Assembly: GCA_020152595.1 (NCBI GenBank)
Contig: JAIGNY010002044.1
Span: 823,501 to 887,500 of the forward strand
Direction: 5' to 3'
Source of the DNA: Chiridota heheva
Lineage: Eukaryota > Echinodermata > Holothuroidea > Apodida > Chiridotidae
Length of the DNA stretch: 64,000 bases
Below the pieces are notes generated by a model. It was given only the letters and a program-made list of their open reading frames with translations, did not search any database and had not been told where the DNA came from. The position numbers and the translations under genes were made by a program. Shown here piece after piece: positions 1 through 64,000 of this stretch (its first letter is position 1; each line of letters begins with the position of its first letter).

Positions 1-2893
1 CTAAGTATTGTTTGAGGGTATGATGGAGAACCAAAAACTCTTGGTGGTATTCAATTGCTCCTATACAAATATCATTGGGTTGGAAAACAATAAGTGAATG
101 AACTTAAATAAAATTTGCATAAATTATCATAATAAGATGTTAGAATTAAAAATGATGTAAAATGGTCATCTTTTAACTGATTTTGATGAACTTTTTTGTT
201 ATTTTCATGGTTTATAGCAAATTTTATTCCAATTAAAATCAAACTGTAGTTAAAGAGACAAGAGATGCTAAGCCTTGAAGATGTTAGAAGGTACAGTGTA
301 TTTAATCAGCAAAGTAGCTTAAGGCTTCTACAAGGTATGTGCAGGTCAGACCTGGAAATAATCTACGGTTCCGGTGGGAATTCATGGAATAATTATTATT
401 GTTTTGCTGCATTAATTTAAAATTTCTCGATTAAGCAAAGGTATATATGATCAGGGTGTAACTTAAGGGGGAGGGAGGGGGTTGGTGGAGTAGTGTTTAC
501 ATAAAAGTGTGGAATTGCGAGATTCCCGCACATATTATCATATTCCCGCTAAAAATAATTCAAGGCGGGAAGAAAAATGTCAATAGAATAGAAATATCAA
601 TTCAAAGGCCCAATCCCCCCCACCCCCCCTCAAAAAAAAAAGGTGGTCAAATTTGCCATTTTCCAGCCATAGTTTAGCATTTTCAGTGGTATTATTAGGT
701 CTCTTTGGTATTTCTCTTATTTCTTCAGAAGGAAATCCCCCTTTTTTTTCAACTTCCCCCCCCCCTGCAAAACAAAATTACACAAAAGGGAAAATCCTCC
801 CAAATTTTAAACCTCAGTGTGAACACTGGTGGTGGGTGTGACACCCCTCCTACAAAAGATTTTTTGTCAGGCAATTCCAATTTTTGCCGGGCAAAAGAGT
901 GGCCTAGTATTGAAACAATTTTGTAGGAAAATCAATGTGGTTAAACTTTTACATTTTTGTTTCTTTGCAAAATACACAATACTTTTGAAAAGGTTTGAGA
1001 TCAAATCATCGTTTTTTGCTCCCTTAAGCACCTCTCCCCCCTCCTCCATTGGCCGGATACCAATTTTACCAAAATTTTTCTTGATTTTAAATCATTGAGG
1101 GGCTTTGTAATTAAGAAATCTTTATAGCTTCCATGGCTTCGCCCTTGGACCCAAGTTTCCCCCAATTTTGGTCCCCCTTTATTCCCCCAATTTTGGTCCC
1201 CCCAATAATGAAGGTTATAACAAATGGATTTTGATGAGTCCAGACAGTTTCCATGGCATAATGGGAACTTTTTTTAGATATTCGTGCAATTTCCTTCATT
1301 TTCATGCAATTTTCGTGAAGTTTCTATCAAATTCCGACAAATTTTCTCCACTTTTCGTAAAATTTGCTTTATTTTCGTGAAGTTTGCTTCAATTTTTAAG
1401 CAATTTTCTCATTTTTGTGCAATTTTCTTCAATTGTTTTGTGCAATTTCGTTCATTTTCCGAAAAATGTCCTTCAATTTTTGTGCAAATTCCATTACTTT
1501 TATCAAATTTGCTTCAATTTTTGTTCAATTACCTTAATTTTCCTTCATTTTCGGGAAACTTACACTCTTTATGGTAATTTTCCTAATTTTCTAGGGAAAT
1601 GGTACCAAATTTTACCAATATTTCCATTAAATAAACGATCTGCCCCCCCTTTACAAATAGTTTTTGTACAGTCATATATAAGAGACTCAATGGTACTGAG
1701 GTTTGTTGATGCAAAATAAATCTGGCCCCAATGCCTAATAATTTTTTATGCTGCTGCTTCCAATGAACCCTACAATTTTCTGCAAATTTCCTGAATTTGC
1801 AGGAAAATTCTGCAAATACTTATCTGAACAGATTTAAACAAATATGCAATTGTCTTCTTTTCATCACTTACATTTTGGAAATTTGTGTTGATTTTAAACC
1901 ATTGTGAGGCATAGAAATCAAGAAATCTTCAGAGCTTCAGGGCTTTGCCCCTGGACCCAAGCTAATTGCAAGGCTTTGCCCATGAGTCCCACAATTTTGC
2001 ACAAATTTATTCAATATGCAGGGACAATTTCCCTCATGCCTGTTTAAAAATGGTAACCCAAATGATTATCCGATTTAACATTAGAATAAAAATGGTCTTC
2101 TTTTCATTAATCAAAATTATCAAACTTTGTATTGATTTTCAGCCATTTTGGAGCTTCAAAACAAGAAATCTTTGGAGTTTCAGGGGGCTTTGCCTGGACC
2201 CCACCAAGGCTTCCCCCTATAGGCCTCGCTAGGGGCTTGTAAGCAGGCACACAGGGGAGGGGGTTGATCTGTCCCCAACTGTTCTATATTGTGTAATTGT
2301 ATAGACACATGTATTATTATTTTTTAATAAGTCTAGCAAATGCAAATTTTGGTCTGGCAAATTTGACTTACACCCCCTTACAGTCAAATTACGTCCCTGT
2401 ATATAATATGTGCTCTACAAATGTCCCTGATGTAAAAGTACATTAAACTGCATAAGAGAGAAGAACATATAGGTTTATTTATTACATTGATATTATTTAT
2501 GGGAAGATTTTGCGTGGGAAGATTTTCAACACTTTTATTCAGAACCGTGGGAAATTGTATGATTAATAACTCTGATGCAGATGATCTCTTCAACCAGCGG
2601 CATGGCCAGGGTAACATAAAGAGGGTGGGGTAAGAAGTGGGGGGATAAATTGAAGGGGTCAAATTAGCATACCTTTTAGTAGTATGTCAATCATGGCAGA
2701 TGCATTTAAAGAAAAGGGTTAACATTACCATCTACTGTTTAAATGCCATACTTAAGCAAACTTTTAAGCAATAAATAAGAATCTGAATGACATTTTTTTG
2801 AGAAAAGGTAGAGGGGGAGGGGGTTGTAACTACCCCTCATATTCCCATGGCCATGCCGTTGTCTTCAACCCCTTCCCCTCTAAGAGTACAAAC
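1..2893. other. Downstream part of the IFT57 locus, no coding exon found
   Basis: In the direction of IFT57 this stretch lies after its sixth coding exon and is probably intron, because the C-terminal coiled-coil exons of the protein were not found here on the minus strand. It holds T-rich repeats, C-rich and G-rich runs near 470-480 and 610-630, and several copies of a motif like GGGCTTTGCCCCTGGACCC. The short ORFs are low-complexity and match nothing I recognise. Confidence 0.6.
1120..2240. repeat. Interspersed repeat with T-rich imperfect tandem core
   Basis: Units resembling CAATTTTCGTGAAATTT recur imperfectly from about 1270 to 1600. They are preceded by a block reading CCATGGCTTCGCCCTTGGACCC, and a similar GGCTTTGCCC(C)TGGACCC block recurs at about 1940 and 2190. 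The same two parts occur together near 21960-22210, and the GGGGCGAAGCCCCGGAAGC block again near 17750, so this is a dispersed family. No protein is encoded. The class of element is not clear. Confidence 0.55.
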
Positions 2894-5800
2894 CTTGGTC
2901 TCTGAAAGAGCACTTTCGATGCCATCTTTGTGCTGGTGCATTTGGTCTACATGAGTCCTCCAGTCTTTGTTATCGGTGCGTATATGAACTTTCAGGGAGG
3001 GGGTTACGCGTTCCACCTCTAGCTTCCATTCATTGGCATCAGTGGTAGATTCCATTATTTCCTCTATCCGGGAGTTCTCCACCGCATCCTGGAGAAGGAA
3101 TACATCCAATGCATTATTCATGGGTATGAAAGGTAAGATATCCATAATGTTGGTAAACAAGCGGACAAGAGTTCTCATCAGAAACATAAATAATTTGCAA
3201 CCAAATGACAAATATGTGAACTATCACCTTCCAAGAAGTTAGTTCTTGTATCTTATTGGTTACTTTCAGAAGTCTTGTTGTCTACATTTGTCGTGTCCAA
3301 ACACTGAACAACTTTAAACCAATAAATAACACAGTTCTGAGTAGGATTTGCATTATTGCTCTCAGCATGGCCTCTTTTAGCGAATGGAACCTGCAGCAGT
3401 GAGCATTGTAAGTGTTGGGATTCAGAACCGTAGTCGCAGAGGGTCATGTAAAAAAACAAAATAACAATGTGCTACGTGTGCCCCTGTGTGGCGCGGTATC
3501 CAACTTCCAAGGGATAAATATTTGTCCATAAAATACTAGTGCTGTCACGAGATAGGCTCTATTACGTATCGATTATCGTGGAGAAAAATATCGCGATATA
3601 TCATAGTATCGCGATACTTTTCAAGAAAACTGACTCACGTCACAAATTGTTAATATCACTAACGTTATATGATCATGGAGTTACAATTTACTCCATGAAC
3701 GCAAAAAAAAAAGATTTGCAGATCTAGCAGACGGCATGATCGCGTGACTATTACGTTCATCTAGCAACACTCAGGTGTTTGGTAATTCAGCCAACGTGAC
3801 CATGAATCATGGAAGTGAGAGCCTGATTGGCACATTCTGGACCAATTTTTCTTTGTTTTTGCCAACTTACATCACTCGTTCCAGTGTGAGGAGATAGAGC
3901 ACGATTTTTACTTAGTTGTATGTTTCACCATTATTTTGCACGTTTTTAATGGTCTAAACTTGACTTTTAGATCTAGTACCGCAATGTTAGAATTGTAACA
4001 TACGAAGTCGCCTAGCCTAGTTGTGCGAAATTTCTTAGTTGAGTATTAGATTGTGGTATAGCGATATGTCGTGAAAGGCATATTTCATGTCGTGGGAAAA
4101 GAGATATTGCGATAATTAATATGTCATGACAGCACTATAAAATACTTGTACTCCCAGATACATCTATCAAGTTCTCACCTTTCCTGACTGTAATTTGCCG
4201 AGTCCTTCCAAATCTAAGAAACTGTCCTCCTCCTCAATATCGTCATCCCCCTGTGATGAAATAAGAGTGTACATGGTTAAAGGAATATTCCCATGGTTTT
4301 TTGTAATATTCCCATGGTTTTTTGTAAAATTCCAAGGTTTTTTTTGTAATATTCCAATGGTTGTTTGTAATATTCCATGGTTTTTTGTAATATTCCATGT
4401 TTTTTTGTAATATTCTATGGTTTTTGTTATATTCCCATGGTTATTTGTAAAATTCCCATGGTTATTTGTAAAATTTTCTTCTTTTTTTTTATATTAATAT
4501 TCCCATGTTTTTTTGTAATATTTCCATGCTTTTTTGCAATATTCCCTGTTTTTTGTAAAATTTTATTTGAAAGAGCATATTTTAGAGCCACTTTGGTTCA
4601 AAAATCAGGTTGATATCATATGGATTTTTAGAGATTTCCCAATTGCATTTGAAAGTTTTTGTACAGTATGATGAATTCATGTTTGATGATGTCATAGACG
4701 GCAATTCCATTGCAAATGTTTATGTATTTTTTTTAATGTTCATTGGTTGTTTCTGTATGATTAGAAACAATTTTCCAAAAGTTATTAAAGTAGGGTATAT
4801 TTGGCAATGTATATAAATACCCAACTTTCATCAATTTATTTTTCTAGCAGGTTTTACTCATAAAAAGGAATGATAGATTTAATGAAATACATAGACTTTG
4901 TGGAAAAATGTGTTGCAGTGATGTCATACTGAGCCTTTTCCTATCTGTTTATTGTCATTTTTTGTGAACCTTAAAATTTGAATATCTCCTCGTAGGAATA
5001 ACATATCAACATGATTTTTGTACTAAATTGTTTCTAAAAATGTTCTCTTTCTTATGAAAGGTTGCAAAACAACATGGGAATACTCCTTTTAAAGCAAATA
5101 TACTGTAGCGCCAAAACAAATGTTTGGTTTGGTTTGTTGATGTTTAATGGCACTGCAACAGTCAGAGTCAAATGTGCGAAGAAGAGTAAGAGAGGAGATG
5201 GAGGATTGCGAGGGAGAAAAGGGGGAAAATAAGGTGAATTTAGGAGAAAAATTAAGGTGAAAAGAGATGGGTGTGTAAAGTTAGGTGTAGAAGGGAAGAG
5301 AAAGGAAGATTAAATATGGTCGAATAGGTTGTTGTTGCGGAGGAAGTTGATAATGTTGGAGGAAGAATTGTTCTAAATAGATCCGAGATTGAGGTGGGTG
5401 ATGAGAGAACTGGAGTTCAGGTATAAGGGACAGGTTAAGAGGGTATGCTTGATGGAGAGTTCGGTGTTGCAGGTGGGGCAGGGGAAAAGGAAAGGAGATG
5501 GGAGTGGGTGAGAGGAGTGACTGAGGTGGATGCGGGTGACAACGCTGTCTTTCCTGCGATTACAACTGTACAGGGGGGTGTTGGTCCCGACTTTGGGTTT
5601 GATGGTGAAAAGTTTGTTGCTAGTTTTGTGATTCCAGGAGTCTTGCCAGGTCTTACTGATGTAATTGCAGATGGAGAGATGGAGGTCTGAATGCCAAAAC
5701 AAATACATGCCAATTTCTGATTTTACTTTCCTGACATCTTGGATCAGTAGGTAAGGAAAAAATATATATATATTTTAGAAAAAAAATAAGAAGAAATAGA

Positions 5801-8800
5801 GTTAACCTGGTTAAAAAAACATCTATATCTTAAGACCAAAACAATATATATTTTAACATTCGATTTCAATTCCCCAAACTCTTTGATCGGTAGAGAGGGA
5901 TTTTTTTTTTATAGTTTGGAAACAGTTTTCTTCTGCTTTTTTTATTTACAAACTTTCCTGCTCGTAGACTAAACTTAGGATAAATGAGTATAATAAATTG
6001 CATGTAAATTTGTTTGAATTTCTTTAATGCCCTTTTTCATTAAGCATGTTGAAAATACAAGCGAACTTGTTTTGTTTCAAAATGTCTTCAGATGGCGATG
6101 CATAGTGACTCGACTAAGGTCTGCTTTACTCTCCAGATATATCTACAATGTTTGTATGTTCAAATTCATTTCAATAATATATACAAACACTTGTGAGAAG
6201 GTAATGGCACAAATAGTGTGTTGCAGTCGTTTCTGCACAAATGAGACAAGAGCTTAAATTTGAATATCTCTTTTAACAGAATAGACCACTTTAAACTGAT
6301 TTTAGCCAAACGTGATTACTTAAACCAATCAACGGCTGGGGGAATTGTCCCTTTGTTACATAACCAATCAGCTGCAGCTAGGAAAGTTGTAAGCAACAAT
6401 GTGCCAGTGTATTACTCTTATATGTTACACATATATGATAAGCATTTGAAAGCCTTTTTTCTTACGCTTAAGTCTCATACTGCTCATTAATTGTCTAGAC
6501 AGCCAAGGTATTTGATTGGTTGATAAGATTCCTCCAGGATACGATTGGTCCATTATGGACACATGAATTTTGGCCATGTGACATTATTTTAAGTAGTTTT
6601 CTGGAAATTGCCAATTTGAAAAGATCTTAAGACTTTTGATTACTTCCTCCTCCAGGATGTTTATGCCATTGACCGCGGTCATGTAAGACGGACATTGCTT
6701 GACCACTGACTTAATACTTTGATCAAAGTACAGAGAATACACCAAACATACCAGTATTTCATCTTCCACTTTGTCAAGTGTGAGCTCCACATCTTCATCC
6801 ATGGCTGCCTCCTCCTCCATCTCCTCCTCCGGGTACACGGGCCTAACGACAACATACAAATCAAGGTCACTACAACGTCGTGTAATATTGATCTTAAATG
6901 TCTACGGATATGTAGCTAATTTCTATTCTATTGATATCTGACCACATCAATTTTGGAATTTTGCCAAATTTACTTACTTTTGTTCTATTTCTGCAAAAAG
7001 AGTGTTGAGACCATGAATCTTTATTTTCAACAAATTTTTTTCAGCCTAATTTGAAAACTAGAAATAATCAAACTGTGTAACATTTGCTTAAATTGTGTCT
7101 GACACTTATGTTTTTGTGGTGGTTATTGTGGAACTAGTATAGAACCAGTTCACGTATATGTGCAATGCAGTTCGAATAGCAAACTATGTAACTTCCGAGC
7201 ATCAGTACTTATTAGGAAGAAACTTTGGGCCTAAAAAGTGGTGTTATACTATTCTCCTTAGCTCCCTGGGCAGTTATTACGTCAAATATGGTATATTTTT
7301 TTGTTGTGTATATACAGCGCTTTTGACAACTTTCAGTAATAAAATCTGCTTCACAAATGTTAAGCTTTATTATAATAGATGTAATTGATATCAAACAGCA
7401 TGATTAATACAACAAAGGGTTTGTAATTCCCTTCATTGCAAAAGGACTGACCTTGACCACTTAAAGGTTATTTGCCTCAGTGTTTCATCCGCTAGTTTAT
7501 CCACTACATATATGCAGTGCTCCCCGCAGCCAGGCTTGAGTTTGGCAGGTGGGAAATCCACTGAAGCTCCAAGTCCTCTCACTTCATTCAAGATGTTAGC
7601 TATTGTAGCATTAGGGTCATCGTACTAAGGACAAGAGACAAGGAGAGGACAGTTATCTCAAGATCAAAATCAAAATAAACAATTTTGACAACTTGTGTAA
7701 ATCTTTATCATGCCTTGATGGTTTTTCTGTGAATTATCTAACATTCCTCTTATACTGCATTCACTGTTATAATCATGCAGTATGTAATGTCAGGTGCAAA
7801 ATGGTGTACTATTTATTAGGGCCAGTTATTGTTAGGGTCAATGCCAAAGTTTTAAGTCATTCTGGTACTCAAAGAGCAACAAAACCAGTATTAGTCTAAT
7901 TTACTGCCAACAGGAAAGAAATGGAACGTCAATAATGCACCAAAATTGACGTTTACTACAATTTTTTTAGGGATTTCAGACTCTTCCGTTCCTTTCGTTA
8001 TTATATAACTTTCTTTGCAGCAGCATAGGAAAGCAAAGGTACCATAAACAGCACACTCTATGGACTAGAGAATCTGGACTACCACGGGGACACAAAGAGA
8101 TATACAAGGAAAGATCGTGACTGCAGATTAGAAAAAACTCATTCAAAAATCAGATTGTTGACATTTGAAATATGTTACCACAAAGTGGTGGACTGTAAAA
8201 CAGTGTTGTCATTTATAAGAAATTTGGATAAATGCTGGAAAAACCAAGACAATAAATTGTATTACCGCACACATATAAGCATCAATACTGCACCCAAGCA
8301 TTATACAACAGTAGAAGAGAGTGAGAGCTGACATCAAAGGACCAACCTGACCTTCTGTCAGAATAGGATTTGTGAGTATTTCTTAGTTTAAGCAGTTCTA
8401 CAAAAGTTACCTTTGCATGCCCAGAATTTTCACCGGATGCGCTTGGTGCTATAAGTATGTGTTTTTGCCTGTTTTCCCTTAAAAGCTTTAGAGGCTATCA
8501 TTAGAGCATGCACAATTATTAGGATGAAATTTGTATAATTTTTGGGGTGCCCATCCTTCTCTTTCCTATTTCGTGAGAAGCTGTAGGACCCCGTCCCATG
8601 ACATACTGCACATGTAAGGTTATTCTGCTAAATATGCCAATAATTTTGCTTCTTTCTTCGGTTAAAGGATTAGTTCAGTGGTCAAGCATGTCCATCTTAT
8701 ATGAAAGAGGCTTCAAAAGAAATACAATGGTAAAGAAAGCATTCAAAAATCTTATTTCATTAAGGAGATATTCAAGTTTAAAGCTCTGTCTTATCTGTGT

Positions 8801-11072
8801 AGAAATGACTGGTGTAGTAAATCTACTATGGAAAGTTGGCGTCTTCATCCTCACATTCTTAACAATTGTTAATGTATTTTATAGAAAGTTTATTACATTT
8901 TTTCACTATTTGACTTATTTTTCCTCTAAATTTCTTTAGGTGGTATATTATAAATACCTTTTATAGATTCGGTTTTACTACTTTTTTGTCATACCCCATG
9001 GTTTTTAAGCCACAAAATTGCAGGACAAAATATGATAGAACACATAAAAACTTTAAGGAATCCGATGCTGTGACATCATAACTAGTCTGATTTCAGTCGT
9101 TTCTACACAATTACTACCAAACTTTAAACTTAGATATCTCCTTAACAGAATAAGATTTCTAAATGCTTTCTTTACCATTTTGTTTCCTTTGAAGTCCTCC
9201 TTCATATAAGATGGACATGCTTGACCCCTGAACTAATCCTTGAGTTATCATTATCAGTATTATATTATTATGTTCCAGAGAGTACTGTACCTAGTTTGTT
9301 TTATATACAGTACAGAATTTTCCCTTTAACATTTTTTTTTTTTTTTTTTTAATGTCTTTGTAATGTTTTTCATATAAGAAAAGTGTTTATTGTGATAAAC
9401 ATTAAATGAAATAATCTATTGATATAATGTAACATAACTGAAAGCATAAATATTGTCACTAGATTTTAGTGACTATGGTCAAAGAAATATTCCAAGGTTT
9501 TTGGAAAAAATTATTTTAAAATGCATACTTTTAAAGCCAATTTGGTACAAAAATCAGGTTGATATCATATTCCGTTCAGGAGATATGAATTTTAAAAGAT
9601 TTCTTAATTGCATTTCAAAGTTTTTGAACAGTATGATGAATTCGTGTTTGATGATGTCATAGAGGCAATTCCATTGCAAATGTTTATGTATTTCTTTGAA
9701 CATTAATTGGTTGTTTCTGTATAACTAGAAATATTTTTTTCCAAAAGTGATTAAAGTAGGTATATTTGACAATGTATACCTAACTTTCATCAATTTATTA
9801 TTCTAGCAGGTTTTACTAATAAAAAAGAATGATAGATTTTAATAAAATATATAAACTTTGTCGCAGAATGTGTAGCTGTAATGTCACACTGAGCCTTTTC
9901 CTATTCGTTTTTTGACATTTTTTGTAAACCTTAAAATTTGAATATCTCCTGGAAGGAATACATGTAACATATCAACATGATTTTTGTACTAAATATTTTC
10001 TCTTTCTTATGAAAGGTTACAAAAAACTTGGGAATATTCCTTTAAACTGCCCTTCCTGCATGTTCCAAACTCTCTTATAATCTTTTACAACTTACCTCTT
10101 CAGGCATGTCAAATTGTTTACCCGATCTTTGGATGAGCCACGCGCATAGAGATGTGAATATATAAAACTGCTCTCCTGGATTCGTTGGAATTGCAAAGTA
10201 GTGCCTTGAAAAGAAAACAATAGAAGTTAAAAGTGAATTATAAACAATTATAAAATACTGTGCTGTCACAATATGGCTGTATTACATATCGATTATTGTG
10301 GAGAAAATGTTGCGATATATTGGTATATCACAATATTTTTCAAGAGAAGTGACTCACGAACAAATACTTAATATCACTTCTTTTATGTATACATGAATAA
10401 TGAACGCAAGCAAAAATGATTTCCAGATCCAGTTGACGACATGATCGTATGAGTATCATCACGCATCACACACGTTTGTAATTTAGCCAACATGACCATG
10501 AATCATTGAAGTGAGAGGCATTTTCTGGGCCAATTTTTCGTTCTTTTTGCCAACTTACATCAGAGTGTGCCAGTGTGGAGTAAAGGAGTACAATTTTTTG
10601 TTTCTTTATGTTTCACAGTATTTTTGCACGTCTTTAATGGCCTAAACTTGACTCCAAGATTTATAAATGTAAAGTTAGTAAGTACAGTAACGTACGAAGT
10701 ACTGTAGCCTTGCCTAGTTGAGAGGCATATTTCATGTTGTGGGAAAAGAGATATCGTGATATCGCGAGATATCGTGATATCGCGAGATATCGTGATATCG
10801 CGATAATCGACATATCATGACAGCACTACATACAATCTTACATATAAACTAAACTTATCAGCTCTTTGAATTATTGACCAAATTACCACCCAAGTTGATT
10901 CAATCAATGTACAAATATTAAAGGAGCAAGTTAATTAAAAGAGGGTGCTGTACATGGAGACAAATGTATGATAAACATCTGATGAATGGATTGGATGGTG
11001 GCAATCTCCTATAATCCCCCTCCCTGCTCCCAAATTCAGCATCTCCGTTGACTTAATTCCAAAGTGACAGAT

Positions 11073-11166
<94 letters not shown>

Positions 11167-12140
11167 GCTGTGACCGTTTAGGGATTTCAGTAAACGTGTA
11201 CACACCCAAAAAAGCGAGCGTGTATCATGTACACGCATTTAGTACCGTAATTTTCGGAAATACACCAAAATTGCTCGGAAACTACGAGGCGAAGTAATAA
11301 AAATCGCGCAACCAGTATGGCAAAAGAACTAACTCCATTGCCCAAATAGATGCTGAGTTTTGCTTTCCAAATTGTAAAATATTTACTTCTACAATATAAA
11401 TCATCATTTTTATGGGAAATATGCGTGGAAATTCAGTTTAGAAAGAACAGATAAGTTCGTTTCAATGTCAATTAAACTCGACATCGCGTAACTTTTTGTC
11501 CTCTTCGCTACAGCTTTCAAAGTTCTTCTGTGAAAATCTTGCATACTAGGCCTATGATACACATCGCCGTAAAACCATTTCAAAAGTACGCCACCACCGC
11601 CAGGAAGTTCTGAAATATCAGTCCTCTTCAAAAAATGGCTGCCATCTTTGCGACGCATGCAGAATTTCAGCTCTGTTAAAACCTTTTTCTGTTTGTTTAT
11701 CATGCAATATTTTTTCTTTCTTGCAAAATTTGTTTGACTCATCAGGTAATATTTACATGTAAATGTACTGATTGTTACAATTCAAGTCTTTTTTGGTCGA
11801 TTTAACAGCTTGTAAAACGGGCCTTGATTGCGTGGGATTTAAAGCCTTATGGCCTAACGTTAGGCCTATTGTTAGTTTCACTGTTTACTGCTGCACATTC
11901 GCGGTGCATTTTACAAGTTAGATTACTCAGATTTCGGCGAAATCAAAGTAAAAATATCCCCATTCATTGGTGATTACTGCGCATTTGTGATTCGCACATT
12001 TAAAAAGGATTATGCTAATCGGACTACAGTTTGTAAAAAGTCATTGATTGGAATTTTGTCAGCCACATGTGTGTGATTCGAATCATGAATGAACATATTG
12101 ATTTTCAACGGCAAGACTGACTATGAAAAACGATTACGAT

Positions 12141-12201
<61 letters not shown>

Positions 12202-14385
12202 TGTATATATACATATATGTATATATAAAATATCCCCACCCTTCCATTTTTACCCTTCCTCTATTCCAATACATTCCACATTTTAATCACTTCTTTCTAC
12301 AGCAGAAACAAAACCACACACCAAATGTGATTCAAATCCAGTCATCAGTTGTTGAGATATCTTGATGACAGACAAAATGTCCCATCCCCACCCCTTCATT
12401 TTCACCCTTCCCCTGTTCCAATATGTCTCAAATTTCAATAATTTCTTCCATAAGCAGTAACAAAACCACGTACCAAATTTAATCCAAATCCAATCGTCAG
12501 TTATTGAGATATCTTGATGACAAACAAACAGACAAACAGGGGCGAAAACTTAACCCCCATCCAACTTCAATGAAAATAATTAATTAATAATCACAGCTGT
12601 ACCTAGAATATTAGCACTCTCTAGAGTGCATACCTCTGCCAGTTGCAATTCCAACATGCCTAGAATAATTCTAAAGTTCATTTGATCCCATTACCCAATA
12701 TAATCCTAATATAAATAGGCCCACCAAGATTCATCCCCAAGTTTTGATCTGTAATGATCATTTGCAATATGAAGACTTGTAAGATTGTGACTGGATTTCC
12801 TTCAAGGCCATACCATTGTTTTCAGTTTTATTAAAGAGAAGCATCACTGTTTGAGCTCTATTCAGCCAAGATTCACATTCCATCATTTTCCATTCATGGC
12901 AGAAACCAATTGTTTCATTTTCATTGATTGCAGAGAGCACTTGATGTCTCTTTGAATCCAGAAAATTGACTGTTTGGATCTTCATTCAGAGTGCAAAGTC
13001 ATTGTTCAGCACATTCCATTGGAAAGTTTTAATTTACATGTACTGTAAGTCTTGACAACTTAGTCTTGACAGATCTCATCCTAAAACATCCCCACCCCTT
13101 AATTTCTGCCTTTCCCCTGTTCCAATTAGTCCCAAATTTTAAGCACTTCTTCATAAAACAGTAGCAAAACTACACACCTAAATTAATCAAAATCCATTCA
13201 TCAGATCTTGAGATATCGTCATGACAGACAAACAAACACAGGCAAAAACATGTTCCTACCCCCATTTTCATCCTTTCCCTGTTCCAATATGTCTCAAATT
13301 GTAATCACAAGATATTGATAATAACAGCAGTCATAATTTGACCGGAATTGGATGCATCGATGTCTTTGACAGTTGTACACAGCTTTAAAGCAAAAAGGTT
13401 TGGAAGTATGGCAAGTAAGTCTTTTTTTAAACCGGTTTTTTGTTAAATTTAGTGCATTTAAATTTTGTTCTATATTTCAACCCATCTTTTTTGGAAAATC
13501 TTCAATATAACCCCATGAAAAAGTTACATTTGCTGAAAGAACTATTTGAGTTCTTTCAAATGATACCAGAATCACTGCTGTGGGCCTATATGAAGAAGTA
13601 AAATAAGTTTTAAAAAGTTCATGTCCAATCGGTCATGCCATGACGCTTGTTGGCATGACCACGTGGGTCACGAAGGGTTTTGATGCAATGCTAAAAGAAT
13701 ATAGTGTATACAAAAGAAGAATGCATTAAAACTTAATTACAAGAGCAACAACATTTAATTTCTTATAAAACAACGGAGCTCTGACGGAAGAAGCTCAACG
13801 GAGAGTGCTGATGTCATCAATTGTCTTTTGTTTTTAAAAAGATATGTCACATACTTCCCTTTCTGTACTGTTTACATTCCTCCTTAAGAACAACAGTATA
13901 TTTTTAAATTTGACAAAAACATCCTTGTCACAATAGAATTACTTTAATCTATAAAAAGACCTTTCCAATGAGTTGTTATACATTGCTAGCCATTTTGAAC
14001 TTGCTAATAAACAGTACTGATGCCTCACTATATATACAGAAATAAAGTTCTGCCAACAGCCGATCAGCAACAATTTTTCTTCTTCTAATTTTCAAATCAG
14101 TTGTATATGTATATTATCTACAAATAAAACCTGTAACAATTGAACAATATGACTTTTAGAAACCTAAGTACTGTAGAAAATTAAAAATTAACGTGCAAAA
14201 ACTTAAAAACTTGTCGCTTACCTTGAAAGAGGTTTAAATCCAAGACTTTTCAAGAATTCCTGTTCATAATTCAATAGTTTCAGTTTGTCCAGTAAATCCT
14301 CCATAACGACAAAATGCATATAAAGCTGCCCCGGCCCTATCTCGACCCCCTCCGTGGCCCCTCCTCGTCTCCCTTCTTCACCCAT
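2894..14385 (-). CDS. IFT57: Intraflagellar transport protein 57 (IFT57/HIPPI), first six coding exons
   Basis: IFT57 is a peripheral subunit of IFT complex B, which carries cargo along ciliary microtubules towards the tip. Six minus-strand exons join in phase: 14385-14222 (start ATG), 10204-10096, 7624-7452, 6842-6752, 4250-4179 and 3088-2894, giving 268 codons. All introns are GT-AG. Recognisable family segments, in order, are FVVMEDLLDKLKLL, RHYFAIPTNPGEQFY, YDDPNATIANIL, a GEH block followed by RPVYP, an acidic stretch with VELTLDKVEDE, and ESTTDANEW followed by RTDNKDWRTHVDQMHQH. This covers the N-terminal CH-like domain and the start of the coiled coil. The vertebrate protein has about 430 residues, so roughly 160-170 C-terminal residues lie off the left edge. 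The ATG at 14385 is chosen because it is in frame with the conserved block and about 20 residues upstream of it. The donor of exon 3 is GTCAGT and that of exon 6 GTTTGT, both weaker than consensus but dictated by phase and homology. The reading frame is intact. Introns carry many transposons. Confidence 0.93.
3537..4137. mobile_element. hAT-type non-autonomous element with perfect 8-bp target duplication
   Basis: The element starts TAGTGCTGTCA and ends TGACAGCACTA, a perfect terminal inverted repeat. It is flanked on both sides by TAAAATAC (3529-3536 and 4138-4145), an 8-bp direct repeat typical of hAT transposition. Subterminal regions are rich in TATCG/CGATA palindromes. No transposase is encoded. 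It lies in the IFT57 intron between coding exons 5 and 6. Confidence 0.85.
4277..5092. mobile_element. TTAA-flanked inverted-repeat element (family B) with internal minisatellite
   Basis: The left end reads TTAAAGGAATATTCCCATGG and the right end is its imperfect inverse (CATGGGAATACTCCTTTTAA). The body (about 4570-5090) is closely related to 9470-10045, and a partial inverted copy is at 34175-34390. Between about 4285 and 4560 the subterminal motif TATTCCCATGGTTTTTTGTA is repeated roughly a dozen times with drift, so the tandem array looks like an expansion of the element's own end. It is non-coding and lies in the IFT57 intron between exons 4 and 5. Confidence 0.7.
5125..5710 (-). mobile_element. 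3' end of a LINE with RNase H domain (Jockey-like), 5'-truncated
   Basis: Minus-strand translation in two frames gives the end of an RNase H domain and the downstream zinc-knuckle-like C-terminus: an IKP segment, RRKDSVVTRIHLSHSS, then CPTCNTELSIKHTLLTCP. The 3' untranslated end (5125-5400) matches 38940-39235 closely. Frames are broken, so the copy is dead. It sits in the IFT57 intron between exons 4 and 5. Confidence 0.75.
8662..9243. mobile_element. TTAAAGGATTAG inverted-repeat element (family A), near full-length
   Basis: Left end TTAAAGGATTAGTTCAGTGG and right end CCTGAACTAATCCTTGAG are inverse copies, and the similarity continues inwards (TGGTCAAGCATGTCCATCTT against AAGATGGACATGCTTGACC). 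Related copies are near 23140-23672, 27446-28330, 34470-38290 (interrupted), 51745-52335 and 62705-63126. No transposase is encoded. It lies in the IFT57 intron between exons 2 and 3. Confidence 0.8.
9470..10045. mobile_element. Second copy of family B inverted-repeat element
   Basis: This region is collinear with 4570-5092, sharing for example GATGATGTCATAGA, TTGGTTGTTTCTGTAT and GGTTTTACTNATAAAAA. It ends GGGAATATTCCTTTAA. Unlike the first copy it lacks the expanded TATTCCCATGG array at its left side. It lies just downstream of IFT57 coding exon 2. Confidence 0.7.
10257..10828. mobile_element. Second hAT-type element of the TAGTGCTGTCA family
   Basis: It runs from TGTGCTGTCACAATATGG to CATGACAGCACTA and is homologous along its length to 3537-4137. 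Near its right end an 18-bp palindromic unit (ATATCGTGATATCGCGAG) is repeated about three times (10750-10805). A clean target duplication is not visible. It lies in IFT57 intron 1, immediately upstream of coding exon 2. Confidence 0.75.
11075..11162. repeat. (AT)n microsatellite
   Basis: About 84 bases of uninterrupted AT dinucleotides that abut the left end of the next hAT-type element. Confidence 0.97.
11163..12112. mobile_element. Truncated hAT-type element (TAGAGCTGTGACCG family)
   Basis: It begins TAGAGCTGTGACCGTTTAGG, the same terminus as the intact element 34494-35529, to which it is homologous in the opposite orientation. The far end is missing and it stops near a second TA microsatellite. 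Both termini therefore meet AT arrays and the target duplication is lost. An antisense ORF within it (11410-11742) has a broken counterpart in the other copy and no recognised domain. Confidence 0.7.
12137..12230. repeat. (TA)n microsatellite with ATGTA interruptions
   Basis: TA dinucleotides interrupted by TATATGTATATACA blocks. The overlapping Tyr/Ile-rich ORFs are low-complexity artefacts. Confidence 0.95.
12231..13330. repeat. Dispersed repeat, first copy (partner at 30675-31715)
   Basis: Blocks of about 150-200 bp recur within the region: TCCCCACCCCTTCATTTTCA, CCTGTTCCAATATGTC, CACTTCTTCC, AGCAGTAACAAAACCACA, then GAGATATCTTGATGACA and runs of ACAAACAGACAAAC. A distinct block starting TAGAATATTAGCACT is at about 12605. 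The same blocks occur in the same orientation at 30675-31715. No ORF is conserved between the copies. It lies in IFT57 intron 1. Confidence 0.75.
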
Positions 14386-14820
14386 TGGATTTGTACAGTT
14401 TTTCTTTATATCAGGAATAGATCTTATACCAATACTGTTTTTTTACCCAAATATCGTTTTGATTCCTTTACTTTGTCAAATTGATTTCTTGGTTTTGTTG
14501 TAAGTCATATTTATGATGCATTTTATTGGATTCTATCAGAATTCCACCTCTGAAAAAGATGGTGCATCATCAACTGAAACCTGAAAGAGAGAAGAGAGAA
14601 AACAAGATTTAACATGTTTACAGTTAGTATGAACTTTTACAATAAGAATGTGATCATAGCCCCTTTAAGTAAGTAAATATAGTAGCAGATATTTATTATT
14701 TTGGCTTCTAGCGATACAGTACCTAAGCAAATCAAGGGTCAATATTTAAGCATCTGTATCATAAACAAGGCTTAAGTTGGCACTTCCAGTATGACATGAC
14801 ATGTCAGGCTGCCCCAGGGC
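14386..14820. other. Upstream region of IFT57
   Basis: This directly precedes the IFT57 start codon in gene direction. I see no consensus TATA box at a convincing distance and no other gene. It is AT-rich with a pyrimidine-rich stretch just upstream of the ATG. The transcription start cannot be placed from sequence alone. Confidence 0.4.
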
Positions 14821-14824
14821 TGCA

Positions 14825-15480
14825 GAGGAGCCTTCCTGTGTGGAGCCGTCGGTGAAGAGGAAGGAGTCGTCCTGGAAATGTCTACTGAGTTAGCAGTATT
14901 TGGAGCGGAAGAGGGCTGGGTTGTGGAGAGCTTTCATAGAGGAAAGACCACGGTATACTTTGGAAGGAGGGCGGAAAAGAGAGGGGGGGAGAAATGGCAA
15001 TTAAGAAAATGTTGATGTTGACTTTGGGGAGGTGGGAGTGCATCCGGATCCCGAAAGGTTGGGGAATGCGTTTGTTGAGATTAAAGAGGTTGGTGATGGA
15101 GGGGGAGCGGATGGAATGGAAGCAAGGGTTCCGCAGATCGGTGAGGATGCGCAGAGTAAAGGAGAGGCCAGCCTTCGTGCACCTGAGGTCGAATAGGAGT
15201 TCATTGGCCTCGACATGGAGACTGGCGATGGGGAGGAGTGAGTGCAACCAGGGCAAAGCCATAGAGCAGTGTTTTCAAAGACCTCCAATTGTTTCAAATA
15301 AAGTTTGCGGGTGGAGGCATAGATGAAGTTGCCATAGTCCAGCCTGAATCTGAGGAGTGGTGTAAGGTGAGCAGGGTGAGATGATTGGCTCCCCAATCAA
15401 TGCTGCAGAGGACCTTTAAGAGATTGAGGATTTTGTGACAGTTGTTTTAGAGGGTGTTAATGTGGGGGAGATATGTATAT
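14825..15480 (-). mobile_element. LINE fragment, C-terminal end of reverse transcriptase (Jockey-like)
   Basis: Minus-strand frames give FRLDYGNFIYASTRKLYLK and, in another frame, SLHVEANELLFDLRCTKAGL. These are typical of the region after the RT palm in Jockey-like LINEs (a DYG block, then a VEANEPxxxLR block). At least two frame changes are needed, so it is inactive. It resembles the matching part of 36265-37925, but the sequences have diverged, so it may be a related subfamily. Confidence 0.7.
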
Positions 15481-16019
15481 TTTAGTAGCACAAAAACAAT
15501 TTCCACTGTCAATATGGTCTCACTCATGGGTCATAATTTTGTTCACTAAATAAATTCAATTATTTACATGGACATGAATACTGAAAAATTATCACTTTCA
15601 TCAGCCCAAAGGATTTCAAAAATTCCCCATATTTAAATGATCAGAATGCTTCTTGTAGAACCATTATTCTATAGATGAAAAGAGTGATGAGTTCCGTTAT
15701 ATTTGGGATCTCCCAAAAGTTTAAACTGAGTTAAACTACCCTAGTTTTAGTTCACAAATAAGGTAAAAATTCTGGTCAAATTAGAACTTACAGTATTACC
15801 AATAAATAAGTTAGGCCCTGGCCTACTTTAAAACTGCACCATCATAAACTTAAAAACTTGAATTTACAAAGAATATAATTAATCAATCAACCCAACTTGT
15901 CCTTAGCAAAATAATTTGGACAAAAACTGTAACAAGTAGGCCTATCAATTATTATATTCAACTCCATTTTCAATTATCATATGCTTCATGGCATGCAAGT
16001 AATCTGATTGTGCAATTTT
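15481..16019. other. Intergenic, no feature seen
   Basis: AT-rich sequence without a recognisable gene or repeat copy. Confidence 0.5.
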
Positions 16020-16520
16020 AGAATAAACTTTATTGAAGTCTACTTCGACCAGTGACGATGAATCTAGATTGCAAATTCTTGGTTTGACCACGCTAGAGTT
16101 GAGAAGAGTATGTAGCTATATGATTCAGCTTGATAAATTCCTATCTGGTAGTGGTGGTGATGTTATGACTTTCTGTTATTTCTTGCATGTTTTAGCTACT
16201 CATGTGACACGTGCTAAGAGTTTGAGCTGTTCGCAAAGATTTGTTTATTAATGAGTGGAATAATTGCCTAAGTGCGTAGTTAGCTCCAATTCTGTTCACA
16301 ATTTCAAAGTTAACACTGATAAGTTCTTTACTAACTATGGGCATCTTTGATTTTTCTGTTTTTTTTTGTACTTTTACGTTAGATACGTAACATAACATAG
16401 CAAGATGGTGGGCTAAGAAGGGTGAATCACTCCATACAAAGCCCAAACCAACACCACCACAACAAAAAAATAAAAATACAAAAAATCATAAAAGACACTC
16501 AGAGTTAGTAAAGAACTACT
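16020..16520. mobile_element. Two truncated LINE 3' ends facing each other
   Basis: The plus strand from 16020 to about 16360 matches the C-terminal segment also found at 50030-50590 and 57895-58170 (LRxxxxYMIQLDKFLSG, then VVNEWN-like and VHNFKVNxDKFF residues, here frameshifted). From about 16380 to 16520 the same 3' terminal region appears on the minus strand, including the ATGTTATG tail motif. The two copies overlap in content, so this is a tail-to-tail pair rather than one element. Confidence 0.65.
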
Positions 16521-16739
16521 CCCAAAAATCCAAGAAAAATTCCTTCCCCATCCGATTTTCGATAAAATAAATTACTACGATTGTGAGACATGGAAGACAA
16601 ATGAGTCTGACAATAAGAAATTGGATAGGCCTAGGCCTACCTTCATGTTCAAAATTTCAAATGTATGAGAACTTTTTTGATTGATCAGATGGCCGTATGT
16701 TGTTTCAAATGAATCATTGAGATTTACTAAGCAAGGGAG

Positions 16740-17040
16740 AAGTAGCAACAAAGTCAAAATGAAAAAATGGAGATGGATTGGGCATGTACAGTATTAAGAT
16801 TAGAATGAAAAGAGGACAGCCACTGCATGTCAGCATTGATATGGAACTTAAGCCAGAACTCCCTGTGGCAGATGGCAGAAGATCGGTGGCCTTACTGAAG
16901 AGAAAAGAGCTAGGGTGGAATTACACGTTGCTAGAGACAGGATACGTTGGAAAGAGTACACTGCTTCCTAAGTTATAGGACACATGGCCCAAAGAGGACA
17001 GAGAGTGCGAGTGAGTCTGGAGTGAGCGACGATCAAACAT
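16740..17040 (+). mobile_element. RTE-like LINE C-terminal remnant
   Basis: Around 16758 the plus strand reads KMKKWRWIGH, and after frame changes there is ELGWNYTLL, then RDRIRWKEYTASL. These match the C-terminal end common in RTE-like elements ([11 protein letters not shown] ... W ... DRxRWKxxVxAL). Stops and frameshifts show it is dead. A longer relative is at 29715-30618. Confidence 0.65.
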
Positions 17041-18280
17041 GGTTGGTACGTTTTACTGGTACACCTGCTGCATGTAATCATTTACACATTAACAACATTC
17101 ACTCACATGGCCAACTAAGTTTCGTTTCTATTCTAAATAAACCACGATGACCATTAGTTTTGTTAATTCCTCAACTTACCATATGCTCTTGATTAAACCT
17201 GCTTAAAAATACTGACTGACTGAAATGGTCGCAAAAAGTCTCTTTCAGGTTTCATCCTGAAAATCAATCTTGTTTTGAACTAAGTTTAACTTCGCGGATC
17301 GCCAAGGAGAAATATGCGGTATCAGATAAAGAGTTGATGCAGATAAGAAAGCATCTATTTGTGCGTGAGGCGCACATCGTGTTTTAGAAATCCTGTGCGC
17401 ATAGTTTGTGGTATGAATGGAAAGACGATAAACATTCTGTACTACTTTAAATTGTATTTAAGTATATAAATTCATACCTTAAGGAGTGAAATTTTTAACA
17501 TAGGCTTACTTACTGGGCGACCAGCCCTGGTAGGATCCATGGCGAAGCTCTGCAAGTTTCTTGCTCCAAAATGGCTTAAAATCATACACAAACTCTCTTC
17601 CGATATTAAATTGATGGAAAGAAGACAATTTTCAACGCTTTAAAATTAAAATTAAAATACATTTTTGTTATACCATTTCTAATCAGGCAGAAAAAGCAAT
17701 TTCCCCTAAGAATTGAGATAATTTGGGGAAAAAATTAAAAATGGGGTCCAGGGGCGAAGCCCCGGAAGCTCTTCAGGATTTTTGTTTGTGATGCACCAAA
17801 ATGACTTCAAATCAAACAGAGTGAGAAATTCAAAACTTAGATTGATGAAAATAAGTTTAAACTGTTTTGAATTTTTATAAAAATCTTTACATCTTCCATC
17901 TTTCATCCTTATCTCAGATAAAGATTTGTTCATCAACTTGGTTTTTAGACAGAAAATGGACGACACTGATTTATATTGACCAAATATCATAATGCTCCAA
18001 AAACTTTGCCTTTAATGTAGTACAACTTTAATATTTAAGTATTTTTAGTAAGTGTTATAACCTATGTGTATAGATACTGTGTGTTGTGGTATACATACAT
18101 TGCAAACTATGGAAAAGTGTGTAAGATTCAATTATTACATTCTCTTAATTAATCATGTTTGGGTACTTTTCAATTAATTAAAGGGTATTGTAGTGCTATA
18201 TTAAGTCTATTTGTTTTTGCCCATTGTCTAAAATAATTATTGGAAACAATTTTAGTAAGATATGGATTTTTTCATGAGTG
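17041..18280. other. Intergenic, no gene seen
   Basis: AT-rich spacer. Near 17740-17770 it holds a GGGGCGAAGCCCCGGAAGC block shared with other dispersed repeats in the window. No RNA gene or exon was recognised. Confidence 0.5.
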
Positions 18281-18316
18281 TCCCACTTGCCCCAACTAAT
18301 CGGGGAAAGTGGGACG
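18281..18316. repeat. Short GC-rich hairpin upstream of the transposase
   Basis: Arms GTCCCACTTGCCCC and GGGGAAAGTGGGAC are inverse copies with one mismatch, separated by 8 bases. It could be part of the pogo element's terminal or subterminal region, but no inverted partner was found downstream of the transposase. Confidence 0.45.
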
Positions 18317-18513
18317 CCCATGTTTTTGTGTGTACAAGTATGTTAGCATTATGACGGTTGTCCTATAGGGGCACAATTGTGTTGCATAAACTGTGGTATT
18401 TGTAATGTTTATTGTAGGTGAAGGACTTGTTCATACATTCAAGTATTCTTTCATTTATATTCTTTGAATTTAAGATTAAAAATTTCATTTATTTGTTTTT
18501 TCAGCCAATTACC

Positions 18514-19740
18514 ATGCCACGTAAAAAGAGGAACTGGACACCAAAGCAGGGAAATTGGTCGCAAGAAGCAATGCAACAAGCAGTCAAAGCAGTCAAGGAG
18601 AATGAAATGGGGGTACGCAAGGCAGCGCTTACCTATGCTGTCCCAAAGTCAACCCTCCAGCGTCGAGTGCAAAAGAAAATAATGGACATGCCTGCCTCCA
18701 GACCTCCTGTTTTTAAGAATGACGAAGAGGAATTATTGCTAGCCCATATTCTTCACATGGAGAGTATGGGGTTTGGCCTCACAATTGATGATGTTTGTAG
18801 GGTCGCCTTTGAAATGGCACATGAAGCAGGCATCACCAACAATTTCAACAAAGAAAAGAAAAGAGCTGGATATGACTGGTATGTTGGCTTTCGGGAACGT
18901 CATCCAACTTTATCTTTACGAAAACCCGAAGGACTTTCAGCAGCTCGAGCAGCAATGCTTAATCCAACTGTAATTCAAGATCATTTCAAGAGATTGAATG
19001 AGCTGCTTACATCAACTGACTTGAAAAACAAACCAGCTCAGATATTTAATGCTGATGAGACAGGATTTAGCCTTGTGCACACACCTTCGCGCATTCTTGC
19101 TAAGAAGGGTAAGCGAACAGTTCAGGCAAGAACTAGTGGAGAGCGCGGTGAGAATGTTACAGCCCTCATTTGTGCGAATGCAGCAGGTAAAGCTTTGCCA
19201 CCTTTTGTTATTTTTAAAGGGAAACGATTGAGTCCTGCCATAACTTTACATGCACCACCAGACACCCTCTTCGGAGTTAGTGACAGCTCATTCATTGACG
19301 CAGAGCTATTTGAGATATGGTTTTCGAAGCTCTTTCTCAACAACCTTCCTCCTGCACGACCTGTTCTTTTGGTGTTAGATGGCCATGGATCCCATTTGAC
19401 CTTATCAACTCTCAAACTGGCCAAAGCAAACTCAATCCACATGTACTGTCTTCCTCCCCACACAACCAACCATACCCAACCTCTTGACAAGTCAGTATTT
19501 AAGTCTATGAAGTCAAGTTATAACAAAAAGTGCGAGAAATTCATGCGTGATAACCCTGGGAAAATCATTACTCGGTATGATTTCTGTTCTATTTTTAGAG
19601 ATGTTTACCTCTGCGAGCTCTCAATGTCAAACATTGTCAGCGGCTTCAAGGGTACAGGAATTTATCCTTTCAACCTCAAGCTATTAAGGAGAACACCTGC
19701 AGCAATCGTCAATAGCAACAAAATTTCACAAAGACTGTGA
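18514..19740 (+). CDS. pogo/Tigger-type DDE transposase, nearly intact, frameshifted near the C-terminus
   Basis: This enzyme would bind the terminal repeats of its own element and catalyse cut-and-paste transposition. From the ATG at 18514 the ORF has 408 codons. Residues 12-60 form a psq-type helix-turn-helix (NWSQEAMQQAVKAV ... AVPKSTLQRRV), and residues about 65-150 the CENP-B-type second DNA-binding region with GYDWYVGFRERHP. The DDE_1 catalytic core has Asp181 (FNADETGF), Asp289 (LVLDGHGSH) and Asp325 (HTQPLDKSVF), a DD35D spacing. The frame is open about 30 codons further upstream, but TTTTTTCAG just before 18514 looks like a splice acceptor or leader, so I start at MPRKKRNW. The ORF stops at 19740. 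In the +1 frame about 85 further Ser/Thr-rich codons run to a TAG at 19997-19999, suggesting a single-base deletion near 19720-19735. It lies between RPS19 and IFT57, opposite in strand to both. No clear terminal inverted repeats were found. Confidence 0.88.
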   Translation: MPRKKRNWTPKQGNWSQEAMQQAVKAVKENEMGVRKAALTYAVPKSTLQRRVQKKIMDMPASRPPVFKNDEEELLLAHILHMESMGFGLTIDDVCRVAFEMAHEAGITNNFNKEKKRAGYDWYVGFRERHPTLSLRKPEGLSAARAAMLNPTVIQDHFKRLNELLTSTDLKNKPAQIFNADETGFSLVHTPSRILAKKGKRTVQARTSGERGENVTALICANAAGKALPPFVIFKGKRLSPAITLHAPPDTLFGVSDSSFIDAELFEIWFSKLFLNNLPPARPVLLVLDGHGSHLTLSTLKLAKANSIHMYCLPPHTTNHTQPLDKSVFKSMKSSYNKKCEKFMRDNPGKIITRYDFCSIFRDVYLCELSMSNIVSGFKGTGIYPFNLKLLRRTPAAIVNSNKISQRL

Positions 19741-19999
19741 TACTGTAGACACCGCGGAAGCAGCGGAACAACATACCATTGAGTTACCCACCCCAGCAGA
19801 GGTCATTGAACCTGAACTTACCCCAACAAGTGGTAACAAACCTGTTGAACTCAATGACTCAAATGTTATAGATTTAAGTCCAACCTCGATTACTGCAACT
19901 GAACCAAGTCTTACTGTTACTGTTGACTCTACAACTAACGTAACCATTTCTAAACTAAAAACCAAAAGGTTTTGTAGTTCCGATTCTTTATTTTCTTAG

Positions 20000-21955
20000 A
20001 ACTGCTTACATTATAATTAGCATATGAGGATATTGAGATCCGCCTAATTTCATTTTGTTAATCATTGAACCCCCAGTGAGACCCAATTCGAATTTCTCTA
20101 AACCAGTAAACAGTCAGAAAATAAACCTAAATTAGACAATAAACCAGCAGAAGTCAATTGTCGAAGCCCGGAAGCTTCTGAAGTTTCCATGGCTTGGATG
20201 CCCCAAAATGGCTTCAAATCAACTCAGATAAGCATTTGGGTTACTACCATTCCTTAATAGGCCGAAAAGGGATTTCCCTGCGAAATATTGAGACAATTTG
20301 GACAAAAAACCCATAGCATTTAGTACGAAGCACTGGAATGGCTTAAAAGCTGAAAGAAAATCACAAAATGTTAAATCCTAGCTGCTAACGTTCAAATCAA
20401 GTCAGATAAGGAGCTGGGATAAGGAGGTGCAGAAGAAATTTCCTCTGAAAATTAAGAAAATTCGGGTGAAGAATCATGATTGGATATTTGAGTTAAACAG
20501 CTCTGAAAAAGGTCACAAAAATGTGGAAAGTAAAGACAAATGTCACCTGCATGTTTTTTTTTTTCCTTTTTTTTCTTTTGGTGGTTATTTCCCGCCAATT
20601 TTCTTTCATCAGAAAAATATATTCTTTTTCAGTCAAAACTGTCTTTTCCCTTTTATAAATGTTAATCCCGTATACCGGTATGCTGATCTTCCGCACAACT
20701 TACAAACTATGAAGTCTGCCACAAACCCACGGCGCATCTCCATACATTTCTGATATTTTGTTTTGCAATAAAATGGTGAAAGCTGAAGAAAAATCTTTTA
20801 ATCACGGACCAATATTTGGTTTTCCTTTATTAATTGAAACATTAGAACATGAAATAACTAATTATTAGGACCTATGAATTTGAGGATGCTGAAGGAAAAA
20901 GGACGGGAAATGTTTGAAATTGAAGATATCCTTGGATAATTTTAATGCCGGTATTTCATTCGGGGAGGGTCTTAACTGTTCGGTGGCTAAATTTTACTGA
21001 AGAGCAAAAAAAAAAATAGAAGGTCATTGCCTCAAAATCTGGACCTTAAAAAAAAGTTTTACTTTCTGTGGAACCGATGAGCATGTTTGGGAGGGGGAGG
21101 GGCAGAGACGCAACAATTAAGTGTGGAGGATGGGTAAACCCCACGGGCTCCGAAATTTGGGAGGCCCCGCAAGCAATGACACTGCAATATGTTTGATATG
21201 GGCCACTGGGGAGGGGTATATCCATCCTAATAATTCAGAACTTTGAGTTAAAATTGATTATATTTTGAACCATTTTGTTTCTTTTAAGTTCTTGATCCCA
21301 GCTTTCTGGCTTTTAGTTCTCGTGTTTCTCTCAATCTCCCCTGCTTACTCTCCTTCCTACCTCTGGAATGATCTAACCTCTCAGGCACAATTTGACCCTT
21401 GCTGTTGTGGTACCGTTAAACTCTCATCAAACAAACAGACACACTTTTAGGTTCTCTTTAATTTCCTATCAGATTGGACTTGACTGTACTAATCTGTACG
21501 GTAATTGAATTGGTATGAAAGCATCAAATAACACAAGCACAGATCAGAAATGAGAGAGGCGATCGGCGATACTCAGATGAAATACTAAAGACAAAGGTAT
21601 TGCCGCTTCCACCCCCTCCCCCTCTCTCCCCACCCCCACCAAATACAAAAATAAATAATATTAATATAAGCAGATAAGTGGATAAAATAAATGTTTGAAT
21701 TAAAATGAAAAAAGAAAAAAAATGTCTGAAAACTATGTCATGGGCCGTGGAGTAGGGAAGAAGGATGCAATTTTGCAATAATTACTGTTGTAATTAGAAG
21801 GAAAAAAAATCAATTAAAATGTCCCATCTGATTAGGGCGTGATTATATTTTAAGAAGCGAAGGCCAAGAGAATTGAAAACGTGGATGATGTTGGCAAAAT
21901 ATTTGCGTCGTTTAACACTCTAAGCTAACAAAGAGAACGTGCAGTGACGTAGGAG
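20000..21955. other. Intergenic, no gene seen
   Basis: AT-rich with T-runs near 20550. A repeat-like block resembling GAAGCCCGGAAGCTTCTG is at 20165. The short ORFs show no conserved domain. Confidence 0.5.
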
Positions 21956-22480
21956 CCGGGTGAACCAAGGGGCCAAGCCTCCCCCTCCATATTTCCATTT
22001 GGGCTCCAAGTACCATTTTGGCCAGCCAATAAAAGAAATTCGAACGAATTGAAGTTGATGTAAAATTTCCTTCATTTTTGTGAAATTTCTTTCATTTTCG
22101 GGAAATTGTGTTCAATTTTCGAAAAATCTCCTTTAATTTTCGTAACATTTCCTTAATTTCATGAAATTTGCTTCAAATTTTAAGATGTTTTCTTTAAGTT
22201 TTGGCAAAATTTTCTTAGAAATCAAAAAAATCATGCTAAGATGCAAAAAATTACCATACAAAAATACAAATTGTGAAAAAAAGTGTGTGTGTATGAAGAG
22301 GGAGGGGGAGGGGAGGGGGAGGGGAGGGGGGAAGTGCCCTCAAATCCCGCCTATTTTTGTGGGTGATTGTTGTGGAGAGAATGAATCGTTGGTGCGTTCA
22401 GCAATTCAGTGGAATGGGTGAGAATCGCCTACCAAAAGTGGAGTGGAGAAGGAGGGGGGGGGGAGGGGGAAACCAAAAAT
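21956..22480. repeat. T-rich dispersed repeat followed by a polypurine tract
   Basis: Positions 22050-22200 repeat the CATTTTCGTGAAATTT-like units seen near 1270-1600. Positions 22300-22335 and 22448-22470 are (GGGGGA)n-like polypurine runs. Flanks of the two runs share the phrase AATCATGCTAAGATGCAAAA (near 22230 and 22480), so this may be a short duplication. Confidence 0.6.
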
Positions 22481-22516
22481 CATGCTAAGATGCAAAAAAA
22501 ATACCATACAAAAGAT

Positions 22517-22930
22517 ACAAAATTCCACCCTATGACCCACATGGCATTTCACCCTATGTTCCACATGAATCCCATCCTGTTCCACATGAATCCAATCATG
22601 TCCCACATGGCATCCCTCCCTGTGTCCCACATGGCATCCCTTCATATGTCCTCCATGACATCCCACCTTATGTCCCGCATCAGTGGAGTCCCATCGAATG
22701 TCGACATGGCATCCCACCTCATGTTTCACATTTGATCCCACAAAATGTTCCACATGGTATCCCTCCTTATGTCCCAATGATATCCTATTTTATTACCCAC
22801 ATGACATTACATCCCATGTCCTCCTACCCTATGTCCCACATAGCCTCCTACCTTACATCACACATAATGTAGCCTCCTACCCTATATCACACATGGCATC
22901 CCAACCTGTTACTTAAGGCATTCCACCCCA
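22517..22930. repeat. Imperfect minisatellite built on CCCACATGGCATCCC
   Basis: Variants of TATGTCCCACATGGCATCCC recur about 15 times with spacing from roughly 12 to 30 bp. The overlapping ORFs on both strands, His/Met/Ser/Pro-rich on one and HVGH-rich on the other, are translations of this repeat. Confidence 0.8.
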
Positions 22931-23139
22931 TTGCATCCCATTCAGGGAAAATACTCTTTCAAAAAGTGAGGGAATTGTTCTACTGGAAGTTACGGTCCTG
23001 TATAAATAAACATTTTTTTCTTCTTCAAGGATCCTGAAAAAAGAAACGTTGAATGGGGAGGTAGAATATTAACAATACTTCATTCTATCACATAATAAAC
23101 AAGTTTGTATCTGGTCAGGGTCAAAAGGTCATGGTCTTA

Positions 23140-23672
23140 GAGGATAAGTTCACTTGTCAAGGAAGACCATCTATTATAAAAGCCTCAAAATAAATAAAAT
23201 GGTGAAAGCATTCAAAAATCATATTTTGTTACGCAGATATTGAAGCTTGAGTTTTGAACCGTTTGTATAGAAATGACTGAAATCAGACTAGTTACATCAC
23301 AACCTCAGATTCCATCATTTTTCCCGAGTTTAGGGCTTAAGAACTTAAGATGTCCAGAAAGTAGCAAAACAGAATTTAGAAAAAGAGTAATTATAATTTA
23401 CCATCTGAAGAAAGCTCGAGGAAAAATTATTCAAATATTAAAAAAAATCAATTTGATTCAAAATACATTGATAATGGTTAGGAATGTGAGGATGACGATG
23501 CCATCCTTTTAACAGTAGACTACACCAATTATTACTACACATATGAGACAACTTTAAAGTTAAATATCTTCTTAACAGAAAAAGATATTGAAGTAGTTTC
23601 TTCACTATTTTGTTTCCATTAAAGTCATGTTTCATATGAGATTTGTGCTTGACCACCGATCTAATCCTGTAA
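23140..23672. mobile_element. Family A inverted-repeat element, diverged
   Basis: Left end AGGATAAGTTCACTTGTCAA and right end TGCTTGACCACCGATCTAAT match the TTAAAGGATTAGTTCA family with substitutions. The body shares GTAGAAATGACTGAAATCAG and the TTAGGAATGTGAGGATGA block with the other copies. Confidence 0.7.
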
Positions 23673-23849
23673 GTTTTAGAAAATCTTTTCAATTCGCGTT
23701 TGGCCTGACATGATTGATGGAAAAAACAGCTGACAAAATGGCATATCTATTTGTATCTGCAAAAAAAGAAGGCATGGTTACTTTACCATCAGCAGATGAA
23801 AATCAGCCCAAGACACATTGCATACATTAAAACACAACATACATGCTTT

Positions 23850-23995
23850 GTTCTCTCAACTGCACATCCCAGGTTCGAATCCTGGTGGGTCTGCAACCAT
23901 TGAGTTCACAACTGGTTATCAAAGGCAGTGGCCGTCTTGATATAATGTCCAGCACTAGGTGATATCGGGACGTTAAACCTTGCTATGCTATGCAT
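23850..23995 (+). mobile_element. Probable tRNA-derived SINE fragment
   Basis: GGTTCGAATCC at 23872-23882 fits a Pol III B box. It is followed by a tRNA-unrelated segment containing CACAACTGGTTATCAAAG, a phrase shared with the SINEs near 45 and 46 kb, then CGTTAAACC and a TGCTATGCTATGC tail. The A-box half is not recognisable, so the copy is truncated or diverged. Confidence 0.55.
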
Positions 23996-25196
23996 CTGAT
24001 CCATTAGGAATCTATTCAATCTAGTCTTGTAGGCATCAAAATTTGGAAGGACGCAGTAGAATGAGTATGGGAGAGCATGGTGCGTCGTAAATCGAATTAC
24101 GCCATGGTGTAAATCGAATTTCGCTGCAGCATAAATAATGCCGTGGTGCAATTCCGAGGTTTTGACCGGCATATGCCTCCATAAAGGAGTTCCATAAATG
24201 GCTTGTCTAACTCCAAAGGTAAACAAAAAGTGCAGATGAAGAATAGTTTAGGTATCTCTTAGATGCCCATGAGAGATCTTGCACTGTGGGTGCATCCATT
24301 CACAACTTTCAAGAGGAACTTAGGCGGTCTCCATATAATTTCATGTAAGGTGAGGGGGACAAACCTTCAGTAGGGGGTGGGGAAGATTAGACTTTCAGAA
24401 GGGGCGAGGGTACAGGAAAGAATGGCAGTGTTTAGTTTCAGTTTGCAAGGAGAAATAGTGGTAGGAAACATATCCCTCCCTGAGACTGGAACAATTCCAT
24501 AACCGAGTTGTACACTACTATAATTACATCCGCAGCCAATCAACCCTCTGACTGCATAGCTATACCAAGAAAGGTTTATTTTTACCGGGAGAAAATTCAG
24601 TTACACTAGGCAGCCTCAAATTCATTACAGTGAATTTGCAGTTTGTTAACCAAACTTGAAATTTAAAGGACTGGTGACTTGTAGCAATGTTGGTATCAAC
24701 TGATGTATTTATTTAGATTGGAACAACTTTCTAATACATGTGTAGTTTGAAAAATATCCGTCTTTTAACAATCTTAGAAAAGCCCTTTTTTGCTGCTTAT
24801 TTAAATGACTTAACTTCCTATATTGATTTCTATTAATAAAAGTTTGGGACGTGTCAAGTTGGACAGTGATACTACTTATCTCAGACTGGCCATAGGTAGG
24901 CCTATGCACATGCAATGCATGTATTTATTGGCTACTACAAGCTCTAGTCTGCCTGTAGGCCTACACTTTTAGCTTCCTTTTGGAGATTTCTAGGAAATAG
25001 ATCTCATGATGGTATAGCTTAGATAAAAAGGAGAGAATTGTATGAATCAGTGCATACACTGGATGAGACTGAGAGACACTAATTATTTCCAAAATGTATT
25101 AATAAGTTACCTTAAAACTGCGGTGTTGGGTTTGTTGTGATACATGTTTGTATAGGTCTGGCTATCTTCCCCCAGTACTATCTGGAACATTTATGG
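23996..25196. other. Intergenic, possible old repeat, no gene seen
   Basis: A minus-strand ORF across 23906-24226 has a segment (HHALPYSFYCVLPNFDAYK) that loosely recalls the C-terminus of a LINE reverse transcriptase. The match is weak and overlaps the SINE tail. Confidence 0.3.
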
Positions 25197-25722
25197 TTGG
25201 ATCGCATCTTCAGGTATACTATGGGGGTCTATAATGATTGCATCTTCAGGTATACTATGGGGGTCTATAATGATTGCATCTTCAGGTACACTGTGGGGGT
25301 CTATAATGATTGCATCTTCAGGTACACTGTGGGGGTCTATAATGATTGCATCTTCAGGTATACTATGGGGGTCTATAATGATTACATCTTCAGGTACACT
25401 GTGGGGGTCTATAATGATTGCATCAGGTATACTATGGGGTCTATAATGATTGCATCTTCAGGTATACTATAGGGGTCTATAATGATTGCATCAGGTATAA
25501 TATGGGGTCTATAATGATTACATCTGGTATACTATGGGGGTCTATAATGATTGCATCAGGTATACTATGGGGGTCTATAATGATTGCATCAGGTATACTA
25601 TGGGGGTCTATAATGATTGCATCTTTAGGTACACTATGGGGTCTATAATGATTGCATCAGGTATAATATGGGGGTCTATAATGATTGCATCTTCAGGTAT
25701 ACTATGGGGGTCTATAATGTCT
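25197..25722. repeat. Minisatellite, 15 units of 27-36 bp
   Basis: The longest unit is 36 bp and contains GTATACTATGGGGGTCTATA and ATGATTGCATCTTCAG. TCTATAATG occurs 15 times. Shorter units lack CTTC, and one G of the GGGGG run varies. It lies about 0.5 kb past the RPS19 stop codon in gene direction. Open frames across it encode repeats such as MGVYNDCIFRYT and are not considered genes. Confidence 0.95.
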
Positions 25723-26183
25723 CCATCAAATTCTAAAAAGGAATATTCTGTATCTGAGGTATCAGAGGATGAAATTTCCTAACATTTTGCTGACAACATT
25801 TTAGGTCTGTAATTACTTTGTACGAGTTTACACAGGCAGTTCTGCGGGGATCTACAACAGGCAACGTCACATATTTAAATAAATTTGTAGATGCAGTAGC
25901 AGCTCAAAAGTAGACCATGAAATAACATTTTAGCCTTCTAAACAGTCCTAAACTCCTTGTAAAATGTTATGAAAATAAGATTTAAACTCGAGACAGAACA
26001 GAAAAGACACATGAAAACTTCATTTTGGGTTTGAAAAGTATATTTCAAAATATTAACACTAGCCAATAACACTCCATTGAGATGTGAATCAGTTCAATCT
26101 TTTCAAATGTTGAATCATGTATTTATGTCCTGGTTGGTAGTTATAGCAGATAACATCACATCCCTCCTCTGGGCAGAGACACT

Positions 26184-29100
26184 CTACTCTTTGTGCTTGC
26201 CTTCAAGCTTGGCTTTGACCTGAAAGATAAAACAAAGAGTGGAATTTAGTATCAACTGGTAAAAAGAAATTATAGAGAAGATGTCTTTGTTGTTTTTACT
26301 TAAAGGAGACATAAAGTCTGATATAATCATTATTGCATATGATAGAGGATAGAAATCATAACCAACTACCAAAATTAGCAGGTTAAAATCTTATTCCTAT
26401 CTCAAGTTATTCATGTTTGAAGTTGACATATGAAGGCTGCCATTTTGTTCAATTCTGTATTGAATTATTGTGCATCATGACATAATTTTCCCAATAGGGA
26501 CATAAGGAAATTAATGTATTTCTTTATAAATATAATTACAGTTTTTATTCCCAAATGATGTGACACAAAGTTTTAGCAGAATGTTTTGTAAATTTCATGT
26601 GAACACAAACAATTCCTTGATCCTTACATAAGAAAAAAACATTTCTCATAACCTAGAAATCTTGAGGTAGATTATAAAGAAATACAAAGCATTCCAACAT
26701 CATGCTGGGCTGATGACATCATAATCTGCATGTTTTGAAAGCCAAATGGCAGCTCCTATAGTAGTAAAACCTTACATAAGAAAAAAACATTTTTCATAGC
26801 CTAGAAATCTTGAGATAGATTATAAAGAAATACAAAGCATTCCAACATTCTGCTGAACTGATGACATCATAATCTGCATGTTTTGAAATCCAAAAGGCAG
26901 CTCCCATAGTACTATTTAGTAGTAAAATTAACATTTTGATAATTATAAAAACTGTGTTAAATTGCTTAAGGAGGTATAAAACTTGGTCAGAAAAATGTGT
27001 TATTTTTAATTTTTCACATAAAATAAGGACAATATGTGAGTAAATATTTTGACCAATTGATCCGAAGCAATAATTTGTATTGTATATCTATCTATCTGTC
27101 TCCATGATGACTGGATTTTAAAGGATTAGTTCGGTGGTCAAGCAAATTTTTAAGAAATGTTAAGATGCTCAATTAGGCATGATGGAAATCTTCTGTTTTT
27201 GATTCCTGGAAATGAAAGCAGCAACACTTTATATCAGACCTAATGTCTCCTTTAAGTTCACAACAATGACCATAAAGTTTAAGTAAACCTAAAAATAGAA
27301 TTTGAGTAGCATCCCACCACTGTGCTTAATTTCATATAATCAGGTGATATTTCTCTAATTTCAATTTTGTCCCAAGAAAGTTGCTTGAAACAAAATGACC
27401 AATTGTCCAAAGCACAAGCAATAAATATCTATCTAAATGACATTTTAAAGGATTAGTTCAAGAAGGAATTTTGTGGTCAATCTGATACATACAAGTCCAT
27501 CTTATAACAAATATTTTCAATAAAACTTTTAAAAAAATAAAAAAAGCATTAAAAAAAAAAAAAAATCTTATTCAGTTCTAGAGATATCAAAGTTTGATAT
27601 CAGTTGTGTAGAAATGATTGAAATCAGACTATTGTAGTTCCTCAAGGTCTTTATATATTCTACCATATTTTGTCCTGTGATTTTGGGGCTTAAAAACATG
27701 GGATAAGTTTAACAGTTTTGTATTATCTGTATTAAAATGACTGGTGTAGTAAGTCTACTATAGAAATTTGGTGCTTCATCCTCACAATTGTTAATGTGTT
27801 TTAATTAAACTTTATTTAACTTTTGAAATTATTCTCCCTCAAACATTCTTCAGGTGGTTATTATAATTACCCTTACAATATTGTTTTACTACTTTCCTGA
27901 CATAATGGTTTTTAAGCCACAAAATCACAGGACAAAATATGTTTGACCCTTACTCATATTTCGCCGCTTCAGGTTCCTAATCTTTGACTCCGCCTCCCGA
28001 GCGCATTTAAAAAAAAAAGTGCTGGTAGAGTAAAGTTTAATCAACCTGCGACAAGTATGCCAACTCAAAAATATATGCAGCACGATCCCAGTGGGTGGCC
28101 CAGTGGGTCACTGAAGTGGAACGAGCTTGACTCTGCTGCTTGAAAGACAGAAAGGACCCTTCAATAATCAGCCCTTGATTAACTCTTACTCTACCACGCA
28201 GCGATGTTATTGCTGTTTTGAGTTCCCCATCTTTGACTCAGCCTCCCGAGCGCATCTTTAAAAAAGTGCTCGTAGAGTAAGGGTTAAGTCCTCTTTCATA
28301 TAAGATTGACTTGCTTGTCCACTACATTAATGATCATTTAATGCTGCTCTGCTATCTTGTTAATGCTCCTAGCGAGTTATTGAAGTTCTACCCATTTCTG
28401 ACAAAAGCTACATATTTGTATAAGCATTCCTCTGATGATTTTCTGCCTCAAGCTACTGCCAATTCCCTGATGTACAAAGGCTTAGGTACATATGGCTTTT
28501 TAGATTTCCTTACATTTAAACCTTAGGAAGTTGATTTTTACATAAACAAAAGATATCTACAAATTTTATAACATAAAATGTAATGAACCAATCCTAACCT
28601 GTGCTGCTATTCTGTCCAGATCCCTCTGTCCCTGGCTAGTCAGACGTCGGCCACTATTGCCTTCCTTTTCCAGGATTTTAATATGTTCCAAAGCCTGGAG
28701 AACCTTTCGTGCGACCGATGATGACCCCTTGCAAAAATGACTGGGCTTTGTTCCCCTGCTCTTCTTGCCTGAAAGAGAAGATTTTTTCATATTTAGACAA
28801 GAAACCAGAAATCTGCGTTGGGGTGATACGTGCAAAATATGACAGTCAAGTGCTCACAAAATCCTATGCGCCAAGCAGTGTTCACATTAAGGTGGGGATT
28901 CCAGCACATATCATCAAATTCCCTCCTCAAAAATAACTGAACGGGACAAACGTAATGAACATAAGAAGAGGAGAAGGGGGGGTGGGGGGAATCCTGCTTA
29001 AAAAGTGGTTGAAAAATGCCCAATTTGGCAAAAAATGCCCATTTTGGCCAGAATATGCCCAATTTGGCCAAAATATGCCCAATTTGGCCAAAATATGCCC

Positions 29101-32100
29101 AATTTGGCCAAAAAATGCCCATTTTGGCAGAATATGCCCATTTTGGCAGAATATGCCCAAATTGGCCAGAATATGCTCAAATTGGCCAGAATATGCTCAA
29201 ATTGGCCAGAATATGCCAACATTGGCCGGAATATACTCAAATTTGCCGGAATATGCCCAAATTGGCCCCAAAATGCCCCATTTGGCAGGAAAATGCCCCA
29301 TTTGGCAGGAATATGCCCAATTTAACCTTTTTTATTTTCAAAAAGAAATCCTGCCCCCTTTTCAAAATCACTCCCAAAAATTTACACAAAATCACATATA
29401 CTGCAGCTTACTCAAAAAAAAAAAATCTTCAGGCGAATTCCACAGCCAGACTTATTCAAACCAGAAAGCAAAGTGTGAGAAATGAAGGAACGTGAACACT
29501 TCCGCAACGTCCCTTAAAGCAAATGGGCCATTCCACGGTCCGTCCTGTTTGACAGATGGCGAATGTCCCTTGCAGATCTCCAGGGGTCCCCAAAAGCAGA
29601 CCACTTGTGTGTTCAATGACAAAAAGAGAAAGACTACCTCCATTTCGAAGGAGTGTCTACAGAAGTTTACTTGTTAAATACAGCATAATCTGCAGATATA
29701 ATTAATGTTACGTAATGGCTGAATTTCAAATCAAAAGTGGTATAAAGCAAGGTGATGTAATGTCAGGGTTCCTTTTTTTGATGGTGGTAGACTAGGTGAT
29801 GAGGAAAAGGACCGATGATAACAGGAATGGGATTAGAAGGAAGTTCATTTTAACCCTTGAGGACTTAGATTTTGATGATGATATTGCTCTACTTTCATCT
29901 ACATATCATCACATGCAAACCAAAGTGACCAGGCTCAATCAGTATGTTGCACAAACGGGGCGAAGAATTAAGAAGGATAGGCAGAGCTCATGAAAGTTAA
30001 TAGCAAACGTGCAAACAAAGTTTATATCGATAACAACCAAATAAAGTAAACAAGTTTAGATGCCTTGGGTGGCAAGAGATATCCAAAACAGAATATAGCA
30101 AGAGTGGCATTTATGAAATAGATAAGATATGGAACTCAAGCACATTCTCAATATATACAAAAATACAACTGTTTAACTCTCTTGTTAAGTCTGTACTCTT
30201 GTATGGTTGCGAGACATGGAGAGTTAATGTAGCAAATAATAAAAACTGCATACATTTATGTTCAAAAGCTACAGGGGAATTTTGAAGATCAGATGGCCAA
30301 ATGTAATATCTAAAGATGAAATACTGAGAATCACTAAACATGACAAAATCAGCACTGAAGTAAAAAGAAAAAGGTGGAGGTGGATTGGTCATGTGATGCG
30401 CATGAGCACTATTAAGCACTGTGTGACAGCTATAACGTGGAATTCAGAGGGGAGAAGGAAAGTTGTTCATCCTAGAACGACCTGGAGAAGGACAGTCGAG
30501 AAAAAGAAGAAAGTGATGGGATGGAGCTCGTGGACAGAAGCCAGACATGTTGCGAATAACATGCAGCCTTATGGGCCAGGAGGCCTGAAGAGACTAGGTG
30601 AGGTGAACGGCTGAATATCTACTTAGGTTGATCACTACCACAGAATCATCACACACAGAAAATAATAAATCATAACAACAACTAGAATATTACTAGAATA
30701 TTAGCACTATGTACAGTGCATACCTCTGCCCCCATTGCAATTCCAACATGCCTAGTATAAATGTAGAGTTCATTTGATCCCCATACCCAATATAACCTAT
30801 CTCAGAAATCCTAGTCCCACCAAGATTCATCCCCAAGTTTTGATCGGTCATAATCATTTGCATTCTGAACACTTGAAAATTATCTTCTGACTGAATTTTT
30901 TCCAAGGCCATACACCATTGTTTTCAGTTTTATTCAGGAGACATATTCATTGATTGCCTTTCATTCTAGATTCACATTCCATCATTTTCCATTCATAGCA
31001 GAAACCAATTTTTATATATTTGATTCCAGAGACCACTTGATTTATGTATCTTTGAGTCCAAAAAATGGATTGTTGGACTTCTTTTCATGGTATGAATTCA
31101 TTGTTCACCATATTCCATTGAAATGTTTGGACTATGTCTTCAAAGACCTTACTCTAAACATTCCCACCCCTTAATGTTTCTACCCTTCTGATGTGCCAAT
31201 ACTTCCCTAATTCAAATCACTTCTTCCTTCAGCAGTAACAAAACCCGAAACCAAACTTGATCCAAATCCAAACCATCAGATCTTGAAATATTCTAATAAC
31301 AAGACAAAGTCACCTTAAAATGTCCCCTCCATTTGCACCCTTCCCCAGTTCCAATATATCTCAAATTTTAATCACTTCTTCCTCAGGAAGTAACAAAACC
31401 ACACACCAAATTAGATCCAAAGCTAATCATCAGTTCTTAGGATATCTTTATGACAGACAAACAAACAGACACAAAATGTCCCCACCCCTTCATTTGCACC
31501 CTACCCCTATTCCAATATGTCTTAAATTTTAATCACTTCTTCCTCAAGCAGTAACAAAACCACATACCAAATTTAATCCAAATTCAGTCATCAGTTCTTA
31601 AGATATATTGATGACACACATACAAACAAACATACAAACAAACAGACAAACAAACAGACAAACGGAGGCAAAAACACATGTCCGCCCAACTTTGTTGGCT
31701 GAGGTAATAATACATCAATACAAGTTTAAACTGGTTCTGGATATAAAATCCTAGTACCTCCAAAAATCTTTGTCATGGAATGAACTCCAACTCCTCCCCG
31801 AACGTACAAGTGTCTGGCAACAGCAGCTAAAAAAAAGAGAAAAATTACTGGTTATACTTATGTGAAAAGTTTACTCTTATATTTGCTAGTAAAAAAAAAA
31901 AATAACTTGGATGTTTAAATTAACATCAAAAAAACCCTGAGCAATATATCTTGCTATGCCATTATAATGTATAAACTACACATTGAAACACGCTCAAACG
32001 AAAGAAACTTCGATTAACATTTAGTATAATTTTCCAAATGTTTACTTACAAGTTTTCCATTCACACTTGCCATTGAAAATCAGTGACATTCAAACCATAC

Positions 32101-35100
32101 ACACAACTTTAAATGACTTTTAAAATTCAAACTTGGAAGTTGGAAATTATTAACTTATGACTGGTGGTATCTTTCAATTTGTTTCCCCGAAAATAGCTCT
32201 ACATTAGCTGTCTGAAACATTTCACTGGGACTTTAATATTTGCAGCAAATCTAATTCTTTAATGCTTCCTTTCCTTAGATCTTAAATTCTATGGAAAATA
32301 TGAGATCTGCACGTTGAAGAAAACCCAAGTAGTTTTTCGAAAATAATAACCACAACACACATATCACTATATCTTTGTCCTTGATAATCAATATCTGATT
32401 TACCGATATCATAACAGGCTGACAGCCCTGATGAAAAAGTTTTGCCTTTCATCAAGGGTTTCAGATGAACCGGATATCCGGTCCGGCCGGATTTGGGGAA
32501 AAAATCCGGTTCCGGCCGGAATTTTTTCCAAACCGGCCGGAACCGGATTTTTGGCAATTTTAACAATTGAAGATTTACATTATGAGACTGTGGTACATTA
32601 CAACTATATGAAATATAAAACAAACATGAATATCTGGATTTTTCTCGGTATAGATAATGTATTTTCTTCTTGAAAACACTGAACAAATTGGCGTATGTTA
32701 CGCGTATGATCATTTAAAACGGAATAAAGACATGTAGCTGTTTGAAATCAATAGAAATTTTGAAACAGATTGGGCTGTAACAGATAATAAATAAAACCAC
32801 ACCAGTTGTTAACAATTTTACAGTTAGAGACATTAATGAAATTTGTAGATAAAAGTACATGTACATGTAGGTTGACTGAATTTGTTTTCCACAATTTTTC
32901 ATTGCTTAGATTCTCCTGCTATTGAAAAAGAGACAAATGTTTTTTCCCGCACTTATCTAAGCAAACTGTTTTACAAGTAATTCAGGGTACCAAGGTGTTT
33001 TAATGAAATAACACAAAAATAATTCAGAGAATAATTACTTTCCAAATGTAAAACATGAAAGAATTCGTATCCATTTCTATTACCTTGTTACTGTCCTTAA
33101 TTATTTTAGTTTAGTTTTTACACAATTTGCACATACATGCACTTCAAATACATGTTAAGGTTAGATAAATGACCCTTTCCTCCCTCCATAGTGTCATTTG
33201 ACTTTTTGACTTCCTCAGTAAGAACACATGTATGACAGTCTCAAGTTTTATAATATTAAAGATGTTAGGATTAATCCAGAACTTTCACTAATTTTGATTT
33301 GATTTCATCACAATATGCCCAATAATTATTATTTTCCAAAAATTTTGGGTTGCTAGCCATTAGTAGCCAACTTGACAATCCCCTGCCCCCACCCCTTTCC
33401 CTTTGTTTCTTAAGATTATGAGAATTGTTGTAAGCAATGAAAAATCCGGTTCCGGCCGGATTTTATCCGGCCGGATTTCAACCTGGATCCGGCAAAATCC
33501 GGTTCCGGCCGGATTCAAAAATTTGGATCCGGTACATCCCTAGTATATGAACCGGTAGAGATTTTATACACCCCACAAAGAACTTAAAAATTCTGAACAG
33601 AATAGTCATCATGACAAAAGTTTACCCCGCTAAGCGTGATGGGGGTATTTACGAGAGTTGTACTTACCTTGCATGCCATATGCAATCTGGTCATTGGACC
33701 TGATTCTAACCCACTTCTAACCGACCTTAAAAACATAGTTACCAGCCCAGCCCTAACCTCCATAATACCGCTAACATCCCTCACCTAACAAAAATACCAG
33801 TGGTTTCTAAGTTACTGCTAATCCTGTTTTGAATAATTTTTAACCCTTACTCTACCACGTTGCAATATTATCGCCGTTTTGGGTGCCCCGTCTTTGACTC
33901 CGACTCCCCAGCGCATTTTCAAAAAAGTGCTGGTAGAGTAAGGGTTAATCAACCCGCGACAAGTGTGCCAACTCAAAAAAATATGCAGCATTGTCCCGGT
34001 GGGCAGCCCACCAGGTCACTGCAGCAAAACAAGCCCAACTTTGCTGCTCAGAAGACAGAGGACCCTTCAATAATTAGCCTGTGCTTAACCCTTACTCTAC
34101 CACGCGGAGATATTATCATCATTTTGGGTGCCCGTCCTGTACTCTGCCTCCCAAACGCATTAAAAAAAAAAAATGTTCAAAGAAATACATAAACATTTGC
34201 ATTGGAATTGCCTCTATGACATCATCAAACACAAATTGCAATTGGCAAATCTTTAAAAATCCATATTTCATGAACGGAATATGACACCAACTCGATTTTT
34301 GTATCAAAATGGACCTAAAAGTATGCTCTTTTAAATACAATTTAAAAAAAAAAAATGGGAATATTCTTTTAAATTGATGTGACAAATTTGGCGTAATTTA
34401 TCATGATTCAGATTGCTGTAAAATGGTCAGTTTTTAACAGATTTTTACAATTTCTTTTTTTTAATTTTTAATTTAACAGGATTAATTCAATGGTAGAGCT
34501 GTGACTGTTTAGCGTGTACACGCTCGCAAATCTTGTAAACGTTTACTAAATGCGAGTTATCGTTTTTCATACATCATAGGGGCCTAGTGTCTTGCTCTTG
34601 AAAATCAATATTCATGATTCAAATCACACATACATTCGGCTGACAAAAATCCAATCAATAACTTTTTACAAACTGTAAACCAGATTAGCATAATTATTTC
34701 AAAATGTGCGAATCACAAATGAGCAGTAATCACCAATGAATGGGGATATTATGCTCTTTGATTTCGCCGAAATCTGAGTAATCTAACTTGTAAAATGCAC
34801 CGCGAATGTGCAGCAGTAAACAGTGAAACTAACAATAGGCCTAACGTTAGGCCATAAGGCTTTAAATCCCACGCAATCAAGGCCCGTTTTACAAGCTGTT
34901 AAATCGACCAAAAAACACTTGAATCGTGACAATCAGTACATTTACAGGTAAATATTACCTGATGAGTCAAATAAATTTTGCAAGAAAGAACAAATATTGC
35001 ATAATAAACAAACAGAAAAAGGTTTTAACAGAGTTGAAATTCTGCAGGCTTCGCAAAGATGGCGGCCATTTTTTCCGAAAGGACTGATATTTCAGAACTT

Positions 35101-38100
35101 CCTGGCGGTAGTGGCGTAGTTTTGAAATGTTTTACAGCGAGGTATATCATAGGCCTAGTATGCAAGACTTTCACAAAAGAACTTTGAAAGCCATAGCGAA
35201 TAGGACAAAAAAGTTACGTGATGTTGAGTTTAAATGACATTAAAAAGGAAGTTATCTGTTTTTTCTAAACTGAATTTCCATGCATATTTTTAATAAAAAT
35301 AATGATATTTACTGTAGAAGTAAACTTTTTACGATTTGGAAAGCAAAACTCAGCGTCTACTTGGGCAATGGAGTCAGTTTTTTTTTACTTTTTTTTACTT
35401 CGCCACATAGTTTTGGGGCAATTTTGGTGTATTTCGAAAATTTACGGTACTAAACGCGTGTACACGATACACGCTCGCTTTTTTTGGCGTGCACACGTTT
35501 ATCAAAATCCCTAAACGGTCACAGCTCTATTCAATGGTCAAGAAAGTTTATCCTATCTATATAAAAGGACTTGAAAATAGTGCTGTTGATTTGCAATTAA
35601 TTCACTAAATGTTTAATTGCCAACATTTGTGAGCATTTAGCGATTAATCGCAACCAAGTTTCAGCCAAATGTGGAACTGGTACACTTCACACACACAAAC
35701 ATAGCATGCATTTTCCAACCAAAAATAGGCCAAGAATCTTACCAAATGCAAATTTAATGTAAATCATTTTTTAGTTCTTAAAGTGTGCCAACAATTTTGA
35801 ATTTAACAAGTTTAATTTACTTCTTGCCATGAACACGCTGTGGAAAGATCTAAACGATTGATAATCAAGAAAATGAAGGAATTTGCTTGATTTTTCATGC
35901 ATTTTAAGCAAGAGGGATTTGTTTTCAGTTTATAGCTCAAATCTTTTGGGTGATTTTTAGAATATTTTACGATCTTTTAAAGCGGTGCTAAGTGTGACTG
36001 TACACTAGGCCACCCATATAGTACTTTTGTAATTAATTGTTTGAAAGTTTTTCGAAACGTTTTTGAAGAGTTCTGAGCGATTAATCACTAATCCTTGACA
36101 GCACTAATTGAAAAGAAAAAAAATATTGTGGAAAGCTTGAATCAAAAATCTTATTCCGTTTAGATATTTAAGTTTGAAGTTCGGTGTCACTTGTGTAGAA
36201 CGACTGAAACCAGACTAGTTGTGATGTCATATCCTCAGATTCCTCAAAGTCTTTATGTATTCTATCATATATTGTTTGTTTGTTTGATGAGGGCTTAACG
36301 GCACCACAACAACGAGGGTCAAATTGTGCCTGAAATGTCAGATCATTCTAGAGGTAGGAAGGAAAGGAAATGGGGAGAATGAGAGAAATTTAAGAACAAA
36401 AAGACAGAAAGCTGTGATTGAGAGAGGTGCATTAGTGATACAAAATTAAAGTAGAGAAAGGGGGTGGAAGAGGAGAATTAAATATGGTTGTAGAGGGAAG
36501 CATGATGAAAGAAGGAGATAATTTTATCCAGAAGATTTTTGGAAGAACTCAGCAATTGAGTTGTGGGGAGCGAGGGAGGCTCTGGGAAGGTTGTACAGGG
36601 GGCAAGCAAGGAGAACGCGGTGGATTGTAAGGGTGCAATGGCAATTGTTGCACAGGGGTTGGGGGGAACCAATAAGAAGGTGGGAGTGAGTGAGGTGGGT
36701 GTGACCAATTTTAAGGTGGGTAATATGAGCGTTGTCGATACGAGAGAGGTTGTTGATGATTGTTGATGGTTTGATCGGAATGGTGGGCTGGATGATGTGG
36801 AGTTTGTTATCAAATTGGGAGTTCCATGAGGTTTGTCAGCGGTCACAGACAAGGGAAGCGATAAGCGCTTGATGTCAGAGAGGGTTTGGGGAAAAGGGGT
36901 TGGGGGGAGGTTGAGGGCAAGGGTATCCAGAAGAAAGGAACACTTTTCCTGCAGATGATGGGCAAAAGAAGTTTCCGCCGGAGGAGGTGGGATGTAAACT
37001 TATCCCATTTAAGATTTGAGCAAAGAAGTAAGAACAGCCTTTGAGTCTGAGAAAATGGCAAAGTGGTTGAGTGGAGAGTACTTAATAAAGTTGAGGGCGA
37101 GAAGGATAGCCTTTGCCTCGGCTGAAAAGATGAACGAGTAGTCAGGAAGTCTGCTACTGAGGATGATGTTTTGGATGACAGCAGCAGCAGCTGTCTTGTT
37201 GCTTTCCTTGGAGCCAGTATAGATGGAGGTGTAGTTTGAGAGTTGGTCTTTGACTTGTTTGTGGAGATTGATGAAGAGGTTAGGGTGGGTTTGGGTTTTG
37301 TGATGAGTGGAGAGGCCCAGGTGGATGGAAGGGAGGGGGGTGGCCCATGGAGGAAAAGTGGGCCAGGAGAAGGTGCGGGGTTGATGCCAAGATAGGAGAG
37401 GTCTGATTTAATGCGTAAGCTAAAGGGGGGGAATTGGGTTTTAGTCTTATGAAAAAGGGTGGAGAATTTGGAGTACCTAATGAGGTTGTAAACAGGGTTC
37501 TGGGTGTTAGTGAGGTCTCTAAAAGCATATGAGAGGCTAAGCTTTCCACATTTAAGTAGAAAGAGGGGTTCATTGGTTTCAACATGAAGGCTGGTGATTG
37601 GGGAGGTCCTGTAGGCACCTAGACAAAGCCTGATGGCTTCATTTTGGATGGTGTTGATGTATGAGTTGTAAGCGACACAGTAGACAATATTGCCGTAGTC
37701 AAGCTTAGCACGAATAGTGAGCCTAAAGATTTTGAGGAGAGCATGGCGGTTCGCACCCCAAGTGGTGTTGGAGAGGAGGTGGAGAATGTTGAGGGAGCTG
37801 TTGCATTTTAGTTTCAGGTTGGTGATGTGTTGCTTGTAGGAGAGTTTGGGGTCTAGAGTTAAACCCAGGAACTTCGTGTGTTCAACTTTAGGGATGCGAT
37901 TGCCATTGAGCGCGTACTGTGATGTTGGGGCTTAGAAACCATAAAATATGTCAAAAAAGTAGTAAAACTGATTCTAGGAAGGGTAGGCCCCAACTTATAA
38001 TATACCACCTGAAGAAAGATCGAAGGAAAATCATTTCAATAGTGAAAATTTTGAATAAACTTTTATTGAAATACATTAACAATTGTTAGGAATATGAGGA

Positions 38101-38682
38101 TGAAGATGTCAACTTTCATAGTAGACTTACTACACCAATTATTTCTACACAGATAATACAGAGCTTTAAACTTGAATATCTCCTTAACGGAATAAGATTT
38201 TTGAATGCTTTCTTCACCATTTTGTTTCTTTCAAAGTCCCCTTTCATATAAGATGGACATTCTTGACTCCTGAACTAATCCTTTAAGCTAAATTATTGCC
38301 AGCTTCCCCAACCCTTACTCACTAATGCTAATTATATTCCCAAATTCTGTAAAACAACATGAATGAGAAGACACTGGGAATGGTGTATCTTACTGGAGAT
38401 CTTCTTCTGTGCGACACAAATAGCCGTTCTATATTGTTCACATATTGACATCTACAGCAGGAAACCTATCATTAAGATTTATTGGTAAAAAACAAAGCAA
38501 ATAATTGTACCTGATCTTGTATAGAACCAATCCTGATCGACTGGGGCCAATTCTTTGTGTTTTCCGAGCTTGGCCACATCAACCCATTCTGGCACCCTCA
38601 GTTTGCCAGTCTTCTTGAAGAAGGCGGCGAGGGCCTTGACAAATTCAGCCTGATCTACGTCCTTGACTGTGCAACCTGGCAT
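26184..38682 (-). CDS. RPS19: 40S ribosomal protein S19 (eS19), complete coding sequence
   Basis: RPS19 is a component of the small ribosomal subunit head, needed for maturation of the 18S rRNA 3' end. Four minus-strand coding exons join in phase: 38682-38511, 31826-31758, 28768-28599 and 26219-26184 (stop TAG at 26186-26184), 447 nt or 148 residues, against about 145 in vertebrates. Clear family segments are [105 protein letters not shown] and the basic tail [10 protein letters not shown]. All introns are GT-AG; exon 1 begins directly after a TATATAG acceptor, so a non-coding leader exon must lie upstream (see 41819-41850). The frame is intact, so this looks like the working gene rather than a processed copy. 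The introns are unusually large for a ribosomal protein gene (about 6.7, 3.0 and 2.4 kb) because of transposon insertions. No canonical AATAAA was found close to the stop. Confidence 0.97.
26300..27255. mobile_element. TTAA-flanked inverted-repeat element (family C) in an RPS19 intron
   Basis: Left end TTAAAGGAGACATAAAGTCT and right end AGACCTAATGTCTCCTTTAA are inverse copies, with TTAA on both sides. Inside, a block of about 150 bp (TTACATAAGAAAAAAACATT ... TGATGACATCATAATCTGCA) is present twice in tandem (about 26625-26765 and 26772-26915). A stub of family A (TTAAAGGATTAGTTCGGTGG) is inserted near 27119. It lies in the last RPS19 intron and is non-coding. Confidence 0.75.
27446..28330. mobile_element. 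Family A inverted-repeat element, rearranged by another repeat
   Basis: It starts TTTAAAGGATTAGTTCAAG and ends CATATAAGATTGACTTGCTT, with the usual family A body to about 27940. From 27945 to 28288 that body is replaced by a unit also present at 33839-34170, which ends in GTAGAGTAAGGGTTAA. It lies in the last RPS19 intron. Confidence 0.65.
28180..28288. mobile_element. Small inverted-repeat element TTAACTCTTACTCTACCAC
   Basis: About 108 bp with ends TTAACTCTTACTCTACCACG and GTGCTCGTAGAGTAAGGGTT, and the shared body TTTGACTC(C/A)GCCTCCCGAGCG. Partner copies are at 33839-33947 (complete) and near 27955-28045 and 34085-34165 (partial). Confidence 0.7.
29012..29328. repeat. Minisatellite, about 16 units of 19-20 bp (AATATGCCCAAATTGGCCAG)
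   Basis: Sixteen units can be counted, varying between ATGCCCAATTTGGCCAAA and ATGCTCAAATTGGCCAG. Each carries TTGGCCA or a close variant. It lies in the RPS19 intron between coding exons 2 and 3. The Trp/Pro-rich ORFs in several frames on both strands are repeat translations. Confidence 0.95.
29715..30618 (+). mobile_element. RTE-like LINE remnant with damaged reverse transcriptase
   Basis: The plus strand gives [18 protein letters not shown], a stop where the family has Trp, then [15 protein letters not shown]. The catalytic FADD box is altered to FDDD. After a gap with stops come [16 protein letters not shown]-like residues, [13 protein letters not shown], and [12 protein letters not shown]. 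It lies in the RPS19 intron between exons 2 and 3 on the opposite strand to the gene. Confidence 0.85.
30675..31715. repeat. Dispersed repeat, second copy (partner at 12231-13330)
   Basis: The same blocks appear as in the IFT57 intron copy: TAGAATATTAGCACT, GCATACCTCTGCC, CCACCAAGATTCATCCCCAA, then two or three repeats of the CCCCACCCCTTCATTTGCAC to GATATCTTTATGACAGACAA unit, ending in ACAAACAGACAAAC runs and CCGCCCAACTTTGTTGGCTG. It ends only about 40 bp before RPS19 coding exon 2. Confidence 0.75.
32450..33543. mobile_element. Element with CCGG-rich subterminal palindromes, probably hAT-type
   Basis: Both ends carry arrays of ATCCGGTTCCGGCCGGAT-like palindromes (32465-32550 and 33443-33535). 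The right end, read inwards, begins TAGGGATGTACCGGATCC, and the left end AGGGTTTCAGATGAACCGG is an approximate inverse. The AT-rich middle has no ORF. The superfamily call rests on resemblance of the termini to non-autonomous hAT elements, and no clean target duplication is visible. It lies in the RPS19 intron between exons 1 and 2. Confidence 0.65.
33839..34170. mobile_element. Unit with two small TTAACCCTTACTCTACCAC inverted-repeat elements
   Basis: A complete 108-bp copy is at 33839-33947 (TTAACCCTTACTCTACCACG to GTGCTGGTAGAGTAAGGGTT). A GC-rich linker and a second, partial copy follow from about 34086. The linker (TCAACCCGCGACAAGTGTGC) is shared with 28040-28180, so the pair plus linker was duplicated as a unit. 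Confidence 0.7.
34175..34390. mobile_element. Family B fragment, inverted
   Basis: This is the reverse complement of the left half of 4570-5092 and 9470-10045, sharing GACATCATCAAACAC and AAAAATCCATATTTCATGAA, and it ends GGGAATATTCTTTTAAA. It abuts the nested element that starts at about 34470. Confidence 0.65.
34494..35529. mobile_element. hAT-type element with perfect 8-bp target duplication
   Basis: Ends TAGAGCTGTGACTGTTTAG and CTAAACGGTCACAGCTCTA are inverse copies. It is flanked by TTCAATGG on both sides (34486-34493 and 35530-35537). Subterminal CGTGTACACG palindromes are present at both ends. It contains no intact transposase ORF. It sits inside the family A element. Confidence 0.88.
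35578..36106. mobile_element. hAT-type element with near-perfect 8-bp target duplication
   Basis: It starts TAGTGCTGTTGATTTGCAAT and ends CTTGACAGCACTA. Flanks are CTTGAAAA and ATTGAAAA, differing at one position. Subterminal GATTAATCGC-like motifs are inverted at the two ends. The body differs from 3537-4137 although the termini are shared, so it is a separate family using a similar end. Confidence 0.75.
36265..37925 (-). mobile_element. LINE with RNase H domain (Jockey-like), 5'-truncated
   Basis: Read on the minus strand from 37925: an RT thumb region with [20 protein letters not shown], then an RNase H domain with [14 protein letters not shown] (catalytic Glu) and [15 protein letters not shown] (catalytic Asp), then a Cys-rich C-terminus and a G/A-rich 3' end (as read on the plus strand). 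Frames are broken several times. It is inserted in the family A element of the RPS19 intron; the host sequence resumes at CTGTGATGTTGGGGCTTAG. Confidence 0.82.
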
Positions 38683-38939
38683 CTATATAAAAGATAAACA
38701 TTTATATGTAAGAGCAGACCTGGAAAAAGCCACGGTTCTGGTGGCTATAACACAGGAAAAACAGGAATTTGCGGGAAGAAATATTTTTTCATAAAAAAAT
38801 AAATATATATATATATATATAACAAATAAAAAGTTACGATTTCGGCCACATTTCCGGTTGAACTCCAAGAATGTCCGCCCATGTTACTGAGTGATGAATA
38901 GTATATTAAATTTACATTTAATTCCAACTCTGGGAAAGT

Positions 38940-39235
38940 TTGGTTTGTTGATGTTTAATGGCACTGCGACAGTCAGAGTCAAATGTGCCTAGAGGGTGTT
39001 AATAAATAATGGTGTAAGGGTTAGAGCGAGGAGATGGAAGGTTTGTAAGAGAGAAAAGGGGGAAAAGTAGAAAGGAAACAAAAAAAGAGGTAAGTAAGGT
39101 TAGGTGTAGAAAAGGAGGAAGGGGGAAAGTCAAATGTGGTGGAAGAGGTTGTTGTTGCGGAGGAAATTGATGTTTAAGGAAGAATTTTTTTCAAAAAGGT
39201 CCGAGATTGAGGAAAGAGATACATTTGCTTAGGAG
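38940..39235 (-). mobile_element. 3' end of the same LINE family
   Basis: It shares TTTGTTGATGTTTAATGGCA, CAGTCAGAGTCAAATGTG and AGGTTGTTGTTGCGGAGGAA with 5125-5400. It holds only 3' untranslated sequence, a severe 5' truncation typical of LINE insertion. It lies between the RPS19 start codon exon and its probable leader exon. Confidence 0.75.
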
Positions 39236-39492
39236 GAGAATTATATTGTGTATGGACATAATTAAATATTCTTTATTTACATCCCCAAAGGAACAGTTTT
39301 ACATTCCAATATTTACTGTCTTTTCAGGATGTATTAGTACTAAAGTAGCAATAATATAAATTGTGTTAGGCCTGTGGACAATAAAAGTTTGAAAACATTT
39401 TAAAATTTATGCACAATTTGTTGTTTGAAATACTAGCAGTGTTCTAGCCAGGCTGTATTTATGCACAAATGTCGCACAAACCTTCTAAAATG

Positions 39493-39740
39493 TAGTGCTG
39501 TCCTGATATGGCGGTATTACCTATCGATTATCGGGGAGAAAAGTATCGCGATACAATGGTTTATCGCAATATTTTACAAGAAAATTGTTAATATCAGTAC
39601 TTCTATAAAAGTAGTTATGGACTCATATAAAACACAAGAAACAATGATTTACATCTAGCAGACAACATGATCTCATGACTATTATGTTCTAGAATTCATC
39701 ACGCATCACATGCACACATTTGGTAATTCAGCCAAGGTGA
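39493..39740. mobile_element. Left half of a TAGTGCTGTC hAT-type element
   Basis: It starts TAGTGCTGTCCTGATATGGC and follows the left half of 3537-4137 (CCTATCGATTATCGGGGAG, CATCACGCATCACA). The right end is missing or too diverged to see. Confidence 0.6.
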
Positions 39741-41818
39741 CCATTAACAAATACACACGTCAAAACATGATGGGTGATGAGGCTTGATGTCTAGTTTGTC
39801 CATCAGAAACCTTTGTGGTAAAATCAGAAACCTTTGTGGTAAATTTTATGTAAATTTATTGTTATTCTCCTGCAAATTTCTGCACACAATTTTTTTGTGA
39901 AAGCATGTGAATTACTGCACATATTCACTGTTCAACTTTTCGTTCCCCTAGATAATCTGCGCATTTTGAACGATCCTTTTTGCATTCTCTGCGCAAGAAA
40001 AAAACTTTAGTCTGGGCCCAGGCTAGTTATTGTCACACCCACGTACACGTATGTTATCACTGGGACATTTGTTTTGTGTACGTAGGTTGTTGCAGATACC
40101 GTGTTTCCAATTCATGTAACACGTAAGCAAAATGTTTTTTCCAAAATGCGATAACTTCACTTCCTTTGCGCAGTCTGTCTTCATTTGATTATCTAAAAAA
40201 AATGTTCAAAGAATTTTGCCAAAGTAAAATCAATTGATTCACTGTAGCTTGTTGGTCGCCATATTTCAAAACTTCTGTTACGCCTGTGCATTTGTACTCA
40301 GGGCTTCTTCATGTTACTAACGGGTGGAAAAAATGTGCGGTATCTATGTGTCGTCTTTGCATAATTCAAATTATTATGTTACTTGTATTTTGATGATCTG
40401 ACAAAAATTTAAAATGCCATTATAATTATAAGTAGTCGGTAGTCACATGACTATCATTTTTGAACTTTGATATCCTGCAGTACAAACTTAACACTGTAGA
40501 GTGCAAAGAACGGACAGAGAAAGTGTCAAGAAACATGATTTTGCCTACGCTGGATCATTTTGTCTAAATTTTGGAACGTAAAAAAGAAGTTGGGGAATTG
40601 TTTGAGTGTACAGCTGGACACGCAAAAGACAGGTAAATTGGAGGAGAGCTTCAGCCCGAATAACATCGCGGAACATCGTAACTCAATTAGAATGAAATGT
40701 ATAACTAAGCTGCATAGGCCTAGAAGGACTTGGATAACTCCATCATGCCTTTATTAAATCAGAAACGACAGCAATCAGTGAACATCAGCCAACAAGAAAA
40801 ATACAGATCAGTGGGGAAGTAAAAGGCCTGGAGCGGGGTAGGCAGTATAATAAATAAGTAATGTTAGGCCTAACAACATTGTCGTTATGCACTTGTCAGT
40901 TGTATGACTCACCCTACTACCCCCGACAATGTCAGTCAAAGGTGAGTCATTGACATAGGAAAAAGTGACTCCCATGTAGTCAATCTACTTCAGACCCATT
41001 GACTTTGAACAGAGGGGAGTGATTTTAAGTAAGTCATTTGCACAAGAAATGTCAGTCACACAAGTGACTTAGGGGTGCGTCAATGTACAGTTTTGACCAC
41101 TCACTTTGGTGCAATGACTTAACTTGTCCAGGGGTGAGTCACACAATTGACAAGTGAATAGGCCTAGGCCTATGTTCAGCCTCTGGAGTTCCTGACACCG
41201 ACACTCAAAAAAACAAAACTTTGTTGTGTCACCCACAAATTGAATGGATCTTACCCTAAAATTGAAAGCTGTAACTAACAGTTTGGTAAGATCAACAACA
41301 ACACAATCATCATAACTTCATCAAATTATTCAACATTTCAAGGTTTATTTTACTTGTATTTCCGCCGCTCTTGCACGGCAACGACTGCTCAGTGCTATGA
41401 AATCAGCAGATCTACCTAGCTGTGCAAAACAATACCAGTCAAGTGGGGGTGAACACACAATTTACAAAACATCAAACAATCTAGGTAAACCGCCAAGCTC
41501 TGATTTGTAAGTTTGATTTAAAACGTAAAGACTGCAGTCAATCTGCAGTGCAACACCATAAGTATTGTCGACCCAGCCTAATGTTACCACCATGTATAAT
41601 ACTTTCCATGTTAGGCAAAACAGCGCGGATGCATGGGCAGATTATTTTTGGTTTTCCTATAAATAATTTCGTTTCGATACAATATTGTTATATTTGATCA
41701 AATTAACATGAAACTTTCAAGCACGAAGTAAAGTATTTGTAAACACAAAATCATTTTGTAAATGCAAAATCGCTGAAATGAAGGGAATGTCTGTTAAAGT
41801 TTCATTATATTAATCTAC
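39741..41818. other. Probable first RPS19 intron (upstream part), no coding exon seen
   Basis: AT-rich, with a cluster of TGASTCA-type motifs between 40900 and 41150 (see findings). No protein-coding similarity was recognised. Confidence 0.45.
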
Positions 41819-41850
41819 CTTGAATTTTTGCCGTGTTAAAAGAGAAAAAG
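41819..41850 (-). promoter_or_regulatory. RPS19: Candidate RPS19 5' leader exon with 5'TOP start
   Basis: On the minus strand a 32-nt segment begins with the pyrimidine run CTTTTTCTCTTTT and ends AAG followed by GTAGAT, a possible donor. Joined to the acceptor directly before the RPS19 ATG, it gives a very short leader. Known ribosomal protein mRNAs start with C plus a pyrimidine tract (5'TOP), which places them under mTOR/LARP1 translational control. An AT-rich stretch (TTGTAAAATAT) lies at about -13 to -24 and a consensus CRE about 85 bp upstream. The donor is only moderately good, so this is an inference. Confidence 0.45.
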
Positions 41851-41934
41851 TGAGGGCGATATTTTACAATATATGTATTGGAAGCATCATATCATTGATC
41901 AATTAGGCCACTGTTTGTCAGTTGGCAGAGAGCG

Positions 41935-41942
41935 TGACGTCA
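41935..41942. promoter_or_regulatory. CRE palindrome TGACGTCA, candidate RPS19 promoter element
   Basis: A perfect consensus CREB/ATF site within GCGTGACGTCATTC. It lies about 85 bp upstream, in gene direction, of the pyrimidine run proposed as the RPS19 transcription start. Confidence 0.45.
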
Positions 41943-44920
41943 TTCGTTCTATACTACGTATAGGCCGAAGACCGAGAGTCGAAACAGTGTTACAAAATCG
42001 GTATACTTTTTTTAAGTCACCCACCCATGTTGGTTCCAAGTGAGGGCAGTAGAGAGTCAAGCATTTCAAAAAAAAAAACTTACTAAAGAAATAAGTAAAT
42101 TGAATATTCTAGGGAAATTGTTAATCATTATTATTTATATTGTTACACCTGATTTAACTTTATCGTTACTTTTTGTGCACTTTTAGTTCAATAAACCAAT
42201 AATTGTATAAGTCATGAATGTAACAACTTTGATTTCGACGTCATCCATGGATCAAGCGCGATTTTTTTTTGACAAATCATGCACATAGTGTAGATACTTT
42301 TCGCGATACGGTACGGTACGATGCCAATGCGTTTATTACTCATTGTTTTACGTCTGAACATGGCAGATTGAAAGGCTAAAGCATTTTAAAGACCTTATTG
42401 CCTAACCTTATCAAAATCGTTATGCATTACGCCTAGGCCCTAGCCTAGTTGGTGAAGGTCGGCCAACACCGTTGGCCTATTTAACGAATAACGTTAGCGA
42501 TGGGCCGGCCCTCTAGACACATGTACACCCCCGGTTCCGTAGTAATTGCTGTCGGCCTATTTTTATTTTATAAAGGCTAGGTGTACGCAGTCAGACATCT
42601 GTGATACTAGAGAATTACAATGTAATATTAACTAAGGTGGATCTAGTTATTGATGCCTAGTTTAGGCTTGGGATTATCGGGTAGTATGAAATAGGCTGAA
42701 TAATTCAAGTTACCAACTTAACATATTCAAATTCAGACCTAGCCGTAAGGCCTACAAAAAGGCTGCATTCTTGTTAGTTATGGATTCGAATCATTTACCA
42801 TCATGGTCGTTTGGCCGTACTTTCTTTCACTTTAACCCGTTTCTGTATGCTGACATTGTAGGATTGCTGTCGTTTACTGGTCTGCGGCCTCACGAAAGCC
42901 ACCAGTAATGTCAAAAAGGGTATTGTGGAATATGATTAATAGCTACATTCTTGCAAGACTACTTGCAAGTTAGAACTTGACTAACATTAAGAAGAATTTA
43001 GGCTATAACTTGTTTCAGCTGCCCAAACCTACTTAATTCGTCTGGTGATTTGTTATGTATACTGCTTAAATTTAAACAAAACTTGGCAAAGAATTCATGG
43101 ATACTGAAAATGCCATGAAATAACCCACATTTGTGAAGGGAACATTATTTATGCCAAACATAAGGTGAAGGTAAATAACTCACACACTAGCTCTATGACC
43201 ATGATGACACATGCAATCATTATTACAGTTGGGCTCATTTTGTCAGAAAAAGCTATTAACTCTTATTTTCAGTTTATGTGGTTTAACCCAATGAATTGGT
43301 AGTTTTCCATGGCCCATCTCAAACCTATTAACTTTCTGATTTTGAAGAGGAACACATTAAACAGTTAAATAATTCAATTGCGTGTGGGGTAAAAAAAGTA
43401 TAATTTGTAAATAATACAGGAAATATACATCAATTTACTTAAATAACTGGTACAGGTTACATGAAATGGTGTGTAAATTCAGGTGTTTAAAACAGATCAA
43501 GACATTATTCTTCCTTTAACTTCTAAAAATCATTCGTATAAATTTTCATGTACATTTATGATAGAGGAATTGAGACTTCATTGTGGAGATAGCAAATTTA
43601 CAAACAATTTAGTAACAATTAAGCTTTGACATCACAATTTTGATTTTCTGCAATGATCACAACTTTAACATCAACTTTACAAACATTCCTGACAGTTTCC
43701 TTAAGAGACATCTTCTGTGGATAAACGTACTGCCATAAGTCCTCCACTTATCACTACAGCTTTAGCTGAAATCAGCAAACTTTGTAAAGTGATGTTGATG
43801 TAAGTATAGATATACCACAGTATGTTATTATTTCACAATATGAGTTTTTAAGAAAGAAAGAAAAATCAATAAAATCTTAGGTTCTTTCTATGCAGTCTAA
43901 CAACTATAGATACCCATGGTTGTAAAGTGTGGCGTATATTCAACTGAGTTAAGCCTAGTAAAAGACAGTGTGATTTTGCATGTCTGTTTACTGCCAATAA
44001 AAGCCTAGTCTGCAGGTTTTGATGTTGAATTTTCGCTTGGGGTTTGTGTCTTTTTTTGGTTAGGCAGACAAAATGTTATGTATAAAAAAGGGTACACTAA
44101 AATGACCATGTCATTTCCTCATAACCTGATAATAGTACATTCCACTTCCAAGAAAAATCATTATACATGTACCTTGAGTCAGAACACATTTGGGGAGGGT
44201 ATTGTGTACTACAAAATGATATACAGGTATTCAGCTCACTAGTATCTGGTACAAAATTAATTTACATTGCAAAAAATATTCGTACTCTGTAGTACAGTCA
44301 ATGATTTTTATCAATCATACAATACACAAGTTGGAATATTATTGCACTGTAATAATTTGTTCATTGGATACCAAAGCAAAAACAAATGAGAGCAGAACTA
44401 AAGATTGCCTATGAATGAGAAGAAAAATTGCATGAAGCGAAATTTTGAAGTGGAGCTTTTTTATCTTCCCAACTTGAGAGCTTGAGAAACTTTTGCAAAC
44501 AAATTGAAAGCAACTTTAACAAGTAATACACACGGAATAAAAAATGCAGGCTGCAATACAGCATATAGGCCTATTCCAAAGAGTTTTATGATTATTTTTT
44601 AAGTTAAACTTTATGAATTTAGGGCTTGCAATTGTTAGTAAATGATGTTGAACAAAAAAATGTGAATGAAAGTGAAAAGATAATAGTTCATTAAAATAGA
44701 AATAAAAGTAATAAGTGAGCAATTTGATCAACTGTATCTCTACCTATCTAAACAAGTTGGCACTCAACTTACTTTTACTTTGTTTTGTACACACCTATCT
44801 GTCAGTTGATTAGTCTGTTTGGACTTTGTTTGATGGGTGTTTTGTTGCTAACCAACTATAAAACTAATTAGACCTAGGCCTTTATTGATCTCATGCCCAA
44901 CCCACCCTAGCTAACAATTG
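41943..44920. other. Intergenic, no gene seen
   Basis: AT-rich with scattered (T)n and (A)n runs and frequent GGCCTA motifs. The 42200-42900 part is somewhat richer in CpG. No exon, RNA gene or recognisable repeat copy was found. Confidence 0.45.
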
Positions 44921-44924
44921 TAAT

Positions 44925-45206
44925 GCTGCGTCAACGACAACGAGTGAACCCACAATTACAATGACGGGGTCGTCGCCTGCGTGTTCGGTTATGATAATAA
45001 CAATGCTATCACGAAACGCTTAATACGACCCGGACGAGAACACAGGTACGACGTACGGACAGACATAACATCGACAACCAAGTCAATGTCCACGGCCTTT
45101 GATAACCAGTTGTGGTGCACTGGCGTGTCTACCCAACCTAGGCTTGAACCCAGGGCCTCGTGGTCTGTAGACAGGTATGATAACCGCTACACCACAGTAG
45201 GTAGAC
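44925..45206 (-). mobile_element. tRNA-derived SINE, minus strand
   Basis: Read on the minus strand, the head is GTCTACCTACTGTGGTGTAG with an A-box-like GTGTAGCGGTTATC, then a B-box-like GGGTTCAAGCCTAGG, followed by CACAACTGGTTATCAAAG and a tRNA-unrelated body. The sequence GTCTACC at the head can pair with GGTAGAC after the B box, like a tRNA acceptor stem. A close copy in the opposite orientation is at 45928-46165. It lies in the 3' flank of the CR1-like LINE. Confidence 0.78.
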
Positions 45207-45476
45207 AAAATGTCTCAACTTGGCCTTTTTATCATGACAGACATTTACAAGTCAATACCATGGTAATGTACATAGCCCGAACGTTGTGCTATCAAATTGC
45301 AAGTGGTTTCACACAATGTAGGCCTAAGTTACATTAACTTTACTGTAGCCTGGCTAGGCAACACAATGACCCATGATTACCCCGGCGACGCTGAATTTGA
45401 ATAGGTTAAGTCGGCAAAAAACCTTCTAGAGGAAAGAACGCCAACCGAGCGTAGCAAAAGTATGAGAAAAAATCAA

Positions 45477-48400
45477 TCAATTAACAAGCTTAGCAAGTTT
45501 AACTTTGAAACAGTTTAAACTTGGTGCATGTACAATGTCCGATGGTAAAGCATTGCAATATTTTAGTGTTTGAGGAAAGAAGTAGTATTTGTAAACATTC
45601 TCTTTAGCATGAGGAACGTGGAAATTCAGATCATCGTTATTTCTTGTATTAATTCTTGCGTTTGGGATCAGGTTATCATTATCAATGGCGACAAGACTGT
45701 TATTGATTTTATATAGCATTTTTAGACGGGTGTCCCTTCTTCTTGTTATCAGCAAGGGCCAATCTAATTTATGAAGCATGCTAGTGACACTGGATTTATA
45801 AGAGTAGTCTGCTATACAGAACCTGGCTGCTCTCCGTTGAATTGATTCAAGCTTATCTACATCGCACTGGTGACGGGGGTCCAAAACTGTTGATGCATAC
45901 TCAAGTAGAGCTTTATACAGTAGTTTTATCTACCTAATGTGGTGTAGCGGTTATCATACCTGTCTGCAGACCACGAGGCCCTGGGTTCAAGCCTGGGTTG
46001 GGTAGACACGTCAATGCACCACAACTGGTTATCAAAGTGCGTAGACATTGACTTGGTTGTCGATGTTATGTCTGTCCGTACGTCGTGATAGCATTGTTAC
46101 TATCATAAGCGAATACGCAGGCGACGACCCCGTCATTGTAATTGTGTGTTTATTCGTCGTCATCGTCAGTGGGACAGTTTGAAAGGTTACGTCTTAATAG
46201 GCCAAGTACAGCGTTTGCTTTGTTGGTGATGTTGTGTATATGTTTATCCCATCTGAGTTTATCATCAATTTCAACACCTAGGTACGGGTGGGAGTTGACA
46301 TGTTTTAGCGGCTGGTTGCACAAGGTATAAACTGGTGATTTATAGCATTTTCTAGGAGATATTGAGAGGATGTAGCATTTAGAGGGGTTGAAATTCATTT
46401 GCCATTGTTTAAGTTTATTCAGATCATCTTGGAGGATTTGTTGGCCAGAGGGTTTATCAGTTGTTCTATACACAAGACAATCATCAGCAAACAGTCTAAC
46501 CGTGCTGTTTATATTATCAGCCTGGGATGTTATTGACATATAAAAGGAAGAGTAAAGGACCTAAAACGGTACCTTGTGGTATACCAGATAGAACTTGTTT
46601 AGGATTTGATATTTCGCCATCACAGACAACACGCTGAATGCGGTTGCTAAGAAAGGATGCAAAACAGGCCAGTAGATTTCCATCAATGCCATATGCGGAA
46701 AGTTTGGATAAGAGACTTTGGTTTGGGACTTTATCGAACGCTTTTGAGAAGTCAAGTATAGCCATAGAGATGGCACTGTTTTGGTCAAATTGTTTGGAAA
46801 TATCATTTATTGTTAAGAGAAGTTGTGTTTCAGTTGATCTTTTTGCTCGAAAGCCATGTTGGAGATCAGTTAATATATTATGCTCATCAAGGAATTTCAT
46901 CACATGTGAGTGGATTGTATGCTCAAGGATTTTACTACACACGCAGGTTGGCAGGTAAGAGAGACTGGTCTGTAATTAGCTGGGTCGTGTTTATCACATT
47001 TTTTAAAAATGCTACATATGTTTGCTTCTTTACACTTGTTTGGGATAGTACCGTTATCTACAGAGATTTGGAAGAAATCATACAGAGATTTGGAAGAAAT
47101 CAGTTAGGATTTCATAAAGGTCTTCCGCATGTATTTTTAAAAACCATGGTGGTAAATGGTCGGGACCTGAGGCTTTGTTTGGTTTAGGTTTTGCAGTTGC
47201 TTTTTGACACCTTCTGGAGTGATTATAAGTTGTTTTATTTTGTTGGTGGTGAGTGGTTTAGCTATAGGGATTTGAGAGGTATCTTCTTCTGTGAAAACGC
47301 TGAAAAACTAGTTGTTTAGAATGTTAGCTTAAGTCATACTGTCACTACAAAGTTTACCGCTATTCATAAGGTCTGACACCATCACGGAATTATTTCTAAG
47401 TCTTTCTATGTAGGACCAAAATGCCTTAGGGTTTTCAGTTAGAGAATTTTTCAGTTTAGTACAGATGAAGTTGTTTCTAGCTTCTTTGAGGTTTTTACGA
47501 ACAGATTTCCTAAAGCTTTTATATGTAGTATTCCAGTCATGGATTTGTTGAGTTTTCTTAGCTTTCTTGAACAGTTTATGTTTTTTCTTGCAGAGACGGC
47601 GTTGGATATGGGTAAACCAAGGTAGATTTAGTTTAGTTGAGGTGAATTTGTGAGGTGTTTTTTTTTTTAACAATCAGTTTATTTTCCTTTTCAAAGAAAT
47701 TCCATTTTTCATCAACATTAATGGATGAGCTATTAAATTTACAATAATATCGCAGTCTAAGTTTCGACAGGTCTTCTTTGATGCGTTTTGTGTTAGCTTT
47801 TATCCTTAATAGATTTTACGTTTAGACAACTTCTTACGAGGGGAGATGTTTAGGGTCAGTTCAACAATATCATGGTCACTTACACCGGGTATGACGTTAG
47901 CTGAGTTAACAGCTGGTGAATTGTTAGTAAATACAAGATCAAGAATGTTGTTATCTCTGGTAGGTGACTGCACCATTTGAGTGAGCTTGAATGAATCGGC
48001 CACTTCAAGAAGCATTTTGGCTGCTTCGGAGCAAGCGTTAGTGCCTGAAATAATGTTTTAGCTCCAGTCAATGTTAGGTTGGTTGAAATCACCAGCAAGA
48101 ATAACATTGTTTTTGTCAGCATTTCCCCTAACTTTTGTAGTGATTTTCTCAACTCAAGAGGGCTAGTAAGGTCATTGTGACTGGGCGTGTAAAAAAGTCC
48201 TACATACATGCTCTTTTCCTTCGGGAATTGGAATTTGGTCCAGATGATCTCACAGTCAGAGTCTAATTTAGTGAGCTCAGTGAAAATCAGGTCATTTTTT
48301 ATTGCCTGTAGTACACCGCCATAAGCATTTGTACTTCTATATTTGCAAATGACTGTATAGTTGTCGGGAAAAATTGAAAAAAATGTTGATTTCGGAATTT

Positions 48401-49347
48401 AGGTTTCAGTGCCAATAATGACATCTGGGTCTTTGTCTTTTATAAGACTTTCAGTGAAGGCTCTCTTGTTTCGAACACTTTAAAAGTTGATAAAGTTGAT
48501 AACAAGAAGATTTAGAACCTTCCTTTTTACTTTTTTTTAGATAAGTTTTCAATTTGAAATCGGGATGGTGGTTGGACCCTGAGTCAAGGCCGAAAGAATA
48601 AGTTTGAAGTGCCTTATATGAGTTAGTACAGTTGATGGAATTGTTAGTTGAGAAGAAAGAATCGGAGAAGTTTATGAAGTCACAAGTATCACATATCCAG
48701 ATACAGCTAGAATGCATGAGGTCGCTGTATTTTGAGTCATCAATGTTGCAGCACTTAGTATGGATCCATTGATCACAATTGTCACACTGTACTAATTTAT
48801 CAGATCTCCTAAACTGGAGTCCACACAGGCTACAAGGAGCCGAACAGTCCGAAGAAAACCAATCGTCGGTTGATGATGCAAGGGTGTTGTAAGCTGCATT
48901 ACTAATGCCTGCACACTTACTATGAACCCACGAGTCACAGTCATCGCAACAAAGTACCTTTCTGGTTATTTTTGACAGATTTGTTGCATTCTTTGCAAGA
49001 AAAAATTGGGAAGGGTCCAGGATTGCTTTCGATATCACCAGAAAGGGTACGGTAAGGAATAAGAGGAGTAATTTTCTTTTGTGTGATTTGAATTTTGACA
49101 ATTTCCAACTTGATCTGTACGAATGTAATTGCCCATCGATACATAGATAAGTTGTGAGTGTGTGATTTGTATAATCACTCAGAGCAAACAAGACAAGGTA
49201 GCCAGTTTGTGGGGCATTTAGAGGCAAATTTGAGGCCTGAGACAAGTGGGGTTGTGACGAACGTAAGGCGTTCAGAGAGTCGGAGGCTCTAGAATATGTT
49301 ACCAAGAACAATACATGGAAAAAGTGGTTGTGAGTTAGAATAAACAT
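45477..49347 (-). mobile_element. CR1/L2-like LINE with PHD fingers, decayed
   Basis: Minus-strand fragments appear in the expected order. 49347-48451: two Cys/His-rich PHD-like fingers (CCDDCDSWVHSKCAGIS and CDNCDQWIHTKC). 48209-47806: end of an endonuclease (NILDLVFTN ... GVSDHDIVE). 47673-47329: linker (WNTTYKSFRKSVRKNLKEA ... KAFWSYIERL). 46942-46517: RT fingers and palm (LQHGFRAKRSTETQLL, DFSKAFDKVPN, GIPQGTVLGPLLFLLYVN). 46539-46150: RT catalytic RLFADDCLVY. 45884-45477: C-terminal DKLESIQRRAARF to a stop. Frameshifts separate the pieces, so no intact protein is made. PHD fingers are a known feature of some CR1-like elements. A SINE (45928-46165) interrupts the region after the RT core. 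Confidence 0.9.
45928..46165 (+). mobile_element. tRNA-derived SINE inserted in the LINE, plus strand
   Basis: It begins ATCTACCTAATGTGGTGTAG, with GTGTAGCGGTTATC (A box) and GGGTTCAAGCCTGGG (B box), then CACAACTGGTTATCAAAG and CGACCCCGTCATTG. It splits the LINE between the residues NLSNCPTD and the resumption at LYKALLEYASTVLDP. Orientation is opposite to the LINE and to the SINE at 44925-45206. Confidence 0.8.
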
Positions 49348-50029
49348 GATTGACGAATCTGATAAACAATTAATATAGGCCTAGGCCTAACGTTACTACC
49401 TAATGATATAGGCCCTTTACTTGACCACAGGAAAAACAACAGCCAAAGGCTGCAATGGACACTAATATTGTAATAGGAAGATAAGGAAATGAAAATGAAT
49501 GAAATAATGTAAGAAGGCAAACAATAAACTTACTCAGGACTCAAATTGTTCTTAACTTCCAAACACCAAAAAAAAAAAAAAAAATCGGAAATGATTGTAA
49601 ATACAAATAGTGTGTAAGGATAAATAACATAAGGTTCACTAACGCTTACGCGAAAATAACAAACACGCTTTTAAACGCTTTTTGAAAGCAATCAATTGCT
49701 ACATACATGTCTGAATGAAATAAGATTTGATAAGCAACTTATTCTTGTAAATAAAACTAAAATTATTGCCCATATTTCTCAGCGCTTACGTCGGTCAAAC
49801 TTAAGGTTAAACTAAGGGTGTACAAACGGCGTTAGCTAGCTTCAGACTGTTTAACAACAACTGGCACAATTAAGATAGCACATTATTTTAGATATACCGA
49901 AATTGTTCAAGACATCTACTAGTTTTAATCATTTATCCCTTATCAGAAAGATTGTTCGCGTATTTTATTTCTTAAAATATACTTAGGCTTATCAGTTAGG
50001 CCTAAGTTGGTAGGTGCGATACATGCCTG
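49348..50029. other. 5' flank of the LINE, no gene seen
   Basis: This may include the LINE 5' region. A poly(A)-like run is at 49567-49585. No exon was recognised. Confidence 0.4.
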
Positions 50030-50590
50030 TCTACAATCTAATGGCATTAGATAGTATGCTGAATAGTATGCTATTCAGGCTTGGAGTCCCTTTTATGAGA
50101 AGGATAAGTGCATTTTGGAGCAGATTCTGCAAAGAGCCATTAGACTTATTCCCGAAGTAAGAAATCTTTTATGAATCTAGGTTGCGAATCCTTAGTTTGA
50201 CCACGCTGGAGTTGAGAAAAGTACGTGGCGATATGGTTCAGGTTCTTAAATTCCTATCTGGTAGTGATGCTTTGACTTCCTGTAATTTTTTGCATGTTTC
50301 AGCTAATCCTCATGAGACACGTGGTAACAGTTTGATGTTGACCAAAGAGTACTCACGGATATATATTCGGCGTTTAAGTTTTTTGCAAAGAGTTGTTAAT
50401 GAGTGGACTGGTTTGCCTGAGTGGGTAGTTAGCTCCAATTCTGTTCACAATTTCAAATCAATATTGCTAAGTTCTTTTTTACCTCTGGGCGTCTTTGATT
50501 TTTTTTTTTTTGTGGTGGTGTTAGTTTGGGTTTTGTATGGAGTGATTCACCCTTATTAGCCCGTCATCTTGTTATGTTATGTTTTTAATT
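50030..50590 (+). mobile_element. LINE C-terminal and 3' end (RGD/VVNEWTGLP family)
   Basis: The plus strand reads LQRAIRLIPEV, then LRILSLTTLELRKVRGDMVQ, RGNSLMLTKEYSRIY and RVVNEWTGLPEWVVSS, then VHNFKS, the C-terminus common in CR1/L2-like reverse transcriptases found in eukaryotic genomes. It ends in GTTATGTTATG, a short tandem 3' tail. Truncated copies are at 16020-16520 and 57895-58170. Confidence 0.82.
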
Positions 50591-50599
50591 TTGGTTTTC

Positions 50600-51740
50600 A
50601 CGTTGTATGGGGCCCATGACTTTACTGTAGGCGATAGGCTAGGGCTCTTGGCGCAACGCTGCCTCATATTAGGTCCACACGCCAAGCTAGCAATGCCAAT
50701 TTCTGAATACGGATTGAAAGTGTATGAACACCGGGTTTATACTCTTCTCGAGAAGTGATCAGAGAACCAGGTATGGGTGGGAACCCTGCCTTCGGGACCG
50801 ACGGCTTAACGGCCCCTCCGAAAGACGATAAGCTTTCCCCCAAAGGCTGGGTGGGGAAAAGGTGTGATGCATGTACTAAGGTTTATGAACGTGAAGATTT
50901 GAAGAAATTCGAAGGTTATAGAGAAGACTTCAAATTTCAGAAATAGATCCAGTTTCCACATTATGACAGCACGCAGTGCTGCAGTGAGAGGAATGGAAAA
51001 TGAGAACAATGCTCTTTTCTATACCACTGAGAATAATGAGAAGTCTATTCCTGAATTATGTTAGCTTTCGGAAAGGGTAGGCACGTAGCCAAATCATAGG
51101 CGGCGGAACCGCCCCGATCGTAGGCAAATTGTTTTGCGACAATGGCCCGACCAAGGTTATGCAATAATCATTCATGTGCTACGCCTATTTAGTATTTCAC
51201 TGTAATGTTGTATAACTAACGAACACGTTCTCGTAAGAGTTCGCGATTAATATTTCGTGTTAATATGAATAAATATGAATAAATATTATTATGAATTAAT
51301 ATTTCACGTCAAAATAGCCTCGGTACGCGGTGTTAAGTTCGCTATAGTTACACACACACACACACCCACACACACACACAATTACTTCGGTAAAGTCCTA
51401 AAGCCGTTTGGGTTCACGCTTTATGTGGACATGGTCGGCCCAATAACGTGAACCTTTCGCCGCCTCTGGGAGCCGTGGCTCCGCCCCCCCCCTCCCCTCC
51501 TTGCTGATCTGGGGGGACGTTTGTGGAATTATTTTAACGATTATGCTTTTGGGATTTTCCGCTTCATATTAGTTCACTCAGGTGAAAATTATTTTTCATA
51601 AAGGTCGGTTCCCCCTCCCCTCCCCCACGCCCCCGCTCCTTTAAAATTTCTGGCAACGTGTCTGGAAAGGGGCATGGTAGGTAAAGCCTTAAAACCTTTT
51701 GGTTAGAATTTGCTGAACCGCTGCAGAAGGAACTATATGA
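50600..51740. other. Intergenic region with a GC-richer repeat-like block and (CA)n
   Basis: 50600-50880 is GC-richer and contains GGGACCGACGGCTTAACGGC and CCCTCCGAAAGACGA, phrases that look like part of a dispersed repeat, although no second copy is in the window. A short (CA)n array is at 51350-51382 and C/T-rich runs near 51485 and 51610. No gene was seen. Confidence 0.45.
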
Positions 51741-51744
51741 CAGA

Positions 51745-52335
51745 CAATAGATTAGCCCAGTGGTCAAGTATGTCCATCTTATATGAAAGAGTACTTCAAA
51801 AGAAACAAAATGGTGAAGAATGCATTCCAAAATCTTATTCCGTTAAGAAGATATTCAAGTTTAAAGCTCTGTCTTATCTGTGTAGAAATGACTAGTGTAG
51901 TAAGTCTACTAAGGAAAGTTGACGTTTTTATCCTCACATTCTTAACAATTGTTGATGCATTTTAAAGAAGTTTATTAAAAAAATCACAGCTATTTACATT
52001 ATTTTTCCTCGAACTCTCTTCCTTTACTTGGTATATTATTAATACCCTTCCTGTATGCAGTTTTACTACTTTTTTGGACATATCCCACGATGGTTTTTAA
52101 GCCACAGAATCGCAGGACAAAATATAATACATACATAGATACTTTGAAGAATCTGAGGCTCTGCCATCACAACTAGTCTGATTTCAGTCGTTTCTACACA
52201 AATGATACCAAACTTTAAACGTAGATATCTCCCTGTCGGAATAAGACTTTTGAATGCTTTTTCACTATTTTGTTTCTGTGAAAGTGCTCCTTTATATAAA
52301 ATCGACTTGCTTGATCCTAAGCTAATCCTTTAAAA
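51745..52335. mobile_element. Family A inverted-repeat element
   Basis: Left end GATTAGCCCAGTGGTCAAGT and right end TGATCCTAAGCTAATCCTTT are inverse copies with substitutions. The body is collinear with 8662-9243, sharing GTTTAAAGCTCTGTCTTATC and TTCTTAACAATTGTTGATG. Confidence 0.78.
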
Positions 52336-53590
52336 ACATGCACCAACATATTTATGTATAAGAAAATAACAGTCACCATATAATAGCATGAAAATTAAAA
52401 TTTCAAAGTAATTTCTGATTTAAGGGCAAATTTAAGCCGACGTCCACGATTGTTTTGCTACATTGACATTTTGTAATGTATGTACATCAATTTCGTTCAT
52501 TTTAGTCCAGTAGCATGCCTATTAATGGGAACATAACATAAATGTTCCTATTAATGGGAACATTTTGCTACATGGAAGCCGCCATTTTGTGATATTTCCC
52601 ATGATCCTTTACTATCCTAACGTTAAAGCCCTATGCAATGTTACATTTTTTGAATTTGAAATACGTCTGGGAAAAATATATTTGCTAGGGGAAATGTAAA
52701 ACTTATGAAAATACCTTCATTACTGTCATGGCTACAACTTTTCCACACCCATTTGATATGTTCACCACGCCGTTTTCGAAATATTAGATCAAATAGACAA
52801 TAGAGCTAGGCTTTTAGGCGCGAAACGGCCATTTTGAAAATTCAAATGTTTTTCAACACAATGATCTTTAATACTTCAAGTACATGAATTAGAAAGTATG
52901 ACATTTTATCGCAACATCTGAACAATAAGGCTGCATGACTTCAATATTTTCGTGTGTTATAAATGTTTCATAGGCATTCTTCCGTATTGTCGTACACGTC
53001 CATAAACATCTTTTCTTCACATATTGGTTTCAAAGACATGGGTGCATGCACGGTGTGAATCCGTCAGTTGCGCAACAGTGGTGCTATGTTGTATATTAAA
53101 GTACCCTCTGTACCATTCGCTGGATGGCTTCTATCTGCACGGCCGTTTTGAAAGCTGGGGAAAGTTAAAGAAAATACATCAGTCAGTCAGGATTCATCTC
53201 CGAATAGAAGGAGGTGCGTTAGAGATTTAGGGTATCTTTTCGTTAGCAATGGCAGAGGTGGAATGGTGGTGCATGGACAGGGCCGACGACGTGTGGGAAA
53301 TGCTTCCGGTCCCGTGTTCTAGGGGGCCCGAGATCGTACAAGTTAATGGGGCCCGGATTCTCTGAGGGCCGGGTTTTCCCCCGGGCCCCGCGATTCCTCT
53401 CGACCACCCTGCTGCCCTGTGCATGAAGATCGTGGTGAGGTGTCTCTTTGATAAATCAATGTAATTCTATATATGATCAAATGGTAGGAATACGTGGCGT
53501 AGCTGTGGTGAGAATTGTTCCTGGCCTTTTCACTTTTCTGGATGGGCAACATTTAGCCTTAATTCTCTCACATGATTTTCAATACATACA
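52336..53590. other. Intergenic or 3' region of the depolymerase gene, no confident exon
   Basis: AT-rich, then GC-rich near 53280-53410. The minus ORF at 53227-53424 is Gly/Pro-rich with no known domain. The last short exon of the depolymerase gene might lie here or in 53590-54045. Confidence 0.4.
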
Positions 53591-53699
53591 GCAGGCTCTC
53601 AAAATACTGGGTGAATTTGAATGGCTGGAGAAAGAAAAACGATTATGAACGATATTACATGGCCAAATGGCTTAAATGACGTAAACAATATATTAACCC

Positions 53700-53800
53700 T
53701 TACCACCCCTCTCCACATACACACACATATATACACACACACACAAACATATATATATATATATATACACCACACTACACACCACACTATGATTGTTATC
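53700..53800. repeat. (CA)n/(TA)n microsatellite
   Basis: Mixed ACAC and ATAT runs followed by repeats of CACCACACTA. ORFs across it on both strands are low-complexity. Confidence 0.85.
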
Positions 53801-54045
53801 ACACCCTGATCAGATACGGGATAATTTTAGTATCTCGTGCATTGACATTAAGTTCAAAACAAATTATACTTCACATGGTTTACGCACATACACCCATATG
53901 TGACGTTTTGCACCTTCGTGCAAATTGCAGTTCCTGGCCATACTTTTCGAGTTTCAATGATGTAAAATCATGCAACTTGAAGATCTTATTCATATTTAAT
54001 TAAACCTTCTTATTTCCATTGAAGGAAAGTAGATTGATAACTTAC

Positions 54046-57000
54046 CGTAATTCATTCCGGTATATCCCCACCTGAAAGACAAAATAACACTTCACTTCAG
54101 TTCGAATAGCTGACCACTAAGCAGCTAAGGATTGCTAGGAAGTGGACTCAAATTAGAAAAAATGGAAATCCATTATTATAACACGGGTCATCAATTGCAT
54201 CAATAGGGATGGGGTACACGTCTTTGTTGTTTATAGAGTATGCATGGTGTCAAATCCATCTTATTTTGTCCTTGTATTCACTACACGGTTATGCAGACCG
54301 CCAACCACTTATAGTGGCGTGGTGTTACAGGATTTAACCCTATCCCATTCCCACATTTACCTGCTACAAAAGTATTTATCATAACCAACCCCAGGATCCA
54401 CATGTTCCATTTTTTGGCTGAAAAAATAGATTAAGAAGTTAAAAAACTACGTAAGTGTTTTGCATGAAATAATATATATCTCACCAATCCCAGCATGCAT
54501 TTGGGTTATCAGGTAGATATGGATACGCCTGAGGATATATGACGATGATGTCATTTAATTCCACCACCTCGTTGTAGCCAGTCGTTCGAGCAAACAAATC
54601 GTCCATGAAGTATCTAAACCAATAGTAAGTACTTATGAGGCGAAAAACTAAAGTTGGTAACGAACAAATTTGCAGTTTGAATCATCCTAATTCATGATCT
54701 TCTGGACTGCACACAAGCTATGTATAAAGAATGCATGTATCGGCAGGGGTGGCGGAGCGTTCAAAATATTGGGGGGTGGGGGCTAATGAGGTCAGGTAGC
54801 ATGTGATAACAGTATTGGGGCCTAATTAGGTCGTGTAACGTAATAACACATGTTCACCTAAAATTATTGGGGGCTGAAGCCCCACGCCCCGACTTCGCCG
54901 CCCTGTATCGAAATTGAACGAATGTCGACAACACCTGAAACCTATGGTTTGGGCTTTTTAAGTGTAAACCTACTTTTGTAGTAAGAATGATAACAGAAAA
55001 TCAATGTAAAAGATTCATATACATGTGGAAGCGAAGAATCCCCCGGGATAGTTGAACCAAATTATGGCTCGTTCTAACTGCAGAATCAAGTATTCTTTAC
55101 AATTCAATACCAGAATATTTTTAAAATTTTATTTCAACTTTGTGAGTCAGCATCTATCCTATACGACCAATACTTTTAGAAACAAGAAAACGTTCGTTGT
55201 TTCAATGTCTCATAATGCAAGTAACTATAATTGATCAACAATTAATAAGAAGCAATCTTTACCACATAAGCCTATACACTCCAAACTTTCAATGGTAGCT
55301 GAATGCTCTATAATTGGTAGTAGTAACTACTATTGGTCGACGCAATTCAGCCGTTTGAGTGAGTGAGGGGTACCAGGAATTGCCCCATGGGGCAAATGCC
55401 GACACCCCTCACTCACCCAAACGGTTGAATTGCAACAATTTTGCTTTACCTGCTCTGCTGACATCCATGTAAGGCGACGTGAACTCTGCAATCTGTGGAA
55501 TTCAATTGAATTGATAACCCAGTTCTAGTAGTGCAAGAGGAATCCAATATGCCACTGACAAGATTACTTCAAAAGAGAATGATCCCGTTCAACAACATCT
55601 ACCCTTTGTCCCCGGTAAATACGTCTGGCCCTCGTTGGGAAGCAATAAAGACAAAACTTGAATCTAGGTACATGTCCGGGAGCAACCCGAAAAACTGGAT
55701 ACTTTGAAATAACCAAAAAATTGGGTATTTTTATGTATTACGTCTTTGCATGAGCCTACACATTTGACTAGCCCACATCCAAAGCGGAAAATGAGAAAAC
55801 CCGTACGTTTGGTGTGGGCTAGTCAAATGTGTAGGCTCATACAAAGACGTAATACATAAAAATACCCAAATTTTTGGGTATTTCAAAGTAGCCAGTTTTT
55901 CGGGTTGCTTCCGGACTGACATGTACATGACTTTTGTATTCACATAGTGAAGTGAGTGGTCCGCCCGCCTTTTCAGAAACATCGTTGCAAAGGCTGAAAG
56001 GTCCTTTGATCTTTTTGTTGAGAGCGTTAACAAACGTTGCCCCCGCCCCCACATACATTACACATAATTTTTAGATTATGTCATCGCCTCTGAATGTATC
56101 GGTATACGTTACGAATTTAAATCCTGTCGAAGCGGCCATCCGAGGGAGGCTGGGGACGACAATGGCTGCCCACTTTTCACTTTTCTCGGACAAACCCAAA
56201 TGTTTTCATGTAGAATCGAAACAAAACATTGAAGTTGTTCAAACTTTGTCCAAGTTTTGATAATTTCCCATTGGAAGATGTAAGAGAAACTTGTTTACCC
56301 GATGTAGCCATGTCGCAGCCTGTCGGGATATAGACAAACCCGACGTTATCCATTCCATGTTGGGTCGGATTTGTGATGAACGAGGATTGGTTAAAAGCAT
56401 AAAACTGTTGAAAGAATGAAGTTATTGTAAAGTTATGAAAACTTCATCGTCGATTTTTTATGGATCAATAAGTTCTCTTTTTTAGGAACTACAAATAACG
56501 TGCTGGCCGGGCCAATACTCTCCAAAAGGATTGTGGGCAGAGACTTGATGGGAATTGAATGTATACGCTCTGAAACACCTGGTCAGATTTTCATGGTTAT
56601 CCGATTATTCAGTTTTTCCTTGTCAATATAACCAGGGACAATGTTAAGCTGGCAGGCACAATGTATAATGTAATATTAAGCTGACGAGGAATGCGGTTTT
56701 GGTGACGTTCTTATGAATGAATCTGTGATTGTTCAAGGCTATTTTTCGCGAGTACGTACGTATTCAAGAAGCTGTTAAGCGACCAAGAGTTCCGTCTTCG
56801 TGATCGAGTATGTTATCATTGAAAACAAATTTGTTAGAAAAAAAAAACAACTTCACCGAAGCTTAAAGGAATAGTAGACTGAAAAGTGAGGGCATTTTCC
56901 CCCAAAATTAAATGCTTATGTAACACGCAACAGTATAGCAATTTTCTGGTTAATAAGAATATTCAAGTAATCTTTGCCCCCACGTCGTCTGTTTGAGGCA

Positions 57001-60000
57001 TGCAGTTTATCGATCTGTTGTGGATAATATATCTGTGAAATTCGCAAAGACGAGCGCCCCCACATTTCGGTATAGTGCTCCTTTAATATGTCATTTCTTT
57101 TCGCAATTTGATTCTGTGGCTACTATTTGACTATACTACTCTGTAGGCCTAAAACATTAGGAAATTATAGTACAGTGCTGTATTATCAGTACTGTACAAT
57201 AATTTACTGGCTGGTCATTAAATTGGGAAGAATAAGAAATACTACCTTAATCTTCCAAAATAATGTATACTGTTGTCAGGTTGTAAGCCTCAGACTGACA
57301 ATCACAAAAAGTTGAAATGAAGATTATTTTTTCTTGAAATGACTACATTCATCGTTAAGATGCCATTATTTTGCCTCGACACCTACGACAGTGCTACTCG
57401 CCCTCATTCATTATTTCTTTAAATAGTGTACACGCTGTGTCACCCTTAAACCATTCCCGAAATAAACTCCGTACGTACGTATGTACAGTGCACCTATAAG
57501 TGTATACTGTATGTATGGCGTGGGGGGAGTGAAGCGTGAATTTTCGTGGCCTTGATATGTTCGATCTTCCAACATGTGTACAATCAGAACATAGCTGATG
57601 TTAAGGCGCAAATCTTTCATGAAATTAACACGGATTTTCCTAGAAATTGTGTCCAAGAGTGTGCATGCGAGACTATGACCGTTGTCCTACTTAATTGTTA
57701 ACATTGTCTTTGGGAAATGTAACCTCTTTGTCATTTAGAGCGTATGATTATATGTTGTGTGCGTTGATGATCTGATGATGTAGCCTACTTACATTTTCCT
57801 CCGACGTGATGTGCTCATCCGGTTTCTACACAAGAAGAGAATCGTGCATTAATTCTATACAAATCTATATAATGGGATAATATTTCTAATTTCTATCTTG
57901 AATTTGACCAAAGAATTCTCACGGATTGATATCGGCGTTTTAGTTTTTCGCAAAGAGAGTTGTTAATGAGTGGAATGTTTTGCCTGAGTGGGTAGTTAGC
58001 TCCAATTCTGTTCACAATTTTAAAGTCAACATTGATAAGTTCTTTACTAACTCTGGGTATCTTTGATTTCTTGTTGTTGTTGTGGTGGTGGTGTTAGTTT
58101 GGGCTTTTTATGGGGTGATTCACCCTTCTTAGCACGTCATCTTCTTATGTTATGTTATGCTATATTATATAGTATTTAAAAACGCAGTATTTGCAACTTT
58201 TTGACTCATTGTGAATCAACAAATCCGAGCTATCAACTATCTTAGTATTTCCAGAACTTTTTAGGAAATTAGGTAATGTAAAAGCTTTTGGGAGCTACTT
58301 TTCATTCTCCACCAATCCAGTTGTTTTACAGATTTTATTGTCTTTTTGATTTGGACACAAAACTAATTATTAAACTAGTCCAAACACTGTCCGTTTTTAA
58401 ACTTAATATTCTTGAAAAAGACAATAAAAGAGAGAATCCTAGGAAAGCGCTTTATTATATATGCATCCTTTTGTGCGCCAGTTGTAAGCTGTGACGATAT
58501 GACGCTGGGAGACACCGATATGCCAATTATGTCCTTTTGAAAAGGGGCTCCTTTTAAAGGTATAACCTGACGGACCCACCATAAGCCCGAGAACCTGGTG
58601 CCGAGGCGAATATCGTAAAGATCGAAATTTGAGTTGTATCAATATGAAGTGACTGTTTAAGAACAAGTAATGGCTCAAAACCAGTTCTGAATAGGGGCCT
58701 ATACAGTGACACTGACCGCTTGATGCAGTTGTTAACCTTTTGCTGTTTTGAATTTTGCTCTCCAGAGTCTCTAAATATTACAACAAAGTTTAACAAAGGG
58801 GGCTGAGCACCCCAAGGATCTCCCTCTGATATATCTCTGTGTATAACTTACCATTAGGTTCCCTCCATAAATGTGATTTAGCAGATCAAAAGCCTGATTG
58901 TAATCACAATCGCTGATCCACGGGTACTGAGAGACAGTTGAACACACGTTTCCTTCTGTTTCGGTAATCTGGGAGACAAACGAGGTATTCGAAGTTTTAC
59001 AGTAGAAGGATGGACTATCAGACATAAATAGTTTGCACCTTAGCTTTAGGAACTGGGGCACGTACCATCACATTTAACACCATAGTTTAGTAGTTGGAGC
59101 ACGTTCCACCTTTTCTATTTACCTCCTTACTATTATGATGGATATCCGACACCTGTGGTGGGCAAAATCTTTATGAGAAGTGAGGGACATGGTTCCCAGA
59201 TTACATACTGCACTTAAATCATTCATTGCCACCTGTCATAAATTGATCTGTGGTACTGAATTGTTAAAAAAAAAAAGCTCAAATTTATCAAATTGCGACA
59301 GTCAAAACTCACGTAAGCAGTCAAAACTCACGTAAGCAGTCAAAACTCACGTAAGCATGTCAAAACTCACGTAAGCAGTCAAAACTCACGTAAGCATTCA
59401 AAACTCACAGTCAAAACTCACGTAAGCAGTCAAAACTCACGTAAGCAGTCAAAACTCACGTAAGCATTTCAAACTCACGTAAGCAGTCAAAACTCACGTA
59501 AGCAGTCAAAACTCACGTAAGCAGTCAAAACTCACGTAAGCAGTCAAACTCACGTAAGCAGTCAAAACTCACGTAAGCAGTCAAAACTCACGTAAGCAGT
59601 CAAAACTCACGTAAGCAGTCAAAACTCACGTAAGCAGTCAAAACTCACGTAAGCAGTCAAAACTCACGTAAGCAGTCAAAACTCACGTAAGCAGTCAAAA
59701 CTCACGTAAGCATATCAAAACTCACGTAAGCATATCAAAACTCACGTAAGCAGTCAAAACTCACGTAAGCAGTAAACAAAACTCACATAAGCAGTCAACA
59801 TCATGTAAGCAGTCAAAATTCACGTAAACATGTCAAAACTCACGTAAGCAGTCAAAACTCACGTAAGCAGTCAAAACTCACGTAAGCATGTCCTGCAGGA
59901 AGTGAAAATTCAGCGAGAATGTTGGACGAGTTGACGAAGCCGTCATAGTAATCCCACAGTGCCTGCATGACCTCTGAGAAAAGACACATGTAATATCCAT

Positions 60001-62352
60001 TTCAATCAATCTTATTTATCCAAGGATTAACTCGGGCAAGAATGTTCAGTGGTCCAGTGGCTCAGTGGAGTCACGTTACTACTGTATACGTATTTGCTAC
60101 TCCAGTTCAATCAGCTATTAAATGAGTACCATTTTTGTCTGGGATTTCACCTGCGATGGACTGGTCTTTCATTCAGGGAGACAAGTACTCTCATCCGCTT
60201 GTGCCGTGGAAACCGACATGATTAGCACCGCAGTATGGGCCTAATGGCTCTGATGGCCTTAACGTGAACGTAAATCTTTCATGTCATATTCAGGTAACGT
60301 AAAAATTAACCAGACATGGAAATTGACATGGACGCATGCGCACAAATTTCATCATTCTTATTGCATCTTATAAAATATGAGTTGTAATTGCCATGTCAAT
60401 TTCCATGACTGTTTAATTCTTACGTTACCTGAATCTGACATGAAAGATTCGCGCCCTTACATCAGCGATATTCTGATTTTCCACATGTTGAAAAATCAAA
60501 CACTTCAAGGCCACCGAAAATTCACGCATCACTGCCCCCATATTCTATACATACAGTGTACAATTATACATAAACTATACATACGTGCATACAGAGTTGA
60601 TTTAGGAATGGTTTAAGCGTGACACAGTGTGTACAATATTTGTGAAATGTTTTGTGAGGGCGCTGCGAGTAGCACTGTCGTAGATGTCGGGCACAATATT
60701 TGCATAAACTGGATCTTTTGTGGTAGCGTATCTTTGGAGTTGCACAAATATGATGCAACGTAAATGTTTACATGGTCAACACTAGAAATCTAGTATCGTT
60801 GGTGTAGAAAGAACATTGAATTCTGAGAATTAAAGCCTTTAAATTTTGAAAATGCTTAAGCCTATAGTTATGGTTGATAAAAGATTGAAAAATGCAAAGT
60901 TAGGGCAGGATGTATAAACCAACTGACAAAAAGACTGTTGTTACTATTTCTTGGGTTTGATTATCTGGAAATGATGAGAATGCACGTCTTTTCTACTAAC
61001 ATTTTGATTCGGGTATTGATCAGATCGAGAAATAAAAAACAGATTTTGACAGAATTAGCTATTTCCAGATTATTAAAGGACAATAGATTAACATAATACA
61101 AAAAAAAAGTCTGCTAGTTCATGCATGACCAATTTGCATATTGATACTTGAATTCAAATAGTGCAAAGGATATATGTTTAACCAAAGTGACAATATTTGG
61201 CTTTTGTTACATAGTTTTTGAAATACATTTTTCGGACAGAAATAATTATTCTGAATAATTCTCTTACCAGGTACGACGGACAAGTCATTTGAGCCACTGA
61301 ACAGGTAAATTTGATCATCTTTCATATTTGTGAAAGAATCGATGCGATTTAATACCGAAGACGCTTTAGTAAATTCTTGAAGATTTTGAATCGAAATGGG
61401 TTCAAGATACGACATACACCTAGAAACGGCAGTAGATATGTCTCCTTCGGCACAGTGGTATGGACCTGCAAGAACGAAAATACAATCATTTGAGTTATAA
61501 AAGTTTGAGCTGTCATTTACAGTTTAAACGTTAAACGGACGTTAGATGCGTTTAAAATTCCACACAAATGTTTAAAAAGGTGAATTAAAATATCAAACAT
61601 TACATTACATTACATTTACTTGGAGCATATCTTTTCCATGTTAAAGTTTGTTTGAGTTATTTACAAGAGAAATCAATTTGAACAATAAATATGGACGTTT
61701 GTGACATGTGGCCTATTGAACGAATGTTTTATTTATATGTTCCGAGCTTTAAGCGCTTCTTTTCATAAACAAATGTCACTTTCAAACTTGATAGCATATA
61801 GGGTTAAACGACCTAAATGTATATGCAAGCAGTAGCTGTGCTCACGTTAAATGGACTAGAAAAAAACAACCACGTACCGTATAAAAAGATAAAGGTATAG
61901 CATACTCTACTTTCGACGGAAATTTTGTAAATGCAAATAAATCTTCAAAACATTTACGGCGCTTCACATTTCTTTGGTGATGATGCCATCCAACACCATT
62001 ACTATATATTAAATGCTCTGGCCCAAAGTCTAGATTTTCCGGCGGATGTGGAATTTTTGCGCCGCAGTGTTATTCTACTGTTGCGTCCATACATGCCTAC
62101 AACGCCGACCATTAACGAACCATGCAATTGTAGTATACCAATTTTCGGGGGGGGGGGGGAGGGGTAAGGGGTGGACGGGGGGATCATCACCAGCCTCACT
62201 GTATGATAACCAAAAGAACATCACTTACCACCAGCTATGATACCAGCACCCATGAACGTTTGTGACAAGGCCACGTGTACTTGTACGGCCATGTACGCAC
62301 CAGAGGACAATCCACTCACCGGAAACTTGATCAGGATCAGCACCAAATGATC
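54046..62352 (-). CDS. Poly(3-hydroxybutyrate) depolymerase-like esterase, nine exons, incomplete at both ends
   Basis: Alpha/beta-hydrolases of this family hydrolyse short-chain polyester or other ester bonds, and bacterial and fungal members are secreted. Nine minus-strand exons join in phase: 62352-62229, 61465-61268, 59973-59882, 58968-58852, 57825-57793, 56404-56299, 55492-55450, 54613-54485 and 54071-54046, all GT-AG. Order of motifs: GLSSGAYMAVQ (nucleophile Ser), GAGIIAGGPYHC, YLFSGSNDLSVVP (Asp), LPAGHAY (His), CDYNQAFDLLNHIYGG, GFVYIPTGC, CRVHVALHGCQQ (oxyanion segment), TGYNEVVELNDIIVIYPQ and NPNACWDWWGYTG. With the Ser-Asp-His segment before the HGC segment, this is the circularly permuted type known from the Penicillium funiculosum enzyme. 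Missing are the N-terminus (presumably with a signal peptide) and about 15-20 C-terminal residues. A weak last exon at 53624-53599 (acceptor TTTCTCCAG, eight residues and a stop) fits the phase. Exon 62352-62229 shows an apparent frameshift (see findings), so the allele may be inactive. Each exon boundary was fixed by phase and homology. The physiological substrate in an animal is unknown. Confidence 0.9.
55338..55434. repeat. Palindrome of about 95 bp in a depolymerase intron
   Basis: Arms CAATTCAGCCGTTTGAGTGA and TCACCCAAACGGTTGAATTG, extended by GTGAGGGGT/ACCCCTCAC, pair with few mismatches. The centre contains GCCCCATGGGGC. It may be a very small inverted-repeat element or a cruciform-forming site. 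Confidence 0.8.
55667..55927. repeat. Long inverted repeat, arms about 105 bp, in a depolymerase intron
   Basis: The left arm (from about 55667 to 55780) and right arm (from about 55822 to 55927) are nearly perfect inverse copies, for example TGAGCCTACACATTTGACTA against TAGTCAAATGTGTAGGCTCA, and GAAAAACTGG against CCAGTTTTTC. The loop is about 40 bp. It is non-coding and lies between the exons 56404-56299 and 55492-55450. Confidence 0.88.
56863..57086. mobile_element. Small TTAA-flanked inverted-repeat element (family D)
   Basis: Left end TTAAAGGAATAGTAGACTG and right end GGTATAGTGCTCCTTTAA are imperfect inverse copies with TTAA at both ends, length 224 bp. It shares TTAAAGGA with families A, B and C but not the body. 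It lies in a depolymerase intron. Confidence 0.65.
57370..57665 (-). repeat. Dispersed repeat, minus copy (partner at 60440-60690)
   Basis: Read on the minus strand it shares CATGAAAGATT, CATCAGC, CAAGGCCA, GAAAATTCACGC, GGAATGGTTTAAG and GTAGCACTGTCGTAG with 60440-60690. Both copies are in introns of the depolymerase gene in opposite orientation. No coding potential is conserved. Confidence 0.7.
57895..58170 (+). mobile_element. LINE 3' end (VVNEW family), truncated
   Basis: Matches 50330-50590: GTTGTTAATGAGTGGAATG, GTTAGCTCCAATTCTGTTCA, CACCCTTCTTAGC, with the tail TTATGTTATGTTATG. Only the last part of the ORF and the 3' end are present. It lies just upstream (in gene direction) of depolymerase exon 57825-57793. 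Confidence 0.78.
59299..59890. repeat. 19-bp minisatellite, about 30 units, overlapping a splice donor
   Basis: The plus-strand unit is CAGTCAAAACTCACGTAAG, with a few variants (CATGTC or CATATC in place of CAGTC). On the gene strand the unit reads GTGAGTTTTGACTGCTTAC. The array begins inside the end of exon 59973-59882: the exon's last bases CTTAC and its donor GTGAGTTTTG form the first unit. The units are contiguous, without spacers, so this is not a CRISPR array. Confidence 0.97.
60265..60450. repeat. Inverted repeat, arms about 65 bp, in a depolymerase intron
   Basis: AATCTTTCATGTCATATTCA pairs with TGAATCTGACATGAAAGATT; GGTAACGTAA pairs with TTACGTTACC; CATGGAAATTGACATGG pairs with CCATGTCAATTTCCATG. 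The loop is about 60 bp. It lies between exons 61465-61268 and 59973-59882. Confidence 0.85.
60440..60690 (+). repeat. Dispersed repeat, plus copy (partner at 57370-57665)
   Basis: Shares ATTCTGATT, CAAGGCCACCGAAAATTCAC, GGAATGGTTTAAGCGTGACA and GTAGCACTGTCGTAGATGTC with the partner. It abuts the inverted repeat 60265-60450, whose right arm may be its left end. Confidence 0.7.
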
Positions 62353-62704
62353 CTGCAATTAATGAACAATTTGAGAAACTGTAGCAAGGAAGGAACGCTT
62401 TGGACCTCGGTGTATGGTATTACAATTTTGGAACACATAGTCAAAACAGAGAGTTCTATAACAACTCTCTGGTTACAATGATTGCGAGCGGGGGATACTG
62501 TAAACCGTCGGAGTAGCTCAAACCAAGGAGGTACCACGTAAATAGATAAGAGCTTAAAGTTGTATCATCATGTAGAATGATATTATAATCTATATAAGAC
62601 ATTACAATATAGGACGTAACTGAAACTGGCGTATATCTATATTTTCAAGAGCCTCGTTAGACACTTACGACACGTGTATAATCATCTCACTTGAATTATC
62701 TCCG

Positions 62705-63126
62705 ATTTGAAAGGATTGCAGTGGTTTTGTGAACAACTTTGACAAACAAGTACATTTTATATGAACAACGACCTTAAAACAAACGAACTGGTGAAGAAAC
62801 TACTTCAATACTTTATTCCATTTTCGTGATATCCAAGTCTCATTTGTATAGAAATAATAAGAAAAAGTCTTTAAAAGTGTGCAGCTGTTATCACTTATCC
62901 TCACTTTCGCAACATTTTTTAATATATTGAACTTAACCTAACTTTTCTTAACTGATTGAATTTTTCTAAATTTCTGCAAGTGGTAAATCAGAACATAATT
63001 ATTTGATATCTCCTTAACGAGTTAAACATTGAAATAATTTCTTCACCACTCTTAAATTATTTTTTTTATATTAAAATCTACTTTCATATAAAATGAACTT
63101 GCTTGACCAACGAATAATTCTTTAAA
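62705..63126. mobile_element. Family A inverted-repeat element, diverged and shortened
   Basis: Ends are recognisable as TTTGACAAACAAGTACATTT and AAATGAACTTGCTTGACCAA, with a shared body (ATCTCCTTAACGAGTTAAAC). It is shorter than the intact copy. It lies upstream of the first depolymerase exon found. Confidence 0.65.
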
Positions 63127-63655
63127 GACATTTTAACATATTGTGACCAATTTCTAGAAATTCGAAGAACCAAAATGTCTTCAAATTTGTATTTGTTGAA
63201 TATGTGTGTGGTTGCAGGAGAATGAACCCCATTACCCTCTTGTATGGGTATGATTGAGGGCTGTAATGCCGCTATATACCATGCGCCTCCTCCAACATTT
63301 CAAGTTATTTGGATGTTATTTTACCCAAACAAGCAAGGAGTACTTACTTTCCCATCACTTGTGTCTATGGGCTCTGTATAAAGTCTGTCTTGGTAATGAA
63401 CTTTACCCTCGATGTTTTAATTAATTTTTCATTAATATTGACTTTTAACACCTGGTATCTATTGACAAATTTGCTCTTAGAACAGTAATAACACATGTTT
63501 AAGTTCCCATGCAGGCCAAATATAGCTAACTTAAGTATTGCAAAATTACCGGAAAATGAATTGGCAGCAAACGGTTACGTTTCTTCGATTCCTTTCATTC
63601 AATATAATGTAATGACCACCAAATGTATTCTCTCAAATAGGTTTCTATAGACAGA
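63127..63655. other. Upstream of the found depolymerase exons, one weak exon candidate
   Basis: On the minus strand GATGGGAAA followed by GTAAGT at 63348 is a good donor after an open stretch of about 23 codons (…RLYTEPIDTSDGK). No strong acceptor precedes it and the residues are not recognisable, so it is not counted as an exon. Confidence 0.25.
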
Positions 63656-63659
63656 TACA

Positions 63660-63800
63660 GTAGCGTACTAAGGGTGATGGATGGAAAGGGAAAGGGAGGG
63701 GCAAGGGGTGGGTGGGGGGGGCTGGATGGGGGGGGTGGATGGGGGGGGGGGTGGAGGGGGATTGGTGTGAGCGAGGGTGTGTATGGGGTGTGGGCTTGGA
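63660..63800. repeat. G-rich low-complexity tract
   Basis: Runs of 4 to 11 G separated by TGGAT or TGGG on the plus strand. Several GGGG runs lie close enough to form G-quadruplexes. The Pro-rich antisense ORF is an artefact of this tract. Confidence 0.85.
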
Positions 63801-64000
63801 TGGGACGTCGTTTGGGGGATGAAAATTTCCGGAAATAAACAAAACTTTGGGAAATAACTTATAACTGTTACAAAATATATTCGCTAGTTACTCAAACACG
63901 TTTTTGTTCCTTTTGGTAACATGATAACAAATCAGTCGGAATATGAATCCAAAAGTTGCTGATGACCAGTCTAGTATGTGTCACAACTTTGGCCGTTGGA

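Follow-up and report, generated by a model that had tools for sequence, protein, structure and literature searches.

Tandem repeats located at exon–intron boundaries have been described for several animal genes. Intron 18 of human ABCA7 harbors a VNTR with a 25-bp unit, the first GT of which is the donor of the upstream exon (PMC5954066). There, retention of one unit is given as 2 +/- 1% at steady state, higher when decay is blocked and not varying with VNTR size, and skipping of exon 19 is described to rise with VNTR length (p = 3.24e-13; PMC5954066). In amphioxus, so-called mirage minisatellites are found in Adh3, globin, TnC and PGBD5, and normal splicing as well as clusters that are unstable in length are reported for them (PMC3087553, PMC3902484). 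The minisatellite of the human IFI6 (6-16) gene, as summarized in a later paper, provides multiple splice donors at an exon end, and the use of two downstream repeat units results in three mRNAs (cited in PMC4526556). Finally, variable internal tandem repeats at exon–intron boundaries are reported for duplicated human genes (PMC2812944).

Here we analyze a minisatellite that starts at an exon–intron junction in Chiridota heheva. The analyzed stretch of 64,000 nt, referred to as the window, corresponds to positions 823,501-887,500 of the forward strand of contig JAIGNY010002044.1 (assembly GCA_020152595.1), and all coordinates given below are those of the window.

Results

The host gene resembles a type-2 PHA depolymerase

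Ten exons on the minus strand, extending from 62352 to 53096, can be joined into a continuous reading frame that closes with a stop codon, and all introns between them begin with GT and end with AG. The original prediction had called exon 59973-59882 as part of a depolymerase gene, and this call is sustained by the frame in which the exon joins its neighbors. The features of the gene are as follows:

62229..62352, minus strand: exon with the nucleophile motif GLSSG (open frame, paralog exon, relatives)
61268..61465, minus strand: exon 2 with the catalytic Asp column SND (open frame, 2D80 alignment)
59882..59973, minus strand: exon 3, ending GGA CAT GCT TAC, with CAT as the catalytic His column (frame, splice sites, 2D80, relatives)
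59876..59881, minus strand: first 5' splice site GTGAGT in the context TAC/GTGAGT (frame test, paralog intron)
58969..59881, minus strand: array-bearing intron of 913 nt with the acceptor tgtctcccag (open frame, splice sites)
58852..58968, minus strand: next exon (ITETEGNVCST...), phase 0 junction (frame, 2D80, relatives)
57825-57793, minus strand: exon (open frame)
56404-56299, minus strand: exon (open frame)
55492-55450, minus strand: exon (open frame)
54613-54485, minus strand: exon (open frame)
54071-54046, minus strand: exon (open frame)
53154-53096, minus strand: last exon with the stop codon (open frame)

Judged by sequence similarity, the gene product from VSGLSSG onward is a type-2 short-chain-length PHA depolymerase, a polyester-degrading enzyme family. 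It scores 350.1 bits against the NCBIfam model NF050059 (cut-off 280, E 1.1e-104), and Pfam PF10503 reaches 19.9 bits, under its cut-off of 23. Comparison with the solved fungal relative 2D80 (E 4e-44) reveals that the columns of the catalytic Ser, Asp and His are kept (GLSSG, SND, GH). Ser39, Asp121 and His155 are named as the catalytic residues in PMC5445757. The histidine of the gene aligns to index 135 of the 2D80 chain, taken as His155 with the offset of +20 between chain index and named residue numbers that we counted in the present analysis, and its codon is followed by two more before the exon, the probable seed of the array, ends.

As relatives, 57 loci were fetched from bacterial records. 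The His-region motif was found in 25 of them, a biased sample as the motif demands His-adjacent residues, and these 25 loci, judged by eye, continue into residues resembling those of the next exon (e.g. AGHAMITETDG). The full-length alignment with 2D80 likewise contains no large insertion between GHAY and ITETEG. From this continuity and the 2D80 alignment, it seems that nothing belongs between GHAY and ITETEG in the predicted protein.

The array repeats the exon end together with its donor

On the minus strand, exon 59973-59882 ends with GGACATGCTTAC at 59882 and is directly followed by GTGAGT; read across the junction, the exon end CATGCTTAC passes into head-to-tail units of GTGAGTTTTGACTGCTTAC. 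The features of the array are:

59299..59888, minus strand: minisatellite with the 19-nt unit GTGAGTTTTGACTGCTTAC, 31 units past the exon (TRF, unit list)
59787..59804, minus strand: unit 5, in which the donor is lost (ATGATG; unit list)
59403..59408, minus strand: donor at +473, after a truncated 13-nt unit, the most exposed internal GTGAGT (0.06-0.07 in local folding)

TRF delimits the array to 59299-59888 with a period of 19, 31.1 copies, 91% matches and a score of 984, the top score among 33 TRF rows in the window, and the last seven exon bases (59882-59888) fall inside these limits. An array of about 30 units right behind the exon end and its GTGAGT had been predicted, which the 31 units bear out. 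While 19 of the 31 units are exactly GTGAGTTTTGACTGCTTAC, 12 differ (units 3-6, 8, 9, 18, 22, 25, 26, 28 and the partial unit 31). Units start with GTGAGT in 29 of 31 cases, with GTGAAT in unit 4 and with ATGATG in unit 5, so that the GT itself is lost only once in 31 units, in line with the earlier statement that few units are altered there. The longest stretch of identical units comprises eight (units 10-17, mid-array), which suggests a recent expansion in the middle of the array. A 20-mer of the unit, searched with up to three mismatches, gave 27 matches, all of them inside the array, and none in 100 shuffles. Bases of the donor hexamer are changed in 2 of 31 units and the other 13 bases in 10 of 30; compared as raw counts, these numbers lend no support to selection on the donors within the array.

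The array is furthermore rich in CpG (28 CpG, observed/expected 1.27 vs 0.59 for the window); the first G of the donor sits within a CpG, and changes there are present at the junctions of units 5 and 6. TACGTG, the core of a hypoxia-response motif, occurs in 28 copies in the array and in 44 in the window on both strands.

Only the first donor keeps the reading frame

We followed the reading frame from 30 donors of the array, i.e. 29 GTGAGT and one GTGAAT. Donor 1 alone keeps the frame to the final stop and yields the family protein (GHAY-ITETEG). Each unit shifts the frame by one base (19 mod 3 = 1): the 19 nt added by donor 2 put the next exon out of frame, where a stop is reached, and transcripts from donors 3-30 or with the intron retained carry the TGA of unit 2 in frame. 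Premature stops result for each of the 29 later donors tested; they lie 392 to 996 nt upstream of the last exon junction, and mRNAs with stops at this distance are expected to undergo decay. The original prediction, according to which later donors add multiples of 19 nt and meet a TGA within two units, thus agrees with the frame test, as does its conclusion that the choice of the first donor matters, since only donor 1 of 30 is predicted to leave an intact product. As the bacterial relatives, the paralog described below and the frame test all support it, GTGAGT at 59876-59881 is taken as the authentic donor. Its designation as a strong donor has to be withdrawn: the calculated pairing of the array donor with U1 amounts to -5.5 kcal/mol, the second weakest among the nine donors of the gene, with TAC on the exon side.

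The array probably grew from its own junction

A paralog on another contig (C113) has an intron at the same phase-0 position, with GHSF before VTENYG and the donor TTT/GTGAGT. In the 1035 nt examined, this intron contains one GTGAGT and no array at the junction; at least one unrelated repeat (15 nt x 3) is located about 400 bases further in. With an array-free paralog that possesses one GTGAGT, a single-copy junction is likely the ancestral state. A gain of the array is the simpler polarity, though the other polarity would be possible given the identity of only 39-68% between gene and paralog across five pieces.

At the splice junction, the units are in register with the exon end. All 11 final exon bases recur in unit 28 and 10 of 11 in each of units 3, 8, 9 and 22. 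For 22 of the 30 repeated junctions, the agreement with the exon end extends over exactly seven bases until a first difference appears. As described for mirage minisatellites, the unit spans the exon–intron boundary, with the exon end and GTGAGTTTT in register, and by sequence the authentic boundary is kept and a normal protein is predicted from the first donor. This register and the array-free junction of the paralog argue for the earlier proposal that an exon–intron junction seeded the minisatellite. No other junction duplications were found in the gene, the best 19-mer match in the other eight introns being 10-13/19 vs 19/19 here. When a 31-nt two-junction pattern was searched in the 1.1-Gb assembly with up to three mismatches, all 20 matches fell into this array; two other DNA matches in the assembly are arrays of 19 and 20 nt with other units. 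Since the two-junction pattern is confined to this locus, the sequence points to local growth of the array.

In the simplest history that we infer, the last 11 exon bases and the first nine intron bases, GACATGCTTAC followed by GTGAGTTTT (20 nt), would have been duplicated in tandem, most intronic copies would then have lost one base, and expansion within the intron would have led to 31 units. The exon copy would have remained unexpanded because coding constraint held it fixed. A DNA hairpin as the cause of expansion finds little support, as the array folds as DNA with only -49.9 (sense) and -18.3 (antisense) kcal/mol.

Donor-containing arrays are common in this genome

The window contains 12 arrays with a period of 10-100 and at least three copies (TRF, overlapping rows merged, this array included). 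Three GTGAGT at short spacing gave 19,233 matches in the genome and the reversed motif 25,214, both being counts of matches and not of arrays. Since the reversed motif is the more common one, donor-containing arrays look like a by-product of a repeat-rich genome. If the array density of the window is scaled to the genome and about 200,000 donors are assumed, several hundred arrays genome-wide would be expected to overlap a donor by chance, a rough estimate that ignores selection. Among the matches listed, other minisatellites with GTGAGT in their unit are located on contigs C1, C2, C3, C7, C13 and C14, the example on C3 having a 35-nt unit in which an ATATCAG end precedes GTGAGT. In a weak survey by eye of unannotated sequence, a convincing coding exon before the array was seen at none of the five places examined out of ten distinct ones among the matches listed.

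Further features of the window include an open 440-aa transposase frame at 18418-19740 on the plus strand (DDE_1 E 1e-25, HTH_psq E 4e-10), presumably pogo-like, and, at 45477-49380 on the minus strand, what looks like pieces of a LINE-type retroelement, with an RVT_1 reverse transcriptase at 46520-46975 (E 9e-17) and a PHD-finger frame at 48454-49380 (E 4e-13). At 55674-55916, an intron of the depolymerase gene carries an inverted repeat with arms of 109 nt that are 94% complementary and 25 nt apart, which may represent a small palindromic mobile element. Searches of the window with Rfam (gathering thresholds) and ARAGORN (bacterial code) found nothing.

The repeated splice site is self-complementary

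In RNA, the junction segment GCUUAC-GUGAGU self-pairs over 12 positions, including G-U pairs, with a calculated energy of -15.5 kcal/mol; for the other eight donors of the gene, self-pairing ranges from +0.6 to -9.7 kcal/mol. The exon end GCUUAC resembles the 5' end of U1. One unit alone forms a hairpin of -4.0 kcal/mol, and two junctions reach -15.0 to -15.5 kcal/mol. When the hexamers of the gene's exons were set before GTGAGT, 12 of 922 paired fully and three of 922 equally strongly, own junction included, and none of the 211 hexamers ending in G was as strong as this junction. Of the 31 junctions in the array, 27 carry the canonical sequence, and in one of the others all 12 positions can still pair. 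The open-licence literature yielded no description of a donor array as self-complementary, and the calculated self-complementarity of its donors is a new feature of this array. The original prediction of a field of equal donors was hence correct with respect to some 30 repeated donors and not with respect to their equality, as it overlooked that the donor segment is self-complementary.

The whole array folds as RNA with -246.6 kcal/mol in sense vs -55.3 kcal/mol in antisense orientation, and with its flanks it reaches -251.7 kcal/mol, whereas 20 shuffles average -146.6 (z -14.7). Arrays of permuted units fold equally well or better in 4 of 60 cases, and in 8 of 60 if GTGAGT is kept, and strong folding by itself was dropped as special evidence for this reason. 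The distinctive point in these models is not strong folding as such but the location of the paired segment, which coincides with the splice site. Arrays built from the nine junctions of the gene range from 0 to -263 kcal/mol, with this junction being the lowest and the next ones at -215 and -208.

The predicted opening of donor 1 changes with the length of intron included. It amounts to 0.12 at 6 nt and 1.4e-3 at 19 nt and drops to 1.5e-10 at 25 nt, when the pairing partner is out. With 57 nt the value is 2.7e-3, followed by 3.7e-6 with 200 nt and 4.0e-5 with 300 nt. In local folding, the opening of donor 1 is 6.6e-3, 1.9e-3 and 3.3e-4 at spans of 40, 80 and 150, and the array median 1.2e-4, 1.5e-4 and 4.0e-4, respectively; donor 1 thus exceeds the median at the two shorter spans and not at span 150. 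At span 80, the only one computed for them, the other eight donors of the gene show openings of 1.9e-4 to 5.7e-2, which renders donor 1 the second least open of the nine. Some array donors, e.g. the one at +473, are more open than donor 1 in local folding. The predicted burial of donor 1 therefore depends on the model settings, and self-masking of the later donors is plausible as chemistry and unproven as biology.

Discussion

The locus is probably a junction-seeded minisatellite of the amphioxus mirage type, in which the first donor is mostly used, the later ones are mostly silent and the array acts as a mild brake at most. The first donor would still be used almost always because it is the sole one that adjoins the exon, the sole one that preserves the frame and the sole one transcribed before any complementary partner. 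The later donors would be mostly silent, in part because their 12-nt segments are self-complementary, with neighboring GCUUAC-GUGAGU segments forming 12-bp hairpins. Leakage to donors 2-30 would result in premature stops and probable decay, so that the output of the gene should be lowered mildly at most. The use of the first GT in ABCA7 and the normal splicing of amphioxus mirages serve as precedents that support this explanation. Caution is nevertheless indicated because permuted arrays fold well, the donor at +473 is more open and the gene is possibly broken.

The latter point leads to a reading that we consider somewhat unlikely, in which the frame break in exon 62352-62229 is real and the array is a neutral passenger in a dying or dead gene, rendering the choice of donor and the array irrelevant. 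It fits the proposed origin of the array and conflicts with its proposed function. Within this exon, SFGADPDQVS and VSGLSSGAY lie in different frames, one base apart, whereas the corresponding parts share one frame in the paralog and similar residues are joined in the bacterial relatives. In the paralog, the exon is entered in the phase that corresponds to the first part, and in the gene that frame meets a stop in exon 2. A second copy of the locus was not found in the assembly. Against a dead gene speaks that the VSGLSSG frame (DHLVLILIKFPVSG...) is open through the whole exon, so that similarity is lost without a stop; the other nine exons are open with canonical splice sites, and a difference of one base could be a sequencing or assembly error. 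A single frame runs open through all ten exons, but the beginning of exon 62352-62229 resembles the relatives and the paralog only when read in a different one, and it looks like a frame break on the basis of this similarity and the entry phase of the paralog. The exon would represent either a broken allele, a one-base assembly error or a changed gene, and an intact paralog exon exists. This doubt about the frame weakens any claim on selection for donor choice.

Lower gene output, a role as a U1 decoy and length differences between individuals had been put forward as possible in the original prediction. An effect on expression stronger than the mild brake of our preferred explanation appears unlikely. 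Pairing and donor competition would lower correct splicing, and the copy number, differing between individuals, would tune the dose of the enzyme in a manner similar to ABCA7. Deleting the array brings the predicted opening of donor 1 to 3.7e-3, compared with 4.0e-5 if 300 nt of the real intron are included. At one setting, a single donor among the nine of the gene is less open than donor 1, which also has the second-weakest U1 pairing, and in ABCA7 skipping of exon 19 is reported to grow with VNTR length (p = 3.24e-13; PMC5954066). However, the one-unit retention is given there as constant across sizes (PMC5954066), and amphioxus mirages are reported to splice normally (PMC3087553, PMC3902484).

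It is very unlikely that a self-masking array, in which every 5' splice site doubles as an anti-5' splice site, sets splicing efficiency through the parity of its copy number. At equilibrium, junctions would pair in twos: with an even count the first donor would be buried, with an odd count one would stay free. In ideal arrays, the modeled opening of donor 1 is 1.1e-8, 2.3e-9 and 2.4e-9 with one, three and five units, and 1.2e-4 to 1.5e-4 with 2, 4, 8 and 12 units. The last donor of ideal arrays is more open than the first, with 5e-4 to 1e-3 at even unit numbers, above donor 1. The variant units of the real array should blur such a rule.

Assemblers often misjudge the copy number of short-unit arrays, and an artefact that inflated a single junction would belong to this kind of error. 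We regard it as extremely improbable, as 12 of the 31 units deviate from the canonical sequence, among them two that are alike and the partial last unit, which argues against one unit having been copied, and as the array sits inside a 1.3-Mb contig, although the exact unit count is less certain. That a dispersed satellite or mobile repeat landed on the junction has next to no probability in spite of the minisatellite-rich genome (12 arrays in the window) and is ruled out at the sensitivity of the 31-nt pattern search (up to three mismatches, 1.1-Gb assembly), since the unit pair is present at no other locus (20 of 20 matches here), the two other DNA matches are 19-20 nt arrays with other units and exon bases belong to the unit.

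Under the preferred explanation of a junction-seeded minisatellite, some 30 near-identical donors beside one exon constitute a natural experiment on how the first donor comes to be selected if sequence strength offers no guidance. The self-complementary unit leads to the testable idea that repeats silence their own spare splice sites, and the length of arrays in introns of this type may contribute unnoticed to variation in splicing.

The array is a further example of a known, junction-seeded kind and not unprecedented. The term uncommon, used for it in the original prediction, needs to be softened and does not hold in the sense of unprecedented, given ABCA7, IFI6, the amphioxus mirages and the abundance of donor arrays in this genome. 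ABCA7 shares with our locus that the array opens with the GT of the upstream exon's donor (here GTGAGT at 59881 begins unit 1) and that the unit is not a multiple of three (25 there, 19 here), so that use of donor 2 leads to a frameshift and a stop. It differs in that about 12 to 427 units are described in people with RNA data, whereas our analysis covers one assembly and DNA only. For IFI6, a minisatellite is likewise reported to supply multiple donors at an exon end, but with later donors that are productive, whereas none of the 29 later donors here leaves an open frame. The IFI6 unit has 12 bp and keeps the frame. The duplicated human genes share the expansion of minisatellites at exon–intron boundaries; there, the repeats are tied to novel introns or kept in exons, whereas the intron studied here is common to gene and paralog (PMC2812944). 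Amphioxus mirages resemble our array as tandem repeats across exon–intron boundaries, with Adh3 units of 10-72 bp, and the reported cases of globin and PGBD5 differ in that their units are longer (about 150-160, 60 and 108 bp) and present in few copies. Together with the human and amphioxus cases, the array suggests that junction seeding of such arrays is a recurrent event in animals and that they are tolerated since the exon-proximal donor wins.
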